Shown in pieces: positions 1 through 64,000 of a DNA stretch of 64,000 nucleotides. Below the pieces are notes generated by a model, which searched no databases, was not told the origin of the DNA, and worked only from the letters and a program-made list of their open reading frames with translations. Origin of the DNA: Kineococcus rhizosphaerae (GTDB lineage: Bacteria > Actinomycetota > Actinomycetes > Actinomycetales > Kineococcaceae); assembly GCF_003002055.1 (NCBI RefSeq), contig NZ_PVZF01000010.1, positions 1 through 64,000 of the forward strand, written 5' to 3'. The translations under genes and the position numbers were made by a program. The number at the start of each line of letters is the position of its first letter. The first letter of the stretch is position 1.

Positions 1-35
1 CGTTCGTCCTGAGCCAGGATCAAACTCTCCGTCGA
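1..35 (-). rRNA. rrs: 16S ribosomal RNA, 5' end only
   Basis: The reverse complement of positions 9-28 is the universal bacterial 16S 5' sequence (AGAGTTTGATCCTGGCTCAG, E. coli position 8 onward), followed by the actinobacterial GACGAACG. Counting back from E. coli position 8 puts the mature 5' end near 35. The gene runs off the left edge of the window, so only its first 35 or so bases are present. Confidence 0.97.
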
Positions 36-300
36 AAAACCTCGATCGCCGACCACCGAAGCAGCCAAGCAACCTAGATCAATTCACTTCATAGTCGACC
101 CTTGGACTCGAAACTCCACCCCCCACTGGCGTGAAAGAGGTGAAGGTCAATCCCAAAGGAATCCCCGATCCCCACCCACATAGGAGTGAAGACCATTGGG
201 GGTTAATGCTATGGCATCAACATTTATCTAGCGCACTGTTGAGTTCTCAAGAACCGGACGCACGACTGTCCGCCGCTTTCACGGCTTCTCGTCTGCGGAC
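36..300 (-). other. rRNA operon leader with conserved antitermination-like box
   Basis: This is the untranslated stretch between the rrn promoters and 16S. On the minus strand, 235-250 reads TTGAGAACTCAACAGT, the sequence typically found upstream of actinobacterial 16S genes and usually taken as part of the leader or antitermination region. The A+T-rich block at about 205-230 is unusual for this genome and fits a conserved rRNA leader. No protein-coding gene is supported here. Confidence 0.75.
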
Positions 301-307
301 TTCATCC

Positions 308-335
308 AGCTTACCGAACTCCTTGGCCCGGTCAG
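308..335 (-). promoter_or_regulatory. rrn promoter P2 (proximal)
   Basis: On the minus strand a -35-like CTGACC (330-335) and a -10-like TAAGCT (308-313) are separated by 16 bp, about 270 bp before the 16S gene. The spacing and -10 are good for a housekeeping sigma factor. The transcription start would be near 300. Function is inferred from motif and position. Confidence 0.6.
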
Positions 336-466
336 GACACTCAGTGTTCATCGGCGGGACCGGCGCGCGGTTGAGCGCTTCGCTCCGAGATGTTCCTGAG
401 TGATCCACCCTCGTGCGGGAACCGGCCGGTCTCCCGTCCGTTCCTCCCCGCTGGGGTGTGACAACT

Positions 467-495
467 ACGTTAACTGCGGGCCAGCAGCGGGTCAA
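467..495 (-). promoter_or_regulatory. rrn promoter P1 (distal), overlapping a stop codon
   Basis: On the minus strand TTGACC (490-495), a 17-bp spacer and TAACGT (467-472) form the best sigma-70-type promoter seen in the window. The TAA of the -10 hexamer is also the stop codon of the upstream CpaE/MinD-like gene, so the promoter lies inside the 3' end of that coding sequence. Confidence 0.75.
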
Positions 496-1735
496 ATCCG
501 GAGATCAGGTCCCCGTGCTCGGCGGGCAGGGGCGCGTCGACCAGGGTCTCCAGGCGGGCCGCCAGGTCCCGGAGAGTCCTGCGCAGCACGCTGCGCCCCG
601 CGTGCTCGACGAGGGTCCGCCCGGCGAGCAGGGCCGAGTCCGCCACCTCGTCGTGCGGGACGGTGACCACGTCCTCGATGCCGGCGCTGCGACGCAGCAG
701 AGCGGTGATGCGCCGGACCGGTGACGAGCCGACCGCGCTCACCCGCACGCGGTTCACCACGGGCAGCACGACCGCGTCCGGAGCCAGTTCGGGCAGTCGT
801 CCCCAGGCCCGCACCAGCCGTTGCAGACCGACGGGATCCGCGGACCCCACGACCACCACGAGGTCGGCGGCCTCGAGCACGGTCGCGAGCAGCGCGTCCC
901 GTCCCGACTCCGCGGCGAGGTCGTCGCACCCGCCCGGCAGGTCGACGACCGTCCAGTCGTGCCCCGCACCGGCGAGCTCCAGCAGCCGGCGCAGCGCAGC
1001 CGGCCGCACCTCACCCCACCGCGACGGGTCCGCAGACCCCGACAGCACCGAGAGGTTCGCGTCGACACGGGTGGCGCGGCGGGTCAGAGCGGCCGCGTCG
1101 AGGCGCCCGTCCGCCGCGGCACGCACGGCGGCGAGCAGGGACGGCGCCTCGTCGAGCAGGCCCAGCAGCTGGGCCACGGACGCGCCGCGGGTGTCGGCGT
1201 CCACGAGCAGGACGCGCTGTCCCGTGTCGGCGAGCTCGGCGGCGAGGTTGGTCGCCAGCGTCGTGCGCCCCGTGGAGCCGTGCGGGCCCCACACCGCCAC
1301 GACCCGTCCGGTGCCCGGCCAGGTCTGCGCCTCCGCAGTTCCCGGACGGTCCTGCGCGGGCTCCTCCACCTCGTCGCCGACCGTCAGAGCCACCTCGCGC
1401 GCGAGGTCGACGGGGGGCCGCTCCTCGGAGGCGAAACGCGTCACCCCGAGCGCCCGCCACCGCCGTTCGTGCTGCTCACCGCCCGGTCCGGCCGGCAGGA
1501 GCACCAGCACGCCGACGCGGGCCCGCCTCAGGGCATCGACCGTGTCGCTGTCGCAGCCGGGCAGGTCGGCGCCGAGCACGACGGCCCGCACGAGCCCCGC
1601 ACCGCACACGGCGAGCACGTCCGCGACGTCGGCGCACCGCCGGACCACGACCAGCTCCCGGCGCAACGGCTCCCAGGCCGCCACGAGCCGGGACTCGACG
1701 GGCCCGGGGACGGAGACCGCGACCGGCAGCGTCAC
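470..1735 (-). CDS. CpaE/MinD-like P-loop ATPase
   Basis: A 421-residue protein of the ParA/MinD superfamily. The N-terminal 130 or so residues resemble the degenerate receiver-like region of CpaE proteins. A deviant Walker A (GPHGSTGRTTLATN) starts near residue 150, followed by LLVDADTRGASVAQLLG (Walker A', switch) and WTVVDLPGG (Walker B). The signature lysine of the deviant Walker A is not obvious: GSTGRTT has Arg where KGGVGKT-type proteins have Lys. It overlaps the upstream SAF gene by 4 bp, so the two are co-transcribed. CpaE/CpaB-like pairs usually serve pilus or Flp assembly, but no pilin or secretin gene is adjacent. Its stop codon lies within the rrn P1 -10 element. Confidence 0.8.
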   Translation of the reverse strand: MTLPVAVSVPGPVESRLVAAWEPLRRELVVVRRCADVADVLAVCGAGLVRAVVLGADLPGCDSDTVDALRRARVGVLVLLPAGPGGEQHERRWRALGVTRFASEERPPVDLAREVALTVGDEVEEPAQDRPGTAEAQTWPGTGRVVAVWGPHGSTGRTTLATNLAAELADTGQRVLLVDADTRGASVAQLLGLLDEAPSLLAAVRAAADGRLDAAALTRRATRVDANLSVLSGSADPSRWGEVRPAALRRLLELAGAGHDWTVVDLPGGCDDLAAESGRDALLATVLEAADLVVVVGSADPVGLQRLVRAWGRLPELAPDAVVLPVVNRVRVSAVGSSPVRRITALLRRSAGIEDVVTVPHDEVADSALLAGRTLVEHAGRSVLRRTLRDLAARLETLVDAPLPAEHGDLISGFDPLLARS

Positions 1736-2391
1736 GAGCGGTCCCCCGCCCCCGGGACGGGCACGAGCACCAGGTCGTCGTCCTGGGAGAGCGCCCGCAG
1801 CACGGTGGGGAGGGCACCCTCGGGGATCAGCACCTGGACGTCGGCCCCGCTCCTGGACGCCAGCGCTCCCCCGCCGTCGACGACCGAGGTGACCTCCGCG
1901 GCCTCCACCAGACGTCGCGGTTCCCCGGCCTCGGAGGACGTCGACGCCGAGGACGAGATGGAGGTCGAGGTCGGCGTGGAGGTCGCCGACGGGACCACCC
2001 AGACGTCGACGAGCGCGGCCTCGACCACGCCCCGGGGGACGTTGCCGGCGAGGGGGATCGTGACCGGTCGCGAGGTCAGGTCCCCGACACGGCCCAGCGA
2101 CCCGACGGGCAGCAGCTCACCGGTGCCCAGGCCGCGCAGCGCCACGGTTCCAGCGACCGGGTCCGTGCTCGCGGGCACGTAGCCCGACAGCGTCGACGGG
2201 TCGAGGTGCACCTGCACCACCCGCAGGTCGGCCTGCGTGATCGGCGCGCCGGCCCCGACGGGGTGCGCGAGCGCCCAGACACCGGTGGTGTCGCGGGCCC
2301 GGCCCACGACGCTCGCCCCCACGACGACGCTGACGAGGATCAGCAGCAGTCCGAGCAGCAGCCGCGGGTCCCGCCAGGACGGGGCGCTCAC
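1732..2391 (-). CDS. SAF-domain (CpaB/RcpC-like) membrane-anchored protein
   Basis: About 219 residues from the GTG at 2391. A short basic N-terminus (RDPR) is followed by one membrane segment at about residues 12-30, then a SAF domain (ALAHPVGAGAPITQADL, then TGELLPVGSLG) typical of CpaB/FlgA-type proteins. A Ser/Thr-rich linker precedes the C-terminal segment. An in-frame GTG at 2457 preceded by a G-rich stretch is an alternative start; the upstream ATG at 2661 would add an unlikely Arg/Pro-rich extension. It is translationally coupled to the CpaE/MinD-like gene. Secretion or envelope assembly is plausible from the family but unproven. Confidence 0.75.
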   Translation of the reverse strand: MSAPSWRDPRLLLGLLLILVSVVVGASVVGRARDTTGVWALAHPVGAGAPITQADLRVVQVHLDPSTLSGYVPASTDPVAGTVALRGLGTGELLPVGSLGRVGDLTSRPVTIPLAGNVPRGVVEAALVDVWVVPSATSTPTSTSISSSASTSSEAGEPRRLVEAAEVTSVVDGGGALASRSGADVQVLIPEGALPTVLRALSQDDDLVLVPVPGAGDRS

Positions 2392-2662
2392 CCGGCGCGT
2401 CCCCGGGGTCGCTCCCGCGACGTCCCGCCCGTGCACCGGTCGTACCGCTGTCCGCACCCGTCCCCCGCTCGTCCGGCCGCGTCCCGCGACGCGGGCCAGC
2501 GACCATGGTGGAGGTCGTCGCGCCCCGGGGGGCGAGGTTGTCCACAGCCCACCCGATCGGCTCAGACGCCACCGGGTGGTGCCGTGACAGGATGCGGACA
2601 CCGTCGGGCCCAGCCTCGACCCGTGCGGCCCGCCCCACCCCCGAAGGCCAGGAGGATCCACC

Positions 2663-2884
2663 GTGGCACCCCGATTCCTCCCCCTCGCGGACGTCGCCGA
2701 GACGCTGTCGATCTCGGCGGCGCAGGCCTACGCCCTGGTCCGCACGGGTGAGCTGCGCGCCATCAAGGTGGGCGGCCGGGGGCAGTGGCGCGTGGAGGAC
2801 TCCGAGCTGGAGGACTACATCCAGCGCATGTACGCCCAGACCCGGGAGATCGTGCACGCCGGCGAGGACGACCCCCGCGGCTGA
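2663..2884 (+). CDS. Excisionase/MerR-type small helix-turn-helix protein
   Basis: A 73-residue protein consisting almost entirely of one winged HTH of the HTH_17/excisionase type: residues 6-28 (PLADVAETLSISAAQAYALV) form the HTH and KVGGRGQWRVEDSELEDYI the wing. The GTG start has a strong ribosome-binding site (AGGAGG, 6 bp upstream). It is transcribed divergently from the SAF/CpaE pair. Many actinobacteria carry a protein of this type beside SAF-domain genes. It is probably a DNA-binding regulator; a phage excisionase is unlikely because no integrase is near. Confidence 0.8.
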   Translation: MAPRFLPLADVAETLSISAAQAYALVRTGELRAIKVGGRGQWRVEDSELEDYIQRMYAQTREIVHAGEDDPRG

Positions 2885-2893
2885 GACCGGGGT

Positions 2894-3400
2894 TCAGGCG
2901 GGTCCGCGGACCGTCAGGACCGCCCCGAAGGGCAGCACCAGCACCTCCTGATCGACCTCGACGTCGAAGTGGTCGGCCCCGACCCGGGTGATCGCACCCG
3001 TCACGACGCCCGTGGAGGTGCGCACCCGCACCCGTTCCCCGGTCAGGGCACGCACGGCCATCAGGAACGTCCGGCGCGACCCGACCACCCCCAGGGGCGC
3101 CGCGCTGCGCGCGGGCACCCCGCGCGCGCTGACGACGGCGTCCTCACGCACGAGCACCTGCCGCGTGCCCTCCTCCTCGAGCAGGAACCAGCCGGGACCG
3201 GCTGAGCGGACCCGCCCCGCGGCCGTCGACCCGTCGCGCAGGGCGAACGACACCGCACCCTGCGCCGCGCGCACCCGGTCCGCGAGGGGGACCGTCGCCT
3301 GTTCCCGACGCACCCGGTCGGCGACCTCCGCCGCGACGTCCAGGCGGTGGTCGTGGTCGACCTGGGCCTCCAGGTCATCGAACAGGTCGTCCCAGCGCAC
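2894..3400 (-). CDS. Conserved hypothetical protein
   Basis: A 168-residue soluble protein with no membrane segment or signal. The N-terminus (MRWDDLFDDLEAQ) is acidic and helical. The remainder is rich in short beta strands, with repeated hydrophobic-Gly-Arg patterns (GWFLLEEEGTRQVLV, VRTSTGVVTGAITRVGADHFDVEV) that suggest small-barrel folds such as LSm or PRC. A TAGCGT hexamer 6 nt before the GTG (3407-3412) suggests a leaderless start. It ends 9 bp from the convergent HTH gene. I do not recognise a defined function. Confidence 0.75.
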   Translation of the reverse strand: MRWDDLFDDLEAQVDHDHRLDVAAEVADRVRREQATVPLADRVRAAQGAVSFALRDGSTAAGRVRSAGPGWFLLEEEGTRQVLVREDAVVSARGVPARSAAPLGVVGSRRTFLMAVRALTGERVRVRTSTGVVTGAITRVGADHFDVEVDQEVLVLPFGAVLTVRGPA

Positions 3401-3560
3401 GTTCCCACGCTAGGGGTCACGCGCGCTGACCGTGCGTCAGTCGATGCCCTCCGAACGGGCGCAAGATCCCCCACAAGCTGGTCTCACGCACAGCCGCTGG
3501 ATAGACATGCGCCGTCAAACAACACCAAACGACATCAGAACCACTCCAGGAGGTCCAACA

Positions 3561-4127
3561 GTGAGCATCCGATCGTGGATGAACGCGCTCGGGTTCACCT
3601 CCTCCGACCCGGCGGACGTGGTGGTCGCCGTGTGCGCCGTCGCAGCGGTCCTCGTCCTCGGCTGGCTCACCCTCGCGGTCGTCGTGGCGTTCGTCGACGA
3701 GCTGCGGGTCCGGCGCTCGCCGCGGCGCGACGTGCGCCTCACGCCGGGAGTCCCGGTCGTGGTCCGACGCGTCGTCGCGCTCGTCGTCGGGCTGCTGCTC
3801 GGCTCGGCGGCCCTGTCGGCCAACGCCGCCGAACGGGGCGCGGCCACCGGGCTGCCGGAGCTGGGCTGGGCCACCGCCGCACCGGCCGCGAGCGCGCCCG
3901 TCGAACCGGGGTGGAGCGCCAGCGCGCCGCCCTCGCCGCAGGGTCCGCAGGACCACGTCGTCCGACGCGGCGAGAGCCTGTGGTCCATCGCCGAGCGCCG
4001 GTGCGGGCCCGGAGCCCCACCCGCCCGCGTGCTGACCGAGCAGGAGCGGATCTACGCCGCCAACGCCGCCGTCGTCGGTGACGACCCCGACCTGCTCCGC
4101 CCCGGCGCCGTCCTGCACCTGCCCTGA
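3561..4127 (+). CDS. LysM-domain membrane protein
   Basis: A 188-residue protein starting at the GTG preceded by AGGAGGT; an upstream in-frame ATG at 3432 lacks support. There are two membrane segments, at about residues 20-42 and 66-88. A Pro/Ala/Ser-rich linker leads to a C-terminal LysM domain (DHVVRRGESLWSIAERRCG ... IYAANAAVVGDDPDLLRPGAVLHLP). The LysM would bind peptidoglycan outside the membrane. The gene is followed 41 bp downstream by the Rv3235-like gene on the same strand, an arrangement seen near secA in other actinobacteria. Its exact role in the cell wall is unknown. Confidence 0.85.
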   Translation: MSIRSWMNALGFTSSDPADVVVAVCAVAAVLVLGWLTLAVVVAFVDELRVRRSPRRDVRLTPGVPVVVRRVVALVVGLLLGSAALSANAAERGAATGLPELGWATAAPAASAPVEPGWSASAPPSPQGPQDHVVRRGESLWSIAERRCGPGAPPARVLTEQERIYAANAAVVGDDPDLLRPGAVLHLP

Positions 4128-4168
4128 CGCACCTCGTCCCACCGCCACCCGATCCAGGAGAACCGCAC

Positions 4169-4660
4169 GTGTCCAGCCCCGCCGCCCGCCTGCCCGTCTA
4201 CCTCGACGACGAGGACGTCTTCGGTCCCGAAGGTCCCGTGCTCACCCACCTGAGCCCCGACCAGGGGGTCCTCGACCTGGGCCTGCGCGACCAGCGGCTG
4301 CTGCCGCCGGCCGAGCTGCCGGAGGTGAGCGGGTGGACGCGCCGCTACCTCGTCACCCTCCTGGAGGTCCTCACCGGTCACCGCCCGCCCCAGCAGCTGC
4401 TGCGCTGGTCCAGCGCCGACATCTACGCGGGCGTCCAGCGACGAGCGGCGCTGCAGGCGCGCTTGCGCAGCCGCTCCGGCCCGGGCGCGCGGGCCGCGCA
4501 GGTCGGCACGTTGCGGGTGTCGTTCCCCGGCGAGGGGATCGCGGAGATCGGCGCGGTGCTTCGGGACACCGACCGGGTGCGGGCGGCGGCGCTGCGCGTC
4601 GAGCGCTGCACCGACCGCTCCGGGGAGCGCTGGCGCGTCACCGCCCTCGAACTGGGGTGA
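4169..4660 (+). CDS. Rv3235-family protein
   Basis: A 163-residue protein whose C-terminal half matches the Rv3235 family: WTRRYLVTLLEVLTGHRPPQQLLRW, then RVSFPGEGIAEIGAVLRD and a final RWRVTALELG. The family is found next to secA in many actinobacteria (for example Rv3235 near Rv3240c in M. tuberculosis) and has no established function. The GTG start has AGGAG about 8 bp upstream. It converges on secA, with a very long palindrome between the two genes. Confidence 0.85.
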   Translation: MSSPAARLPVYLDDEDVFGPEGPVLTHLSPDQGVLDLGLRDQRLLPPAELPEVSGWTRRYLVTLLEVLTGHRPPQQLLRWSSADIYAGVQRRAALQARLRSRSGPGARAAQVGTLRVSFPGEGIAEIGAVLRDTDRVRAAALRVERCTDRSGERWRVTALELG

Positions 4661-4681
4661 GCCCCTGCGCAGCAGGGAGGG

Positions 4682-4755
4682 GGGCCGTCCGTGCTCTGCG
4701 GGTCGCCGACGAGTGGAGCAGGGATGAGGGCCGTCCGTGCCCTGCGGGTCGCCGC
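4682..4755 (+). repeat. Pair of 27-bp imperfect direct repeats
   Basis: Positions 4682-4708 and about 4729-4755 carry the same 27-bp sequence (beginning GGGCCGTCCGTGC, ending GGGTCGCCG) with one or two differences, offset by 47 bp. The second copy supplies most of the left arm of the adjacent palindrome, so the first copy looks like a duplicated terminator arm. Confidence 0.6.
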
Positions 4756-4835
4756 ACGACGAACGCCCCGACAGGGCCTGGTGAGACAGGCGCCGACCGG
4801 GGCGTTCGTCGTGCGGTGGCCCGCAGGGGACGGAC
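4733..4835. terminator. Long palindrome between convergent genes (bidirectional terminator)
   Basis: Left arm 4733-4770 and right arm 4798-4835 are complementary over 38 nt, with three differences, two of which form G-U pairs in RNA. The 27-nt spacer begins ACAGGGCC. It lies between the Rv3235-like gene and secA, which converge, so it probably terminates both. It is much longer than a normal intrinsic terminator and has no clear U-tract. Confidence 0.7.
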
Positions 4836-4866
4836 CCGGAGGCCCGACCCCTGCGCAGCCGAAGAG

Positions 4867-7554
<2,688 letters not shown>

Positions 7555-7622
7555 GACATCACTCTAGCGGCGCAATCCCGGGCCCGAGACGTGATGGTGA
7601 CTGTGCGGAGGGCAGCTGTGGC

Positions 7623-10190
7623 TCAGCGCGACCGGTCGAGCATGCGGCGCAGGTCGTCCGGACGGACGCCGCTGATCGGGACGGGCACCGGCCCCTCGGA
7701 CCTGCGCCGCGAGGGCACGACGACCGTGCCCTGGGCGGGCACCCCGACCGACCCGAACTCGCGGGCGAACAGCTCGGCCGGACCCGGCGGGACGGCTCCC
7801 CCGGCCGGCGCGGACGGCTCGTCGGCGAAGTCCCCCAGCTCGGTGAGCTCGGCGAGGTCGGCGAGCGCCGGGGCCGCGGCCAGCGGCTCGACCGGTCCGA
7901 GCTCGCCGGCGGCCAGCTCGGAGCCCAGCTCCGCGACCGAGCGCGGTGCGCCCAGCAGGACGCCCTGGGCGACGGCGCACCCGGCCTCGGTGAGCAGCAC
8001 GACCTGCTCGGTGCGTTCGACGCCCTCGGCGACGACACCGAGGTCCAGGGCGGCTCCCAGCTCGCACAGGACGCGGACGGCTGCGAGCGCGTCGGCGCCC
8101 TCGGGACCGTCGATCTCGGCGATGAGCGTCCGGTCGAGCTTGACGCCGTCGACGGGCAGCTGGCGCAGCGGGGCCAGGGAGTGGTTGACGAGGACGCCGC
8201 CCTGACCGGGGTCGAGCGTCGCGAAGTCGTCGAGCAGGATCCGGGCGCCGGTCCCGCGCAGCTTCTTCAGCCGGGCCGCGAGCAGGTCCGGGTCCTCGCC
8301 GAGCAGGTCGGCGGGGACGTCCAGGACGAGGGCGGCGGGGTCCAGACCCGCCGCGGACAGGGCCGCGCGCACGTCGTCGGCGGCACCTCGCGTCATGACG
8401 TGGGCGGCGGACAGGTTGACCGTGACGGACAGGTCGGGGACCTGCTCGCGCCACGCCGCGGCCTGCGCGCAGGCGGTGCGCAGGACCCAGCGCCACAGGT
8501 CCTCCACGGCCGGGGAGCGTTCGGCGCCGGCCAGGAAGGCGCCGGGTTCGAGCAGGCCGCGGGTGCGGTGGCGCCAGCGCAGGAGGGCCTCCGCGCCGAC
8601 GACCGCCCCGTCGGCGAGGCGCACGATCGGCTGGTAGGCGAGCTCGAACTCGTCCTCGCCCACCGCCCGGCGCAGGTCGTGCTCGAGCTGGCGGCGCAGC
8701 TGGTCGGCGTCGTGCATGTCGGCCTCGAAGACGACGACCCCGCCGGGGACGGCGCCGGCGGCGACACCGGGCCCGGCGGCGTGGGACTCGGCCTTGGCCA
8801 TGTACATGGCGCTGTCGGCGCGGCGCAGCAGCTCGGCGGCGCCCACGCCGTCGGCGGCGATGGCGATGCCGATGCTGGCGCCCACCCGCACGGTCGTGCC
8901 GTGGGTCTCGAAGGGCTGGGCGACGTCGGCCTGGACGCGGGCGGCGATGCGCTGGGCGGCGCGCTCGGGTTCGAGGTCGCGCACGAGGAGGGCGAACTCG
9001 TCGCCGCCGAGGCGCGCGGCGACGTCGTCGCCGCGCAGGCAGCGCCGCAGGCGGCGGGCGACGCGGGCCAGGACCTCGTCGCCGGCGGCGTGGCCGTGGG
9101 TGTCGTTGACCTGCTTGAAGCCGTTCAGGTCGACGAACAGCACGGCGGTGCCCAGGCCGTCGGTCTCGGTGACGCGCAGCGCGACCTCGAGCTGGCGCAG
9201 GAGCGTGGCGCGGTTGGGCAGGTTCGTCAGCCCGTCGGTGCTGGCCGCCTCGACGGCGCGGACCGTGTCGGCGTGGCTGAGGGCCATGCTGGCGTGCTCG
9301 GCGAAGGCGCGCAGGACGGTCGCCCCGACCGGGTCGAGGGCACCGCTGCCGGAGGTGTCCAGGACGAGGGCGCCGACGCTGCGGCCGTTGATGTGCACGG
9401 CGGCCGCGGCCGGGGTGGTCCCGTCGCCGACGGCGACGCCGAAGCCGCCGAGGCTGTTGGCGGCGTCGAGCACGAGGCCGGGGTCGAGGGTGGGCTCGCC
9501 GACGGCGGCGACGACGCGCATCCGCATCTGCGAGCGCGGGTCGGCCAGGACGAGCGAGACGGCGCGGTGGTCCATGAGCTCGGAGGAGCTGGCGGCGATC
9601 TGGACGAGCAGCTCGGGCAGCGGGCGGCGGCTGGAGACGGCGCGCTGGAACCGCACGGACGTCGTGAGGACCTGCTCGCGCTGGCGCAGGGCCTGCTGGA
9701 GCCGGGTGCGCTCGGCGGCGCCGCGGGCGCCCTGCTGACGGTGCCAGCGCTCGCGCTCGCGCCCGTGCCGGCCCAGGACGACGAGCCCCAGCGCACGGGC
9801 GACGAGCCGGACGAGGTCGAGGGTGCCCTCGGGGGCCTGGCTGTCCTCAGCGCGGCCGACGACGACGTGGACGCCGGCGAGGCCGGGGACCTCGACGACG
9901 CTGGTGCGGACGCGGCCGAGGCCGGGCACGGCGAAGGAACCGCCCCCGTCGCGCACGACGCGCGCGAGGCCGCGTTCGGGCAGGAACCGCTGGCCCAGGC
10001 CGACCCCGCCGTGGACGTGGGCGCCCTCGCAGACGGCGACGACGTCGGCGTCGACGAGGTCGGCGACCAGGGCGGCCGCGCCGGCCAGCACGTCGCGCTC
10101 GGTGGTGCCCCCGCTCAGCTCGGTCAGGACGTGGTCGAGCAGGCGGCTGGCGTGCCCGACCTGGTCGGGCGAGAGTGCGGCGACGTCCAC
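7623..10190 (-). CDS. GAF-GGDEF-EAL c-di-GMP signalling protein (EAL partly degenerate)
   Basis: About 855 residues from the GTG at 10190. Two GAF-like sensory regions (roughly residues 10-140 and 185-330) precede a GGDEF domain with intact RLGGDEF at 395-399 and an inhibitory-site RxxD (RGDD) just upstream, so diguanylate cyclase activity is likely. The EAL domain keeps GAEALLRW (E534), the DD pair, VKLDR and VVAEGVER. The ExTE element is LDVPAD, and the DDFGTGYS loop is replaced by DDFATLDPGQGG, so phosphodiesterase activity may be reduced or lost. The Pro/Ala-rich C-terminal 90 residues are non-conserved. The start is uncertain: no clear ribosome-binding site is seen, and it lies 38 bp after the YcaQ-like gene. 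Confidence 0.85.
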   Translation of the reverse strand: MDVAALSPDQVGHASRLLDHVLTELSGGTTERDVLAGAAALVADLVDADVVAVCEGAHVHGGVGLGQRFLPERGLARVVRDGGGSFAVPGLGRVRTSVVEVPGLAGVHVVVGRAEDSQAPEGTLDLVRLVARALGLVVLGRHGRERERWHRQQGARGAAERTRLQQALRQREQVLTTSVRFQRAVSSRRPLPELLVQIAASSSELMDHRAVSLVLADPRSQMRMRVVAAVGEPTLDPGLVLDAANSLGGFGVAVGDGTTPAAAAVHINGRSVGALVLDTSGSGALDPVGATVLRAFAEHASMALSHADTVRAVEAASTDGLTNLPNRATLLRQLEVALRVTETDGLGTAVLFVDLNGFKQVNDTHGHAAGDEVLARVARRLRRCLRGDDVAARLGGDEFALLVRDLEPERAAQRIAARVQADVAQPFETHGTTVRVGASIGIAIAADGVGAAELLRRADSAMYMAKAESHAAGPGVAAGAVPGGVVVFEADMHDADQLRRQLEHDLRRAVGEDEFELAYQPIVRLADGAVVGAEALLRWRHRTRGLLEPGAFLAGAERSPAVEDLWRWVLRTACAQAAAWREQVPDLSVTVNLSAAHVMTRGAADDVRAALSAAGLDPAALVLDVPADLLGEDPDLLAARLKKLRGTGARILLDDFATLDPGQGGVLVNHSLAPLRQLPVDGVKLDRTLIAEIDGPEGADALAAVRVLCELGAALDLGVVAEGVERTEQVVLLTEAGCAVAQGVLLGAPRSVAELGSELAAGELGPVEPLAAAPALADLAELTELGDFADEPSAPAGGAVPPGPAELFAREFGSVGVPAQGTVVVPSRRRSEGPVPVPISGVRPDDLRRMLDRSR

Positions 10191-10228
10191 CCCGTGTGCT
10201 TCGGTCGTCGCGCGGGTGGTGTTGAGGA

Positions 10229-11452
10229 TCAGTCGTCCGTTCGGGCGACGGCCGCCGTCAGCTGCGCGGCGAGGTCGCCCCGGGGGGCGACGACCACGTC
10301 GTCCAGGCCCAGCCAGCCGGCCGTGGTGCGCAGCTCGGCGGCCAGTTGCTCGGCCGTGCCCGCGGGGGCGCCCGGTTCGGCCCAGGCCGACTCCACGCGC
10401 AGGACGCGGGCGTCGCGGTCGGACTTGAGGTCGACCCGGGCGACGATGGCCTCCCCGAGCAGGAACGGGGTGACGTAGTAGCCGTGGACCCGCTTCTCGC
10501 GCGGCACGTAGAACTCCAGGCGCACGGTGACCCCGAACACCTCCTCGGTCCGGTCGCGGTGCCACACGAGCGGGTCGAAGGGGCTGAGCAGCGCCCGGGC
10601 CCGCACGCGCGGGGCCGGGGTGCCGGGGTACCGGTAGGCGGGCCGGTGGGGGGCCCACCCGCGGACGCGGACGGGTTCGAGCTCGCCGGCCTCGACGAGC
10701 TCGGCCAGGGCGCGCCGGGCCGGTTCGGGCTTGAGCCGGAAGTAGTCCCGCAGGCTGGCCCCGGTCGCGACGCCCGTGGCGCGGGCGGCGATGCGGACGA
10801 GCTCGCGGACGGCGTCGTCGGCGGACGGCACGGGCAGGTCCCGGACGCCGGCCGGCAGGACGCGCTCGGTGAGGTCGTAGCGGCGCTCGAACTGCGGGGT
10901 GCGGCCGGCGGCGGACAACCGCCCGGCGAAGAAGAGGTGCTCGCAGGCCGTCTTGACGTCCGACCAGTTCCAGCCCCAGTGGTCCTTGCGGCGCAGGGCG
11001 TCCGGGGCCAGCGCCGCCTCGAGCTCGCGCGCGGTGACGGGCCCGGTGGCGGCGACGAACTCCTCCACGGCCTCGAGCAGGTCGGGACGGTCGGCGGCGA
11101 TGGCGCGGACGCTGCCCCACGCGTCGTGCGCGGCGCGCTCCATCCGCCAGCGCAGCAGCCGGTGGGTCGTGGGCGCGACGTAGCTGGCCTCGTGGGCCCA
11201 GTACTCGACCAGACCGCGCGGGGCGCGGTGCGCGGCGCGGTCGACCAGGGCCGTGTCGTAGGGCCCGAGCCGGGAGAAGAAGGGCAGGTAGTGGCTGCGG
11301 CACAGCACGTTGACGCTGTCGATCTGGACGACGCCGAGGCGGTCGACGACCTTCGCGACGTGCGCGCGGGTGACCGTGGCGGGCCGGCGGCGGCTGAAGC
11401 CCTGCGCGGCCAGGGCGGCCCGGCGGGCGGTGAGGGCGGAGATCTCTTCCAC
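10229..11452 (-). CDS. YcaQ-family winged-helix DNA glycosylase-like protein
   Basis: About 407 residues of the YcaQ/AlkX family, winged-helix proteins that in E. coli unhook interstrand DNA crosslinks. The diagnostic QxD is present (VVQIDSVNVL), followed by the conserved SHYLPFFSRLGPYD, EYWAHEASY, RKDHWGWNWSDVK and LSPFDPLVWHRDR motifs. The family is about 400 residues, matching the GTG at 11452. The longer reading back to 11560 runs through a dispersed repeat and is probably not coding. The gene follows the LuxR-type regulator on the same strand, separated only by that repeat. Confidence 0.88.
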   Translation of the reverse strand: MEEISALTARRAALAAQGFSRRRPATVTRAHVAKVVDRLGVVQIDSVNVLCRSHYLPFFSRLGPYDTALVDRAAHRAPRGLVEYWAHEASYVAPTTHRLLRWRMERAAHDAWGSVRAIAADRPDLLEAVEEFVAATGPVTARELEAALAPDALRRKDHWGWNWSDVKTACEHLFFAGRLSAAGRTPQFERRYDLTERVLPAGVRDLPVPSADDAVRELVRIAARATGVATGASLRDYFRLKPEPARRALAELVEAGELEPVRVRGWAPHRPAYRYPGTPAPRVRARALLSPFDPLVWHRDRTEEVFGVTVRLEFYVPREKRVHGYYVTPFLLGEAIVARVDLKSDRDARVLRVESAWAEPGAPAGTAEQLAAELRTTAGWLGLDDVVVAPRGDLAAQLTAAVARTDD

Positions 11453-11464
11453 GGTCAGGACGAC

Positions 11465-11574
11465 CCGGTTCGCTCGGTCGCGGCGCTGTCGACGCGTCCT
11501 TCCCTCGGGCCCGCGCAGCGACCCCGTCGGCACGTTCTCCCGGTCCAGGCCACGTCGCACCGCTCCTCGCTCAC
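11465..11574 (-). repeat. Dispersed intergenic repeat, copy A
   Basis: About 110 bp between the response regulator stop and the YcaQ-like start. On the minus strand it starts GTGAGCGAGGAGCGG and ends GAGCGAACCGG. It shares long blocks with 30844-30976, including CTGCGCGG(G/T)CCCGAGGGAAGG and GCGCCGCGAC(C/G)GAGCGAAC, in the same order and in the same orientation relative to the flanking genes. Copy A lacks an internal segment of about 25 bp found in copy B. Confidence 0.75.
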
Positions 11575-12242
11575 GACAGCTCGACGATCTTCTCCCGCAC
11601 GGCGTAGACGACGGCCTCCATGCGCGAGTGCAGCTGCAGCTTCTCGAGGATGTTGCGGACGTGGTTCTTGACGGTGTTCTCGCTGATGGACAGGGTCCCG
11701 GCGATCTCGCGGTTGGCCATGCCGCGGGCCAGCAGCCGCAGGACCTCCAGCTCGCGGGGGGACAGCCGCGGGGTGCCGGGCAGGCCGAGGTTGCGCTCCT
11801 CGTCCCGCCGGCGCATGGCGTTGAACTCCCCGAGCAGCAGACCGGCCATCTTCGGGGTGATGAGCGACTGGCCCGTCATCACCTGGCGGATCGCGTCGGC
11901 GACCTCCTCGGCGGGCACGTCCTTGAGCAGGTAGCCGTTGGCGCCGGCGCGGACGGCCCCGAACAGGTCGTCCTCCTCCTCCGAGGAGGTCAGCATGAGG
12001 ATCTTCGTCGACGGGGCGACGGACTTGATCTGGGCGCACGCGTCGATGCCGGAGCGGTGCGGCATCCAGACGTCCATGAGGACGACGTCGGGCAGCAGCT
12101 CCTCGACGCGCTGCACGGCCTCGGCGCCGTCGCCGGCCTCGCCGACGACGTCGATGTCGTCCTCGGTCGACAGGACCATCTGCAGGCCGCGTCGGAACAG
12201 CGAGTGGTCGTCGACGACGACGACCCGGATGGCCTCGCTCAT
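11571..12242 (-). CDS. NarL/LuxR-family response regulator
   Basis: A 223-residue regulator. The receiver domain has the acidic pair DD (11-12), phospho-acceptor D57 (VLMDVWMP), the conserved T/S and K (LLKD). The C-terminal LuxR HTH starts near residue 158 ([25 protein letters not shown], then [15 protein letters not shown]). No histidine kinase is adjacent, so it is an orphan here. A GGGAG site precedes the ATG by 7 bp. The gene sits between hpf and secA as in several other actinobacteria. Its target is unknown. Confidence 0.92.
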
Positions 12243-12298
12243 GAAGTGCTCCCTGGGGCCGTGGTGCGCGTCCGACCGATCTTGGCACGGACGGCAGC

Positions 12299-12330
12299 GG
12301 GCGCCACCTCCTGAGCGGGAGGTGGCGCCC
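12299..12330 (-). terminator. Terminator hairpin downstream of hpf
   Basis: A perfect 13-bp stem, arms 12299-12311 and 12318-12330 (GGGCGCCACCTCC and its complement), with a 6-nt loop. It lies 50 nt past the hpf stop and upstream of the response regulator start. Confidence 0.75.
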
Positions 12331-12379
12331 GTGCGGTGACCCCGGGAGGGCCTCAGAGCGGTGTCAGGTCAGCGCCGGA

Positions 12380-13147
12380 TCAGTGGACACCCGCCCCCAG
12401 GACGGCCGTCAGGGCGGCGTCGGTGCTCACCTGGTGACCGTTGGCGGTCGCGGGGGCGTCGGTCTTGACCTCGAGGTGGATGACGCCGTAGTCCCAGCCA
12501 CGCCGGCGGTAGACGACGCTCGGGGTTCCGCTCGCGGCATCGACGAACAGGTAGAAGTCGTGCCCCACGAGCTCCATCTCGTACAGCGCCTGGTCCAGGG
12601 TCATGGGCGTGGCGTCGTGGGTCTTCTCCCGGATGACGACGGGCGAGGCGTCCTCGGCCGAGGGGTCGCGGGGTTCGGCCGTGGGGGGCTTGGAGCCGGC
12701 CATGACGGCCGGGGTGGGCACGGCGTCGTGGTCGGGTTCGACCTGCTCGGCCAGCGGGCGTCCGGGGTCGAAGGAGCCGGTGAGGACTTCGTCGGACAGG
12801 CCCGCGGTCGCCTGGTGGACGGACGTGGGGCGGTGCCGGCCGTGGTGGACCTTGCGCCGGTCGCGGGCGCGCCGCAACCGTTCGAACAGCTTCGTCGTCG
12901 CGAGGTCGAGGGCGGCGTAGGGGTCGTCGGCGCAGGCTTCCGCACGCACCACCGGCCCCTTGTCCCGCACCGTGATCTCGACGCGTTCGGAACTGCTGGC
13001 CTGCCGCCGGTTGCTCTCGTGGGAAACCTCGACGTCGATGCGCTGGGCGCGCGGGGCGAGCTGGGTGACCTTCTCCAGCTTGTCCTCGACGTGGCGCCGG
13101 AACCTCTCCTTGACGTCGGTGTGCCGTCCGGTGACCACAACTTCCAC
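12380..13147 (-). CDS. hpf: Ribosome hibernation promoting factor, long form
   Basis: A 255-residue long-form HPF, which dimerises 70S ribosomes into inactive 100S particles in stationary phase or stress. The N-terminal S30AE domain (EVVVTGRHTDVKERFRRHVEDKLEKV ... DPYAALDLATTKLFERLRRARDR) is followed by a disordered linker and the C-terminal dimerisation domain (MTLDQALYEMELVGHDFYLFVDAASG ... VVYRRRGWDYGVIHLE). The GTG at 13147 has GGGAGG 6 bp upstream, better than the upstream ATG at 13183. It is equivalent to Rv3241c, between secA and comF in M. tuberculosis. Confidence 0.95.
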   Translation of the reverse strand: MEVVVTGRHTDVKERFRRHVEDKLEKVTQLAPRAQRIDVEVSHESNRRQASSSERVEITVRDKGPVVRAEACADDPYAALDLATTKLFERLRRARDRRKVHHGRHRPTSVHQATAGLSDEVLTGSFDPGRPLAEQVEPDHDAVPTPAVMAGSKPPTAEPRDPSAEDASPVVIREKTHDATPMTLDQALYEMELVGHDFYLFVDAASGTPSVVYRRRGWDYGVIHLEVKTDAPATANGHQVSTDAALTAVLGAGVH

Positions 13148-13414
13148 GGGATGCCTCCCTCGTTCGACTGGCAGCGCCGGCACGTGGGGCCGACCTGCCT
13201 CGGACCCTCACCTCGTGCCGCTGGCCACCCCCGCGGGGAGGCCGCGGTGAGCAGGCGGGCAGGGACGGCGCGGGCGGGCGCCCCGGGCACCGGGTCCGAC
13301 TTCGGACACCGCCGGGGAAGGACCCGCCGTGACACCGTTCCTGGCTGCCATGGGCCAACGCTAGACCCCTGCCGCCCGGGCTGCACAGCCACCGTGTCGT
13401 TTCCCCCCGCCGGC

Positions 13415-14074
13415 TCACGCGACCGTCACCGTCAGCACCCCGCTCACCCGGACGCCCGCGGCGCGCAGGGCGCGGACGGCCTCGCCCGCGGTCGCGGTCG
13501 TGGTCACGACGTCGTCGAGGACGACGACGGGGCCCACCGGCGGCGGCCCGACGAGGGCGAAGGCACCGGCCACGTTGGCCCGCCGGCCCGCGGCGTCCAG
13601 GTCGGTCTGGTCGCGCACGCGCCGCACCACGCGCAGGCACCGCTCGACCCCCGCGTCACGACCGCGGGCGCGCGAGCGGGAGGCCGTGCGGGCGGCCAGG
13701 TCGGCGACGAGGTCGCCGCCGCGGGCGCGGCGGCTGGCGGCGCGCGTGGGCACGGGCACGAGCCGGACGCGCCCGGTGGGGGTGAGGTCGTCCAGGGCGT
13801 GGGCCAGGGCCGCGGCCAGGGGTCCGCGGGCCTCGGCGCGGCCGCGTTCCTTGACGGCCAGCAGGACCTGGCGGGCGGGTCCGGCGTGCCGGGCGCAGCC
13901 GCGCACGGGCGTGCCGTCGGTCAGCGCCGTGAGCGCCCCGGCGCGCAGGGCGCGCTCGCAGGCCCGGCAGCACACGACGCCCGCCCGCCCGCAGCCGGCG
14001 CAGTGCGCGGGCCAGACCAGGTCGGCGGCCGAGGCCCACAGGGACGCCACCGAGGGGGCCGGCAGGGAACGCAC
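13415..14074 (-). CDS. ComF-family phosphoribosyltransferase-like protein
   Basis: About 219 residues from a GTG with GGGTGGG upstream. An N-terminal zinc-ribbon-like segment (CAGCGRAGVVCCRACE) is followed by the PRTase core: LVPVPTRAASRRARGGDLVADLA, DQTDLDAAGRRANVAGAF and the PRPP-binding loop VVVLDDVVTTTATAGEAVRAL. ComF proteins are tied to DNA uptake in some bacteria, but the role in non-competent actinobacteria is unclear. It corresponds to Rv3242c beside hpf and secA. The stop is 267 bp before the hpf start, a gap that probably contains the hpf promoter; I saw no other gene there. Confidence 0.9.
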   Translation of the reverse strand: MRSLPAPSVASLWASAADLVWPAHCAGCGRAGVVCCRACERALRAGALTALTDGTPVRGCARHAGPARQVLLAVKERGRAEARGPLAAALAHALDDLTPTGRVRLVPVPTRAASRRARGGDLVADLAARTASRSRARGRDAGVERCLRVVRRVRDQTDLDAAGRRANVAGAFALVGPPPVGPVVVLDDVVTTTATAGEAVRALRAAGVRVSGVLTVTVA

Positions 14075-14135
14075 GCACCCACCCTGCGGCACGGGGCCGC
14101 CAGCCGGTCGGCGCCGTCCACAGGCCGGACGCCGA

Positions 14136-14167
14136 AGGGCCCGCCCGGAGAACTCCGGACGGGCCCT
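14136..14167 (-). terminator. Terminator hairpin of the mms sugar-transport operon
   Basis: Arms 14136-14150 and 14153-14167 (AGGGCCCG.CCGGAG) form a 15-bp stem with one mismatch and a 2-nt loop, about 30 nt beyond the mmsB stop. A 12-bp tandem repeat (CAGCGGTGAGGT) lies at 14175-14200 over the mmsB end. Confidence 0.7.
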
Positions 14168-14195
14168 GCGGGCAGCGGTGAGGTCAGCGGTGAGG

Positions 14196-15419
14196 TCAGC
14201 GGACCCCGGCGCGACGCTTGTTGAAGACGTCGAACGCGACGGCCAGCAGCAGGACCAGGCCCTTGATGACCGACTGCAGGGACTGGTCGACGCCGAGCAG
14301 CTGCATCCCGTTGGAGATGACGCCGACGAGCAGACCACCGATCATGGCGCCCTGGATCTTGCCGACACCGCCGGTGACGGCCGCGCCGCCGATGAAGGCC
14401 GCGGCGATGGCGTCCAGCTCGAAGCCGTTGCCGGCGCTGGGCTGCGCACCGTTGGAGCGCGAGGAGAAGATGACCCCGGCCACGGCGGCCAGGAAGCCCA
14501 TGTTGACGAAGATCCAGAAGTTGACCCGGCGCACGTTGACACCGGACAGCTGGGCCGCGGCCAGGTTCCCGCCGATGGCGTACACCTGACGGCCGAACAC
14601 CGAGGACTTCATGATCGTGGAGTAGGCCAGGATCAGGACGGCCAGGATGATCAGGACGATCGGCAGACCGCGCGAGTGCGCCAGCTGCCAGGCGAAGGCC
14701 ATGACGACCGCGGCGACGGCGACGATCTTCAGGACGAACAGCGGCATCGCGTCGACGACCTGCTGGTAGCGGACCTTGGCGACGCGGGTGCGGACCTGCT
14801 GCACGGCGAAGGCGACGACGGCCAGCGCGGCGATCAGCAGGGTGAAGGCGTCGTACCCGTTGCCGCCGATGAGACCGTTGAGGAACCCGGTCGCGACCTT
14901 GCCGTACTGCTCGGGGAACGGCGAGAGGGAGACGTTGCCGAGCGTGAAGAGCGTCAGGCCGCGGAACAGCAGCATGCCGGCCAGGGTGACGATGAACGCG
15001 GGGATGCCGACGAAGGCGACCCAGAACCCCTGCCAGACCCCGATGACGATCCCGACCGCGAGGGCAGCCAGGGCGCCGACGTACCAGGGCTGGCCGTTGC
15101 CGATGACGAGCTGGGCCGACACGGCCCCCGTCAGCGCGACGACCGACCCGACCGACAGGTCGATGTGCCCGGCGACGATGACGATCAGCATGCCGATCGC
15201 CAGGACCAGCACGTAGGAGTACTGCAGGACGATGTTCGTGATGTTCGTCGGGCTCAGCGACAGCCCGTCGGTGAGGATCGCGAACAGCAGCACCACGACG
15301 ACGAACGCGATGTAGATGCCGCTCTCGCGCAGGTTCTGGGTCATGGCGACGAAGGGGTTCGCGCTGCCGGTGCGGGGCGCCGGCGTCGGCTTGTCCTTGG
15401 TCAGCGTGCTGCCGCTCAT
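14196..15419 (-). CDS. mmsB: Multiple-monosaccharide ABC transporter permease
   Basis: A 407-residue inner-membrane permease of the BPD_transp_2 (ribose/xylose/galactose) family with about ten hydrophobic segments. The family signature is present ([19 protein letters not shown]), as are [20 protein letters not shown] and [25 protein letters not shown]. The length, with a long hydrophilic insert near the middle ([15 protein letters not shown]), matches MmsB/GguB rather than RbsC. Its start overlaps the mmsA stop by 4 bp (ATGA). It works with MmsA and the ChvE-like binding protein to import monosaccharides; which sugar cannot be read from the sequence. Confidence 0.92.
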
Positions 15420-17056
15420 GCGGTGCGCTCCTGAGGGGTGAGTTCTTCGGCGGGGGTGGTGGTGGGGTGCGGGTTCGGTTCGGTCGTCAGGCTGCGGTCC
15501 TTGGTCATGAGGACCATGAGGGACTCCTGCGACGCCTGCTCGATCGGGACCTCACCGGTGATGCGTCCGGCCGACAGCGTGTAGATGCGGTCGCAGATGC
15601 CCAGGAGTTCGGGCAGTTCGGAGGAGATGACGATGACGGCCTTGCCGGCGGCGACGAGCCGGTTGATGATCGTGTAGATCTCGTACTTCGCGCCGACGTC
15701 GATGCCGCGGGTCGGCTCGTCGAGGATGAGGACCTCGGGATCGGAGTAGATCCACTTCGACAGGACGACCTTCTGCTGGTTGCCGCCGGACAGCTTGCCC
15801 GTCAACGCGTTGACGGTGGGAGCCTTGATGTTCATGCTCCGCTTGCTGTCCTCGGCGACCTTGATCTCCTCGTTCGCGTCGACGAAACCGCCGGTCGCGA
15901 GCTTGTCGAGGGCGGCGGCCGAGACGTTGCGCTTGATGTCGTCGATGAGGTTCAGGCCGAACCTCTTGCGGTCCTCGGTCGCGTAGGCGAGACCGACCTT
16001 GATGGCCTCGCGGACCGAGCGGGCCTGGACGGGCTTGCCGTGCACGTACAACTGCCCGCCGAGGTAGCGGCCGTAGCTGCGGCCGAACACGCTCATGGCG
16101 AGTTCGGTGCGGCCGGCGCCCATCAGCCCGGCGATCCCGACGACCTCACCGGCGCGCACGTTCAGCGACGCGTGGTCGACGACGAGGCGGTCCTGAGAGG
16201 CGTGCCCGACGGTCCAGTCCTCGATCCGCAGGATCTCCTCGCCCGGGTTCGAGGTGCGCTCGGGGTAGCGGGAGTCCAGGTCGCGGCCGACCATGCCGCG
16301 GATGATGCGGTCCTCGGTGACGGCGTCGGCCCGCATGTCGAGGGTCTCGATCGTCCGGCCGTCGCGGATGATCGTCACCGAGTCCGCGATGGCCTCGATC
16401 TCGTTGAGCTTGTGGGAGATGATGATGCTCGTCATCCCCTCCTCGCGCAGCTGCCGCAGCAGGTCCAGCAGGTGCGCGGAGTCGTTGTCGTTCAGCGCCG
16501 CGGTCGGTTCGTCGAGGATCAGCAGGCGCACGTCCTTGCTGAGCGCCTTGGCGATCTCGACGAGCTGCTGCTTGCCGACGCCGAGCTGGCCGATCGGGGT
16601 CGTCGGGTTCTCCGACAGACCCACGCGCGCCAGCAGCTTGGAGGCCTCGCCGTTGGTGCGGTTCCAGTCGATCAGACCGCCGCGGCCCTTGATCTCGTTG
16701 CCCAGGAACAGGTTCTCGGCGACGGACAGGTACGGGACGAGGGCGAGCTCCTGGTGGATGATCGCGATGCCGACCTTCTCGGAGTCGGTGATCCCCGAGA
16801 ACGTCGACAGCTTGCCGTCGAAGTGGATCTCCCCCTCGTAGGTCCCGTGGGGGTACACCCCGGACAGGACCTTCATGAGGGTCGACTTGCCGGCGCCGTT
16901 CTCACCGCAGATCGCGTGGACCTCACCGCGGCGCACCGACAGCGACACCTCGGAGAGCGCCTTGACCCCGGGGAAGGTCTTGGTGATGGAACGCATCTCC
17001 AGGATGTTCCCGGCCGCGCCGGTCCCGGGATGCGTGGGGTGGGTGTTCTCGGTCAT
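15416..17056 (-). CDS. mmsA: Multiple-monosaccharide ABC transporter ATPase
   Basis: A 546-residue ATPase with two fused ABC domains, typical of sugar importers such as MmsA/GguA/XylG. Domain 1 has [17 protein letters not shown] and [13 protein letters not shown]. Domain 2 lacks a classical Walker A ([17 protein letters not shown], as usual for this family) but has [15 protein letters not shown] and [20 protein letters not shown]. The C-terminal 30 residues are Pro/Thr-rich. It follows chvE after a strong hairpin and is coupled to mmsB. Confidence 0.95.
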
Positions 17057-17106
17057 CGGTGAACCGTCGTCCCTCGTTCTGGGTGGGGAGTCTTGACGCC
17101 ACGGCG

Positions 17107-17134
17107 CCCCGCCCCGGAGTTCTCCGGGGCGGGG
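17107..17134 (-). terminator. Perfect palindrome between chvE and mmsA
   Basis: Positions 17107-17119 and 17122-17134 form a perfect 13-bp GC stem (CCCCGCCCCGGAG) with a 2-nt loop, 14 nt past the chvE stop. In binding-protein operons such a hairpin usually causes partial termination or protects the 3' end of the binding-protein mRNA, giving excess binding protein over membrane components. Confidence 0.7.
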
Positions 17135-17147
17135 TCCGCGGGCTGGG

Positions 17148-18299
17148 TCACTTGCCGGCGTCGACCTTGGCCTGGGTGTAGTACCCGGTGTCGACGAGGG
17201 CGCTCTTGACGTTGTCCTTCGTCACGACCTGGGACTCCAGGAGGTACGAGGGGACGACCTTGACGCCGTTGTTGTACGACTTGGTGTCGTTCGCCTCGGG
17301 CTCCTTGCCCTCGACGATCGCCGAGGCCGCGGTGACGACCTCGTCGGCGAGCTTGCGGGTGTCCTTGAAGATCGTCGAGTACTGCACACCGTCGTTGATG
17401 AGCTTGACGGAGGCGATCTCGGCGTCCTGACCGGTGATGACGGGCATCTTGGTGCCCGAGCCGCCGTAGCCGGCGTTCTGCAGGGCGGTGATGATGCCGC
17501 GGGAGATGCCGTCGTAGGGGGACAGCACGCCGTCGACCTTCGCACCGCTGTTGTAGGTCGAGGTGAGCAGGTTCTCCATGCGCTTCTGGGCGGTCTCCTG
17601 GTCCCAGCGCAGGGTGGCGGCCTTGTCGATCGTGGTCTGGCCGGACTTCACGACGATCTTGCCGGAGTCGATGTACGGCTTGATGGTGTCGTAGGCGCCG
17701 TCCCAGAAGAACTTCGCGTTGTTGTCGTCCAGCGAACCGGCGAACAGCTCGACGTTGAAGGGGCCGGCCGCGGTGCCCTCGGAACCGTCGGCGTTCTTCA
17801 GCCCGAGCCCGGTCAGCAGCGAGGTGCCCTGCTGCACACCGACCTTGTAGTTGTCGAACGAGACGTAGAAGTCGACGTCCTTGGAACCGCGGATGAGGCG
17901 GTCGTAGGAGATGACCTTCACGCCGGCGGACGCGGCGGCGGACAGCTGGCTGGTCAGGGCCGTGCCGTCGATGGCGGCGATGATCAGGAGCTTGTCGCCC
18001 TTGGTGATCATCTGGTCGATCTGCTGCGACTGGGTGGGGATGTCGTCGTTCGCGTACTGCAGGTCGACCTTGTAGCCGGCCTTCTCCAGCCCGGCCTTGA
18101 CGTTGTTCCCGTCGGCGATCCAGCGCTCGGACGTCTTGGTCGGCATCGCGACGCCGACCGTGATGTCCGCGGGCTTGGCCGATTCGCTGCTGCCGGCGCT
18201 GGCACCGGTTCCGGAACCGGCACCGCCCCCGCCGCACGCGGCGAGGGTCAGGGCCAGGCCGGCACCGAAGACGGCAAGGGCACTGCGGCGTTTCATCAC
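17148..18299 (-). CDS. chvE: ChvE-like sugar-binding lipoprotein
   Basis: A 383-residue periplasmic-type binding protein (Peripla_BP_4) for the MmsAB importer. The basic start (MMKRRSA) and hydrophobic stretch lead to the lipobox LTLAACGGG, so it is a lipoprotein. The mature protein has the ChvE/XylF pattern: [43 protein letters not shown] and [15 protein letters not shown] ribosome-binding site precedes the GTG/ATG pair. It is divergent from the LacI regulator, which probably controls it. ChvE homologues bind several aldose sugars; the ligand here is not evident. Confidence 0.93.
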
Positions 18300-18446
18300 G
18301 GCGGGACTCCTCTGTACCTCGTGAACCCCACGGCGTTCGGGCGCAGTGGGAGCTGGTGGACGCGCCGTGGTGGCGCTGACGTGCCGTGTGGACCGAGCTT
18401 CCTCGTCCCGACAGCCACCGGCAGGTCGGTTGGTTGGTCAGGCCAT

Positions 18447-18460
18447 TGTTAACGTTGCCA
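18447..18460. promoter_or_regulatory. Candidate LacI-family operator
   Basis: TTGTTAACGTTGCC contains TGTTAAC/GTTGCCA, an imperfect palindrome around a central CG, the usual form of LacI/GalR operators. It lies in the 347-bp gap between chvE and the divergent LacI gene, the only A+T-rich patch there. The rest of the gap shows the chvE ribosome-binding site and no gene. Confidence 0.5.
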
Positions 18461-18646
18461 TTCTGAGGCGTCAAGCCAGTCACCCGGATGCACGCAGGTG
18501 TCCCGCAGGTGGGTGTGCTCCAGGCCCCGGCGGCCGCGCGCTGGGCTACTCTGCTCCCGCGAGGTCGACGTGCCCCTTCCCTCGCCCAACCCCGTTCCCC
18601 GGTCCCTCAGCGGTGAGGACCGGTCCTGCAGAAGGTGGGATGACGC

Positions 18647-19705
18647 ATGTCCGCGGACGAGCACCCCCCGGCCACCGAACGACCCGGTGACGTGCGCGTC
18701 CCCGTCCTGGCCGACGTCGCCCTGCTCGCCGGCGTCTCGCAGCAGACCGTCTCGCGCGTCGTGCGCGGCAGCCCGTCGGTGGCGCGGCGCACCCGCGAGC
18801 GGGTCGAGGCCGCCATCGCCGAGCTGGGCTACCGCCCCAACGTCGCCGCCCGCACCCTCGTCACCCGCCGTTCGCACCGCATCGGGGTCATCGCCGCCGA
18901 CGCCTCCCTGTACGGCGCGGCGGTGACCCTGTCCGGGATCCAGCAGGCCTGCCGCGACGCCGGCTACGCCGTCTCCCTCGTCGTGCTCTCCGACCTCGAG
19001 GCCGCCAGCATCCAGCGGGCGCTGGAGGAGCTGCGCGCCCAGTACGTCGACGGCGCCATCGCCGTCGTCCCCCAGGACGCCTCGCAGGACGCGCTGCGCG
19101 AGGCCGACATCGCCTTCCCCTACGTCCTGGCCCCCGGCCTGGACGGGGCCGGGGCCGCCGACGCCTACTGGGCCGAGGTCGCCGCCGCCCGCGCGGCGAC
19201 CGACCACCTCCTCGACCTCGGCCACGCCACCGTCCACCACGTCGCCGGCCCCGGGGACTGGGCCGAGTCCCGGGCCCGCTCCACGGGGTGGCGGACCGCG
19301 CTGGTCGAACGCCTGCGGTTCGTCCCGCGCCCCGTGCGCGGGGACTGGTCGGCGGCCTCGGGGTACGCGGCCGTCGGCGAGCTGCCGCTGGACTCCGTGA
19401 CGGCGCTGTTCGTGGCCAACGACCACATGGCCCTCGGCGTGCTGAGCGCCCTGGCGGCCCGCGGGCTGCGCGTGCCCGGCGACGTCTCGGTCGTCGGCTA
19501 CGACGACGTGCCCGACGCCTCCTTCTACGCCCCCCCGCTCACGACGGTGCACCAGGACTTCGCCGAGATCGGCCGCCGCTGCGTGCAGGTCCTGCTGGGC
19601 CGGTTGCACGACCGCGTCGTCGAACCGGGGCCGGTGAGCCCGCGCCTCGTCGTGCGCGACAGCACCGCCGCCCCCGGCACCCTCCTGGCCGTTCAGCCCG
19701 GGTAG
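18647..19705 (+). CDS. LacI-family transcriptional regulator
   Basis: A 352-residue repressor-type regulator. The N-terminal LacI HTH is intact (VLADVALLAGVSQQTVSRVV, residues 20-39) with the hinge sequence ELGYRPNVAARTLVTRRSHRIGVI. The C-terminal periplasmic-binding-like domain has the family pattern (VTALFVANDHMALGVLSALAARGLRVPGDVSVVGYDDVPDASFYAPPLTTVHQD; positions within about 245-300). An AAGGTGGG site precedes the ATG. It is divergent from the mms importer and most likely responds to its sugar. Its 3' end overlaps the lpqB 3' end by 13 bp. Confidence 0.93.
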   Translation: MSADEHPPATERPGDVRVPVLADVALLAGVSQQTVSRVVRGSPSVARRTRERVEAAIAELGYRPNVAARTLVTRRSHRIGVIAADASLYGAAVTLSGIQQACRDAGYAVSLVVLSDLEAASIQRALEELRAQYVDGAIAVVPQDASQDALREADIAFPYVLAPGLDGAGAADAYWAEVAAARAATDHLLDLGHATVHHVAGPGDWAESRARSTGWRTALVERLRFVPRPVRGDWSAASGYAAVGELPLDSVTALFVANDHMALGVLSALAARGLRVPGDVSVVGYDDVPDASFYAPPLTTVHQDFAEIGRRCVQVLLGRLHDRVVEPGPVSPRLVVRDSTAAPGTLLAVQPG

Positions 19706-21471
19706 GCCGGGTCCCGCCCGTCCGCCACGGCGATCCAGTCGGCCCCGCTGCGGACCAGCAGCTTGCCGTCGGCGGTGCCGACGACGACGTCGCGGTCGGT
19801 CCAGCCGCCCGCCACCGAGACGCCCCCGGCGACCGGCGGCAACCGCGAACTGCCCCCGGACACCTCGGCCAGGACCGGGAAGGTCTGCCCCGCGCCGTCG
19901 CGCGCGAGCAGGACGAACTGGTCGTCCACCAGCCACGCGGCGTCCAGGACGTCCCCGGCGCCCGGCGCCAGGTCGGCGGTGGCCGGCCCCAGCCGCAGGG
20001 GCTTGCCGTTGACGTCGCGGACGATGCCGTGGACCCGCACGTGCACCGCGCCCGCGGCGTCGCGGACCACCACGAGCAGCCGGGCACCGTCGCGGGAGAC
20101 CCGCGCGTCCACCAGCTGCCCCCCGAGCCCGTCGGCGGGGGCGCTCACGGTCGAGGCCGGGGTCTCGGGGGCGGCGACGGGCACCACGACGGGTGACTGC
20201 CCGGCGGCGGTCGGCGCGGTCCACACCCAGCCGAAGCGGTCGATCGACGGGCCCACGAGCGGTCCCCGGCCGCTGACCGCCGTCTGCAGCGGCCCTCCCG
20301 GCGCCTGCACCCGCACGACCCGCCCCTCGTCGGTGAGCACCGCGTACGCGTCGGCGTCGGGGGCGGCGGCCGGCCGGCTCGCCGGGCCGGTGCTCTCCAG
20401 CCCCGGGCCCGTCCCCGCCACGGGCTGCACCTGGCGGCGGTCCCAGCGCGAGAGCCCCTGCGGGCCCAGGACGACGAGGCGGCTGTCGCCGGGCAGCGTC
20501 GCGCGGGGCAGGTCGGCGTCCCCCGCACCGGACGCGGCACCCTGGGCGTCGGCCCGGGAGAACTCCGCCCCGTCGACGGTGACGGTCACGTCCGCGACCC
20601 CCGGCAGGCTCGTCAGGCTGGCCCGCAGCTGGGCCAGCAGCAGCCGACGCTGCTCCGGGTCGGCCTCCTTGGCGGCGTCGGACAGGTCCACCGTCGCGGT
20701 GCCCGAGGCCACCGGCACCGTGCCGACCCGCAGCTGCGTGCCGCGCGGGGCCCCGGAGACGACCCCCGGCGCCAGCCACGGCGAGGCGCCCTCGAGCAGG
20801 GCGCGGACGATGCGCGTCGCCGTCGACCGGTCGTCGTAGCCGAACCAGCGCACGTCCCCGACCAGCTGGGGGTCGGGACCCCCCGTCACGAAGTAGACGG
20901 GGAAGGGGCGCAGGGTCCGCGAGGCGTCCAGGCTCGTGATCGTGGTGCCGTCCCCGGGGTCGACCACCCGCCACTGCCCGTCCTGCAGGGCCAGCCGCAA
21001 CTGCCGCGACGTCGTCGTGCCCGGGGGCTGCTCGACGTAGTGGCCCGCGGCGTCGATGACCGCCGTCGTCGTGGCGCTCACGGCGACGACGGCCTCGGTG
21101 GCGTTCTGCCTGACCAGGGCCAGGTCGGGGGCGGCGGCCACGACGGTCGTCGAGGCGTCCGCCCGCCACGTCTGCGCGGCCGCCGAGGTCAGGAACTCGC
21201 GGGCCACGGCGTGGTCGTCCTGCGAGGACGCGGCCGCCAGCAGGAAACCCCGCACGACGTCGATGGGCACGGCCCCCCGGGTGGGGCCGTCGGGGATGAC
21301 CTGCAGCAGGCCGATCCGCGGGTCGTCGACCACGCGGGACCCGCTGACGACGTCGCCCGAGCGCGGGACGCCCCCGCACCCGGCGAGCAGGACGACCAGC
21401 CCCAGCGCGGCCCACCGCCTCCTCCGCGACCCTCCCCCGGCCGAGGCCCCGCCGCGCCGCTCGTCGCTCAC
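19693..21471 (-). CDS. lpqB: Lipoprotein LpqB
   Basis: A 592-residue lipoprotein partner of the MtrAB system. The signal peptide (RRRRWAALGLVVLLAGCG) carries a lipobox with the lipidated Cys near residue 32. A GerMN-like sporulation/germination domain follows in the first half (ATVDLSDAAKEADPEQRRLLLAQL), and a beta-propeller-like region in the second. In mycobacteria LpqB modulates MtrA phosphorylation through MtrB. The GTG at 21471 overlaps the mtrB stop (GTGA); longer in-frame readings run into mtrB. It is followed by the convergent LacI gene rather than comF, the more usual neighbour. Confidence 0.93.
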   Translation of the reverse strand: MSDERRGGASAGGGSRRRRWAALGLVVLLAGCGGVPRSGDVVSGSRVVDDPRIGLLQVIPDGPTRGAVPIDVVRGFLLAAASSQDDHAVAREFLTSAAAQTWRADASTTVVAAAPDLALVRQNATEAVVAVSATTTAVIDAAGHYVEQPPGTTTSRQLRLALQDGQWRVVDPGDGTTITSLDASRTLRPFPVYFVTGGPDPQLVGDVRWFGYDDRSTATRIVRALLEGASPWLAPGVVSGAPRGTQLRVGTVPVASGTATVDLSDAAKEADPEQRRLLLAQLRASLTSLPGVADVTVTVDGAEFSRADAQGAASGAGDADLPRATLPGDSRLVVLGPQGLSRWDRRQVQPVAGTGPGLESTGPASRPAAAPDADAYAVLTDEGRVVRVQAPGGPLQTAVSGRGPLVGPSIDRFGWVWTAPTAAGQSPVVVPVAAPETPASTVSAPADGLGGQLVDARVSRDGARLLVVVRDAAGAVHVRVHGIVRDVNGKPLRLGPATADLAPGAGDVLDAAWLVDDQFVLLARDGAGQTFPVLAEVSGGSSRLPPVAGGVSVAGGWTDRDVVVGTADGKLLVRSGADWIAVADGRDPAYPG

Positions 21472-23069
21472 GGCTGCTCCCGGAACGGCGCGGCCGACAG
21501 GGCGGCCACCGGTTCGCGCCACCCCAGCGGGACGACGGGCAGGGGCGAGGCGCGCAGGGTCCGCCCCGCCGTGCGGGGCACCGTCAGCACGAAGTGGCAG
21601 CCCTGCCCCGGGCGGCCCCACACCTCCAGCCACCCGCCGTGCAACCGGGTGTCCTCCAGCGCGATCGCCAGCCCCAGCCCGCTGCCGCCGGTCGTGCGGG
21701 CGCGGGCCGGGTCGGCCCGCCAGAACCGGTCGAAGACGCGCGGCAGCTGGTGCGGGGCCAGCCCCACCCCGTGGTCGCGCACCCCCACCGCGACGGCGTG
21801 CTCGTCGCACGCGACGGTGATCTCGATGGGGCGGGCCTCACCGTGCTCGATCGCGTTGCCGACGAGGTTGCGCAGCACCCGCTCGATGCGCCGCGCGTCC
21901 ACCTCGGCCGTGCACGGGCCGGAGGGTTCGGCGACGTGGACCTGCGACCCCCGGCGCTCGGCGAGGGTGGCGGTGAACTCCACCACGCGGTGCACCAGGG
22001 CCCGCACGTCCTGCGGGTCCGGTTCCAGCGCAGCGGCCCCGGCGTCGAACCGGGAGATCTCCAGCAGGTCCGAGAGCAGCGTGTCGAACCGTTCGAGCTG
22101 GGTCAGCAGGAGCTCGGCCGACCGCGCCGAGGCCGGGTCGAAACCCTCCCTGGCGTCGTGCAGGACCTCCCCGGCCATCCGGATCGTCGTCAGCGGCGTC
22201 CGCAGCTCGTGGGAGACGTCGGAGACGAACCGGCGCTGCAACCGGGACAGCTCCTCCAGCTGCTCGATGTGCTGCTGCATGCCGGCGGCCATCTCGTTGA
22301 ACGCGCGGGCCAGCCGGGCGAGGTCGTCGGTGCCGCGCACCCGCATGCGTTCGTCGAGGTGCCCGCCCGTCAGCCGCTCCGCGGTCCCGGCGGCCTCGCG
22401 GACCGGTTCGACGACCATCCGCGCGACCACCCACGCCACGGCGCCGACGAGGAGCACCAGCGCGATCCCGCCGCCGACGAACGTGGTGCGCACCAGCGAG
22501 ACCGTCGCCTCCTCGCTGGCCAGGGAGTACACGAAGTACAGCTCGTACTCCCCCGCCCGCGGCAGCGTCACGGTCGAGCCCACCACGAGCGAGGGGGCGC
22601 CGGAACCGTCGGACAGGTCGACGATCTGCAGCTGCTGGACGTCGGAACCCACCACCGCCCGGCGCAGCGCCATCGGGATGTCGGCGGCCTCCAGCCCCTC
22701 CGAGGCGACGTCCCGCACGACGACCTGCCCGGTGCCGGCGGTGTCGGCCGACCCTGCGGCGCGCAGCAGGACGACCCCGCGCACCCGGTCCGGGCCGGCC
22801 CCCTCCAGCGACGACACGACGTCGCCGGCCAGCTGCTCGACCTCCGCCGAGCTCGTCGTCGTCGCCGCGTCGAACTGCTGCTGGGCGGTCTGGGCGCTGC
22901 GGGCGGCGTCGGCGAGCGCCACCTTCTGCCGCTCGGCGACCAGGCCGTCGGCGATGCCGTCGAGCAGGAAGGACCCGACGCCGACGACGACGGCCAGGCC
23001 CAGCATCGTCGTCAGGACCACGACACGCAGTTGCAGGGAGGCCCGCCAGCGGGCCAGCAGCCGCCTCAC
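21468..23069 (-). CDS. mtrB: Sensor histidine kinase MtrB
   Basis: A 533-residue membrane kinase. One membrane helix lies at about residues 15-37, an extracytoplasmic domain to about residue 190, and a second helix at about 195-217. A HAMP domain (RMVVEPVREAAGTAERLTGGHL) is followed by the HisKA phospho-acceptor H287 in SDVSHELRTPLTTIR. The HATPase_c has N (LVGNAIEHG), G1 (VRDHGVGL), F (FDRFWRAD) and G2 (GGSGLGLAI) boxes. With MtrA it controls cell-wall and division genes in actinobacteria. It is coupled to lpqB and lies 46 bp after mtrA. Confidence 0.97.
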   Translation of the reverse strand: MRRLLARWRASLQLRVVVLTTMLGLAVVVGVGSFLLDGIADGLVAERQKVALADAARSAQTAQQQFDAATTTSSAEVEQLAGDVVSSLEGAGPDRVRGVVLLRAAGSADTAGTGQVVVRDVASEGLEAADIPMALRRAVVGSDVQQLQIVDLSDGSGAPSLVVGSTVTLPRAGEYELYFVYSLASEEATVSLVRTTFVGGGIALVLLVGAVAWVVARMVVEPVREAAGTAERLTGGHLDERMRVRGTDDLARLARAFNEMAAGMQQHIEQLEELSRLQRRFVSDVSHELRTPLTTIRMAGEVLHDAREGFDPASARSAELLLTQLERFDTLLSDLLEISRFDAGAAALEPDPQDVRALVHRVVEFTATLAERRGSQVHVAEPSGPCTAEVDARRIERVLRNLVGNAIEHGEARPIEITVACDEHAVAVGVRDHGVGLAPHQLPRVFDRFWRADPARARTTGGSGLGLAIALEDTRLHGGWLEVWGRPGQGCHFVLTVPRTAGRTLRASPLPVVPLGWREPVAALSAAPFREQP

Positions 23070-23115
23070 GGCGTCCCCCGCTCGCTGCGCGGGGTCGCGG
23101 GTGCGGGCGCCTGCA

Positions 23116-23793
23116 CTAGAGGGGCCCGGCGCGGTACCCCACCCCGCGGACCGTGACGACGATCTCGGGGTGCTCGGGGTCGCGTTCGATCTTCGAGCGC
23201 AGCCGCTGCACGTGGACGTTCACCAGGCGCGTGTCGGCGGCGTGCCGGTAACCCCACACCTGCTCCAGCAGCAGTTCGCGCGTGAACGCCTGCCACGGCT
23301 TGCGGGCCAGGGTGACCAGGAGCTCGAACTCCAGCGGGGTCAGGGGCAGGGACCGGCCGTCGCGGCGCACCGAGTGGCCGGCGACGTCGATCGTCAGGTC
23401 GCCGATGCGCAGCGTCTCGGGCGGGCGGTCCCCGGCGGTGCGCAACCGGGCCCGCACGCGCGCGACCAGTTCCTTGGGCTTGAAGGGTTTGACGACGTAG
23501 TCGTCGGCGCCGGCCTCCAGGCCCAGGACGACGTCGACGGTGTCGCTCTTGGCCGTCAGCATGACGATCGGGACGCCGGACTCGGCCCGGATCTGGCGGC
23601 AGACCTCCATGCCGTCGGTGCCGGGCAGCATCAGGTCGAGCAGCACGACGTCGGGCCGGGTCGCCCGGAAGGCCCCCAGCGCCTCGTCGCCGTTGGCGCA
23701 GAAGCGGGTCTCCAACCCCTCCCCCTGCAGCACGATCCCCAGCATCTCGGCGAGCGCGGTGTCGTCGTCCACCACGAGGACGCGTCCCCTCAT
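23116..23793 (-). CDS. mtrA: Response regulator MtrA
   Basis: A 225-residue OmpR-family regulator. The receiver has DD (10-11), phospho-acceptor D53 (LLDLMLPG) and K (VVKPFKPKELVARVRARLR). The C-terminal winged helix ends in HVQRLRSKIERDPEHPEIVVTVRGVGYRAG. Length and sequence match actinobacterial MtrA closely. The ATG at 23793 was chosen over the longer reading because homologues begin with MxxRVLVVDDD. It is transcribed divergently from the membrane-protein/MoxR operon across 89 bp. Confidence 0.97.
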   Translation of the reverse strand: MRGRVLVVDDDTALAEMLGIVLQGEGLETRFCANGDEALGAFRATRPDVVLLDLMLPGTDGMEVCRQIRAESGVPIVMLTAKSDTVDVVLGLEAGADDYVVKPFKPKELVARVRARLRTAGDRPPETLRIGDLTIDVAGHSVRRDGRSLPLTPLEFELLVTLARKPWQAFTRELLLEQVWGYRHAADTRLVNVHVQRLRSKIERDPEHPEIVVTVRGVGYRAGPL

Positions 23794-23847
23794 GGGCTCA
23801 TCCTGCCCCCCGGGGCCGCGTTCGGGGGTGACCACCACGCCGGGACC

Positions 23848-23875
23848 TTGATCACCGCGGGTCCTCTGGCACGAT
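23848..23875 (+). promoter_or_regulatory. Promoter of the MoxR/DUF58 operon
   Basis: TTGATC (23848-23853), a 16-bp spacer and CACGAT (23870-23875) lie 7 nt before the ATG at 23883. This predicts a leaderless transcript and decides the start, because an ATG at 23874 would lie inside the -10. Confidence 0.6.
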
Positions 23876-23882
23876 GGCCGCC

Positions 23883-24974
23883 ATGGGGACGGACCAGTGG
23901 CAGCGCCCGGACGACTCGCCCGGGGACCAGCCGCCGGCGCCCCTGACCCCCGCTCCCGTCCCGTCGTCGGGGTGGGGCGCCCCGCAGGGCGACCCTGGCC
24001 AGCAGTCGTGGGGCGTGCCCGCCGCACCCCGGCCGGGGATCGTCCCGCTGCGCCCGCTGGGCCTGGGCGAGATCTGGGACGGCGCGTTCCGCGGGTTCCG
24101 GCAGAACCCCAAGGTCATGGTCGGGCTGTCGGCCGTCGTGGTCACCGCCACCTCGCTGGTGTCCCTCGTCGCCTCGGTGTTCTTCACGCGCGACGTCGTG
24201 GGCCTGGCGAACAGCCTCGAAGCCGGGACCGGTTCGGTCGACGACGTGTTCTCGACGCTGCAGTCCTCGGCCCCGCTGCTGGTGCTGAGCGCTCTGCTGC
24301 AGGCGATCGCGGTGCTCGTGCTGAACGGGATGCTGATCGTCAGCGTCAGCGAGGCCGTGCTGGGCCGCAGGATCGGCTTCGGCGACCTGTGGGCCCGCTG
24401 CCGCGCGCGGGTCCTGCCGCTGGTGGGGTTGTCGGTGCTCATCACGCTCGTCAGCGCCCTGGTGTGGGTGGTCCTGCTGGCCCCCGGGGTGCTCGTCCTG
24501 GTGTTCGCCGGCTCCGACGTCGGGACGGGCGTCGGCGTGCTCGTGACCCTGCTCGGGGCGCTGGCCGCGCTGGCCGGCTGGGCGTGGTTCTGGGTCAAGT
24601 CGTCGATGGCCTCGCCGGCGATGCTGCTGGAGGGCCTGGGGATCCGGGCCAGCCTCGCGCGCTCGTTCCGCCTGACGCGCCGCTCGTTCTGGCGGCTGTT
24701 CGGCATCCAGCTGCTGACGCTGGTCGTCGTGCAGTTCGCCGTCGGTGCCGTCTCCGTGCCGTTCGGGGTCGTCGGCGGGGTGCTCGGGGCGACCCTCGGC
24801 GCGGGCGGGACGGGCGCCATCGTCGCGCAGAACGCCGTGCAGACCGTGGGGCAGATGGCCGGCAGCATCGTGGCGTACCCGTTCCTGGCCTCGGTGACGG
24901 CGCTGCTGTACGTGGACCTGCGGATGCGCCGCGAGGGGCTGGACGTCGAGCTGCACCGGGCCTCCGCGCGGTGA
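23883..24974 (+). CDS. Multi-pass membrane protein (glycerophosphodiesterase membrane-domain-like)
   Basis: A 363-residue integral membrane protein. A Pro/Gly-rich cytoplasmic N-terminus of about 55 residues is followed by PLRPLGLGEIWDGAFRGFRQNPKVM, the motif that opens the family of actinobacterial proteins related to the membrane domain of glycerophosphoryl diester phosphodiesterases. Six or more hydrophobic segments follow. There is no phosphodiesterase catalytic domain. It is the first gene of a five-gene operon ending with DUF58, divergent from mtrA. Function unknown. Confidence 0.85.
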   Translation: MGTDQWQRPDDSPGDQPPAPLTPAPVPSSGWGAPQGDPGQQSWGVPAAPRPGIVPLRPLGLGEIWDGAFRGFRQNPKVMVGLSAVVVTATSLVSLVASVFFTRDVVGLANSLEAGTGSVDDVFSTLQSSAPLLVLSALLQAIAVLVLNGMLIVSVSEAVLGRRIGFGDLWARCRARVLPLVGLSVLITLVSALVWVVLLAPGVLVLVFAGSDVGTGVGVLVTLLGALAALAGWAWFWVKSSMASPAMLLEGLGIRASLARSFRLTRRSFWRLFGIQLLTLVVVQFAVGAVSVPFGVVGGVLGATLGAGGTGAIVAQNAVQTVGQMAGSIVAYPFLASVTALLYVDLRMRREGLDVELHRASAR

Positions 24975-25585
24975 CGGTCCCCGTGCAGCCGGACCGGCCC
25001 CAGGCCCGGCAGTGGCTGGCCGAGGAGCTGTCGCGCCCGGAGTACCGCCAGTCCCAGGGCTCGTGGCTGGTGCGCGCCTGGACCTGGCTGTGGGACCGGC
25101 TGGAGCGGGTCTCGGTGCCCGGGATCGGGACGGGCTGGACGTCCGTCGTCGTGGTCGTGGTGCTGCTGGTCCTGCTGGTCGTGGCCGTCCACCTCGTGGG
25201 GGGCCCGCTGCGCCGCAGCGCCCGGCAGGGCCCGGCCGAGCCGGTCTTCGAGGCCGCGCCCGAGCCCGCGAGCGCCCACTTCGCCCGCGCCGACGCGGCC
25301 GCGGCGGCCGGGGACCACGCGCTCGCCGTCGCCGAGCGGTTCCGCGGGCTCGTGCGGTCCCTGGAGGAACGCGCCCTCGTCGAGACCCGGCCCGGTGGCA
25401 CGGCGACGGAGATCGCGTCCACCGCGGCGCTCGCGCTGCCCGACTGCGCCGACGCGCTGGCCCGCGCGGCCCGTTCCTTCGACGACGTCCGCTACGGCGG
25501 GCGGCCGGCGAGCGCGCGCGCCGACGAGGACCTGCGGGCCGTCGTGGCCCAGGTCGCCCGCGCGCGCCCGGTGGTCCCCGCGTGA
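24971..25585 (+). CDS. DUF4129-domain membrane protein
   Basis: A 204-residue protein coupled to the previous gene by GTGA. Residues 60-82 form a single membrane helix. The C-terminal cytoplasmic part is the DUF4129 domain (ADAAAAAGDHALAVAERFRGLVRSLEERALVETRPGGTATEIA within about 105-150, then FDDVRYGGRPASARADEDL). DUF4129 proteins are regularly found with MoxR and DUF58 genes, as here, but have no settled biochemical role. Confidence 0.88.
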   Translation: MTVPVQPDRPQARQWLAEELSRPEYRQSQGSWLVRAWTWLWDRLERVSVPGIGTGWTSVVVVVVLLVLLVVAVHLVGGPLRRSARQGPAEPVFEAAPEPASAHFARADAAAAAGDHALAVAERFRGLVRSLEERALVETRPGGTATEIASTAALALPDCADALARAARSFDDVRYGGRPASARADEDLRAVVAQVARARPVVPA

Positions 25586-26762
25586 TCGGCGGCCAGGTCC
25601 GCGACGGGGTCCGCGAGGGGGTCCGTGACGGGGTCCGTGGCGCGGTCCGCCGCCACCGCGCGGCGGTGCTGGTGGTGCTGCTCGTCGTGGCCACCGCGGT
25701 GCTGGTGGCGCTGCTGACGCCGCGCACCGACGAGTCCGCCTTCACCCCCGAGTCCGTCGACCCCGGCGGCGGGCGGGCGCTGGCGCGCGTCCTGGCCGAC
25801 CGGGGCGTGACGGTCACCGAGGCCCGCACGTTCGCCGACGCGTCGGGGGCCCTGGCCGGGGGCGCGGGCGGTGACGCGACCGTGCTGGTGACCGCCCCGG
25901 ACCTGCTCTCGGACGCGCGGCTGCGGACCCTGGCCGGTTCCGGCGCCGACGTCGTGCTGCTGCGTCCCTCCGAGGCGTCGCTGGCGGCGTTCACCGACGA
26001 CGTCACCCCCACGGGCCGTGCGTCGACGGCCACCCGCGACCCCGGCTGCGAGGACCCCGACGCGGTCGCGGCCGGGCCCGCGCGGGCCGGCGGTCAGACG
26101 TACGCCGCGAGCGGTGGCGCGACGGCCTGCTACGGCGGGTCGTTCGCGCGGACCGCGCTGGGGCGCGCGACGTTGACGGTCGTGGGGCAGCCGACGTCCA
26201 TGACGAACCGCTGGGTCGCGCAGGAGGGGAACGCGGCGCTGGCGCTGCGCACGCTCGGCGCGCGCCGCGACCTGGTGTGGTACCTGCCCGACCCCGTCGA
26301 CACCGAGTCCGCGCAGGTCCCGCTGACGGCGCTGCTGCCCGGCTGGACGTGGCCGGCGGTCGGGGTCCTGGCCCTGGCCACGGGGTTCGTCCTGCTGTGG
26401 CGGGGCCGCCGGCTCGGCCGGCTCGTCGACGAGCCGCTGCCCGTCGTGGTGCGGGCGGCCGAGACCGTGGAGGGGCACGGCCGGCTGTACGCCAGCGCCC
26501 GCGCCTGCGCCCGGGCGGCGCAGGCGTTGCGGGAGGCCACGCTGCGCCGGTTGCGGGGGTGGACGGGGCTGGACGTGCGCGCCGACGTCGCCGACGTCGC
26601 CGACCAGGTGGCGTGGATCACCGGCCGCCCCGCGCCCGCCGTCCGTGAGCTGCTCGCGGGCGCCGCACCGCACGACGACCCCGCGCTCGTCCGGCTCGCC
26701 GTCGACCTCGACGCCCTCGAACGCGATGTCCGCAGCACCTCACCCAGGAAGGTCCCCACCCA

Positions 26763-26766
<4 letters not shown>
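25582..26766 (+). CDS. DUF4350-domain membrane protein
   Basis: A 394-residue protein coupled at both ends by 4-bp overlaps. An N-terminal repetitive basic stretch (VRDGVREGVRDGVRG) precedes a membrane helix at about residues 27-47. The extracytoplasmic DUF4350 domain (ESAFTPESVDPGGGRALARVLADRGVTV within about 52-82) follows, with a second helix near residues 255-275 and a cytoplasmic tail. DUF4350 belongs to the same conserved cluster as DUF4129, MoxR and DUF58. Confidence 0.88.
25597..25650 (+). repeat. 12-bp tandem repeat inside the DUF4350 gene
   Basis: About four and a half copies of GTCCG(C/T)GACGGG encode the Val-Arg-Asp-Gly repeats at the N-terminus. Copy number may vary between strains. 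Confidence 0.7.
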
Positions 26767-27737
<971 letters not shown>

Positions 27738-29039
27738 ATGTTCGTCACCGGCCGGACGGCGTGGCTGGCCCTGGCGGGGCTGGTCCTGGTCGTGGCGTGG
27801 CCGGGCTGGGGGGCGTTCTGGGTGTGGCTGGGCGTGTGCGTCCTGCTCACCGGTCTGGACGTGCTGCTCGCCCCGTCGCCGCGGCGGCTCACGATCACCC
27901 GGCCGCCGCTGCCCGCGGTGCGGCTCGGGGAGCGGCGCAGCACCGAGCTGCTGGTGCAGAACACGGGCGCGCAGCGGGTCCGGGGCGTGCTGCGGGACGC
28001 GTGGGTGCCGTCGGCGGGGGCGACGCGGACCCGGCACCGCCTGGACCTGCCCCCGGCCGAGCGGCGCCGGTTCGAGGTCGTCCTCGTCCCGACCCGGCGC
28101 GGGGACCGGCTCGCCGACCGCGTCACGGTCCGCACCGCGGGGCCGCTGGGGCTGGCGGGCCGGCAGCGGTCGGCGCCCGTGCCGGGACGGCTGCGGGTCC
28201 TGCCGCCCTTCACGTCGCGCAAGCACCTGCCGTCGCGGCTGGCGCGGCTGCGCGAGCTCGACGGGCGCAGCGCGGTCCAGCACCGGGGGCAGGGCACGGA
28301 GTTCGACTCGTTGCGCGACTACGTCGACGGGGACGACGTGCGCTCGATCGACTGGCGGGCCAGCGCCCGCCGGCAGGCCGTCGTCGTGCGCACCTGGCGT
28401 CCCGAGCGCGACCGGCGCGTCCTGCTCGTCGTCGACACCTCCCGCACGTCGGCGGCGCGGCTGGAGGGTGAGCACCCGACCGTCCGGCTCGACGCGCAGA
28501 TCGAGGCCGCGCTGCTGACGGCGGCCCTGGCCGCGCGGGCCGGGGACCGCGTCGACCTCGTCGCCCACGACCGCCGGGTCCGGGCCCGGGTGCGGGGCAG
28601 TTCCCGCGGCGACCTGCTGCCCGCGCTGGTGGAGGCCCTGGCCCCGCTCGAACCGTCCCTCGTGGAGGCCGACTGGGACGCCGTCGCGACCGAGGTCCGC
28701 ACGACGGCCCGCCAGCGGGCGCTGGTCGTGCTGCTCACCGCGCTGGACTCCTCCGTCCTGGACTCGGGGTTGCTGCCCGTGCTGGAGCAGCTCGCCACCC
28801 GGCACACCGTCGTGCTGGCCGCGGTGGACGACCCGGCCCTGGCGGCGCTGGCCCGCGACCACTCCGACGCCGAGGCCGTCTACACCGCGGCCGCCGCCGA
28901 GACCGCCACGGCCGTGCGGGACCGGACGGCGCGGCTGCTGACCCGGCTGGGCGTGGAGGTCGTGCACGCCGACCCCGAGGGGCTGGCCCCGGCGCTGGCC
29001 GACCGGTACCTGGCGCTGAAGGCCGCCGGGAGGTTGTGA
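27738..29039 (+). CDS. DUF58-domain (VWA-like) protein
   Basis: A 433-residue protein starting immediately after the MoxR stop. Two hydrophobic helices lie at the N-terminus (about residues 7-42). The diagnostic DUF58 motif is present (GTEFDSLRDYVDGDDVRSIDWRAS, split around residue 200), followed by a VWA-like fold with VLLVVDTSRTSA as a MIDAS-type DxSxS variant. It is the usual partner of MoxR and ends the operon. Confidence 0.93.
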   Translation: MFVTGRTAWLALAGLVLVVAWPGWGAFWVWLGVCVLLTGLDVLLAPSPRRLTITRPPLPAVRLGERRSTELLVQNTGAQRVRGVLRDAWVPSAGATRTRHRLDLPPAERRRFEVVLVPTRRGDRLADRVTVRTAGPLGLAGRQRSAPVPGRLRVLPPFTSRKHLPSRLARLRELDGRSAVQHRGQGTEFDSLRDYVDGDDVRSIDWRASARRQAVVVRTWRPERDRRVLLVVDTSRTSAARLEGEHPTVRLDAQIEAALLTAALAARAGDRVDLVAHDRRVRARVRGSSRGDLLPALVEALAPLEPSLVEADWDAVATEVRTTARQRALVVLLTALDSSVLDSGLLPVLEQLATRHTVVLAAVDDPALAALARDHSDAEAVYTAAAAETATAVRDRTARLLTRLGVEVVHADPEGLAPALADRYLALKAAGRL

Positions 29040-29122
29040 GCCGGGCCCGGCCCGGCACCCGGTTCGCCGGGGACACGAAAGGTTGATGCCCGGCCCGCCG
29101 GGGGCTGCTAGACCTGACTCCC

Positions 29123-30847
29123 GTGTTGTTCACCCTCCTGCGAGAGCACCTCCGTCCTCACCGCGGGTTGCTGGTGGCGGTCCTCGTCCTGCAGGTCCTG
29201 CAGACCGTGGCCTCGCTGTACCTGCCCCGACTGAACGCCGACATCATCGACCGGGGCGTCGTGACCGGCGACACCGGCTACATCTGGCGCACCGGCGCCC
29301 TGATGCTCGCCATCACCCTCGTCCAGGTCGTCGCCACGATCTCCGCGGTCCGCTGCGGCGCGTACGCGGCGATGGCCGTGGGCCGCGACGTGCGCGCGGC
29401 CGTCTTCGGGCACGTCCTGGACTTCTCCAAGGCCGAGGTCGGGCGCTTCGGCGCCCCCTCGCTCATCACCCGCGGGACCAACGACGTCCAGCAGGTGCAG
29501 ATGCTCGTGCTGATGACGTGCACGATGATCGTCTCCGCGCCCATCCTGTGCGTCGGCGGGATCGTCATGGCGTTGCGCGAGGACGTGGGGCTGAGCTGGC
29601 TCGTCGTCGTCGCGGTCCCCGTGCTGGTCGCCGTGATGGCGGCGATCATGGTGCGCCTCGGGCCCATGTTCGGTCAGCTGCAGAAGAAGATCGACACCGT
29701 GAACCGCGTGCTGCGCGAACAGCTCACGGGGTTGCGCGTCGTGCGCGGTTTCGTCCGCGAGGACGCCGAGCGGGCCCGGTTCGAACGGGCCAACGCCGAA
29801 CTCACCGACGTCGCGGTCCGGACGGGCCGGCTGTTCTCGATCGTCTTCCCGTTCGTGACGCTCGTGATGAACCTGACCAGCGCGGCCGTCGTGTGGTTCG
29901 GCGCGGGCCGGGTGGAGAGCGGGGACCTGCAGATCGGCTCGCTCATCGCGTTCCTGTCCTACCTCGTGCAGATCCTCATGGGCGTCATGATGACGACGTT
30001 CCTGGCGGTCGTGGGGCCCCGGGCGGCGGTCTCGGCCGGCCGCATCGAGGAGGTCCTGCAGACGCCGACGAGCGTGCGCCCGGCGCAGGCCGCGGCGACC
30101 GCGCCGAGCTCGGGGCGCCTGGAGTTCCGCGAGGTCTCGTTCTCCTACCCCGGCGCCGACCGGGCCGTCCTGGACCGCGTCACCTTCGACGTCGCACCGG
30201 GCCGCACCACGGCCGTCATCGGGTCGACGGGGTCGGGCAAGACGACCGTCGTGAACCTCGCGACCCGGCTCGCGGACGTCTCGGCGGGCGCCGTCGTGCT
30301 CGACGGCGTCGACGTGCGGTCCCTGGCCGACGCGGACCTGCGCCGGCGCGTGGGACTCGTCCCGCAGCGGCCCTACCTGTTCGCGGGGACGGTGGCCTCG
30401 AACCTGCGGTTCGGCCGCCCCGACGCCTCCGACGAGGAGCTGTGGGCGGCGCTGCGGACGGCGCAGGCCGAGGACTTCGTGCGGGCCAAGCCCGAGGGGC
30501 TGGACACGCCGATCTCCCAGGGCGGCACCAACGTCTCGGGCGGGCAGCGGCAGCGGCTGTCGATCGCGCGCCTGCTCGTGCAGCGGCCCGCGGTGTTCGT
30601 GTTCGACGACGCGTTCTCGGCCCTGGACACCGCGACCGACGCCAGGCTGCGGGCGGCCCTGGCCGCCGACCTGCCCGACGCGGCGATCCTCGTGGTGGCG
30701 CAACGGGTCTCCACGATCGTGGGCGCCGACGAGATCGTCGTGCTGGAGAACGGCCGGGTCGTCGGCCGCGGGAGGCACGGGGAACTGCTGCAGACGTGCC
30801 CGACGTACGAGGAGATCGTCTCGAGCCAGCTGGAGGTTGCAGCGTGA
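29123..30847 (+). CDS. Heterodimeric ABC exporter, degenerate-site half
   Basis: A 574-residue exporter half: six membrane helices in residues 15-300, then an ABC domain. Walker A GSTGSGKTT and signature NVSGGQRQR are intact. Walker B is VFVFDDAFSALD, with Asp in place of the catalytic Glu. Its partner 137 bp downstream has the reverse defect (ISAGE signature, intact Glu). That is the known pattern of asymmetric exporters such as TM287/288 and BmrCD. Multidrug or lipid export is typical; the substrate is unknown. The GTG start at 29123 begins VLFTLLREHLRPHRG, as in homologues. Confidence 0.92.
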   Translation: MLFTLLREHLRPHRGLLVAVLVLQVLQTVASLYLPRLNADIIDRGVVTGDTGYIWRTGALMLAITLVQVVATISAVRCGAYAAMAVGRDVRAAVFGHVLDFSKAEVGRFGAPSLITRGTNDVQQVQMLVLMTCTMIVSAPILCVGGIVMALREDVGLSWLVVVAVPVLVAVMAAIMVRLGPMFGQLQKKIDTVNRVLREQLTGLRVVRGFVREDAERARFERANAELTDVAVRTGRLFSIVFPFVTLVMNLTSAAVVWFGAGRVESGDLQIGSLIAFLSYLVQILMGVMMTTFLAVVGPRAAVSAGRIEEVLQTPTSVRPAQAAATAPSSGRLEFREVSFSYPGADRAVLDRVTFDVAPGRTTAVIGSTGSGKTTVVNLATRLADVSAGAVVLDGVDVRSLADADLRRRVGLVPQRPYLFAGTVASNLRFGRPDASDEELWAALRTAQAEDFVRAKPEGLDTPISQGGTNVSGGQRQRLSIARLLVQRPAVFVFDDAFSALDTATDARLRAALAADLPDAAILVVAQRVSTIVGADEIVVLENGRVVGRGRHGELLQTCPTYEEIVSSQLEVAA

Positions 30848-30976
30848 GCGACGAGCGGCGCGACGGCGCCTGGACTGAGGGAACGCGTCCGGCGCTGGGC
30901 GCCGGCTCCAGACGGAGTCGCTGCGCGGTCCCGAGGGAAGGCGCCGTCACGAGCGCCGCGACGGAGCGAACGAGGG
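30844..30976 (+). repeat. Dispersed intergenic repeat, copy B
   Basis: About 133 bp between two ABC genes that would otherwise be expected to be coupled. It starts GTGAGCGACGAGCGG and ends GAGCGAACGAGG. It is bracketed by a 13-bp direct repeat, TGCAGCGTGAGCG, at 30838-30850 and 30978-30990: the first carries the stop of the upstream gene and the second the start of the downstream gene. The internal blocks match copy A at 11465-11574. Confidence 0.78.
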
Positions 30977-30983
30977 GTGCAGC

Positions 30984-32801
30984 GTGAGCGGGCGCGGGGG
31001 TCCGATGCGGATGGCCGGTGCCCCGGGCCAGAAGGCGCAGTCGTTCGTCCCGTCCGGCAAGCGCCTGCTGTCCCGGATGGGCCCGGACGCGGCGCGGCTG
31101 GCGGTGGTGCTGGTCCTGGCCGTGGCCAGCGTCGCGCTGACGGTCTACGTCCCCAAGCTCCTGGGGCACGCGACGGACTACGTGGTGCAGGCCGCGTTCG
31201 GCGGCCGGCCGCTGGACCGGTCGGGGCTGGGCCGCACGATCGTCGAGGTCGCGCTGATCTGCGTGCTGTCGGCGTTCCTGTCGTTCCTGCAGGGGCTGAT
31301 GCTGAACCGGGTCGTGCAGCGCACGGTGTTCCGGCTGCGCGGTGACGTCGAGGCGAAGCTGCACCGGCTGCCGCTCTCGCACGTCGACTCCACGCCGCGC
31401 GGGGAACTCCTCTCGCGGGTGACGAACGACATCGACAACATCTCCCAGAGCCTGCAGCAGACCGTGTCGCAGGCCCTGGTCTCGGCGCTGACGGTGATCG
31501 GCGTCGTGGTGATGATGTTCACGATCAGCTGGCGGCTGGCGCTGCTGGCGCTGGTGGCGATCCCGCTGACGCTGGTGGTCGTCGCGACGATCGCGAAGCG
31601 CTCGCAGCCGCTGTTCGTCAGCCAGTGGCGCGAGACGGGGGCGCTGAACGCGCAGATCGAGGAGGTGTTCACGGGGCACGACGTCGTGACGGCGTTCGGG
31701 CGCCGCGAGGAGGTCCGCGCGCGGTTCACGGCGAGGAACTCCGAGCTGTACGGCGCGAGCGCCGGGGCGCAGTTCCTGTCGGGCACGATCATGCCGTCGA
31801 CGATGCTCATCGGGAACCTCGTCTACGTCGCGATCGCGGTGGTGGGCGCGACGATGGTGACGACGGGGTCGATCACGATCGGCGGGGTGCAGGCGTTCGT
31901 GCAGTACTCGCGGCAGTTCACGCAGCCGCTGGCGCAGCTGGGGTCGATGGCGAACCTGCTGCAGTCGGGGGTCGCCTCGGCGGAGCGGGTGTTCGAGGTG
32001 CTGGACGCGCCGGAGATGTCGCCGGACCCGGTGGACGGCCCGAAGCCGTCGGGGCCCGGGCGCATCGAGTTCGAGGGCGTGTCGTTCCGGTACGCCCCCG
32101 ACGTCCCCCTCATCGAGGACCTGTCGTTCACGGCCGAACCGGGCCAGACGGTCGCGATCGTGGGCCCGACGGGGGCGGGCAAGACGACGCTGGTGAACCT
32201 GCTGCTGCGCTACTACGAGGTGGACTCGGGGCGCATCCTGCTCGACGGCGTGGACACGGCGACGATGTCCCGGCAGGACCTGCGCTCGCGCGCCGCGATC
32301 GTGCTGCAGGACACGTGGTTGTTCGAGGGCACGATCGAGGAGAACATCGCCTACTCGCGGCCGTCGGCCTCGCACGAGGAGGTCCTGGAGGCGGCGCGCG
32401 CAGCGTCGGTGGACACGGTCGTGGACACGTTGCCGGACGGGTTCGCGACGGTCGTGGACGACGACGCGGGGCGCATCAGCGCGGGCGAGAAGCAGCTCGT
32501 GACGATCGCCCGGGCGTACCTGGCGCGCCCGCAGGTGCTGGTGCTGGACGAGGCGACGAGTTCGGTGGACACCCGCACCGAGCGGGTCGTGCAGCGGGCG
32601 ATGGCGCAGTTGCGCCAGGACCGCACGAGCCTGGTCATCGCGCACCGGCTCTCGACGATCCGGGACGCGGACCTGATCCTGGTGATGGAGTCGGGGCGGG
32701 TCGTGGAGCAGGGCCGGCACGCCGACCTGGTGGCCGCGGGCGGGGCGTACGCGCGGCTGCACGAGGCGCAGTTCGCGGGCGCGGCGGCGGAGGTGGAGTA
32801 G
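30984..32801 (+). CDS. Heterodimeric ABC exporter, consensus-Walker half
   Basis: A 605-residue exporter half. A basic N-terminus is followed by six membrane helices (about residues 40-330) and an ABC domain with Walker A GPTGAGKTT, Q-loop VLQDTWLFEGTIEENI, a degenerate signature RISAGEKQLVTIA and intact Walker B VLVLDEATSSVDTRTE and H-loop IAHRLSTI. It pairs with the preceding gene. Because its Walker B Glu faces the partner's VSGGQ signature, the dimer should have one working and one degenerate ATP site. Confidence 0.93.
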   Translation: MSGRGGPMRMAGAPGQKAQSFVPSGKRLLSRMGPDAARLAVVLVLAVASVALTVYVPKLLGHATDYVVQAAFGGRPLDRSGLGRTIVEVALICVLSAFLSFLQGLMLNRVVQRTVFRLRGDVEAKLHRLPLSHVDSTPRGELLSRVTNDIDNISQSLQQTVSQALVSALTVIGVVVMMFTISWRLALLALVAIPLTLVVVATIAKRSQPLFVSQWRETGALNAQIEEVFTGHDVVTAFGRREEVRARFTARNSELYGASAGAQFLSGTIMPSTMLIGNLVYVAIAVVGATMVTTGSITIGGVQAFVQYSRQFTQPLAQLGSMANLLQSGVASAERVFEVLDAPEMSPDPVDGPKPSGPGRIEFEGVSFRYAPDVPLIEDLSFTAEPGQTVAIVGPTGAGKTTLVNLLLRYYEVDSGRILLDGVDTATMSRQDLRSRAAIVLQDTWLFEGTIEENIAYSRPSASHEEVLEAARAASVDTVVDTLPDGFATVVDDDAGRISAGEKQLVTIARAYLARPQVLVLDEATSSVDTRTERVVQRAMAQLRQDRTSLVIAHRLSTIRDADLILVMESGRVVEQGRHADLVAAGGAYARLHEAQFAGAAAEVE

Positions 32802-32803
32802 CG

Positions 32804-33175
32804 GTGGACTCCCTGGGTGACCGCGCGGTGCCGAACCTGCCGGCGCGCGACCTGGGCGCGACGTCGAGGTTCTACGGCGCGCTGGGGTTCGTCGAGGCGT
32901 ACCGGTCGGACGAGTGCGCGGTGCTGCGCCGCGGGCCGGTGCAGCTGGAGTTCTTCGGCTTCGCCGCGCTGGACCCGTGGTCGAGCTCGTTCCGTTGCAC
33001 CCTGCGGCTGGCCGACCTCGACGGGTTCTGCGCCCTCGCGCGGGCGGCGGGGGTCCCGGTGGGGCGCACCGGGTTCCCCCGCCTGCACCTGCCGCGCGTG
33101 GAGGACTGGGGCGGCCGGGTCGCCCACCTGCTGGACCCGGACGGCACCCAGCTGTCCCTGGTGGAGAGGGCCTGA
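32804..33175 (+). CDS. Bleomycin resistance protein, Tn5 Ble-like (VOC family)
   Basis: A 123-residue vicinal-oxygen-chelate protein that resembles the transposon Tn5 Ble protein throughout: AVPNLPARDLGATSRFYGAL, LRRGPVQLEFFGF, ALDPWSSSFRCTLRLADLD, GFPRLHLPRVEDWGG and LLDPDGTQLSLVE. Ble proteins are dimers that sequester bleomycin-type glycopeptides. The GTG is two bases after the ABC exporter stop, so it may be co-transcribed with the exporter. A generic VOC enzyme is possible but less likely given the Ble-specific blocks. Confidence 0.85.
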   Translation: MDSLGDRAVPNLPARDLGATSRFYGALGFVEAYRSDECAVLRRGPVQLEFFGFAALDPWSSSFRCTLRLADLDGFCALARAAGVPVGRTGFPRLHLPRVEDWGGRVAHLLDPDGTQLSLVERA

Positions 33176-33177
33176 CC

Positions 33178-33546
33178 TCAGATCTCGACGTTGCGCTCGA
33201 GGACCGTGAGCTGGCGGCGGGCCATGGCCAGGTTGGCGCGGCTGCGGTCCAGGACGAGGTAGAGGAACAGGCCCTGGCCGTTCTGGCTCTGCAGCAGGCG
33301 CAGGAGGTGCAGCTGGGTGCCGAGGGTGATCAGGACGTCCTCGGGGGTGTCGTCCAGGCCGAGGCGCTGCAGGGTCTTCAGCTCGGCGCGCACGACGTCG
33401 GTGTTGCCGGCGGCGGCGACGTCGAGGTCGAGGGTCCCGCCGCCGACCGAGCCCAGCGACATCCCGGTCTCGTAGTCGACGAGGGCGGCCGCGATGGCGC
33501 CGTCGATGTCGAGCGCGCTCTTGAGGGTGTCGTTCACGGTGGTCAC
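33178..33546 (-). CDS. Small roadblock/LC7-like protein
   Basis: A 122-residue soluble protein. The GTG at 33546 has CGGAGG 6 bp upstream. The pattern (SALDIDGAIAAALVDYETGM, GGGTLDLDVAAAGNTDVVRAE, LGTQLHLLRLLQ, GLFLYLVLDRSRANLAMARRQL) resembles the roadblock/LC7 fold, small proteins that regulate Ras-like GTPases or polar complexes; this assignment is by pattern only. It stands alone, ending two bases from the convergent Ble gene. No GTPase gene is adjacent. The 200 bp upstream to the next ABC gene hold its promoter and nothing else recognised. Confidence 0.65.
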   Translation of the reverse strand: MTTVNDTLKSALDIDGAIAAALVDYETGMSLGSVGGGTLDLDVAAAGNTDVVRAELKTLQRLGLDDTPEDVLITLGTQLHLLRLLQSQNGQGLFLYLVLDRSRANLAMARRQLTVLERNVEI

Positions 33547-33746
33547 GGGGTTCCTCCGGGGTGTGGGGCGGGGGCGTTCCCCCGACACCTCGACCATCAG
33601 GCCAGTGACTCAGAGTGCACAAGCGGGCGCCCTCCGATTACCGCGCGTGGCCGATCGGGGCGCTGCCGCGGGGGTGAGCGCCGGGTGGGCCGAACGGGTG
33701 AGAAGGTCGTCCTCACACCCCCCGACACCCCCTCAGGATCGCCTCC

Positions 33747-35288
33747 ATGTCCTCTCGCCCCGTGCTCGACGTGCTGCGCCGACACCGCCGCGCCGTCGCC
33801 GTCGGCTGCGGGTCCTCGATGGTCCACCAGACCTGCGAGGCGCTCGTCCCCGTCGCCATCGGCCTCGCCGTCGACCGGGCCGTCGGCACCGGCGACGTCC
33901 GGGCCGTCGTGCTGTGCGTCCTCGGGGTCCTGGCGCTGTTCGCGGTGCTGTCCAGCGCCGGGACCTTCGCCTTCTGGACCGTCGACGTCGCCGAGTTCGA
34001 CGAGGCCCACTCCCTGCGCACGTCCGCCACCAGCGCCGTGCTGCGCGACCCCGCCGTCCTGCGCGACCGGCAGGTCGGCGACGTGCTGTCCGTCGTGACC
34101 TCCGACACCCGGCACACCGCCGAGTCGCTCGGCCTGGTCAGCTTCCTCGCCTCCGGGTGCTTCGGGATGGTCGTGGCCGCGGTCGTGCTGCTGCGCATCG
34201 ACGTGGCCCTCGGCCTCGGCCTGCTCGTGAGCGTGCCCGTCGTCGTCCTCGGCCTGCAGGCCCTGGCCCCGCGGCTGGAACGGCGCGTCCACGACCGCCA
34301 GCGCAGCGCCGGGCTGGCCGCCGCGGTCGCCGCCGACCTGCTCGCCGGCCTGCGCCCCCTGCGCGGGTTCGGCGGGGTCCCCGAGGCCGTCCGCCGCTAC
34401 CACCTGGCCAGCGCGGTCTCGCGGCGCGCGGCCGTCGGGGCGGCCGGGGCCACCTCCGTCCTCGTCGGCGCCGGCACCCTGGCCACCGGCGCCATCCTCG
34501 TCGCCACCGCCGCCGCCGCCGGCGCCCTCGTCGCCCGCGGCCGCCTCGACCTCGGCGAGTTCGTCACCGTCGTGGGGATGGCCAGCTTCCTGGCCGACCC
34601 CGTCCGCAACGTCAGCGCCTGCGTCCAGCAGCTCGCCGTCTCGCGCGCCAGCGCCCGCCGGGTCGCCGCCCTGCTGACCCCGCCCGCCCCCCGCACCGAG
34701 GCCGGCCGCCCCCGCGCCGGGCACCTGAGCCCGGCCCCCGGGGAGGTCCTGGGGATCGTCGCGACCGACACGGCGACGGCGGACGCGGTCACCGCGGGCT
34801 TCGCCGGGGCGGGCACGCTCGTCGAGCCCGCCGAGACGCACCTGCTCGGCGAGACCCTCGCCGACGCGCTGACGACCGGTCCCGTCCCGGCCGGCCGCGG
34901 CGTCGAGCTGGGCGCCGCGCTCGCCGCGGCCGCCGCCCCCACCGACCTCGACGCGCCCCTGGCCGACGGCGGCACGAACTTCTCCGGCGGCCAGCGCCAG
35001 CGCATCGGCCTGGCCCGCGCGCTGGCCGCCGACCGGGAGGTGCTGGTCCTGCGCGACCCGACGACGGCCCTGGACGCCGTCACCGAGGACCGCGTCGCCG
35101 CGGGCGTGCGCCGGCTGCGCGCCGGGGTCGGGACGACCGTGCTGGTCACCTCCTCCCCGCTGCTGCTGACGCGCTGCGACCGCGTCGTGCTGCTGACCGC
35201 CGACGGCCGGCACGCCACCGGCACGCACACCGAGCTGCTCGACGACCCCCGGTTCGGCGCCGAGTACGCCGCGGCGGTGAGCCGGTGA
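33747..35288 (+). CDS. ABC exporter half with degenerate Walker motifs and shortened ATPase domain
   Basis: A 513-residue exporter half. Six membrane helices occupy residues 15-300. The ABC domain is short (about 180 residues) and has no Walker A: where GxxGxGKS/T belongs it reads ATDTATADAVTAG. Walker B is VLVLRDPTTALD, with Arg for the Asp and Asp for the Glu. The signature NFSGGQRQRIGLARAL is intact. The downstream partner has the opposite pattern, so this subunit probably contributes only its signature motif. A CAGGAT hexamer 7 nt before the ATG suggests a leaderless start. Confidence 0.88.
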   Translation: MSSRPVLDVLRRHRRAVAVGCGSSMVHQTCEALVPVAIGLAVDRAVGTGDVRAVVLCVLGVLALFAVLSSAGTFAFWTVDVAEFDEAHSLRTSATSAVLRDPAVLRDRQVGDVLSVVTSDTRHTAESLGLVSFLASGCFGMVVAAVVLLRIDVALGLGLLVSVPVVVLGLQALAPRLERRVHDRQRSAGLAAAVAADLLAGLRPLRGFGGVPEAVRRYHLASAVSRRAAVGAAGATSVLVGAGTLATGAILVATAAAAGALVARGRLDLGEFVTVVGMASFLADPVRNVSACVQQLAVSRASARRVAALLTPPAPRTEAGRPRAGHLSPAPGEVLGIVATDTATADAVTAGFAGAGTLVEPAETHLLGETLADALTTGPVPAGRGVELGAALAAAAAPTDLDAPLADGGTNFSGGQRQRIGLARALAADREVLVLRDPTTALDAVTEDRVAAGVRRLRAGVGTTVLVTSSPLLLTRCDRVVLLTADGRHATGTHTELLDDPRFGAEYAAAVSR

Positions 35289-37087
35289 ACGCGCTGCCCA
35301 CCGCCCTGCCCGTCGCCCCGGGCCGGCGCAGCGCCGCGGTCCTGGCCCGGACCGCCACGGCCCACCGCGGCGAGCTCGCCGCCGCGCTGACCACCACCGT
35401 CCTGTCCAGCGGCGGGACGGTCGTGCTGCCGCTGCTGCTGGGCCGGGCCGTCGACGTCGTGCGCGCCGGGGACCCCCTGACGCCCCTGCTCGTGCAGCTG
35501 TCCGTCGTCGCCGTCCTCACCGCGGTCACCACGGCCCTGGCCCGCCGCGACGCCGAACGCCTCGGCGCGAGCATCGCCGCGGACCTGCGCGAACGCGTCG
35601 TCGACCGCTCGCTGCGGATGAACCCGCGCCTGCTGGAGCGCGCCGGGTCCGGGGACGTCGCCTCGCGCGTCACCGAGGACGTCGAGCTGTTCACCAGCTC
35701 GGTGCAGCTCGGCGCGAACGTGCTGACCGCCGCCATCACCGTCGTCCTGTCGGCGGTCGGGTTCTGGGCCCTGGACTGGCGCCTGGCCCTGGCCTTCTGC
35801 GTCGTCTTCCCCGTGTACGCCCTCAGCCTGCGCTGGTACCTGCCGAAGGCCGGGCCGCTGTACGCGAACGAACGGGCCGTCGCCGCGCAGCGCTCGCAGG
35901 TGTTCCTGCAGTCCCTGCACGGCGCCTCCACCGTCCAGGCCTACGGCATGGCCGACCTGCAGGGCGAGCGCGTGCGGGCGGCCTCGGCCCGCACCGTCGG
36001 GGCCTCGCGGGCCGCGCTGGGCACCTTCGCCCGCTTCTCGATGTCCATGAACGGCGCCGAGGCCGTGGGCCTGTCTGCGCTGCTGCTCACCGGCTTCCAG
36101 CTCGTGCGCACCGGCACCGTCACCGTCGGCGCCGTCACCGCGGCCGCGCTGCTGTTCCACCGCCTGTTCGGGCCGCTGGGCACGCTGCTGCTGTCCTTCG
36201 ACGAGGTCTCGCGGGCCGCCGCCGCCCTGAACCGCCTCGTGGGGGTCGTCGACCTGCCCGAGGACCCCGCGCCGCAGGCCGACGTCGTCGCCCGCGCGCC
36301 CCGCGAGCACGTCGGGATCCGCGTGCGGGGGCTGACGCACAGCTACGCCGACGGCCCCGACGCCCCGCTCGTGCTGCGCGGCATCGACGTGGAGGTCCCC
36401 GCCGGCACGTCGCTGGCCGTCGTCGGCGAGAGCGGCGCCGGCAAGACGACCCTGGCCGCCGTCGTCGGCGGCGTCTTCCCCGCCACCGGCGGCACGGTCG
36501 AGCTCACCGGGGCGCGGGGCGCGGTGGACCTGACCGACCTCGACGCCGGGTCGGTGCGCGAGCGCGTCGGCGTCATCGCCCAGGAGTCGCACGTCTTCAC
36601 CGGCACCCTGCGCGAGGACCTCACGCTGGCCCGCCCCGGGGCCACCGACGACGAGGTGCACGCCGCGTTGCGGGTCGTCGACGGTGACGACTGGGTCAGC
36701 GCCCTGCCCGCCGGGCTCGACACCCGCGTCGGTCCCGGTGAGCTGCCCCTGTCCCAGGCCCGCGCGCAGCAGCTGGCGCTGGCCCGCCTCGTGCTGCGCG
36801 ACCCGCCCGTCGTCGTCCTCGACGAGGCCACCGCCGAAGCCGGCAGCGCCGGGGCACGGGACCTGGAGCAGTCCGCCGAGGCCGTCGTCCGCGGCCGCAC
36901 CGCCCTCGTCGTCGCCCACCGGCTCAGCCAGGCCGCGGTCTGCGACCGCATCGCCGTGATGGCCGACGGCGAGATCGCCGAGATCGGCACCCACGCCGAG
37001 CTGCTCACCCTCGGTGGCCGGTACGCCCGACTGTGGGACACCTGGTCCCGCACGGCTCAAGCCCCGCAGGCCGCCGCCGACACCTAG
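35285..37087 (+). CDS. ABC exporter half with intact Walker motifs and degenerate signature
   Basis: A 600-residue exporter half coupled to the previous gene by GTGA. Membrane helices lie at about residues 35-320. The ABC domain has Walker A GESGAGKTT, Q-loop VIAQESHVFTGTLRED, Walker B VVVLDEATAEAG and H-loop VVAHRLSQAA, all intact. The signature is LSQARAQQLALARL instead of LSGGQ. In a heterodimer this leaves one consensus ATP site (its Walker motifs with the partner's FSGGQ) and one site with neither partner intact. Confidence 0.92.
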   Translation: MNALPTALPVAPGRRSAAVLARTATAHRGELAAALTTTVLSSGGTVVLPLLLGRAVDVVRAGDPLTPLLVQLSVVAVLTAVTTALARRDAERLGASIAADLRERVVDRSLRMNPRLLERAGSGDVASRVTEDVELFTSSVQLGANVLTAAITVVLSAVGFWALDWRLALAFCVVFPVYALSLRWYLPKAGPLYANERAVAAQRSQVFLQSLHGASTVQAYGMADLQGERVRAASARTVGASRAALGTFARFSMSMNGAEAVGLSALLLTGFQLVRTGTVTVGAVTAAALLFHRLFGPLGTLLLSFDEVSRAAAALNRLVGVVDLPEDPAPQADVVARAPREHVGIRVRGLTHSYADGPDAPLVLRGIDVEVPAGTSLAVVGESGAGKTTLAAVVGGVFPATGGTVELTGARGAVDLTDLDAGSVRERVGVIAQESHVFTGTLREDLTLARPGATDDEVHAALRVVDGDDWVSALPAGLDTRVGPGELPLSQARAQQLALARLVLRDPPVVVLDEATAEAGSAGARDLEQSAEAVVRGRTALVVAHRLSQAAVCDRIAVMADGEIAEIGTHAELLTLGGRYARLWDTWSRTAQAPQAAADT

Positions 37088-37090
37088 ACG

Positions 37091-40000
37091 GTGGTGACGA
37101 CAGCGGCGAGAGGGCGGGGTGGGTCCCCGACGCGCAGAGCGCTGTCCGTGCTCGTCCCCGCCCTCCTGTACGCCGCGGCGGTCCTGCTGGGGCGCGTCTC
37201 GCGCCTGGAGGGCTCCCCCGTCGCCGCCGTCTGGCCCGCCACCGCGGTCGCCGTCGTCTGGCTGCTCACCGTCTGGGCGCACCGCACCCGGCGCGCCGTC
37301 GCGCTGAGCGCGATCGCCGCGCTGAACGTCGCCGTCGACGTCGCCACCGGCCTGCCGCCCCTGCCCGCCGCGGCCTTCACCGCCGGCTCCCTGCTGCAGG
37401 CGTGGACCACGTGCGTCGTGTTCCGCCGGTGGGGACCGACCGGGACGCGGCTGACGCAACGCAGCGACGCGTGGGCGCTGGGGGTCGCCGCGGTCGCCGG
37501 TTCCCTCGTCGGGGCCGCCGTCATCTCCGTGCCGTACGCGCTGCTGCGCGGCACCTCCCCGGCGACCGCCGCCGTCACGACCGTCACCGGGAACACCAGC
37601 ATGGTCGCCGTCGCCGGCCTGTGGCTGCTGCTCGCCGACCGCACCACCCGCCGGTCGGGGGCGGCCGGCTGGCCCGAGGTGGTCGCGGTCAACGTCGCCG
37701 CCAGCGCAGCCTTCGCGTGGGTCTTCGACGTCCTGCACCTGTACTCGCTGTCCTTCGTCGTCGTGGCGGTCTCGGTGTGGGCGGGCAGCCGCTTCGCCGC
37801 GCGGGTGGCGGCCGCCAACGCCCTGTGCGTCGCGCTGCTGAACGTCCTGCTGGCCCTGCACGGCGTGGGGATGTTCAGCCCCGCGCCCCCGCTGCAGCGC
37901 GTCGTCGGCGTGCAGCTGTTCGTGGCCCTGACCGCGATGCTCACGCTGGTGCTCGTGCTGCACCGCGACGAGCGCGCCCAGCTCGTGGCCTCCCTGCGCC
38001 GCACCCAGCAGGAGGCCGAGCGGCAGGCGGACCTGCTGCGCACCGTGTTCGAGGCCAGCAGCGACGGCATGTCCGTCTACACCGCCGACGGTTCACTGCT
38101 CACGGCCAACTCCGCCGCGCTGGGGATCTACCCCGCACTGCCCGAGGGCGTCCCCGTCTCCCGCTTCGCCGAGTTCGTCGAGGTCCTCGACGACGCCGGC
38201 GACCCCGTCCCCGGTGCGCGCCTGCCCCTGGCCCGCGTCCTGGCCGGCGAGGTCGTCGACCCCCACGACCTGACCTTCCGCAGCACCCTCGACGGCGCCA
38301 CCCGCACCGTCCACGTCACCGGCCGCCGCCTGCCGCGGGCCGAGGGCGCGGACTGGTCCGAGGGTGCCCTCATCGCCTTCCACGACGTCACCGAGAACCG
38401 CGCCGCGGCCGCCGAGATCACGCGCTCGCGCGACCTGTACGCCGGGATCCTGTCCGGCGCCACCCAGCAGCTCATCATCGCCACCGAGCTCGACGGCACG
38501 GTGACGGTCTTCAACGAGGGTGCGCAGCGCATGCTCGGGTACCGGGCGGCGGACATGCTCGGCCAGAACGTCAAGCGCCTGCACCACCTCCCCGAGGTGG
38601 CGGCGCGCGCCGCCGCCCTGGGGGTCACCCCGGCGCAGGTGTTCAACCGCACCCTGGAGACCACCGGCGTCGCCGCCACCGAGCAGTGGACCCTCGTGCG
38701 AGCCGACGGCGAGCACCGCCAGGTAGCGCTCACCATCAGCTGGCTCCTGGACGCCGAGGGCCGGCGGACCGGTCTGCTCGGCATCGGCACCGACGTCACC
38801 GACCAGGTCGCCACCCAGGCCCGCCTCGCCGACTCCGAGACCCGGTTCCGCGCGGCCTTCGACACCGCCCCCGTCGGCATGCTCATCGTCGGCCTCGGCG
38901 CGAGCGCCGGGCGCATCCTGCAGGTCAACACCACCATGACCGAGTTCACCGGACTCGTCCCCGAGGAGCTCGGCGTCCTCGACGTCCACGCCGTCGCCCC
39001 GCCCGAGGACCGCGACCACGTCGCCCGCCACCTCGGGCCGCTGCTCGCCGGCCTCGACGTCGACGCCCAGTTCGAGCACCGCTACGTGCGGGCCGACGGC
39101 ACCACCGGCTGGGGGCGCACCACCGCCAGCCGCGTCAGCCCCGCCGGCGTCGAGCCCTACCTGCTGTGCCTCGTCGAGGACGTCAGCGCGCGCAAGGAGG
39201 CCGAGGACGCCCTCGTCCGGCAGGCCCTGCACGACGCCCTCACCGGCCTGCCCAACCGCGCCCTGCTGCGCGACCGCCTGGCCGACGCCCTCGACGCCGG
39301 GCGCCGCGAGGACCGGTGCGTCGGGGTCCTGCTCATCGACCTCGACGGGTTCAAGGCCGTCAACGACACCGCCGGCCACGCCACCGGCGACGCCCTCCTG
39401 CGCGAGATCGGCCACCGCCTCTCGGCGTTCTCCCGCGGCGGCGACACCGTGGCCCGCCTCGGCGGCGACGAGTTCGCCGTCGTCTGCCCCGACACCGACG
39501 CCGACGGCCTCGAACGCCTCGCCCGCCGGCTGCTGGCCGCCGTCCGCGAACCCGTCGAACTGCCCGGCGGGGCGTTCGCCGTCGGCGCCAGCATCGGCAG
39601 CGCCGTGCACCCGGCCGGGCCCGCCGACGCGGGGGCCCTCGACCGGCTCCTGCAGAACGCCGACCTGGCCATGTACGCCGCCAAGCGCGCCGGCAAGAAC
39701 CGCGCCTACGCCTACGACGCGCGCGACCGCGAACGCCTCGAACGCGCCGAGCGCCTCCTGCCCGAACTCACCGAGGCCCTCGCCCGGGGCGAGTTCGAGA
39801 TGTTCGGCCAGCCCATCGTCGACCTCGCCACCGGCCGCGTCGACGCCGTCGAGACCCTCCTGCGCTGGCGGCGCGCCGACGGCACCGTCTGGGCCCCCGG
39901 TGCGTTCCTCGACGTCCTGGAAGCCTCCCCGCTGATGCCCGCCGTGGGCGAGCACGTCCTGCGCGCCTCGGCGACCCTGGCCGCCCGCTGGGAACGCGAA

Positions 40001-40522
40001 CTCGGCGCCGACGCCCCCGCCGTCCACGTCAACGTCTCCGCCGAGCAGCTCGGCGGGTCCCTCGTCGACCAGGTCGACCGCGTCCTGGCCGAGACCGGGC
40101 TGTCGGCCGGCCTGCTCGTCCTCGAACTCACCGAGACCCACACCACCCGCATCACCGACGCCCTGCGCGACGAGCTGGAGACCCTGCGCCGGCGCGGTGT
40201 CCGCATCGCCATCGACGACCTCGGCACCGGCTACTCCGGCCTGGCCCGCCTCACCGAACTGCCCGTCGACCTGCTCAAGATCGACCTGCAGTTCGTCGCC
40301 GGCCTCGGCCGCGACCCCAGCTGCGACGCCGTCGTGCGCGCCGTCCTCGGCATCGGCCAGGCCCTGGGGATCCAGGTCGTCGCCGAGGGGGTCGAGGACG
40401 ACGCCCAGGCGCGGATCCTGACGTCCTACGGCGCCACCCTCGCCCAGGGGTACCGGTTCGCCCGGCCCGCCCCCGCCGCCGAGCTCCTCGCGGCCCTGCG
40501 GCGGCCGGCGCTCGCGGGCTGA
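37091..40522 (+). CDS. MASE1-PAS-GGDEF-EAL c-di-GMP protein
   Basis: A 1143-residue membrane protein. A MASE1-type sensor of about eight membrane helices fills residues 15-295. Three PAS-like domains follow (about 310-430, 440-560, 575-695, the second with GTVTVFNEGAQRMLGY and the third with LQVNTTMTEFTGLVPEEL). The GGDEF motif at 791-795 has an RxxD I-site (RGGD). The EAL domain from about 890 keeps its catalytic residues: ETLLRW (E921), NVSAEQL, LELTET, AIDDLGTGYS, LLKIDLQF and AEGVED. It is probably bifunctional. It starts 3 bp after the ABC exporter stop. Confidence 0.93.
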   Translation: MVTTAARGRGGSPTRRALSVLVPALLYAAAVLLGRVSRLEGSPVAAVWPATAVAVVWLLTVWAHRTRRAVALSAIAALNVAVDVATGLPPLPAAAFTAGSLLQAWTTCVVFRRWGPTGTRLTQRSDAWALGVAAVAGSLVGAAVISVPYALLRGTSPATAAVTTVTGNTSMVAVAGLWLLLADRTTRRSGAAGWPEVVAVNVAASAAFAWVFDVLHLYSLSFVVVAVSVWAGSRFAARVAAANALCVALLNVLLALHGVGMFSPAPPLQRVVGVQLFVALTAMLTLVLVLHRDERAQLVASLRRTQQEAERQADLLRTVFEASSDGMSVYTADGSLLTANSAALGIYPALPEGVPVSRFAEFVEVLDDAGDPVPGARLPLARVLAGEVVDPHDLTFRSTLDGATRTVHVTGRRLPRAEGADWSEGALIAFHDVTENRAAAAEITRSRDLYAGILSGATQQLIIATELDGTVTVFNEGAQRMLGYRAADMLGQNVKRLHHLPEVAARAAALGVTPAQVFNRTLETTGVAATEQWTLVRADGEHRQVALTISWLLDAEGRRTGLLGIGTDVTDQVATQARLADSETRFRAAFDTAPVGMLIVGLGASAGRILQVNTTMTEFTGLVPEELGVLDVHAVAPPEDRDHVARHLGPLLAGLDVDAQFEHRYVRADGTTGWGRTTASRVSPAGVEPYLLCLVEDVSARKEAEDALVRQALHDALTGLPNRALLRDRLADALDAGRREDRCVGVLLIDLDGFKAVNDTAGHATGDALLREIGHRLSAFSRGGDTVARLGGDEFAVVCPDTDADGLERLARRLLAAVREPVELPGGAFAVGASIGSAVHPAGPADAGALDRLLQNADLAMYAAKRAGKNRAYAYDARDRERLERAERLLPELTEALARGEFEMFGQPIVDLATGRVDAVETLLRWRRADGTVWAPGAFLDVLEASPLMPAVGEHVLRASATLAARWERELGADAPAVHVNVSAEQLGGSLVDQVDRVLAETGLSAGLLVLELTETHTTRITDALRDELETLRRRGVRIAIDDLGTGYSGLARLTELPVDLLKIDLQFVAGLGRDPSCDAVVRAVLGIGQALGIQVVAEGVEDDAQARILTSYGATLAQGYRFARPAPAAELLAALRRPALAG

Positions 40523-40555
40523 GCAGCGCCGCGACGCGGTGGCACGGGGGTGTGG

Positions 40556-40604
40556 TGCATCAGGACACCGGTGACACTCGATGTGTCGAGACATCGGTGA
40601 CAGT
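40556..40604 (+). repeat. Left IS-end-like sequence
   Basis: Two related motifs, CAGGACACCGGTGACA (40561-40576) and CGAGACATCGGTGACA (about 40587-40602), lie about 26 bp apart. The first matches the right end at 45811-45832 in inverted orientation. The remaining sequence from 40605 to 40894 contains a further TGTCACCACCAG motif but no gene I can support. Confidence 0.65.
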
Positions 40605-40894
40605 CGTGGACCTCAACCGGTGTCAGCTGTCACCACCAGAAGGCGCGTCGGCATCAGGTCGGCTGCTCAGCCCTCGGGAGCACCCCACCCGTGTGGACGG
40701 TGGCTCCCTGGCCGTCGATGGCCTCGTCGTGGGCGGCTGCTTGCCAGGCGTCGCCGGCGTCAGGACCGTTCTCGAGCGTCGTCGCACACGACGCCCCTGA
40801 CTGCTCGCCGTGCAACGGTGGACCGGTGCGACGAGCGCGCCAGCGAGGACGGTGACCCGACCGCGACGTCATGCTCACCGCAGGATGAGCGGGC

Positions 40895-40925
40895 GGTAGC
40901 AACAAAATTGCTACCGGGGTAGCAT
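40895..40925 (+). promoter_or_regulatory. Toxin-antitoxin operator and promoter
   Basis: GGTAGCAA and TTGCTACC (40895-40902 and 40908-40915) form a perfect 8-bp inverted repeat with a CAAAA spacer. A third half-site GGTAGCA follows at 40918-40924. The last overlaps a -10-like TAGCAT (40920-40925) exactly 6 nt before the antitoxin GTG. This is the arrangement expected for autorepression by a ribbon-helix-helix antitoxin. Confidence 0.7.
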
Positions 40926-40931
40926 CGTCGC

Positions 40932-41150
40932 GTGAAGCTCAGCATCAGCCTTTCCGAAGCCGACGTCGCTGCCCTCGACGAGCACGTCCGCGCGGCGGGC
41001 CTGCCGTCCCGGTCCGCCGCGGTGCAACGAGCCATCCAAACCCTGACCCACCAGCAGCTGGAGCAGGACTACGCCGCCGCTTGGAAGGAGTGGGACGACT
41101 CCGGGGAGCGCGAGGTGTGGGAAGGCGCCACGGCCGACGGACTCCGCTGA
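40932..41150 (+). CDS. MazE-like ribbon-helix-helix antitoxin
   Basis: A 72-residue protein. The N-terminal ribbon-helix-helix (MKLSISLSEADVAALDEHVR, then SRSAAVQRAIQTL) should bind the palindrome just upstream. The acidic C-terminus (AAWKEWDDSGEREVWEGATADG) is the type of tail that wraps around and neutralises MazF toxins. The GTG start is probably leaderless. The stop overlaps the toxin ATG. Confidence 0.9.
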   Translation: MKLSISLSEADVAALDEHVRAAGLPSRSAAVQRAIQTLTHQQLEQDYAAAWKEWDDSGEREVWEGATADGLR

Positions 41151-41497
41151 TGCGACGCGGAGAGGTCCGCCTCGTCGACTTCGACCCGGTGCGGGGCAGT
41201 GAGGCCAACAAGCGCCGTCCTGCGGTCGTGGTCAGCAACGACCAGGCCAACGCGGTCGCCGAACGCCTCGGACGGGGTGTAGTCACCGTGGTTCCGGTGA
41301 CCAGCAACACGGCCAGGGTGTTCCCCTTCCAAGTCCTGCTCGCAGCCCAGGACACCGGACTGCACGTCGACTCCAAGGCCCAGGCCGAGCAGGTCCGCGC
41401 CGTCTCGGTGGATCGACTGGGGCCGGCGCTGGGGCGGTTGCCGTTCGAGGCGCTGGACGCCCTCGACGACGCGTTGCGGCTGCACCTGGCTCTTTGA
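41150..41497 (+). CDS. MazF-family endoribonuclease toxin
   Basis: A 115-residue PemK/MazF protein: MRRGEVRLVDFDPVRGSEANKRRPAVVVSND within residues 1-31, VTVVPVTSN, FQVLLAAQDTGL, KAQAEQVRAVSVDRLG. The conserved Arg of RRPAVVVS and the Thr/Ser of PVTSN are present, so it should be an active mRNA interferase. Its ATG overlaps the antitoxin stop (ATGA), giving the usual antitoxin-first coupling. It lies near the left end of the IS-bounded segment. Confidence 0.93.
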   Translation: MRRGEVRLVDFDPVRGSEANKRRPAVVVSNDQANAVAERLGRGVVTVVPVTSNTARVFPFQVLLAAQDTGLHVDSKAQAEQVRAVSVDRLGPALGRLPFEALDALDDALRLHLAL

Positions 41498-41523
41498 CAC
41501 CGATGGCGAGAGCGGCCCTCATC

Positions 41524-41563
41524 GCGGGATGACCGTGAAGTCGCGCGGTGCGCGGGATGACCG
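41524..41563 (+). repeat. Two copies of the GCGGGATGACCG motif
   Basis: GCGGGATGACCG at 41524-41535 and 41552-41563, each followed by a similar GTGAAGT/CGAAGTT context, 28 bp apart and just after the mazF stop. Further copies at 42061, 44065-44157 and 44555 are all in the same orientation and all inside the IS-bounded segment. Confidence 0.7.
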
Positions 41564-41571
41564 CGAAGTTG

Positions 41572-41979
41572 TCACGGCTCCGAGCTCCCGTCTCCCACGT
41601 CCTGCGCCGCTGGCGTCCGCACAGAGGACATCGCCTGCCCGCCGAGCGGTACGTGAGCGGTCCAGCGGTGTGCAGGGGCTGGTCGCTGCTTGCCCTCGAT
41701 CGCGGCAAGGAGGTTGAGCAGAGCAGAACGGTCGCGCGCCAGGTCCGCCCGGTCCCCGCCGGCCTCGATGTGCGTGCGCAGGACGTCCCCGGCCACCGCG
41801 TGAGTCTGCGGGCCGAGGAGGCGGCTGGTGTGGTCCTGGATGAAGTGCAGGACCTCATCGGGTACGCCGCCTCGGGCGTAGGAGTCCTCCAGGAGCAGCC
41901 ACGCGCTGGGAGCGTCGAGGGCCTCAGCCAGGTGCCTGCCTTCGGCGGCGGCGTTCTCCAGCTCGTCATCACCGTCCAT
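41572..41979 (-). CDS. Small hypothetical protein
   Basis: A 135-residue acidic protein from the ATG at 41979, preceded by CAGGAT. It is helical throughout, with AEGRHLAEALDAPSAWLLLE and VPDEVLHFIQDHTSRLLG, and no membrane segment or known motif. Composition is closer to real protein than the opposite-strand readings, but there is no recognised family. It lies between the mazF gene and the xylanase. Confidence 0.5.
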   Translation of the reverse strand: MDGDDELENAAAEGRHLAEALDAPSAWLLLEDSYARGGVPDEVLHFIQDHTSRLLGPQTHAVAGDVLRTHIEAGGDRADLARDRSALLNLLAAIEGKQRPAPAHRWTAHVPLGGQAMSSVRTPAAQDVGDGSSEP

Positions 41980-42226
41980 CGCACGATCCTGACAGCGGCG
42001 CCGCGCACCGGGACTCATCCGCACTTCGCCATGTGTGGATGGTCGACGACGTTCTGGTCAGCGGGATGACGGTGACGTCGCCGCGTGCCTTTGTCCTGTT
42101 CAGGGGACGCGCCGTGGCTGAGCGAGCCGATGCGGCGTCGGTGATGCGCTGGCTGGCGCTGCGCCGAGCCACCCCGAACCCGACGTCCACCGCCGGTGGT
42201 GGCACGCAGCCCCCCACCCTGACCGC
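41980..42226. other. Intergenic stretch with one repeat motif
   Basis: Nothing gene-like is convincing here. It holds one variant repeat, GCGGGATGACGG, at 42061-42072. Short open readings on both strands lack a ribosome-binding site and known motifs. Confidence 0.5.
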
Positions 42227-43990
42227 TCAGGAACTGTCCGGCCCGCCACCCAGCGCTTGCCTGATTGCCTCGTACGCAGGCGTCGGGCGCCCCTCGTCGA
42301 AGAGCAAGTCGTGGCCCTGCTGCAGTTTGCCGTCTTCGTCGACCGACCAGTCGTAGCGGTCGTCCACACCCCAGGTGGTGTAGGAGACGCATGTGGGAGT
42401 GCTCAGGCAGGTGATCAGCACATCGGCGTACTGCTCCGCCTGGAGCTGCGTCCCTCGGCTGTCCGGGACGTCGTTCTCGGAGATGCGGACGTCCAGCCCG
42501 GCTGCTGCGAAGGTGTCGAGCGTCTCGGTCAGATCCTCGGGCGAGATGGCGTCGGTGTCGAGGTCGTAGATGTGGGCCTGCAGGCCCACCCCGTCGAGGT
42601 GACCTCCCCGTGCGTTGGTGTCACGCACGAGCTCGAGCAGGGCGGCCTGACGGTCACCGGGCACGTCGGCCCCGTTCTCGTTGACGAACTGCTTCACGTC
42701 GGGGTCGGCGTCGTGGACGGCTCGGGAGACGACCAGCGGGTACCCGAGCCCGAAGGTGCGGTACCAGATGTTCTCCTGGAGTTCGGTTCCTTGGTCGACG
42801 TCGAACGGCTCGTTGACGACGTCGAGCGAGGCGAGGCGTCCCTTGAAGTGCCCCACGACGGTGGTGACGTAGTCCAAGAGCGCTGCGGCGCTAGCGCGGC
42901 GATCCTGCTCGGAACCGGTGGGTAGGTCCTGCATCCAGCGGGGCATCGCCTCGGTGAAAGCGATCGTGTGCCCGTGCACGGTCATGCCTTTGCTCTGGGC
43001 CGCGGCGATGAGGGCGTCGGCCTCCTCGAAGGTGTAGACGCCCTGCTGCGGGGAGAGGTTCTGCGGCTTCATCGCGTTCTCGGGCGTGATGGCGCCGAAG
43101 TCGCCGACGAGCTCTTGTGCGTAGTCGGGGTCTGCCGCAAGTGGGCCGAGAGCCACGGCCGCCCCGATCCGGAAGCCCGGACGGGTGCGGTCAGCCAGCG
43201 CCTGCAGCCCTTCCGCTGATCGCACCACCTTGTCGAACGCGGGGCCCACGGTCCTCAGCGATCCGCCCTCCGCAGCGGTGGCGGTGAGGGAGTCGACCGA
43301 GAAGGTGCCGCTGTCGCTCGACAGTCCCAGCCAGAGTTCCCCTGACGAGAACACCCCGCCCAGAGGCATCGAAGACACTACGTGCTCGTGGCTCTCGACC
43401 TCCAGCGAGTGGCCGGAGCGACGAACCGACAGGGGGGCCTGCGGGTCGGAGAGGGTCACGTGCTCGTCGTGGACCGGGACGGGGTCGCTCACGTCCTCCT
43501 GGGGCGAGCCGTCGAAGACGATGATCTCGAGATCGTCCCCCCTGAGGGTGAGTCGTATCCCGGCCGGTTCGATCCTGAACTCGTCGGCGATCGATGGCGG
43601 GCTGTCGTAGACCGCCCAGGACGCGTCGGCGGTGGCGTCGGCGAAGACGGCGGTGAGGAGGAAGTCGCCCTGGGCCACCAGGTGGGTTCCCACCAGGTTG
43701 ACTGGCGGGTTCGGCTGGCCTCCCGTGCCGTCCTGCTCGACGATCTTCCGCCCGGTGGCCGTGACCTGCAGCTGATCGCCGTCAACCGCCACCCCCGGCA
43801 CGTGCTGCCAGCCCTGCAGGAGGTTGAGGATCACTCCGGGCTCCACTACCGGAGCGGGCGTAGGGGTCGTGCATCCCGAGAGGGCGAGCACGAGGCTCGA
43901 GGCTAGCCCGGTGAGCGCGGCCAGTGGGGGCCGGCACCGGACCCCGGGGTTTTGCGGAGCAGTCTCCAAGGTCAGAGCGGGGCGAGGCAC
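42227..43990 (-). CDS. GH10 endo-1,4-beta-xylanase-like lipoprotein
   Basis: A 587-residue secreted lipoprotein. The signal ends in the lipobox LALSGC (Cys about residue 40). Residues about 50-245 form a beta-rich region of unknown family. The GH10 catalytic domain follows: GAITPENAMKPQNLSPQQGV, MTVHGHTIAF, acid/base E394 in DVVNEPF and the presumed nucleophile E505 in RISENDV. Relative to classical GH10, the Trp of GHTLVWH is Phe and the nucleophile motif is SEND instead of TELD, so substrate preference may differ. A CAAACT hexamer 6 nt before the GTG supports this start. It would act on xylan-type polysaccharides at the cell surface. Confidence 0.88.
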   Translation of the reverse strand: MPRPALTLETAPQNPGVRCRPPLAALTGLASSLVLALSGCTTPTPAPVVEPGVILNLLQGWQHVPGVAVDGDQLQVTATGRKIVEQDGTGGQPNPPVNLVGTHLVAQGDFLLTAVFADATADASWAVYDSPPSIADEFRIEPAGIRLTLRGDDLEIIVFDGSPQEDVSDPVPVHDEHVTLSDPQAPLSVRRSGHSLEVESHEHVVSSMPLGGVFSSGELWLGLSSDSGTFSVDSLTATAAEGGSLRTVGPAFDKVVRSAEGLQALADRTRPGFRIGAAVALGPLAADPDYAQELVGDFGAITPENAMKPQNLSPQQGVYTFEEADALIAAAQSKGMTVHGHTIAFTEAMPRWMQDLPTGSEQDRRASAAALLDYVTTVVGHFKGRLASLDVVNEPFDVDQGTELQENIWYRTFGLGYPLVVSRAVHDADPDVKQFVNENGADVPGDRQAALLELVRDTNARGGHLDGVGLQAHIYDLDTDAISPEDLTETLDTFAAAGLDVRISENDVPDSRGTQLQAEQYADVLITCLSTPTCVSYTTWGVDDRYDWSVDEDGKLQQGHDLLFDEGRPTPAYEAIRQALGGGPDSS

Positions 43991-44064
43991 TCCCGCAGTT
44001 TGCTATGCCCTGCGTCGAGCAGGTGCAAGGGCAGGACGCCGTGGTATGTGCGGCCTACTGCACC

Positions 44065-44157
44065 GCGGGATGACCGTGCGCTGCGCACACCGCGGGATGA
44101 CCGTGCGCTGCGCGCACCGCGGGATGACCGTGCGCTGCGCGCACCGCGGGATGACCG
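44065..44157 (+). repeat. 27-bp tandem repeat (GCGGGATGACCG family)
   Basis: Copies begin at 44065, 44092, 44119 and 44146: three full 27-bp units of GCGGGATGACCGTGCGCTGC plus a GCACACC or GCGCACC tail, and a partial fourth. It lies between the divergent xylanase and small membrane-protein genes, in a gap (43991-44247) with no other feature apart from the xylanase -10. Confidence 0.85.
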
Positions 44158-44247
44158 GAAGGTCGCCGGCCTGCACCTTGCGGCAACTTCGAGGTGAGTG
44201 ACCGTCCCTTGCCACGCCGTGGTCCTGCGTCGTGACCGAGTGCGTGG

Positions 44248-44544
44248 ATGGCCGCTGCCCGTCACGCTGAACCAGTGGATGATCAACCGGACAGCGACCG
44301 CAGCAGGGCGCAGTCCGCCCGCTTCACCACCGTCATCGGTGCCGTCGTGTTCGTGCTCGCCCTCGTGCTTCTGCTGTTCGCGGACGACCGACGATCTCTC
44401 GTCATGAGCCTGATGCTCGTCTTCGTCAGCCTCGGTCTCGGGCTGGTCGGCTTCGCAGGGGATCGTCGTTGGGTGAAGACCATCAGCGTCGCCTCGTCCG
44501 CCCTGGCGGTCCTGCTCGCGGTCTACGGGTTCATCGCTACATGA
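44248..44544 (+). CDS. Small membrane protein
   Basis: A 98-residue protein with a hydrophilic N-terminus of 25 residues and three hydrophobic segments (about 27-45, 50-67 and 75-96). No known family is recognised. The start is weakly supported: there is no clear ribosome-binding site or -10. The stop is followed 10 bp later by a GCGGGATGACCG repeat, like the mazF gene. Confidence 0.5.
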   Translation: MAAARHAEPVDDQPDSDRSRAQSARFTTVIGAVVFVLALVLLLFADDRRSLVMSLMLVFVSLGLGLVGFAGDRRWVKTISVASSALAVLLAVYGFIAT

Positions 44545-44554
44545 CGCCCGGAGG

Positions 44555-44566
44555 GCGGGATGACCG
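44555..44566 (+). repeat. Single GCGGGATGACCG motif
   Basis: One copy just after the small membrane-protein gene, followed by GAACGTCGCTG. Partial forms (GCGGGATG) also occur near 45544 and 45765. Confidence 0.6.
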
Positions 44567-44587
44567 GAACGTCGCTGTCGGCGATGC

Positions 44588-45157
44588 TCACTCGCCGAGG
44601 TCGTCGGCCTCGTCCACCGGGGCGCGCCAGTTCCAGGCCAGGGCGGCGGCAGGCAGCATGGTCGTGGTCAGGAACGAGGCGAAGGTCAGCACCATCCAGC
44701 CCACGCTCTCGAAGAGCTGTAGGCCTGCTTCTTGTGCCAGGAAGCTGTTGAGGGCCGCGAGGACGGCCACGAGGCCCAGCAGCACCAGGGTGAGGTGGAA
44801 ACCGCGTCGGTAGGCGTGGTCGCGGTCGCTGATCTCGCGTTCATCGAGCAGGTTCTCCGGTGCCCTGTCCAGCATCCGGGTCGCGCGTCGCAGGGCGCCG
44901 ATCCCGGAACTGCCCACGACCGACGTAGCTGCTCCGAGCAGCGCAGTGTTGGTCCCGCCGCCGGCGGTGGCGGCGAGCACACCGAGGCCGAAGGTCGCCA
45001 CGGGGAGCAGGGCCAGGGTGCGGCGGGCGGTGCGGGTGGCCAGCCACGGTGGCAGCGGCTGCTGACGTTGTTCCTGGACGCGCGCTTCGGTCTGGGCGCG
45101 CAGCTGCGCGCGGCGTTGGGCGCTGCCTCGGGGGGGTCGGGTGTTGGTGGGGTTCAC
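44588..45157 (-). CDS. Membrane protein coupled to an XRE regulator
   Basis: A 189-residue protein with a basic, Gln/Arg-rich N-terminus (about 45 residues) and four hydrophobic segments (about 48-66, 67-85, 120-140 and 150-175). The GTG at 45157 overlaps the XRE stop (GTGA), so it is the second gene of a two-gene operon. No family is recognised. XRE-plus-membrane-protein pairs are common in actinobacteria, with roles mostly unknown. Confidence 0.75.
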   Translation of the reverse strand: MNPTNTRPPRGSAQRRAQLRAQTEARVQEQRQQPLPPWLATRTARRTLALLPVATFGLGVLAATAGGGTNTALLGAATSVVGSSGIGALRRATRMLDRAPENLLDEREISDRDHAYRRGFHLTLVLLGLVAVLAALNSFLAQEAGLQLFESVGWMVLTFASFLTTTMLPAAALAWNWRAPVDEADDLGE

Positions 45158-45492
45158 GTGTGCGCTCCTGCCTGGGAGGGCACCGCCGCCGCCGTGGGGG
45201 GCGTCGTGGGTGCCGTTGAGGTCGTGGGGGCGGGGTAGAGCTGCGCCGACATGGGCGGGAAAGGCGTGAGGGAGAAGATCGCTTCGACGGGCAGGCTGAA
45301 GTGGGCGGCCAGGCGCAGGGCGAGTTCGACGGAGGGGCCGTAGTCGCCGCGTTCCAGGAAGCCGATGGTCTGGACGTTGACGCCGACCGCTTCGGCCAGC
45401 TGACGGCGGGTGGTGCCGCGCTCTGTGCGCAGCACGGCGAGGCGGTTGTGCAGCTGTCTGGCGCCTGCTGGCCCTTTCGCCTTGGTACTCAC
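45154..45492 (-). CDS. XRE-family transcriptional regulator
   Basis: A 112-residue regulator. The HTH_3 domain (LHNRLAVLRTERGTTRRQLAEAVGVNVQTIGFLERGDYGPSVELALRLAAHF within about 14-65) is followed by a Pro/Thr/Ala-rich tail of about 40 residues. It probably represses its own operon through the palindrome at 45501-45518, which overlaps its -10. It is coupled to the downstream membrane protein. Confidence 0.88.
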   Translation of the reverse strand: MSTKAKGPAGARQLHNRLAVLRTERGTTRRQLAEAVGVNVQTIGFLERGDYGPSVELALRLAAHFSLPVEAIFSLTPFPPMSAQLYPAPTTSTAPTTPPTAAAVPSQAGAHT

Positions 45493-45499
45493 TCTTCCA

Positions 45500-45518
45500 A
45501 CGTTGCGTCAACGCAACG
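45500..45518 (-). promoter_or_regulatory. XRE autoregulatory operator overlapping the promoter
   Basis: CGTTGCGT-CA-ACGCAACG (45501-45518) is a perfect 8-bp inverted repeat with a 2-bp spacer. On the minus strand its inner end forms CAACGT (45500-45505), a -10-like hexamer 7 nt before the XRE GTG. Extra half-sites (AACGCAAG, CAACGC) follow at 45522-45540. The rest of the gap to 45784 shows no gene. Confidence 0.7.
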
Positions 45519-45784
45519 CGGAACGCAAGAGGAGCAACGCAGGGCGGGATGAAGTAATCCTGCATGATCTTGCGGACATCGACATGAGCGCGACGTCCGT
45601 GACCGTGACGTCGAGGCGAGTGCTGGCGAGCCGATGACGGCTCCGCCGATGCTGCTCGCCCGGCCGTACCTGTCCACCGGTGACGCCGGGCCCTGCATCA
45701 CCGCGTGCGCGTCGACCCGTGAGGGGGTCTGCGCTGCGCGTTGGTCGGCCGAGGGCAGCGGGGCGGGATGCTCCGAGGGCCGAG

Positions 45785-45832
45785 AAGTGTCACCACCACG
45801 ACCGTCGGAAGTGTCACCGATGTCCTGATGCA
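45785..45832 (-). repeat. Right IS-end-like sequence
   Basis: Two AAGTGTCACC motifs start at 45785 and 45809; the outer one continues CGATGTCCTGATGCA to 45832. On the minus strand this reads TGCATCAGGACATCGGTGACA, matching the left end at 40556-40576 with one difference. Confidence 0.65.
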
Positions 45833-45903
45833 GAACTGCCACCGACGTCGTGGGACACGGCACCCGGTTGCGCGACGACGTCCGCACCGACTTGGGTGGT
45901 CCG

Positions 45904-46482
45904 ATGAGACGCCTCGTGTACTACGTCGGCACCACCCTCGACGGCTACGTCGCGGGACCGGGCGGGGAGTTCGACTTCTTCGGCCAGGGCGAGGGCGCGG
46001 ACCTGGCCGAGTACCAGGCGTGGACGGCCTCGCACTACCCCGAGACCGTCCCGACGGCCTTCCGGGGGCTCCTCGGGATCGACGCGCCGAACCAGCGGTT
46101 CGACACCGTCGTCATGGGCCTGGCGACGTACCGGGTGGGCCTGCCCGCGACGCCCAGCCCCTACTCCCACCTGGCCCAGCACGTCGTCTCCCGCACCCTG
46201 CCCGAGGCTCCGCACCCCGAGGTGCGGCTGTCGCGCGACCCCGTCGCGCTCGTGCGCGCCCTGAAGGCCGAACCCGGTCTGGACGTCTGGTTGTGCGGCG
46301 GCGGGACCCTCGCCGGTGCGCTGACCGGTGAGATCGACGAACTCGTCCTGAAGACCTACCCGGTGCTGGCCGGGGCCGGGATCCCCGTCGTGGCGGGCGG
46401 GTTCTCACCCACGGCGTTCCGCGTCCTGGAACGCGAGCAGTTCGCCAACGGGGTCGTCGTCAGCCGTCTCGAACGCGCCTGA
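45904..46482 (+). CDS. Dihydrofolate reductase-family protein (RibD C-terminal-like)
   Basis: A 192-residue protein of the DHFR/RibD-C family: RRLVYYVGTTLDGYVAGPGG at the N-terminus, DTVVMGLATYRVG in the middle and VWLCGGGTLAGALTGEIDELVLKTYPVLAG near the C-terminus, the usual NADPH-binding pattern. It is probably an NADPH-dependent reductase of unknown substrate; true folate DHFR is unlikely. It is the first gene after the IS-bounded segment. The ATG at 45904 fits family alignments; the upstream ribosome-binding site is weak. Confidence 0.88.
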   Translation: MRRLVYYVGTTLDGYVAGPGGEFDFFGQGEGADLAEYQAWTASHYPETVPTAFRGLLGIDAPNQRFDTVVMGLATYRVGLPATPSPYSHLAQHVVSRTLPEAPHPEVRLSRDPVALVRALKAEPGLDVWLCGGGTLAGALTGEIDELVLKTYPVLAGAGIPVVAGGFSPTAFRVLEREQFANGVVVSRLERA

Positions 46483-46498
46483 ACCCTACGATCGGGAC

Positions 46499-46978
46499 GT
46501 GACCCGCGACCGCGCCTGGCCCTGGTTCCTCCTGGCCGTGGGCGGTGCCGTCGGCACGAGCTGGCTGGCGGACGCGGCGGGGTGGCCGACGTGGGTGCGC
46601 GCGCTGCTGTTCGCGGCGTTCGTCGGGGTCGGGGGCGCGGTGGGCGGACGCCGGGTCCGGGCCCGGCTGCGGCGCGGTGAGCACGGCGACACCACCTTCG
46701 AGGCGGGGGTCCGGGCCCTGTCCCCCGGGACGGCGGGCCTGCGGACGTCGTGGCGCACGGCCGGGGCCGTCGTCACCGGCGACGGGACGCTGCACTGGCG
46801 CGGGCGGGAACTGCACCACGGCCGGCTGGAGGGGTCCGCGCCCCGGAGGGTCACGGGCCGCGAACTCCTGCACCTCGTCCCCGGCTGGCGGGTGCGGACG
46901 GTGACGTTCGACGGCGGCGTCCGCGTCGAGGTGGCGCTGGACCCGGTCTTCGCGAAGCGGTTGCAGTCGTGGCGGTGA
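46499..46978 (+). CDS. Hypothetical membrane-associated protein
   Basis: A 159-residue protein with two N-terminal hydrophobic segments (about 8-25 and 32-50) and a basic cytoplasmic domain (RTSWRTAGAVVTGDGTLHWRG ... WRVRTVTFDGGVRVEVALDP) that looks like a small beta domain. No family is assigned. TACGAT (46487-46492) 6 nt before the GTG suggests a leaderless start. It overlaps the next gene by 4 bp. Confidence 0.75.
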   Translation: MTRDRAWPWFLLAVGGAVGTSWLADAAGWPTWVRALLFAAFVGVGGAVGGRRVRARLRRGEHGDTTFEAGVRALSPGTAGLRTSWRTAGAVVTGDGTLHWRGRELHHGRLEGSAPRRVTGRELLHLVPGWRVRTVTFDGGVRVEVALDPVFAKRLQSWR

Positions 46979-47715
46979 ACCCCGCGGACCCGGGCGACGA
47001 TCTCACCCGCGGGGTCCACGAGGGTTTGTTCCGCGGGGCGGCCGTGGTGTTCTCAGGCCCGGACGGCCGCGTCCACCGGGCGTCGGCGGGAACCCCGGCG
47101 GACCACCTCGGCCCCCTCACCCGGGCCGTGGTCGCCACGCTGGCCCACGAGCTCGCGGCCGTCGGCGCCCTCGACCTCGACCGCCCCACCGACCGGGGTT
47201 TCACCGCGCGCCAGCTCCTGGACCACGCGTCGGGGCTGCCGGCGACCAGCGACGTGTGGCGCCGCGACGACCTGCGGCCCGCCCAGAAGCTGCGGCGCCT
47301 CCTGGACACGCCGCTGGTCGCCACGCCCGGCCGGGAGGTGCGCCCCTCCCCCCTGGGGTTCGTGGTGCTCGGGGACCTGCTGGAGGAGGCGACGGGACAA
47401 GGCCTGGACTCCCTGCTGGCCGACCTCGTGACCGGGCCGCTGCGGCTGACCGGTCCCGTCTTCGGCCCCGGGGACGACGAGGTCTCCCGCGCCCTGCGGC
47501 GCCCCGTCGGGCACACCGGGCTGCTCGGCCGCGCCGACGACGTGCACGCGATCGGCCGGGCGCTGCTCGACGGGACGCTGGCGGGCGGTCCGACGCCGCT
47601 GCTGCACCCGGCCCCCGGCGCGTGTCTGGCCCTCGTGACGGACGGGGCGACCGACGGCGAAGGGCTGACGCGGTTCTGGAACACCCTGGCGCGGCGGCTG
47701 ACCGGAACGCCATGA
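46975..47715 (+). CDS. Beta-lactamase-fold protein, probably catalytically inactive
   Basis: A 246-residue protein with the skeleton of class C beta-lactamase-like serine hydrolases: FTARQLLDHASGLPATSDVW, PSPLGFVVLGDLLEEATGQ and HTGLLGRADDVHAIGRALLDG. The catalytic SxxK, expected where the sequence reads GPLTRAVVATLAHEL, is absent, and the YxN motif is replaced (RPSPLGF). It is also shorter than the usual 330-400 residues. It lacks a signal peptide. It probably evolved to a binding or structural role. It overlaps the previous gene by 4 bp. Confidence 0.75.
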   Translation: MNPADPGDDLTRGVHEGLFRGAAVVFSGPDGRVHRASAGTPADHLGPLTRAVVATLAHELAAVGALDLDRPTDRGFTARQLLDHASGLPATSDVWRRDDLRPAQKLRRLLDTPLVATPGREVRPSPLGFVVLGDLLEEATGQGLDSLLADLVTGPLRLTGPVFGPGDDEVSRALRRPVGHTGLLGRADDVHAIGRALLDGTLAGGPTPLLHPAPGACLALVTDGATDGEGLTRFWNTLARRLTGTP

Positions 47716-47722
47716 TCGCGGC

Positions 47723-49120
47723 GTGGACCCCGAGACCCGTGACCTCGCCCTGTCGATCCGGCGCTTCCTCGACGACGTCGTGCACTCCGCGCAGGCCCAG
47801 GCCGACGAGGCCGGCCCGAAGATCGCCGACGTCGTCGGTGCCCACCTGGGCACCGGCGCGAACCAGCTGCCGGTGGTCCGCGAGGAGGTCCCCGACCACC
47901 AGTTCGTCGACCTCGACATCGCGCTGACGCTGCTGGGTGAGCGCGGCGGCGGCGAGGAGGTCGTCGGGGTCGGCGGCGGTGACCAGCGCGGCCACCACGG
48001 GTTCTCCGACTTCCTCGCCGGCCACTACGGGCACTTCGGCCTCGGCGCCGTGGACCGGGTGAACCTGCCGACGGGCCCGGACACGACGCGCCGCGCGGTG
48101 GGTTTCGGCGTCCGGCTGCTGCGCTGGGACGACCAGCCCGTCGCCGTCCTGCAGCGCACCGCGCAGCGGCACAGCGGCTACCCGACGGGCTTCGAGGTCG
48201 TCGCCGCGCAGGAGTCCCTCGTCCCCGCCTTCATCGCCGAGGTCCGCCGGCTCATGGTGGAGCGCAGCGTCCTGCGCGGGCAGGTGCTGTCGTTCTCCGG
48301 TTCCCCCTACGAGCCGCACAACGCCGGCATCACGTTCGTCCACCGCCCCGCGGTGACGGCCGACGACGTCGTGCTGCCGCCGGGGTCGCTGGAGCGCATC
48401 GCCCGGCACGTCGTCGGGGTGGGCACCCACTCGGCGCGCCTGCAGGGCTCGGGGCAGCACCTCAAGCGCGGGGTCCTGCTCTACGGCCCGCCCGGGACGG
48501 GCAAGACCCTCACGGTGCGGCACCTGGTGGCCCGCGCCGAGAACAGCACGGTGGTGCTGCTGGCCGGTCAGGCCCTGGCCCACGTCACGACGGCCGCGCA
48601 CCTGGCCCGCGCCATGCAGCCGGCGATCGTCGTCCTGGAGGACTGCGACCTCGTCGCCGAGGACCGGGGGTTCAACCCGGGCGAACGTCCCCTGCTGTTC
48701 CAGCTCCTGGACGCCATGGACGGTCTCGACGGGGACGCCGACGTCGCCTTCCTGCTGACCACGAACCGGGCGGACCTGCTCGAACGCGCCCTGGCCCAGC
48801 GCCCCGGTCGCGTCGACCTGGCCGTGGAGATCCCGTTGCCGGACCGCGACGCGCGGTTCGCGCTGTTCCAGCTCTACGCCCGCGGGCTGCCCGTCTCCCC
48901 GGAGGTGATCGCCGAGGCCGCCGACCGCACGGCGGGGGTGACGGCCAGCTTCGCCCGGGAACTGCTGCGCCGGGCCGTCCTCGTGGGCGCCGAGGCGGGC
49001 CACGACGTCACCGACGCCGACGTCCGCACGGCCCTGGACGAACTGCTCTCCGACGCCGAGCACCTGACCCGCAGCCTGCTGGGCTCTCAGCCCGCGACGG
49101 GTACCTCGTCACCCGCGTAG
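47723..49120 (+). CDS. AAA+ ATPase
   Basis: A 465-residue protein. An N-terminal domain of about 200 residues without recognised motifs precedes an AAA domain with Walker A GPPGTGKT (residues 255-262), Walker B VVLEDCDLVAEDRG (Glu-Asp order rather than Asp-Glu, a variant I recall from related actinobacterial AAA proteins), sensor 1 FLLTTNRADLLERAL and Arg finger region QRPGRVDLAVEI. The lid follows. CATGAT 6 nt before the GTG suggests a leaderless start. Its substrate is unknown. Its 3' end overlaps spoIIM-like on the opposite strand by 34 bp. Confidence 0.88.
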   Translation: MDPETRDLALSIRRFLDDVVHSAQAQADEAGPKIADVVGAHLGTGANQLPVVREEVPDHQFVDLDIALTLLGERGGGEEVVGVGGGDQRGHHGFSDFLAGHYGHFGLGAVDRVNLPTGPDTTRRAVGFGVRLLRWDDQPVAVLQRTAQRHSGYPTGFEVVAAQESLVPAFIAEVRRLMVERSVLRGQVLSFSGSPYEPHNAGITFVHRPAVTADDVVLPPGSLERIARHVVGVGTHSARLQGSGQHLKRGVLLYGPPGTGKTLTVRHLVARAENSTVVLLAGQALAHVTTAAHLARAMQPAIVVLEDCDLVAEDRGFNPGERPLLFQLLDAMDGLDGDADVAFLLTTNRADLLERALAQRPGRVDLAVEIPLPDRDARFALFQLYARGLPVSPEVIAEAADRTAGVTASFARELLRRAVLVGAEAGHDVTDADVRTALDELLSDAEHLTRSLLGSQPATGTSSPA

Positions 49121-50085
49121 CGTTCCTCCAGGTCGCCGGTCTCCCCCTGCCGCGCAGCGGGTCGGCCCAGGAACAGGCAGTAGGACCAGAACGCGACCTC
49201 GGCGAGCACCCCGATCCCGACGCGCGCCCACGTCGGCAACCCCGACGGCGTCACGAAACCCTCGATGAGCCCGGAGACGAACAGCACCCCGACCAGGCCG
49301 AGGGCGACGCCGACCATGGCGCGCCCCTCGGTCGCCAGCGCCTGCGAGCGCGTCCGCGCCCCCGGCGCGACCCACGCCCAGAACAGCTTCAGCCCCGCCC
49401 CGGCGGCCACGAACACGGCGGTCAGCTCGAGGATGCCGTGCGGCAGGATCAGCCCGAAGAACAGCTCCCCGCGGCCGTGGTCGATGAGCAGCCCGCCCTG
49501 CAGGCCGACGTTCACGGCGTTGACCGCCAGGGAGACCAGCACCGGCACGCCCGTGATGCCGAGGGCCACGCAGGTCGCCGCGACCCAGGCGTTGTTCGTC
49601 CACACCCGCCCCGCGAACTGCGCGTGGCTGTACTCGGAGTAGTACCCCTCGAAGTCGGAGTTCACGAGCTGGCGCACGTTCTCGTTCGACCCGAACAGGC
49701 TCGCCTGCACGGCGGGGTCCTGCACGACCCACAGGCCCGAGGCGACGGCCAGCACGAGCGTGAACGCGAAGGCGCCCGTCGTCCACCAGCGCAACCGCCA
49801 CAGGGCGGCGGGCAGGCCCCGGGTCGTGTAGTGCACGACCTGGCGCCACGCGGTGTACCGCGACCCCGTCAGCCGGGCGCGGGCCCGCACGAGCAGCGTC
49901 GAGAGCTGGTCCAGCAGCACCGGCTCGGACTGCGCCGAACGCAGCGCCGACAGGTGGGTCGCGGTGCGCTGGTAGAGGGCCACGAGCTCGTCGGCCTCGG
50001 CGCCGTCGAGGTCGCGGCGGGCCACGAGGGCGCGCAACCTCGCCCACTCGTGCTCGTGCACGGCCCGGAAGGCGTCGACGTCCAC
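49087..50085 (-). CDS. Stage II sporulation protein M-family membrane protein
   Basis: A 332-residue SpoIIM/DUF95 family protein. A helical N-terminal domain (AFRAVHEHEWARLRALVARR) precedes five or so membrane helices with the family blocks FGSNENVRQLVNSDFEGYYSEYSHAQFAGRVWTNN (about 140-175), GLQGGLLIDHGRGELFFGLILPHGILELTAVFVAAGAGL and a final FWSYCLFLG. In actinobacteria this family usually sits with an RDD protein beside the MoxR/DUF58 cluster; here it is 20 kb away from it. The start is set by TAGCCT 7 nt upstream. Confidence 0.9.
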   Translation of the reverse strand: MDVDAFRAVHEHEWARLRALVARRDLDGAEADELVALYQRTATHLSALRSAQSEPVLLDQLSTLLVRARARLTGSRYTAWRQVVHYTTRGLPAALWRLRWWTTGAFAFTLVLAVASGLWVVQDPAVQASLFGSNENVRQLVNSDFEGYYSEYSHAQFAGRVWTNNAWVAATCVALGITGVPVLVSLAVNAVNVGLQGGLLIDHGRGELFFGLILPHGILELTAVFVAAGAGLKLFWAWVAPGARTRSQALATEGRAMVGVALGLVGVLFVSGLIEGFVTPSGLPTWARVGIGVLAEVAFWSYCLFLGRPAARQGETGDLEERYAGDEVPVAG

Positions 50086-50091
50086 GCCCGC

Positions 50092-50102
50092 CAGGCTATC
50101 TT
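50092..50102. promoter_or_regulatory. Overlapping divergent -10 elements
   Basis: TATCTT (50097-50102, plus) lies 7 nt before the GlxA-type GTG at 50110. TAGCCT (50093-50098, minus) lies 7 nt before the SpoIIM GTG at 50085. The two hexamers share two base pairs, so both genes would be leaderless and their promoters mutually exclusive. Confidence 0.5.
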
Positions 50103-50109
50103 CCACAGG

Positions 50110-51045
50110 GTGCACAGGGTCGCGGTGCTGGTCCTCGACGGGGCGAAACCGCTCGACGTCGGGATCCCGGCGCAGGTGTTCTCCCACCGGCCCTCGATGC
50201 CGTACGAGCTGCGCGTGTGCGGGGCGGCGCCGGGCCGGGTCCGCGGCGGGGAGGGGTTGTCCTACCACGTGGACTCCGGGCTGGAGACGTTCACCTGGGC
50301 GCAGACCATCTTCATCCCCGGCTACCGCGAACCGGCCACCACCGCGCCGCCGGCGGCCGTCGTCGAGGCCCTGCTGGCCGCCCACGCGCGCGGGGCGCGG
50401 ATCGCCGCGATCTCCACGGGGGCGTTCGCGCTGGCCGCGACGGGGCTGCTCGACGGCCTGCGCGCCACGACGCACTGGCACTACACGCGCGTCCTGGCCG
50501 AGCGCCACCCCCGCGTCCGCGTCGACGAGAACGTCCTGTTCGTCGACTCCGGCGACGTCCTGACCTCGGCGGGGGCGGCCTCGGGCATCGACCTGTGCCT
50601 GCACCTGCTGCGCCGCGACCACGGCGTCGCCGCGGCCAACCACGTCGCCCGCCGCCTCGTCGCGGCCCCCTACCGCAGCGGGGGCCAGGCCCAGTACGTC
50701 CCGCGCAGCGTCCCCGAGGGCGTCGGCGAGGTGTTCGCGGCCACGCGCGAGTGGGCCCTGCACCACCTGGCCGGGCCGCTGACCCTGGACGCCCTCGCCC
50801 AGCACGCCAACGTCTCGGCGCGGACGTTCTCGCGGCGGTTCGTGGAGAACACCGGCTACACGCCCATGCAGTGGGTGCTGCGGGTGCGCGTCGACGCGGC
50901 GCGCGAACTGCTCGAACGCACCGACCTGCCCGTCGAGCAGGTCGCCGCCCGGGTGGGGCTGGGCACGGGGGCGAACCTGCGGCTGCACTTCGGCCGGATC
51001 CTCGGGACGTCGCCGACGGAGTACCGGCACACCTTCTCGGCGTGA
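50110..51045 (+). CDS. GlxA-type AraC-family transcriptional regulator
   Basis: A 311-residue regulator. The N-terminal DJ-1/PfpI-like domain (VAVLVLDGAKPLDVGIPAQVF, ISTGAFALAATGLLDG, HWHYTRVLAERHP) has Ser-Thr where active amidotransferases have Cys, so it is a sensor domain. The C-terminal AraC double HTH (LDALAQHANVSARTFSRRFVE, VEQVAARVGLGTGANLRLHF) binds DNA. It is divergent from SpoIIM by 24 bp. Its inducer is unknown. Confidence 0.92.
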   Translation: MHRVAVLVLDGAKPLDVGIPAQVFSHRPSMPYELRVCGAAPGRVRGGEGLSYHVDSGLETFTWAQTIFIPGYREPATTAPPAAVVEALLAAHARGARIAAISTGAFALAATGLLDGLRATTHWHYTRVLAERHPRVRVDENVLFVDSGDVLTSAGAASGIDLCLHLLRRDHGVAAANHVARRLVAAPYRSGGQAQYVPRSVPEGVGEVFAATREWALHHLAGPLTLDALAQHANVSARTFSRRFVENTGYTPMQWVLRVRVDAARELLERTDLPVEQVAARVGLGTGANLRLHFGRILGTSPTEYRHTFSA

Positions 51046-51158
51046 ACGGGGTGGGTCGCGGCGGGTCGGAGCGGTGGGGGGTGTCGGGCCGGCCCGACAC
51101 CGGGCTGTCGGGCTGGCAGGCTCGTGGCGTGGACGCCGCGGCCGACAGGATCGGGGAC

Positions 51159-52439
51159 GTGACCGAGAACCCGCCCCGTCCCCGCGTCCCGCTGCTGCGC
51201 AGGCTGGCCGACGACAGCGTCTTCGTCCTGTCGGGGTGGTCCCTGGGCCTCGCCGGGTTCGTGGTCGTCGTGACCGGGGTGTCCCTGGCCGCGGGCCTGC
51301 TCGTGGTGTGGGTGGGGGTCCCCGCCCTGGCCGGCGCGCTGCTGACCGCCCGCGGGCTCGCGCACGTGCAGCGCGCCCAGCTGCGCCACCGGCTGCACCG
51401 CGAGGCCCCGACCCCCCGCTACCTGCGGCCCGCGCCGGCCGCGGGCCGGGTGCGGCGCGCGCTGACCCCGCTGCGCGACCCGCAGTCCTGGTTCGACCTC
51501 GCCTGGGCGCTGCTGGCCTTCGTCACCGGGACGGTCGCCGTCGTGGTGGCGGTGTCGTGGGCGGCGCTGGCCCTGGGCGGGCTGACGTACTGGTTCTGGC
51601 AGCGGTGGCTGCCCGAGAGCGACGGGTCGCTGGTCGAGCTCCTGGGCTGGGGTTCGGGACGGCAGGCCGAGTCGCTGCTGAACCTCGGGATCGGCGTCGT
51701 GGCCGTGCTGCTGCTGCCGGGGGTGCTGCGGCTGTGCGCCGGGCTGCACGGCGGGGTCGCCGACGTGCTGCTGTGCAGCCGGGCCCGTCTGCAGGGCGAC
51801 GTGCAGCGCGTCGTGGACAGCCGGGAGGCCGCGCGCGACGCCGAGGCGGCCTCGCTGCGCCGCCTCGAGCGGGACCTGCACGACGGCCCGCAGCAGGGGA
51901 TGGTCCGTCTGGCGGTGGACATCAGCCGGGCCCGACGGCAGCTGGACGTGGACCCCGCACGGGCCGGGGAGATCCTCGACGAGGCCCTCGTGCGGGCCCG
52001 CAGCACCACCCAGGAGCTGCGCGCCCTCAGCCGCGGGATCGCCCCGCCGCTGCTCGTCGACCGCGGGCTCGCCGCCGCCGTCGGCGAACTGCTGCAGCGC
52101 AGCCCGATCCCGACGACGTCGACGCTGGGGATCCCCGAGGACCTGCCCCCGCACGTGGAGACCGCCGTGTACTTCGCGGTCGCGGAGGCGCTGACGAACG
52201 TGGCCAAGCACTCGGCCGCGAGCCGCACCGCGCTGGAGATCACCACCCGGGACGGCCACCTCGTCGCGACGGTCACCGACGACGGGATCGGCGGCGCGCA
52301 CATCGCCAAGGGCAGTGGCCTGGCCGGGTTGCAGCAGCGCCTGGCCGGTCTGGAGGGGGCGCTCACGGTGTCCTCCCCCGCCGGCGGCCCGACGGTCCTG
52401 GCCGCCTCGGTCCCCCTGCCCGGCGGGACCGGCGCGTGA
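51159..52439 (+). CDS. NarL-type sensor histidine kinase
   Basis: A 426-residue membrane kinase. Two pairs of hydrophobic segments lie at about residues 20-65 and 115-205. The HisKA_3 domain has the phospho-acceptor H241 in LERDLHDGPQQGMV. The HATPase domain has VAEALTNVAKHSAAS and VTDDGIGGAH. The next gene, coupled by GTGA, is its partner regulator. CAGGAT 7 nt before the GTG at 51159 supports this start; a GTG at 51129 is possible. The stimulus is unknown. Confidence 0.92.
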   Translation: MTENPPRPRVPLLRRLADDSVFVLSGWSLGLAGFVVVVTGVSLAAGLLVVWVGVPALAGALLTARGLAHVQRAQLRHRLHREAPTPRYLRPAPAAGRVRRALTPLRDPQSWFDLAWALLAFVTGTVAVVVAVSWAALALGGLTYWFWQRWLPESDGSLVELLGWGSGRQAESLLNLGIGVVAVLLLPGVLRLCAGLHGGVADVLLCSRARLQGDVQRVVDSREAARDAEAASLRRLERDLHDGPQQGMVRLAVDISRARRQLDVDPARAGEILDEALVRARSTTQELRALSRGIAPPLLVDRGLAAAVGELLQRSPIPTTSTLGIPEDLPPHVETAVYFAVAEALTNVAKHSAASRTALEITTRDGHLVATVTDDGIGGAHIAKGSGLAGLQQRLAGLEGALTVSSPAGGPTVLAASVPLPGGTGA

Positions 52440-53089
52440 GGGTCGTGCTGGCCGACGACTCGGTCCTGCTGCGCGAGGGCATCGCCCTGGTGCTCGCCGA
52501 CGCCGGCCACGAGGTCGTCGCGGCCGTCGGCGACGGGCCGTCGCTCGTGGAGGCCGTGCTGCGCGAACGGCCCGACGTCGCCCTCGTCGACGTGCGGATG
52601 CCGCCCTCGCACACCGACGAGGGACTGCGCGCGGCCGTGGAGGTCCGGCGCACCTGGCCCGCCGCGCCGGTCCTCGTGCTGTCGCAGTACGTCGAGCTGT
52701 CCTACGCCGACGAGCTCCTGGACTCCCAGCCGAACTCCCAGCAGACGGGGACGGGGTACCTGCTCAAGGACCGCGTCAGCGACCTCGCGGAGTTCCTCAC
52801 CGCGGTCGAGTCGGTCGCCGGCGGCGGCACCGTCCTGGACCCCCTGGTGGTGCGGCAGCTGATGGGCCGGCGGCGCGACCCGCTGGCCGGGCTGACCCCG
52901 CGCGAGCTGGAGGTGCTGGGGCTGATGGCGCAGGGCCGGTCCAACGCGGCCGTGGCCGCGGCGCTGGACGTCACCCTCGGGGGCGTCGAGAAGCACACGC
53001 AGCGGATCTTCGCCAAGCTCGGGCTGACCGACGACGAGACGACCCACCGGCGCGTGCAGGCGGTGGTCCGGTACCTGCGGGCGGTGTGA
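52436..53089 (+). CDS. LuxR-family response regulator, partner of the upstream kinase
   Basis: A 217-residue NarL-type regulator: DD (7-8), phospho-acceptor D52 (ALVDVRMPPSHTDEG), conserved K (YLLKDRV), LuxR HTH LTPRELEVLGLMAQGRSNAAV and VEKHTQRIFAKLGL. The receiver has an insert (LLDSQPNSQQTGTGYLLKD) as in a subgroup of actinobacterial regulators. It is coupled to the kinase gene and converges on arr with a 12-bp gap. Confidence 0.94.
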   Translation: MRVVLADDSVLLREGIALVLADAGHEVVAAVGDGPSLVEAVLRERPDVALVDVRMPPSHTDEGLRAAVEVRRTWPAAPVLVLSQYVELSYADELLDSQPNSQQTGTGYLLKDRVSDLAEFLTAVESVAGGGTVLDPLVVRQLMGRRRDPLAGLTPRELEVLGLMAQGRSNAAVAAALDVTLGGVEKHTQRIFAKLGLTDDETTHRRVQAVVRYLRAV

Positions 53090-53101
53090 GGGGGCCGGCC
53101 C

Positions 53102-53524
53102 TCAGTTGAGGATCTCGGCCCGCTCGTCGGCGAGCAGCGTGGACAGCCGGTCCCGCCAGGCCTGCAGCGCCTCGGGGCTCAGCCGCGTCCAGTCGTGGAC
53201 CTCGCCCACGACCCGCAAGGGGGCGGCGCTGCGGTAGGACCGGGTGGGGTTGCCGGGGAACTTCTTGTCCGTGACGTTCGGGTCGTCCTCCCAGGCCCCC
53301 GTCGGTTCCACGGCGTAGACGCGGGGTGCGGCACCGGCTCCCCGGAGCTCGGCGGCCAGCTCGGCGGCCAGCCCGGCGCCGTCGCGCTGGGCCGTGAAGT
53401 ACACGTGGTTCATCACGACCTCGGGGCGGTAGTTGGAGCGGCGACCCGGTGTGAGCAGGTCCCCGACCTCCAGGTCGGCGGTCGTCCCGTGGAAGAACGG
53501 TCCCTCGTCCAGCGCTGCATCCAC
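53102..53524 (-). CDS. arr: NAD+-rifampin ADP-ribosyltransferase
   Basis: A 140-residue Arr enzyme, which inactivates rifamycins by ADP-ribosylating the C23 hydroxyl with NAD+. It matches the family throughout: GPFFHGTTADLEVGDLLTPG, RSNYRPEVVMNHVYFTA, RVYAVEPTGAWEDDPNVTDK, KFPGNPTRSYRS, LRVVGEVHDWTRLSPEALQ and ADERAEILN. The conserved His, Tyr and Asp positions are present, so it should be active. The GTG at 53524 gives the normal length. It is a single gene without adjacent mobile elements, so it is probably an intrinsic chromosomal determinant as in mycobacteria. Confidence 0.96.
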   Translation of the reverse strand: MDAALDEGPFFHGTTADLEVGDLLTPGRRSNYRPEVVMNHVYFTAQRDGAGLAAELAAELRGAGAAPRVYAVEPTGAWEDDPNVTDKKFPGNPTRSYRSAAPLRVVGEVHDWTRLSPEALQAWRDRLSTLLADERAEILN

Positions 53525-53676
53525 GTGACCCAGGGTGACCGCTCGACGGCGCGAAGGCCAGCCCCCGGCCCGTCCGGGTGGTTGGATGGCCAGGCGTGCC
53601 GCCACGACGCCGGGACCCCGGACGGGGTCGTGACGCGGGCGGCGCAGGCCCCGGCGACCGGGGCGGAGGGAGGACG

Positions 53677-54600
53677 ATGGACAGCGCGGTGAGCGGCGAC
53701 CACCGGGCCCCGGACGGGGCTGAGACCGTGGCCGCGGCCCTGACCGGCCCCGCGGCCGTGCCCTTCGAGCAGCTCGTGCACGAGGTGCCGATGGGCGTGT
53801 GGGTTCACGTGGACGGCCGCGTCGTCTACGCCAACCGGTGCGCCGAGGAGATGCTCGGGGCCGCCCCCGGCGGTGCCGCGGGCCTCGTGGTGCAGGACCT
53901 GGTCCACCCGGCCTCGGCCGAGCTGGTGGCCCACCGCACCGGCCGGCTGCTGTCCGGGCAGGCGCTGGCCGGTTCGGCGGAGTACACCGTCGTGGCCCTC
54001 GACGGCCGGCACGTGCGGGTCGAGTCGGTCGAGACCACCCTGGAGCTGCCCCAGGGGACGGCGGTCGTGGTCACCGCCTGCGACGTCACCGAACGGGCCC
54101 GCCGCGAGGCGCACCTGGCCCACCTGGCGACCCACGACGGGCTGACCGGGCTGCCGAACCGGCTCCTGCTCACCGACCGCCTCGCCCAGGCCCTGACCGG
54201 GGCGGCGCGCCGCGGCGGGTGCGTGCTGGTGACCTTCGTGGACCTGGACCGCTTCAAGGCGGTCAACGACCGGCTGGGGCACGCCACCGGCGACGCGCTG
54301 CTGCAGCACGTGGCGCGGTGCCTGCTGGAGACCGCGCGCGAGGGGGACACCGTCGCCCGCCTCGCCGGGGACGAGTTCGTCATCTGCGCCGACCTGGACG
54401 GCGACGTCGCGGGGACCGTCGCGGACGCCGAGGTCCTGCTGGCTCGCTACCGACAGGCGCTGCGCCGCCCCTTCGCCCCGGCGGGTGCCGTGCCGTGGGG
54501 CGCGAGCACCGGCGCCGTGGTGTGCGACGGCTCGTGGACCGCCGAGCACGCCCTGGCCGAGGCGGACCGGCGCATGTACGCCGGCAAGCACGGCGGCTGA
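53677..54600 (+). CDS. PAS-GGDEF diguanylate cyclase
   Basis: A 307-residue soluble protein. A PAS domain (VPMGVWVHVDGRVVYANRCAEEMLGA, about 35-145) is linked to a GGDEF domain with DGLTGLPNR, FVDLDRFKAVNDRLGHATGDALL and RLAGDEFVIC. The first Gly of GGDEF is Ala (AGDEF), which is usually active. An RxxD I-site (REGD) is present. GGAGGGAGGA precedes the ATG. It is the third c-di-GMP protein in the window. Confidence 0.92.
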   Translation: MDSAVSGDHRAPDGAETVAAALTGPAAVPFEQLVHEVPMGVWVHVDGRVVYANRCAEEMLGAAPGGAAGLVVQDLVHPASAELVAHRTGRLLSGQALAGSAEYTVVALDGRHVRVESVETTLELPQGTAVVVTACDVTERARREAHLAHLATHDGLTGLPNRLLLTDRLAQALTGAARRGGCVLVTFVDLDRFKAVNDRLGHATGDALLQHVARCLLETAREGDTVARLAGDEFVICADLDGDVAGTVADAEVLLARYRQALRRPFAPAGAVPWGASTGAVVCDGSWTAEHALAEADRRMYAGKHGG

Positions 54601-54706
54601 CCGCTTCGGAGCGTCACCGGCCCCCTCCCCGCCCTGGCACGATCCTTGCGGACCATGTCCTTCTCGCCACTGTCGGCCCCGGGGCCCCGCGGGCGAGAGT
54701 CGGGGC

Positions 54707-55705
54707 ATGACTCGGATCGCCATCAACGGGTTCGGCCGCATCGGCCGCAACACCCTGCGCGCCCTCCTCGCGCGCGAGACCGACCTGCAGGTCGTCGCCG
54801 TCAACGACCTCACCGCCCCCGAGGCCCTCGCGCACCTGCTGCGCTACGACTCCTCCCTCGGCCGGTTCCCCGGGACCGTCGAGGTCGACGGCTCGAACCT
54901 CGTCGTGGACGGCCGGACCATCCGCGTCCTGGCCGAGCGCGACCCCGCGGACCTGCCCTGGGCCGAGCTCGAGGTCGACCTCGTCCTGGAGTCCACCGGC
55001 CGCTTCACCTCCGCCGAGGCCGCCAAGGCCCACCTGGCCGCCGGTGCCCGCAAGGTCCTCGTCTCCGCCCCGGCCGACGGCGCCGACGTCACCCTCGCCT
55101 ACGGCGTGAACACCGACGCCTACGACGCCGAGCACCACGTCGTCGTCTCCAACGCCTCGTGCACCACCAACGCGCTCGCCCCGCTGGCGAAGGTCCTCGA
55201 CGACCTCGCCGGCATCGAGCACGGGTTCATGACGACCGTCCACGCCTACACGCAGGAGCAGAACCTGCAGGACGGCCCGCACCGCGACCCGCGCCGGGCC
55301 CGCGCCGCCGGCGTGAACATCGTGCCGACCAGCACCGGGGCGGCCAAGGCCATCGGCCTGGTCCTGCCGCAGCTCGACGGGAAGCTGTCGGGCGACTCGA
55401 TCCGCGTCCCCGTCCCCGTCGGCTCGATCGTGGAGCTCAACACCACGGTCTCGCGCGAGGTCACCCGCGAGGAGGTCGTCGAGGCCTACCGCACGGCCGC
55501 CTCCGGTGCGCTGGCCGGGATCCTGGAGTTCTCCTCCGAGCCCCTGGTCTCCAGCGACATCACCGGCAACCCGCACTCGTCGATCTTCGACTCCGCCCTG
55601 ACGCGCGTCGACGGCAAGCACGTCAAGGTCGTCGCCTGGTACGACAACGAGTGGGGTTTCTCCAACCGCGTCATCGACACCCTGCAGCTGCTCAGCGCAC
55701 GCTGA
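54707..55705 (+). CDS. gap: Type I glyceraldehyde-3-phosphate dehydrogenase
   Basis: A 332-residue GAPDH. The NAD-binding motif INGFGRIGRNTLRALL (residues 5-20) is followed by the catalytic C152 in SNASCTTN, TTVHAYTQEQNLQDGPHRDPRRARAAG (about 180-206), STGAAKAIG and WYDNEWGFSNRV. It converts glyceraldehyde-3-phosphate to 1,3-bisphosphoglycerate. It stands alone without pgk and tpi, so it may be a second GAPDH rather than the glycolytic operon copy. Its 3' end overlaps the S9 peptidase gene by 14 bp. Confidence 0.95.
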   Translation: MTRIAINGFGRIGRNTLRALLARETDLQVVAVNDLTAPEALAHLLRYDSSLGRFPGTVEVDGSNLVVDGRTIRVLAERDPADLPWAELEVDLVLESTGRFTSAEAAKAHLAAGARKVLVSAPADGADVTLAYGVNTDAYDAEHHVVVSNASCTTNALAPLAKVLDDLAGIEHGFMTTVHAYTQEQNLQDGPHRDPRRARAAGVNIVPTSTGAAKAIGLVLPQLDGKLSGDSIRVPVPVGSIVELNTTVSREVTREEVVEAYRTAASGALAGILEFSSEPLVSSDITGNPHSSIFDSALTRVDGKHVKVVAWYDNEWGFSNRVIDTLQLLSAR

Positions 55706-57614
55706 GCCGCGGGGTCCCCGGCGGGTCGAAACCCCAGACCTGCCCGTAGAACGACAGTTCCGCCTCCAGGGAGGCGATGACGTTCTCGGCCCGCCGGAAA
55801 CCGTGCTGCTCGCCCGGGAACACCACCAGGGCGTGCGGCAGACCCTTGCGCCGCAGGGCGTCGGCGAACTCCTCGGCCTGGTTCAGCGGGACCACCGGGT
55901 CGTCGGCGCCCTGCAGCAGCAGGACCGGGCAGGTCAGCCCGTCGACGTGGTTCAACGGCGCCCGCTCGGCGTACAGCGCCGCCGCCTGCGGCAACGGCCC
56001 CACCAGGGAGTCGAGGTAGCGGGACTCGAAGTCGTGGGTGTCCTCGGCCAGCGCCCGCAGGTCCGCGACGCCGTAGTAGCTCGTGCCCGCCGAGAACGCG
56101 TCGGTCCCGGTCAGCGAGGCCAGCACCGTGAAACCCCCGGCGCTGCCGCCCCGGATCCCGACCCGCCCCTGCGGCGCGAACCCCTCGTCGACGAGCCAGC
56201 CGGCGACGGCGGCGCAGTCCTCGACGTCGACGACGCCCCAGTTCCCGTCCAGGGCCTCGCGGTAGGCGCGCCCGTACCCCGTCGAGCCGCCGTACTGGAC
56301 GTCCACGACGCCGATGCCGCGGGAGGTGAAGAACGCGACCTCCGGTGAGTACGCGGCCTGCGACTGCGCCGTCGGCCCGCCGTGCACGAACAGGACGTGC
56401 GGCACGGGGCCGGGGGCGGGGTGCTCCGGGTGCGTCGGCGGGTAGCGGTGCACGTGCACCGTCCGGTCACCGCTGGGGATCCGCAGCGCCTGCGGGACCG
56501 GCAGGTACGCCGGGTCCGGGGCCGACGCGGACGCGCGCACGACGTCGACCCGGGCACCCTCGACAGGGTCCGGGTCGACCACGACCACGGCCGGCGGGGT
56601 CGTCGGGGAGGCCGCGATCGCCGCGACCCGGCCCCCGGCCGCCGCGAGCGAGGGCCCGTACGCCGTGAACGGCAGGTCCAGCGGTGCGAGCCGCCCCGTC
56701 CCGCGGTGCACGACGTCGAGCCGGTACCCGACCTCGCCGCCGGTACCGGCGTGGAGCAGGGCGACACGGTCGTCGTCGAGCGCCACCCACGACGTCGTCC
56801 CGAACGTCCACGGCGGGAACCCCTGCTCGGCGTCCTCCGGGTGCACCGCCCGCCAGGGGTCGGCCTCGTACAGGTTCCAGAAACCACTGCGGTCGCTGAC
56901 GACGAGCAGCGTCCCGTCGGGCGCGAACCCGGGGTGGACGAGGGACTCGCGCCGGTCCTCCCCCACCAGGACGCGGGGGTCGACCAGCCCCCCGGCCCCC
57001 AGCCCCGCCGTCCACAGCAGCGTCCGCTGCCAGGGCATGTCGGGGTGCTCCCAGCTGATCCACACCAACCGCGAGCCGTCCGGCGAGACCCGCGGGGCGG
57101 CCAGGAAGCGCGGCCCGCTGAACAGCTCCCGCGGCCCGGACCCGTCGAGCGGCACGTGCACGAGGCTGCGGCGCGGGACGGGACCGGAGACGTCCTCCGC
57201 GACGAGGACGACCCCCTCGCCCCAGGGCGCGGGGTCGGCGTAGCGGACGCCGTCGGCCGGCACCAGGGCCCGCGGCGCGGCCCCGGGCGCGGCGACGTGG
57301 AACCACCGCTGGTCGGCCGCCGAGGCCAGCACCGCCCCGGCACCCGGGACCAGGCCCCAGGACCCGCCGCCGTACTCGTGCACGCGGGTGCGGGCGTCCA
57401 GGGAGGGGGCCCACTCGGCGCGGCGCCCGTCGGGCGAGCGGCGCACCACCGCGACCCGGCCCCCCTCGGCGGGACGGCCCTCGGCCCAGCCCACCGTCCC
57501 GTCGTCCTCCAGCGCGACACCGGACAACCGCAGACCCGCCGCGGCGACGTCGGCGGCCCGCAGCGGAGAGGTCCAGGCACCGGGTGCGTCCACGTCGTCC
57601 CGCACGTCGTCCAC
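55692..57614 (-). CDS. S9-family (prolyl oligopeptidase-type) peptidase
   Basis: A 640-residue serine peptidase. An N-terminal beta-propeller (about 60-380; YADPAPWGEGVVLVAEDVSG, FAPDGTLLVVSDRSGFWNLYEA) caps an alpha/beta-hydrolase domain. The catalytic triad is S491 in RGGSAGGF, the Asp of LLQGADDPVVP and the His of GEQHGF. There is no signal peptide, so it is cytoplasmic. TACCGT 6 nt before the GTG at 57614 indicates a leaderless start. It is divergent from the RDD gene. Confidence 0.93.
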   Translation of the reverse strand: MDDVRDDVDAPGAWTSPLRAADVAAAGLRLSGVALEDDGTVGWAEGRPAEGGRVAVVRRSPDGRRAEWAPSLDARTRVHEYGGGSWGLVPGAGAVLASAADQRWFHVAAPGAAPRALVPADGVRYADPAPWGEGVVLVAEDVSGPVPRRSLVHVPLDGSGPRELFSGPRFLAAPRVSPDGSRLVWISWEHPDMPWQRTLLWTAGLGAGGLVDPRVLVGEDRRESLVHPGFAPDGTLLVVSDRSGFWNLYEADPWRAVHPEDAEQGFPPWTFGTTSWVALDDDRVALLHAGTGGEVGYRLDVVHRGTGRLAPLDLPFTAYGPSLAAAGGRVAAIAASPTTPPAVVVVDPDPVEGARVDVVRASASAPDPAYLPVPQALRIPSGDRTVHVHRYPPTHPEHPAPGPVPHVLFVHGGPTAQSQAAYSPEVAFFTSRGIGVVDVQYGGSTGYGRAYREALDGNWGVVDVEDCAAVAGWLVDEGFAPQGRVGIRGGSAGGFTVLASLTGTDAFSAGTSYYGVADLRALAEDTHDFESRYLDSLVGPLPQAAALYAERAPLNHVDGLTCPVLLLQGADDPVVPLNQAEEFADALRRKGLPHALVVFPGEQHGFRRAENVIASLEAELSFYGQVWGFDPPGTPRLSVR

Positions 57615-57696
57615 GTCGTCACGGTAGCCCCGGCCCCGGTCCCCGGCGCGGGCCGGGACGGGCCGGTGGGGGCGCGGTCCTGGGTACGGTGGGGCG

Positions 57697-58521
57697 GTGA
57701 GCCTGCCCCCGGCCGAACCGCCCGCCGAGCCCGTCGGCGAGATCGTCACCGGCGAGGCCGTCGTCCTCGGGCTGCGGGCCGCGTCCTTCGCCTCCCGGCT
57801 GCTCGCCGCGCTGCTCGACGCGCTGATCGTCGGGATCGTCTTCGTCCTCGGGGTCGTGGCCGTGGGCGCCCTGACCAGCGACAGCAGCGAGGCCACGACG
57901 GCGGCCCTGGGCATCGTGCTGTCGGTGCTCTGCCTGGTCGGGATCCCGACGGCCGTGGAGACCGCCACCCGCGGCCGTTCCGTCGGCAAGCTCGTCGTGG
58001 GGTTGCGGACCGTGCGCGACGACGGGGGCCCGGTGCGCTTCCGGCACTGCCTGGTGCGCGCGGTGCTCGGCGTCTTCGAGCTGTGGGCGACGGCGGGCAG
58101 CCCGGCCATCGTCTGCGCGCTCGTCAACGCGCGCGGCAAGCGGTTCGGCGACCTGCTCGGCGGGACGTACGTCGTGCGCGAGCGCACCGCCGCCCGGCAC
58201 GTGCCGCTGCCGCCGATGCCCCCCGAGCTGGCCGGCTGGGCCCGCACGGCCGACATCGGCCGGCTGCCCGCGGCGACCGTCCTGGCCGCCCGGCAGTTCC
58301 TGGCCCGCACGAGCACGCTGAACCCCGCCTCGCGCGCGGCGCTGCGGGTCGAGCTGGCCGACGCGCTGCTGCCGCTGGTCTCCCCCGCCCCGCCGGCCGG
58401 GACCGACCCCGAGCGCTTCCTCGTGGCCGTGCTCGTCGAGCGGCGGGACCGGGAGTTCGCGCGGATGGAGCGGCGCGAGGCGCGGACCCGCGAACTCGAA
58501 CGCTCCCTCGGGCGGGGCTGA
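57697..58521 (+). CDS. RDD-family membrane protein
   Basis: A 274-residue protein. The RDD domain (about residues 25-165) begins LRAASFASRLLAALLDALIV and contains RGRSVGKLVVGLRTVRDDGG and RGKRFGDLLGGTYVVR, with three membrane segments. A charged helical cytoplasmic C-terminus ends MERREARTRELERSLGRG. RDD proteins often accompany SpoIIM and MoxR/DUF58 genes, but here the three are scattered. TACGGT 6 nt before the GTG suggests a leaderless start. Confidence 0.9.
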   Translation: MSLPPAEPPAEPVGEIVTGEAVVLGLRAASFASRLLAALLDALIVGIVFVLGVVAVGALTSDSSEATTAALGIVLSVLCLVGIPTAVETATRGRSVGKLVVGLRTVRDDGGPVRFRHCLVRAVLGVFELWATAGSPAIVCALVNARGKRFGDLLGGTYVVRERTAARHVPLPPMPPELAGWARTADIGRLPAATVLAARQFLARTSTLNPASRAALRVELADALLPLVSPAPPAGTDPERFLVAVLVERRDREFARMERREARTRELERSLGRG

Positions 58522-58524
58522 GCG

Positions 58525-58550
58525 CCCGACCCGCACCGTCGCGGGGTCGG
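58525..58550. terminator. Hairpin between convergent genes
   Basis: CCGACCCGC and GCGGGGTCGG form a stem of about 9 bp with one bulge around ACCGTC, between the RDD stop and the stop of the convergent hypothetical gene. Probably bidirectional. Confidence 0.5.
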
Positions 58551-58575
58551 TCGTCGTCGCTCCGGCGCTGTGCGG

Positions 58576-59055
58576 CTACAGCAGCGGCAGCACGTCCGCG
58601 GCGGTCCACGGCGAGAGCACCAGGTCCGTCCGGGTCTCGGGCAGCCCGGCCTGCGGCCAGCTCACCGTGACGGTGAGCCGACCGTCGGACGGGACCCGGT
58701 CGACCCAGTACCCCGCGTCGAGGTCGAAGGAGTCCTCGCCCCCTCCGCCGCTGGACCGCGAGGCGTCGGCGAACCCCTCGTCCCCGTCGACGCCGATCGC
58801 GACGACCGGCTCGGACCAGGTGCCCGGGCCGGTCTCGTCGAGGGGGAGGTGACCGGAGAAGCTCTGCCGGGTCGCCGCCTCGGCCTGCACGCCCTCGGCG
58901 CGCAGGACGAACGGCAGCCACAGCCCGTCGGTGTGGGCGAAGACGCACCGCAGCCCCGCGACGATCCCCGGGGCCCGGGCCAGCACGACGGGTCCGTGGA
59001 CGACGGCCCCGAGGTCGGTGGGTTCGACGGCGGCTGCCCAGCGGTGCGCTCTCAC
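58576..59055 (-). CDS. Hypothetical protein coupled to glgX
   Basis: A 159-residue soluble protein: VRAHRWAAAVEPTDLGAVVHG, then AHTDGLWLPFVLRAEGVQAEA, GTWSEPVVAIGVDGDEGFAD and SWPQAGLPETRTDLVLSP. The pattern suggests beta structure. No family is recognised. The GTG overlaps the glgX stop by 4 bp (GTGA), so it is co-translated with GlgX, which hints at a shared role without proof. Confidence 0.75.
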   Translation of the reverse strand: MRAHRWAAAVEPTDLGAVVHGPVVLARAPGIVAGLRCVFAHTDGLWLPFVLRAEGVQAEAATRQSFSGHLPLDETGPGTWSEPVVAIGVDGDEGFADASRSSGGGGEDSFDLDAGYWVDRVPSDGRLTVTVSWPQAGLPETRTDLVLSPWTAADVLPLL

Positions 59056-61061
59056 CCCCCGATGGTGTCGGACCTCAGCACCGTCGTCGACCACTCCCCC
59101 ACGAGCAGCTCGGCGACCTCGCGGCCGACGTCCTGCTGCGGGTCGGAGGACACGACGAGCTTCCAGGGCCCCCCGGGCGCCTCCGGCACCGTGAACTCGA
59201 CGGGGTTGGACGCCCCGTTCACCAGCAGCAGCACCGTCGGCGACCCCTCGGCGGCGAACTGCACGGAGTAGGCGCGGGCGTTCGCGTCGTCCCACTCCGC
59301 CTGCCCCATCGGTTCGCCGTCGGCCCGCAGCGACGTCGTGTGCCCCGCGAACCACAGCGGCCGCAGCGCAGGGGTCTCCCGGCGCAGGGCGACGAGGTCG
59401 CGGGTGAACTGCAGCAGGTCGGTGTCGACGGCCGACCAGTCGAACCAGGAGATCTCGTCGTCCTGGCAGTACGCGTTGTTGTTGCCCCCCTGCGTCCGGC
59501 CGAACTCGTCCCCGCCGAGGAGCATGGGGACCCCGGCCGACAGCAGCAGCGTGGTGAGCAGGTTGCGCCGCTGGCGGGCGCGCAGGGCGTTGACGCCCTC
59601 GTCGTCGGTCGGGCCCTCCGCACCGCAGTTCCAGGAGCGGTTGTCGCTCTCGCCGTCGTTGCCGTCCTCGCCGTTGGCGTCGTTGTGCTTCTCGTCGTAG
59701 GCGGTGAGGTCGGCCAGGGTGAACCCGTCGTGGGCGGTGAGGAAGTTGACGCTGCTCAGCGGGGAGCGGCGGTCGGCCTCGTAGACGTCGGGGCTGCCCG
59801 TGAGCCGCTGGGTGAGCGCCCCGAGGGAGCCCTGCCCGCGCCAGAAGTCGCGGACGTCGTCGCGGTACTTGCCGTTCCACTCCGACCAGCGCGCCGGGAA
59901 CCCCCCGACCTGGTAGCCCTGGGTGTCCCACGGCTCGGCGATGAGCTTGACCGGCGCCAGGACCGGGTCCTGGTGGACTATGTCGAGGAACGCGGAGTGG
60001 ACGTGGGCGTCGCCCCACTGCCGGGTCAGGGTCGTGGCGAGGTCGAAGCGGAAGCCGTCGACGTGCATCTCGCTCACCCAGTACCGCAGGGAGTCCAGGA
60101 TCAGCTGCAGCGCGGCCGGGTGCGAGACGTTGAGGGAGTTGCCGGTGCCGGTCGTGTCGAAGTAGCTCTCCGGCTCCTCCTCGACCACGCGGTAGTAGGA
60201 GCCGTTGTCGATGCCCTTGAGCGAGAGCGTCGGGCCCAGGTGGTTGCCCTCGGCGGTGTGGTTGTAGACGACGTCGAGGACGACCTCCAGGCCCGCGGCG
60301 TGCAGGGCCTTGACCATCTCCTTGAACTCGCGGACCTGCGAGCCGTCGTCGCCCGCGGCGCTGTACTCGTTGTGCGGGGCGAAGAACCCGATGGAGTTGT
60401 AGCCCCAGTAGTTCCGCAGCCCCTTCTCGGCCAGGTGGGAGTCCTGGACGAACTGGTGGACGGGCAGCAGCTCGACCGTCGTCACCCCCAGGTCCAGCAG
60501 GTGCTGGATCGCGGCGGGGTGCGCGAGGCCGGCGTAGGTCCCCTGGATCTCCTTCGGCACGTCGGGGTGGGTCTTGGTGAAGCCCTTGACGTGGACCTCG
60601 TAGACGACGGTGTCGCGCAGCGGGACCCGCGGTGCGCTGTCGCCCTCCCAGTCGAAGGCCGGGTCGACGACGACGGCCTTGGCGACCGATCCGGCCGAGT
60701 CCGCGTCGTTGCGCTGCTCGGGGTCGTCGAAGGTGTGCCCGAACGTCTCCTCGCCCGCACCCCACGAGCCCTCGACGGCCCGGGCCCAGGGGTCGAGCAG
60801 GAGCTTGGCGGCGTTGTGCCGCAGCCCTTCACCGGGTTCCCACTCACCGTGGACGCGGAAGCCGTAGCGGGTGCCCGCACCGCCGGGGACGATCCCGTGG
60901 AACACGTGCCCCGTCCGCTGGTCCAGGCGGTGCCTGGTCTCGCCGCCGTCCTCGTCGAAGACCGCGACGTCGACCGCCTCGGCGGTCTCGGAGTACACGG
61001 CGACGTTCAACCCGTTGTCCCGCAGGGTGACACCGAGGGGGTAGGGGGTGCTGTTGTCCAC
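59052..61061 (-). CDS. glgX: Glycogen debranching enzyme GlgX
   Basis: A 669-residue GH13 isoamylase-type enzyme that hydrolyses alpha-1,6 branches of glycogen. An N-terminal CBM48 (PYPLGVTLRDNGLNVAVYSE) precedes the (beta/alpha)8 barrel with VVYNHTAEG, nucleophile Asp in DGFRFDLAT, acid/base Glu in LIAEPWD and transition-state Asp in TAHDGFTL. Length is slightly below the 690-720 of many GlgX proteins. The GTG at 61061 (CAGGAT 6 nt upstream) starts at the conserved region; the longer frame upstream is not supported. Confidence 0.95.
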   Translation of the reverse strand: MDNSTPYPLGVTLRDNGLNVAVYSETAEAVDVAVFDEDGGETRHRLDQRTGHVFHGIVPGGAGTRYGFRVHGEWEPGEGLRHNAAKLLLDPWARAVEGSWGAGEETFGHTFDDPEQRNDADSAGSVAKAVVVDPAFDWEGDSAPRVPLRDTVVYEVHVKGFTKTHPDVPKEIQGTYAGLAHPAAIQHLLDLGVTTVELLPVHQFVQDSHLAEKGLRNYWGYNSIGFFAPHNEYSAAGDDGSQVREFKEMVKALHAAGLEVVLDVVYNHTAEGNHLGPTLSLKGIDNGSYYRVVEEEPESYFDTTGTGNSLNVSHPAALQLILDSLRYWVSEMHVDGFRFDLATTLTRQWGDAHVHSAFLDIVHQDPVLAPVKLIAEPWDTQGYQVGGFPARWSEWNGKYRDDVRDFWRGQGSLGALTQRLTGSPDVYEADRRSPLSSVNFLTAHDGFTLADLTAYDEKHNDANGEDGNDGESDNRSWNCGAEGPTDDEGVNALRARQRRNLLTTLLLSAGVPMLLGGDEFGRTQGGNNNAYCQDDEISWFDWSAVDTDLLQFTRDLVALRRETPALRPLWFAGHTTSLRADGEPMGQAEWDDANARAYSVQFAAEGSPTVLLLVNGASNPVEFTVPEAPGGPWKLVVSSDPQQDVGREVAELLVGEWSTTVLRSDTIGG

Positions 61062-61102
61062 CCACCGATCCTGCGGCACACTGCGGGTTCGCGCGCGCCG
61101 AA

Positions 61103-61345
61103 CTACCCGCGCTCCTCGCGGCGGGTCCGCAACCGCCCCGTCGCCCACAGCAGCCGCCACCGCGCCCGGACCCAGTTCCACCACCGCAACCGGCCGGAGT
61201 CCAGCCCCTGCTCGGTCCGTTCCCACCGGCGGACCTCACGGGCGTGGTACTTCATCGCCACCAGCGCGCACCCGCGCAGGAAGGCGGCCAGCACGGCGAT
61301 TCCACCGGCGATGGTGGCCCAGGACGCCGCGTCCTCCAAACTCAT
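61103..61345 (-). CDS. Small membrane protein
   Basis: An 80-residue protein: one N-terminal hydrophobic segment (SWATIAGGIAVLAAFLRGCA, about 8-27) followed by a basic, Trp/Arg-rich tail (REVRRWERTEQG ... RLRWWNWVRARWRLLW). No family is recognised. It lies between glgX and the GDSL hydrolase on the same strand. Confidence 0.6.
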   Translation of the reverse strand: MSLEDAASWATIAGGIAVLAAFLRGCALVAMKYHAREVRRWERTEQGLDSGRLRWWNWVRARWRLLWATGRLRTRREERG

Positions 61346-61357
61346 GCGACCAGTTTC

Positions 61358-61957
61358 TCAGCCGTCACCCAGCACCGCGCGAGCGGCGTCCAGCACCAAC
61401 GGTGCGACGACCCCGGCCAGCACCCCGTACCCCGCGGAGGAGGGGTGGAAACGGTCGGCGGAGAACAACGCCGGATCGGCGGCCGTGAGCGCCGACGCGG
61501 CGGAGGTGTCGACGACCCGCGCACCGAGGGAGCGGGCCGCCTCGCTCTGCGCCGTCCGCAGCGCGGCGGCCGCGGCCCGCACCAGTTCGCGCAGCGCGGG
61601 CGGGACGTGCGCGACGACGCTGAGGTCGGGCACCGGGACGAGCACGACCTGCGCGGCGGGGGTCAGGGCCGTCAGCGCGGTGCGCAGGTCGCGCACCGCG
61701 TCGGGGACCGGGACGAGGTGGGTGAGGTCGTTGGCCCCCACGACGACGACCGCGACCTGCGACCAGCCGCCGTCCGCGGCGACCTGCGCGGGCAGCGCGG
61801 CGCTGCGGGCCCCCGACACGGCGTGCACGCGGTGGACGGCTTCGATCCCCGCCCGCCGCAACGCGTCGACCAGGCGCGGGCCCAGCGCGTCGCCCGCCCG
61901 CTGCGCACCGGTCCCCACGGCGAGGGAGTCCCCGAACAGACCCAGTCGCAGCGGCAC
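61358..61957 (-). CDS. SGNH/GDSL hydrolase
   Basis: A 199-residue SGNH-family esterase or lipase. Block I GLFGDSLAVGTG holds the catalytic Ser. Block III VVVGANDLTH has the Asn of the oxyanion hole. Block V DRFHPSSAGY has the catalytic Asp and His. There is no signal peptide, so it is probably cytoplasmic. Substrate unknown. It ends 12 bp before the small membrane-protein gene and begins after the ahcY terminator. Confidence 0.93.
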   Translation of the reverse strand: MPLRLGLFGDSLAVGTGAQRAGDALGPRLVDALRRAGIEAVHRVHAVSGARSAALPAQVAADGGWSQVAVVVVGANDLTHLVPVPDAVRDLRTALTALTPAAQVVLVPVPDLSVVAHVPPALRELVRAAAAALRTAQSEAARSLGARVVDTSAASALTAADPALFSADRFHPSSAGYGVLAGVVAPLVLDAARAVLGDG

Positions 61958-61982
61958 CGGAGCAGTCCAGCAGGAACGCCGA

Positions 61983-62013
61983 CGCCCGGCACCCCGAGGC
62001 GGGGTGCCGGGCG
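61983..62013 (-). terminator. Terminator hairpin of ahcY
   Basis: Perfect 13-bp stem CGCCCGGCACCCC (61983-61995) and its complement (62001-62013) with a 5-nt loop, 23 nt past the ahcY stop. Confidence 0.8.
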
Positions 62014-62036
62014 CCGGCGGACGACCCGGGGTGCGG

Positions 62037-63500
62037 TCAGTACCGGTAGTGCTCCGACTTGTACGGGCCCTCGACGTCGACGCCGAGGTAGTCGGCCTGC
62101 GACTTCGTGAGCTCGGTCAGCCGGACGCCGAGCGCGTCCAGGTGCAGGCGGGCGACTTTCTCGTCGAGCTGCTTGCTCAGGCGGTACACGCCGACGGGGT
62201 AGCTCTCGGGCTTGGTGAAGATCTCGATCTGCGCCAGGACCTGGTTGGCGAACGAGTTCGACATGACGAAGCTCGGGTGGCCCGTCGCGTTGCCCAGGTT
62301 CAGCAGACGCCCCTCGGACAGGACGATGACGCTGTGCGCCGCGACGCCCTCGGACGCCGGGATGCGCCACTCGTGGACCTGCGGCTTGATCTCGACCTTC
62401 TCGACGCCGGGGATCCGGGCGAGGCCGGCCATGTCGATCTCGTTGTCGAAGTGGCCGATGTTCCCGATCAGCGCCTGGTGCTTCATCTTCGCGATGTCGG
62501 CCGCCATGACGACGTCCTTGTTGCCCGTCGCGGTGATGAAGAGGTCGGCGGTCTCGACGACGTCCTCGAGGCGGACGACCTGGTAGCCGTCCATCGCAGC
62601 CTGCAGGGCGTTGATGGGGTCGACCTCGGTGACGACGACGCGCGCGCCCTGGCCGCGCAGCGACTCCGCGCAGCCCTTGCCGACGTCGCCGTAGCCGAAC
62701 ACGACGGCCGTCTTGCCGCCGATGAGGACGTCGGTGCCGCGGTTGATGCCGTCGATGAGCGAGTGGCGGGTGCCGTACTTGTTGTCGAACTTCGACTTGG
62801 TCACCGAGTCGTTGACGTTGATCGCCGGGAAGGGCAGGACCCCGTTGCGGAAGTACTCGTCGAGGCGGTGCACGCCCGTCGTGGTCTCCTCGGTGACGCC
62901 CTTGATGCCGGCCGCGATGCGGGTCCAGCGCTCGGGGTCCTCGGCGAGGCTCTTGCGCAGGTGCTCCAGGACGACGGCGTACTCCTCGGAGTCCTCCGCG
63001 GTCGTCGCCGGGACGGCCCCGGCGGCCTCGAAGCGCTTGCCCTCCAGGACGAGCGTCGTGGCGTCGCCACCGTCGTCGAGGATCATGTTGGGGCCGATGC
63101 GGTGACCCTCGGCGTCGGTGCCCCAGTCGAAGATCCGGTCCGCGAGCGCCCAGTACTCCTCGAGGGTCTCGCCCTTCCAGGCGAAGACGGGGACCCCGGC
63201 GGGTTCGTCGACGGTGCCGTCGCCGACGACGACCGCGGCGGCGGCCTGGTCCTGGGTGGAGAAGATGTTGCAGCTCGCCCAGCGGACCTGCGCGCCGAGG
63301 GCGACGAGGGTCTCGATGAGGACGGCGGTCTGCACGGTCATGTGCAGGGAACCGGCGATGCGGGCGCCGGCGAGGGGCTTGGAGTCGCCGAACTCGGCGC
63401 GCAGCGCCATGAGCCCGGGCATCTCGTGCTCGGCCAGGCGCAGCTCGTGGCGCCCGGCCTCGGCCAGGGAAAGGTCCCGGACCTGGTACTCGAAAGACAT
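62037..63500 (-). CDS. ahcY: S-adenosylhomocysteinase
   Basis: A 487-residue enzyme that cleaves S-adenosylhomocysteine to adenosine and homocysteine and so keeps methylation running. Substrate-domain motifs include [32 protein letters not shown] and [17 protein letters not shown] (catalytic Lys and Asp). The NAD domain has [18 protein letters not shown] and [11 protein letters not shown]. The C-terminus ends with KSEHYRY, which reaches the partner's NAD. It has the 40-residue insert of the longer bacterial form. GAGGA precedes the ATG. Confidence 0.97.
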
Positions 63501-63562
63501 GCGAGTCCTCTCGTGCGGTTCGTGACGTTCCCCGGCGCGGCCTCTCTGGGCCTCGCACGGCA

Positions 63563-64000
63563 TCACCGCACGCCGGAGCTGTCTCCAGGGTACGCGCCGC
63601 GGGTCGTCGCCGGTCGCGGGCCGGGGGCGGTGAGGAGGTCCGCGGCCTCGATGACGAGGCGGTCGGCGAGGTCGGGGGGCAGCCGTCCCGAGGCCGCCAT
63701 GGCGGCCACCCCCTGCAGGGTCGCGGCCAGCAGGAGCTGGCGCAGCGGCGGGTAGCCGGGGGCGGCGGGAGGGCCGGCGGGCAGGGTGGCGGCGACGGTG
63801 GCGAAGAACCGGGCCGCGGCGGCCCGCGTCGCGGGTGACGCCTGGTCGCCCTTGGTGGTGAACATGAGGTCGAGCAGGGCCGGTTCGCGCACGGCGAAGT
63901 CGACGAAGGCGCGGGCGGCGGCGGTGACGTCGGGGCTGTCGCCCAGGGCGTCGTTCAGCCGGGTGAAGCCGCGTTCGGCCAGACCGTCGAGCAGCGCCCG
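63563..64000 (-). CDS. TetR-family regulator, C-terminal part
   Basis: The gene enters from the right edge and ends at 63563; at least 145 residues are present and the DNA-binding N-terminus is outside the window. The visible part ([57 protein letters not shown]) matches the ligand-binding domain of TetR regulators with the WHG-type [18 protein letters not shown] motif. It lies 62 bp upstream of ahcY on the same strand; whether it regulates it is unknown. Confidence 0.8.

Follow-up and report, generated by a model that had tools for sequence, protein, structure and literature searches.

Directly repeated sites in Kineococcus as candidate joints of a gene-cassette system

A repeat array in the window

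A 12-bp motif recurs in one orientation within an accessory segment of the window, which is the whole stretch of 64,000 nucleotides of Kineococcus rhizosphaerae DNA analysed here. The locus raises the question of whether these copies mark cassette-like units and the sites of a recombinase, as had been proposed. A motif scan recovered all eight copies of the original prediction (41524–44566) in their places and on the + strand. Seven of these are exact (41524, 41552, 44065, 44092, 44119, 44146 and 44555) and the one at 42061 carries the single change described for it. Seven of the eight exact copies lie within 3.1 kb, but the further remark that no copy was noticed elsewhere in the window needs correction: two degenerate copies, detected with a site profile, close the array at 40880 (GCAGGATGAGCG) and 45579 (TCGACATGAGCG), and another exact copy lies at 6435–6446 on the − strand. 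The latter is probably due to chance, because it sits inside coding sequence that reads like the GGMTGTA motif of SecA. With up to two mismatches allowed, the whole window showed no enrichment (31 matches against 25.1 expected; 11 of 100 shuffles reach 31). The non-chance part consists of the exact copies and their clustering, given this concentration and the 47 exact copies in the genome against none for the reversed pattern. The array is composed as follows, the cassettes being putative.

40880–40891, +: degenerate site GCAGGATGAGCG, upstream array end; 19.0 bits with the site profile; start of the cassette common to G005
40892–41523, both ORFs on +: cassette 1, RHH_1 antitoxin-like ORF (40932–41150) and PemK/MazF-like ORF (41150–41497); Pfam PF01402 and PF02452
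41524–41535, +: site, exact motif, first of a tandem pair 28 bp apart
41552–41563, +: site, exact motif, second of the pair
41564–42060: cassette 2, 150-aa ORF (41572–42024, −) between two sites
42061–42072, +: site with one change, GCGGGATGACGG; 22.8 bits with the site profile
42073–44064: cassette 3, 587-aa glycosyl hydrolase family 10 (xylanase-like) ORF (42227–43990, −) between sites; PF00331, 214.9 bits
44065–44157, +: four tandem sites (44065, 44092, 44119, 44146), exact motif, period 27 by repeat finding
44158–44554: cassette 4, 98-aa ORF (44248–44544, +) between sites; weak DUF6611 match under its cut-off
44555–44566, +: site, exact motif
44567–45578: cassette 5, HTH_3/HTH_31 regulator-like ORF (45154–45492, −; Pfam) and 189-aa frame (44588–45157, −)
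45579–45590, +: degenerate site TCGACATGAGCG, downstream array end; 17.9 bits with the site profile

Two groups of copies do follow gene ends closely, as had been noted: the copy at 41524 lies 27 bp beyond the end of the mazF-like ORF (41497) and that at 44555 lies 11 bp beyond that of the 98-aa ORF (44544). The tandem array proper spans 44060–44157 (3.6 copies, 97% matches). The conserved unit exceeds the 12-bp motif and extends over about 28–30 bp, with the consensus ACCGCGCGCACCGCGGGATGACCGTGAGGTCG. Cassette 1 has a full-length partner, 87% identical, between sites in another Kineococcus species (G005 C6). Cassette 5 is matched by a 79% identical segment of K. radiotolerans over 44604–45595, which ends 16 bp beyond the degenerate site at 45579; the K. 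radiotolerans segment has no recognised site at that end. Cassettes 2, 3 and 4 had no partner among the Kineococcus array regions compared, and the 150-aa ORF of cassette 2 matched no Pfam family.

Distribution of the sites and the units between them

The motif is not private to this segment, contrary to what had been supposed: beyond the 47 exact copies in this genome, 32 of which fall in clusters of at least two and thus in other islands as well, K. radiotolerans holds 148 and another Kineococcus species 202 (reversed controls, 0 and 2). Outside the genus it occurs at background level. Three viral contigs carry one exact site each. Sites lie on one strand only in 21 of the 26 array regions scanned. 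At the right end of the K. radiotolerans chromosome, 113 sites were found on the + strand and none on the −, at the left end none and 13, respectively, so that every scanned array of this species points to the nearer chromosome end; in G001, + sites occupy 35–95 kb and − sites follow from about 115 kb on. Within arrays, GC skew follows the site strand; it did not place an origin or terminus in the replication-polarity check of G001 and K. radiotolerans.

Comparison of 340 inter-site segments gave 35 full-length homologous pairs, and in 26 of the 28 pairs that could be evaluated, i.e. those with neighbours on both sides, neither neighbour was conserved. Gene-plus-motif units thus occur in other combinations, and the proposed cassette-like units are supported. 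All four ends lay within 20 bp of a site in 16 of 71 shared segments, as compared with none in 200 shifted controls, and 129 of 284 single ends fell at sites (control mean 9.1, maximum 21). Against clean bounding, 55 of the 71 shared segments lack sites at one or more of the four ends, and in 19 of the 35 full-length pairs the match spans under 98% of one member. For the 15 pairs that are 90% identical or more, left-end identity climbs to at least 0.93 at −2, and at the right end it drops to 0.20–0.67 from +12. The core was held fixed when the sites were first collected; hence, identity inside it is uninformative and the cut point is bounded only to about −3 to +11. The homologous segments form 31 families taking in 64 of the 340, the rest having no full-length partner in this set.

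The units have a median size of 720 bp and usually hold one predicted gene. Predicted genes occur in both orientations (136 sense, 172 antisense) with similar site spacing, and in both the start codon lies about 160 bp from the site on the 5′ side of the gene. Clustering, one-strand polarity, site-bounded mobile units and shuffled neighbours are established by sequence comparison, on which the repeat copies read as joints between gene cassettes.

The candidate recombinase and the proposed mechanism

The arrays harbour a XerC/D-like tyrosine recombinase, and an antisense site was found within 1.5 kb of it in all 12 Kineococcus loci (one of which also has a same-strand site); for other tyrosine recombinases the count is 4 of 40. 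By Pfam it consists of the core-binding and catalytic domains only (PF00589, 93.2 bits), and the four catalytic motifs (R, K, HxxR, H..Y) are all present in six of eight Kineococcus frames; of the remaining two, one is a fragment at a contig end. Its gene often lies inside the array, though sites do not delimit it cleanly at both ends. This association and polarity point to the array-resident recombinase as the likely enzyme acting on the sites. What counts against it is that an intact copy (at least 71% identity) is absent from 5 of the 11 Kineococcus genomes, including that of the window and that of K. radiotolerans, the latter having near-identical duplicates that indicate recent activity all the same.

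Other candidates were rejected. Chromosomal XerC/D-like genes are not near sites. A 338-aa gene with a weak PF00589 match, found in 9 of the 11 Kineococcus genomes (once at 33% and once at 39% identity) and bearing Cys at the expected Tyr position in K. radiotolerans, is also present in a sister genus that lacks the sites. Serine recombinases are absent from the genome of the window and therefore cannot be the general enzyme. A plasmid origin was discarded as well, no plasmid match to the recombinase being found at E 1e-40.

Relatives of the recombinase in many other actinobacterial genera are accompanied by a variant site, GCGGCAGATSMG. Around 74 such relatives, exact variant sites number 76 antisense and 3 sense, at a density of 0.85 per 10 kb, whereas one such genome taken as a whole has 0.025 per strand. 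The density peaks at 65 per 10 kb at 90–120 bp upstream of the recombinase, as compared with 1–3 further away; 25 loci, about a third, have a site within 200 bp upstream (for 72 of the 74, the available upstream sequence exceeds 150 bp), a proximity not seen in the Kineococcus loci examined. The active-site motifs are complete in 63 of the 74. Whole-genome counts of the variant are modest, with 46 copies against 23 in reversed controls in the best case and 11 against 8 and 4 against 12 in two others.

It is quite likely that the repeat serves a gene-cassette system as its recombination site. A unit would be a self-contained gene module, small in size and flanked by two sites of about 28–30 bp in direct repeat, and the tyrosine recombinase would exchange strands inside the conserved core GCGGGATGACCG. 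The unit would thereby leave as a circle carrying one site and could enter the array again at any site of matching polarity; in successive rounds this would give one-strand arrays of shuffled order. The site just upstream of the recombinase gene in a third of the relatives' loci could serve as an attI-like place.

The strongest alternative, though unlikely, is that the repeats offer short homology only and that units are shuffled by RecA-dependent or single-strand-annealing recombination with no dedicated recombinase. It would suit the two genomes named above as lacking an intact enzyme, and tandem sites supply local homology of up to about 100 bp. K. radiotolerans is moreover radiation-resistant and has a linear chromosome, according to PMC2587704, and strong repair could drive such shuffling. 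Homology of this kind leaves unexplained a 28–30 bp motif with conserved arms outside the core, kept between unrelated genes, as well as the one-strand polarity; nor does it account for a different motif that shows polarity and an upstream peak next to relatives of a single recombinase family. It is very unlikely that the sites bind a regulator, or are a replication-related signal of subtelomeric genes, and that the units move otherwise: the orientation towards chromosome ends and the GC skew are as expected of strand-oriented signals, but the sites stand at the ends of homologous units and genes of both orientations lie between them. The ends of a small insertion element or a REP-type repeat, suggested by a dispersed and sometimes tandem short repeat, are a very unlikely reading, as there is no hairpin, no inverted orientation inside clusters and no internal sequence common to the segments.

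Comparison with integrons and Xer/dif modules

The arrays share much with integrons of the sedentary chromosomal type (IntI, attI, attC): a tyrosine recombinase, mostly one-gene units separated by directly repeated sites and shuffled, a possible counterpart of attI beside the recombinase, and arrays that lack a recombinase, like CALIN. Gene units bounded by directly repeated sites, by which integrons are recognised, are present here. This layout would also fit true integrons missed by the standard models, which is very unlikely. None of the 11 Kineococcus genomes has an integron integrase above the TIGR02249 cut-off (all 11 have matches, to generic tyrosine recombinases); the array recombinase reaches 54.3 bits against a cut-off of 265 and scores higher with XerC and XerD. 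Aligned to XerD (1a0p), it has no IntI-specific insertion between the first and second active-site boxes. The attC core is GTTRRRY, from which GCGGGATGACCG differs, and neither strand of the sites of about 28–30 bp showed an attC-like hairpin signal (mean z of about −0.3 for each, equal to the downstream control; −65 to +20 and −20 to +25 at 120 of 321 solitary Kineococcus sites, taken together). The arrays further differ from integrons in that genes lie in both orientations, with the spacing of about 160 bp on their 5′ side, and in that the recombinase gene often lies inside. The putative cassette system thus appears to work like an integron but is not one.

With Xer/dif (pdif) modules, the system shares a Xer-like simple tyrosine recombinase, gene modules between sites and a core site of about 28 bp that allows an 11-6-11 reading. 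In pdif modules of Acinetobacter plasmids the sites alternate in orientation, whereas here they are direct repeats of one polarity inside clusters. The site sequence appears to be unlike dif, and scanning stretches of G001 and G007 for a dif-like pattern, a weak test, yielded no candidate. The array-resident enzyme differs from the chromosomal XerC/D enzymes of the genomes that carry it. Its two-domain composition is that of the simple tyrosine recombinases in the part of a published classification consulted (PMC8138268), where the integron-like subgroup is the one linked with gene cassettes and no cassette-linked actinobacterial subgroup is mentioned.

On balance, we favour the view that Actinobacteria have an integron analogue of their own, evolved apart from IntI/attC, in which a XerC/D-derived recombinase and short double-stranded direct sites (GCGG-NNNN-type cores, genus-specific, e.g. 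GCGGGATGACCG and GCGGCAGATSMG) capture and shuffle self-promoted cassettes; an attI-like site would precede the recombinase gene. Classic integrons are scarcely known from this phylum, and the analogue would account for that. Among the titles and abstract openings listed from an open-access library, preprints aside, none described such arrays. If this is true, the phylum shuffles cassettes with a different enzyme and site, invisible to integron finders, and the Kineococcus analogue has built superintegron-sized arrays pointing to linear chromosome ends. The system would supply small adaptive genes, such as the toxin-antitoxin pair and the xylanase-like enzyme seen here, and would offer a new case against which the evolution of cassette capture can be compared. 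Its recombinase, if a simple double-strand enzyme with genus-specific sites, might be used as a tool.

A minority of the Kineococcus sites have a CATCG/GACCGCGACGTCGC element 35–50 bp before the core. The word TGCCGATGAGCG/CGCTCATCGGCA, as in this upstream element, recurs in other genera and may be a second half-site.

The window array and the distribution of its repeat

Between 41524 and 44566, seven exact copies of GCGGGATGACCG and one copy with a single change lie on the plus strand, as originally noticed; one further exact copy, not noticed at first, lies on the minus strand at 6435, within a SecA-like coding sequence, and is probably a chance occurrence. With a profile made from array sites, degenerate copies at 40880 and 45579 were recognised, which close the array.

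Units within the 40880-45579 array of the window
Unit 1: RHH/MazF-like toxin-antitoxin pair
Unit 2: 150-aa unknown protein
Unit 3: GH10 xylanase-like enzyme
Unit 4: 98-aa protein with a sub-threshold DUF6611 match
Unit 5: HTH regulator and a second frame

Repeats on either side of the array (40556-40610 and 45784-45849) also occur beside sites in further array regions (G0C21, G6C18, G7_4225). They resemble IS481-type ends, and insertion elements may therefore move whole array pieces.

Contrary to what had been supposed, the repeat is not private to this segment. Counted across the genome and its other islands, it has 47 exact copies (16 plus, 31 minus; reversed control, 0), of which 32 sit in six clusters of at least two copies, each on a single strand. 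The other 15 are solitary, several of them within coding sequence.

Clusters of exact copies in the window genome, by contig (one strand per cluster)
C4:3.2-12.4 kb: 13 copies
C5:331 kb: 4 copies
C10:41-45 kb: 7 copies
C10:103-105 kb: 2 copies
C13:133-135 kb: 3 copies
C19:24.6-25.0 kb: 3 copies

Exact copies number 148 in K. radiotolerans and 202 in another Kineococcus genome. In a survey of 59 genomes, in which a longer pattern with up to two mismatches was used, ten of the 11 Kineococcus genomes had 9 to 113 copies, the remaining one (G009) had 2, and the 48 genomes from outside Kineococcus had 0 to 6. When one mismatch was allowed in 394 genomes of the class, 22 copies were counted in the window genome and at most 2 in every other.

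Within each of 26 regions scanned, nearly all sites lie on a single strand; five regions have sites on both strands or a lone site, the window being counted among them for its chance copy. Sites stand in tandem at 26-29 bp in 66 of 471 cases. The K. radiotolerans SRS30216 chromosome is given in its description as linear, with 4,761,183 bp (PMC2587704). Its right end (206 kb) has 113 plus and no minus sites, whereas its left end has no plus and 13 minus sites; the arrays of this chromosome (G007:C2) are directed toward both ends. Two facing sets, at 35-95 kb and 115-420 kb, are seen in G001:C1, and array direction in both genomes may reflect the direction of replication. In the array regions sampled (L078-L080, L093-L095, L081-L082, L275-L278), G+C is 0.68-0.73, below most chromosome samples, and the sign of the GC skew tracks the site strand.

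Mobility and layout of the units

The array regions were compared by blastn, and 71 of the 157 alignments reaching 150 bp were retained (at least 80% identity and 200 bp, no self-overlap, no end farther than 2.5 kb from a site). In 16 of these 71, each of the four ends lay 20 bp or less from a site, against none in 200 shifted-site controls; of single ends, 129 of 284 lay that close (control mean 9.1, maximum 21).

Cutting 30 regions at their sites yielded 340 segments, 150-4000 bp long with a median of 720 bp; in 35 pairs the homology covered more than 80% of each member. In the 15 pairs with at least 90% identity, agreement extends right of the left-site core and left of the right-site core, and the outside bases match only to the extent of the conserved arms. 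The joint lies between about -3 and +11, the cut being bounded rather than placed because the cores had been selected for likeness. Gene-plus-motif units do occur in other combinations, as 26 of the 28 pairs having neighbours at both sides have neither neighbour in common. The mazEF unit of the window (40881-41525) has an 87% partner in G005, likewise between sites; the partner of the last window unit, with 79% identity, is in K. radiotolerans, and just one of its ends there is near a recognised site. In K. radiotolerans, an 812-bp unit is present at three places with 98-99% identity.

Genes were predicted with a simple codon-based caller in 333 segments, 176 of which have one gene and 102 none; 136 genes run along the site strand and 172 opposite. 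In either orientation, the median distance to the site on the respective side is about 160 bp for the start codon and 50-60 bp for the stop, which suggests that the units carry their own promoters.

The array recombinase and its relation to integrons

A tyrosine recombinase resides in the arrays (315 aa in G006), and relatives with 71-94% identity, whole or broken, were found in 6 of the 11 Kineococcus genomes. None at that identity was found in the window genome, G004, G005, G007 or G009, although a relative with 42% identity is present in G009, and K. radiotolerans has, on another contig, a decayed fragment (39% identity over 90 residues). K. radiotolerans, G005 and the window genome have arrays, with duplicates that look recent, yet lack the enzyme; recent loss, an unrecognised enzyme or supply in trans may account for this. 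An opposite-strand site lies within 1.5 kb of the array recombinase in 12 of 12 loci, one of which also has a same-strand site. For other tyrosine recombinases the figure is a site at 4 of 40 loci, and some of those 40 come from array-less genomes. The 12 array loci are related, hence non-independent. Between the 12 loci the gene alone is common, and the contexts differ. A gene starting SVHVFVDETKA stands divergently beside the recombinase in three loci (L142, L143, L153) and alone in one unit of G005.

The array system is predicted to work like an integron. A true integron identity was rejected on three defining tests: the system does not match the integrase model, the recombinase lacks the catalytic insertion of the integrase, and the sites, unlike the folded sites of integrons, have no folding signal. 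The best match of the enzyme is XerC/D-like, under every curated cut-off, and its closest PDB match is XerD. IntegronFinder 2.0 is reported to find no complete integron in Actinobacteria (PMC9024848), and no description of such an arrangement came up in searches of the open-access literature.

As for other tyrosine recombinases, G007 and G008 each have only one PF00589 gene that scores over 100 bits (G007:C2:3861219, L116; G008:C1:511199, L118), which is XerD-like and whose C-terminus is odd; G000, G005, G006 and G009 have two each. Two K. radiotolerans loci are listed as XerC/XerD in PMC2587704; the pair may be dispensable for a linear chromosome. The tyrosine-recombinase-like gene at G007:C2:318473 (L132/L179) is conserved across most Kineococcus and in the sister genus; its K. 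radiotolerans version has a Cys at the expected position of the catalytic Tyr.

Relatives and variant sites in other genera

Relatives of the recombinase numbered 212 when one genome per species was scanned, and the best 80 of them correspond to 79 loci; 74 of these lie outside Kineococcus (73 labelled actinobacteria, one Acidobacteria MAG). A related motif is common to dispersed repeats at these loci, where it keeps the same relative strand. After masking of the recombinase (898,167 bp), ATCTGCCGC had 95 occurrences on the recombinase strand and 7 on the opposite one (5 on each for the reversed control) and was present in 49 of the 74 loci; for TGCCGATGAGCG, with one mismatch allowed, the counts were 66 and 15 (control, 4 and 0). 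Exact GCGGCAGATSMG, in site orientation, is found 76 times antisense and 3 times sense to the recombinase. It occurs within 200 bp upstream of the recombinase match in 25 of the 74 loci, and its density peaks 90-120 bp upstream of the match start (65 per 10 kb vs 1-3 beyond 1 kb), a peak owed partly to tandem copies in loci L195 and L228.

Whole-genome counts of variant sites are modest in eight such genomes, the best being 46 against 23 controls, while two others had 11 (controls, 8) and 4 (controls, 12). One Micromonospora contig has eight exact variant sites on a single strand over 15 kb. In some Micromonosporaceae recombinase copies, shared homology starts 7 bp or less from the upstream site and runs past the gene, ending where no recognised site was found. 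Loci L221 and L224 share a 2.3 kb segment (95.5%), and in each locus it ends at a distance of 6 bp from a site.
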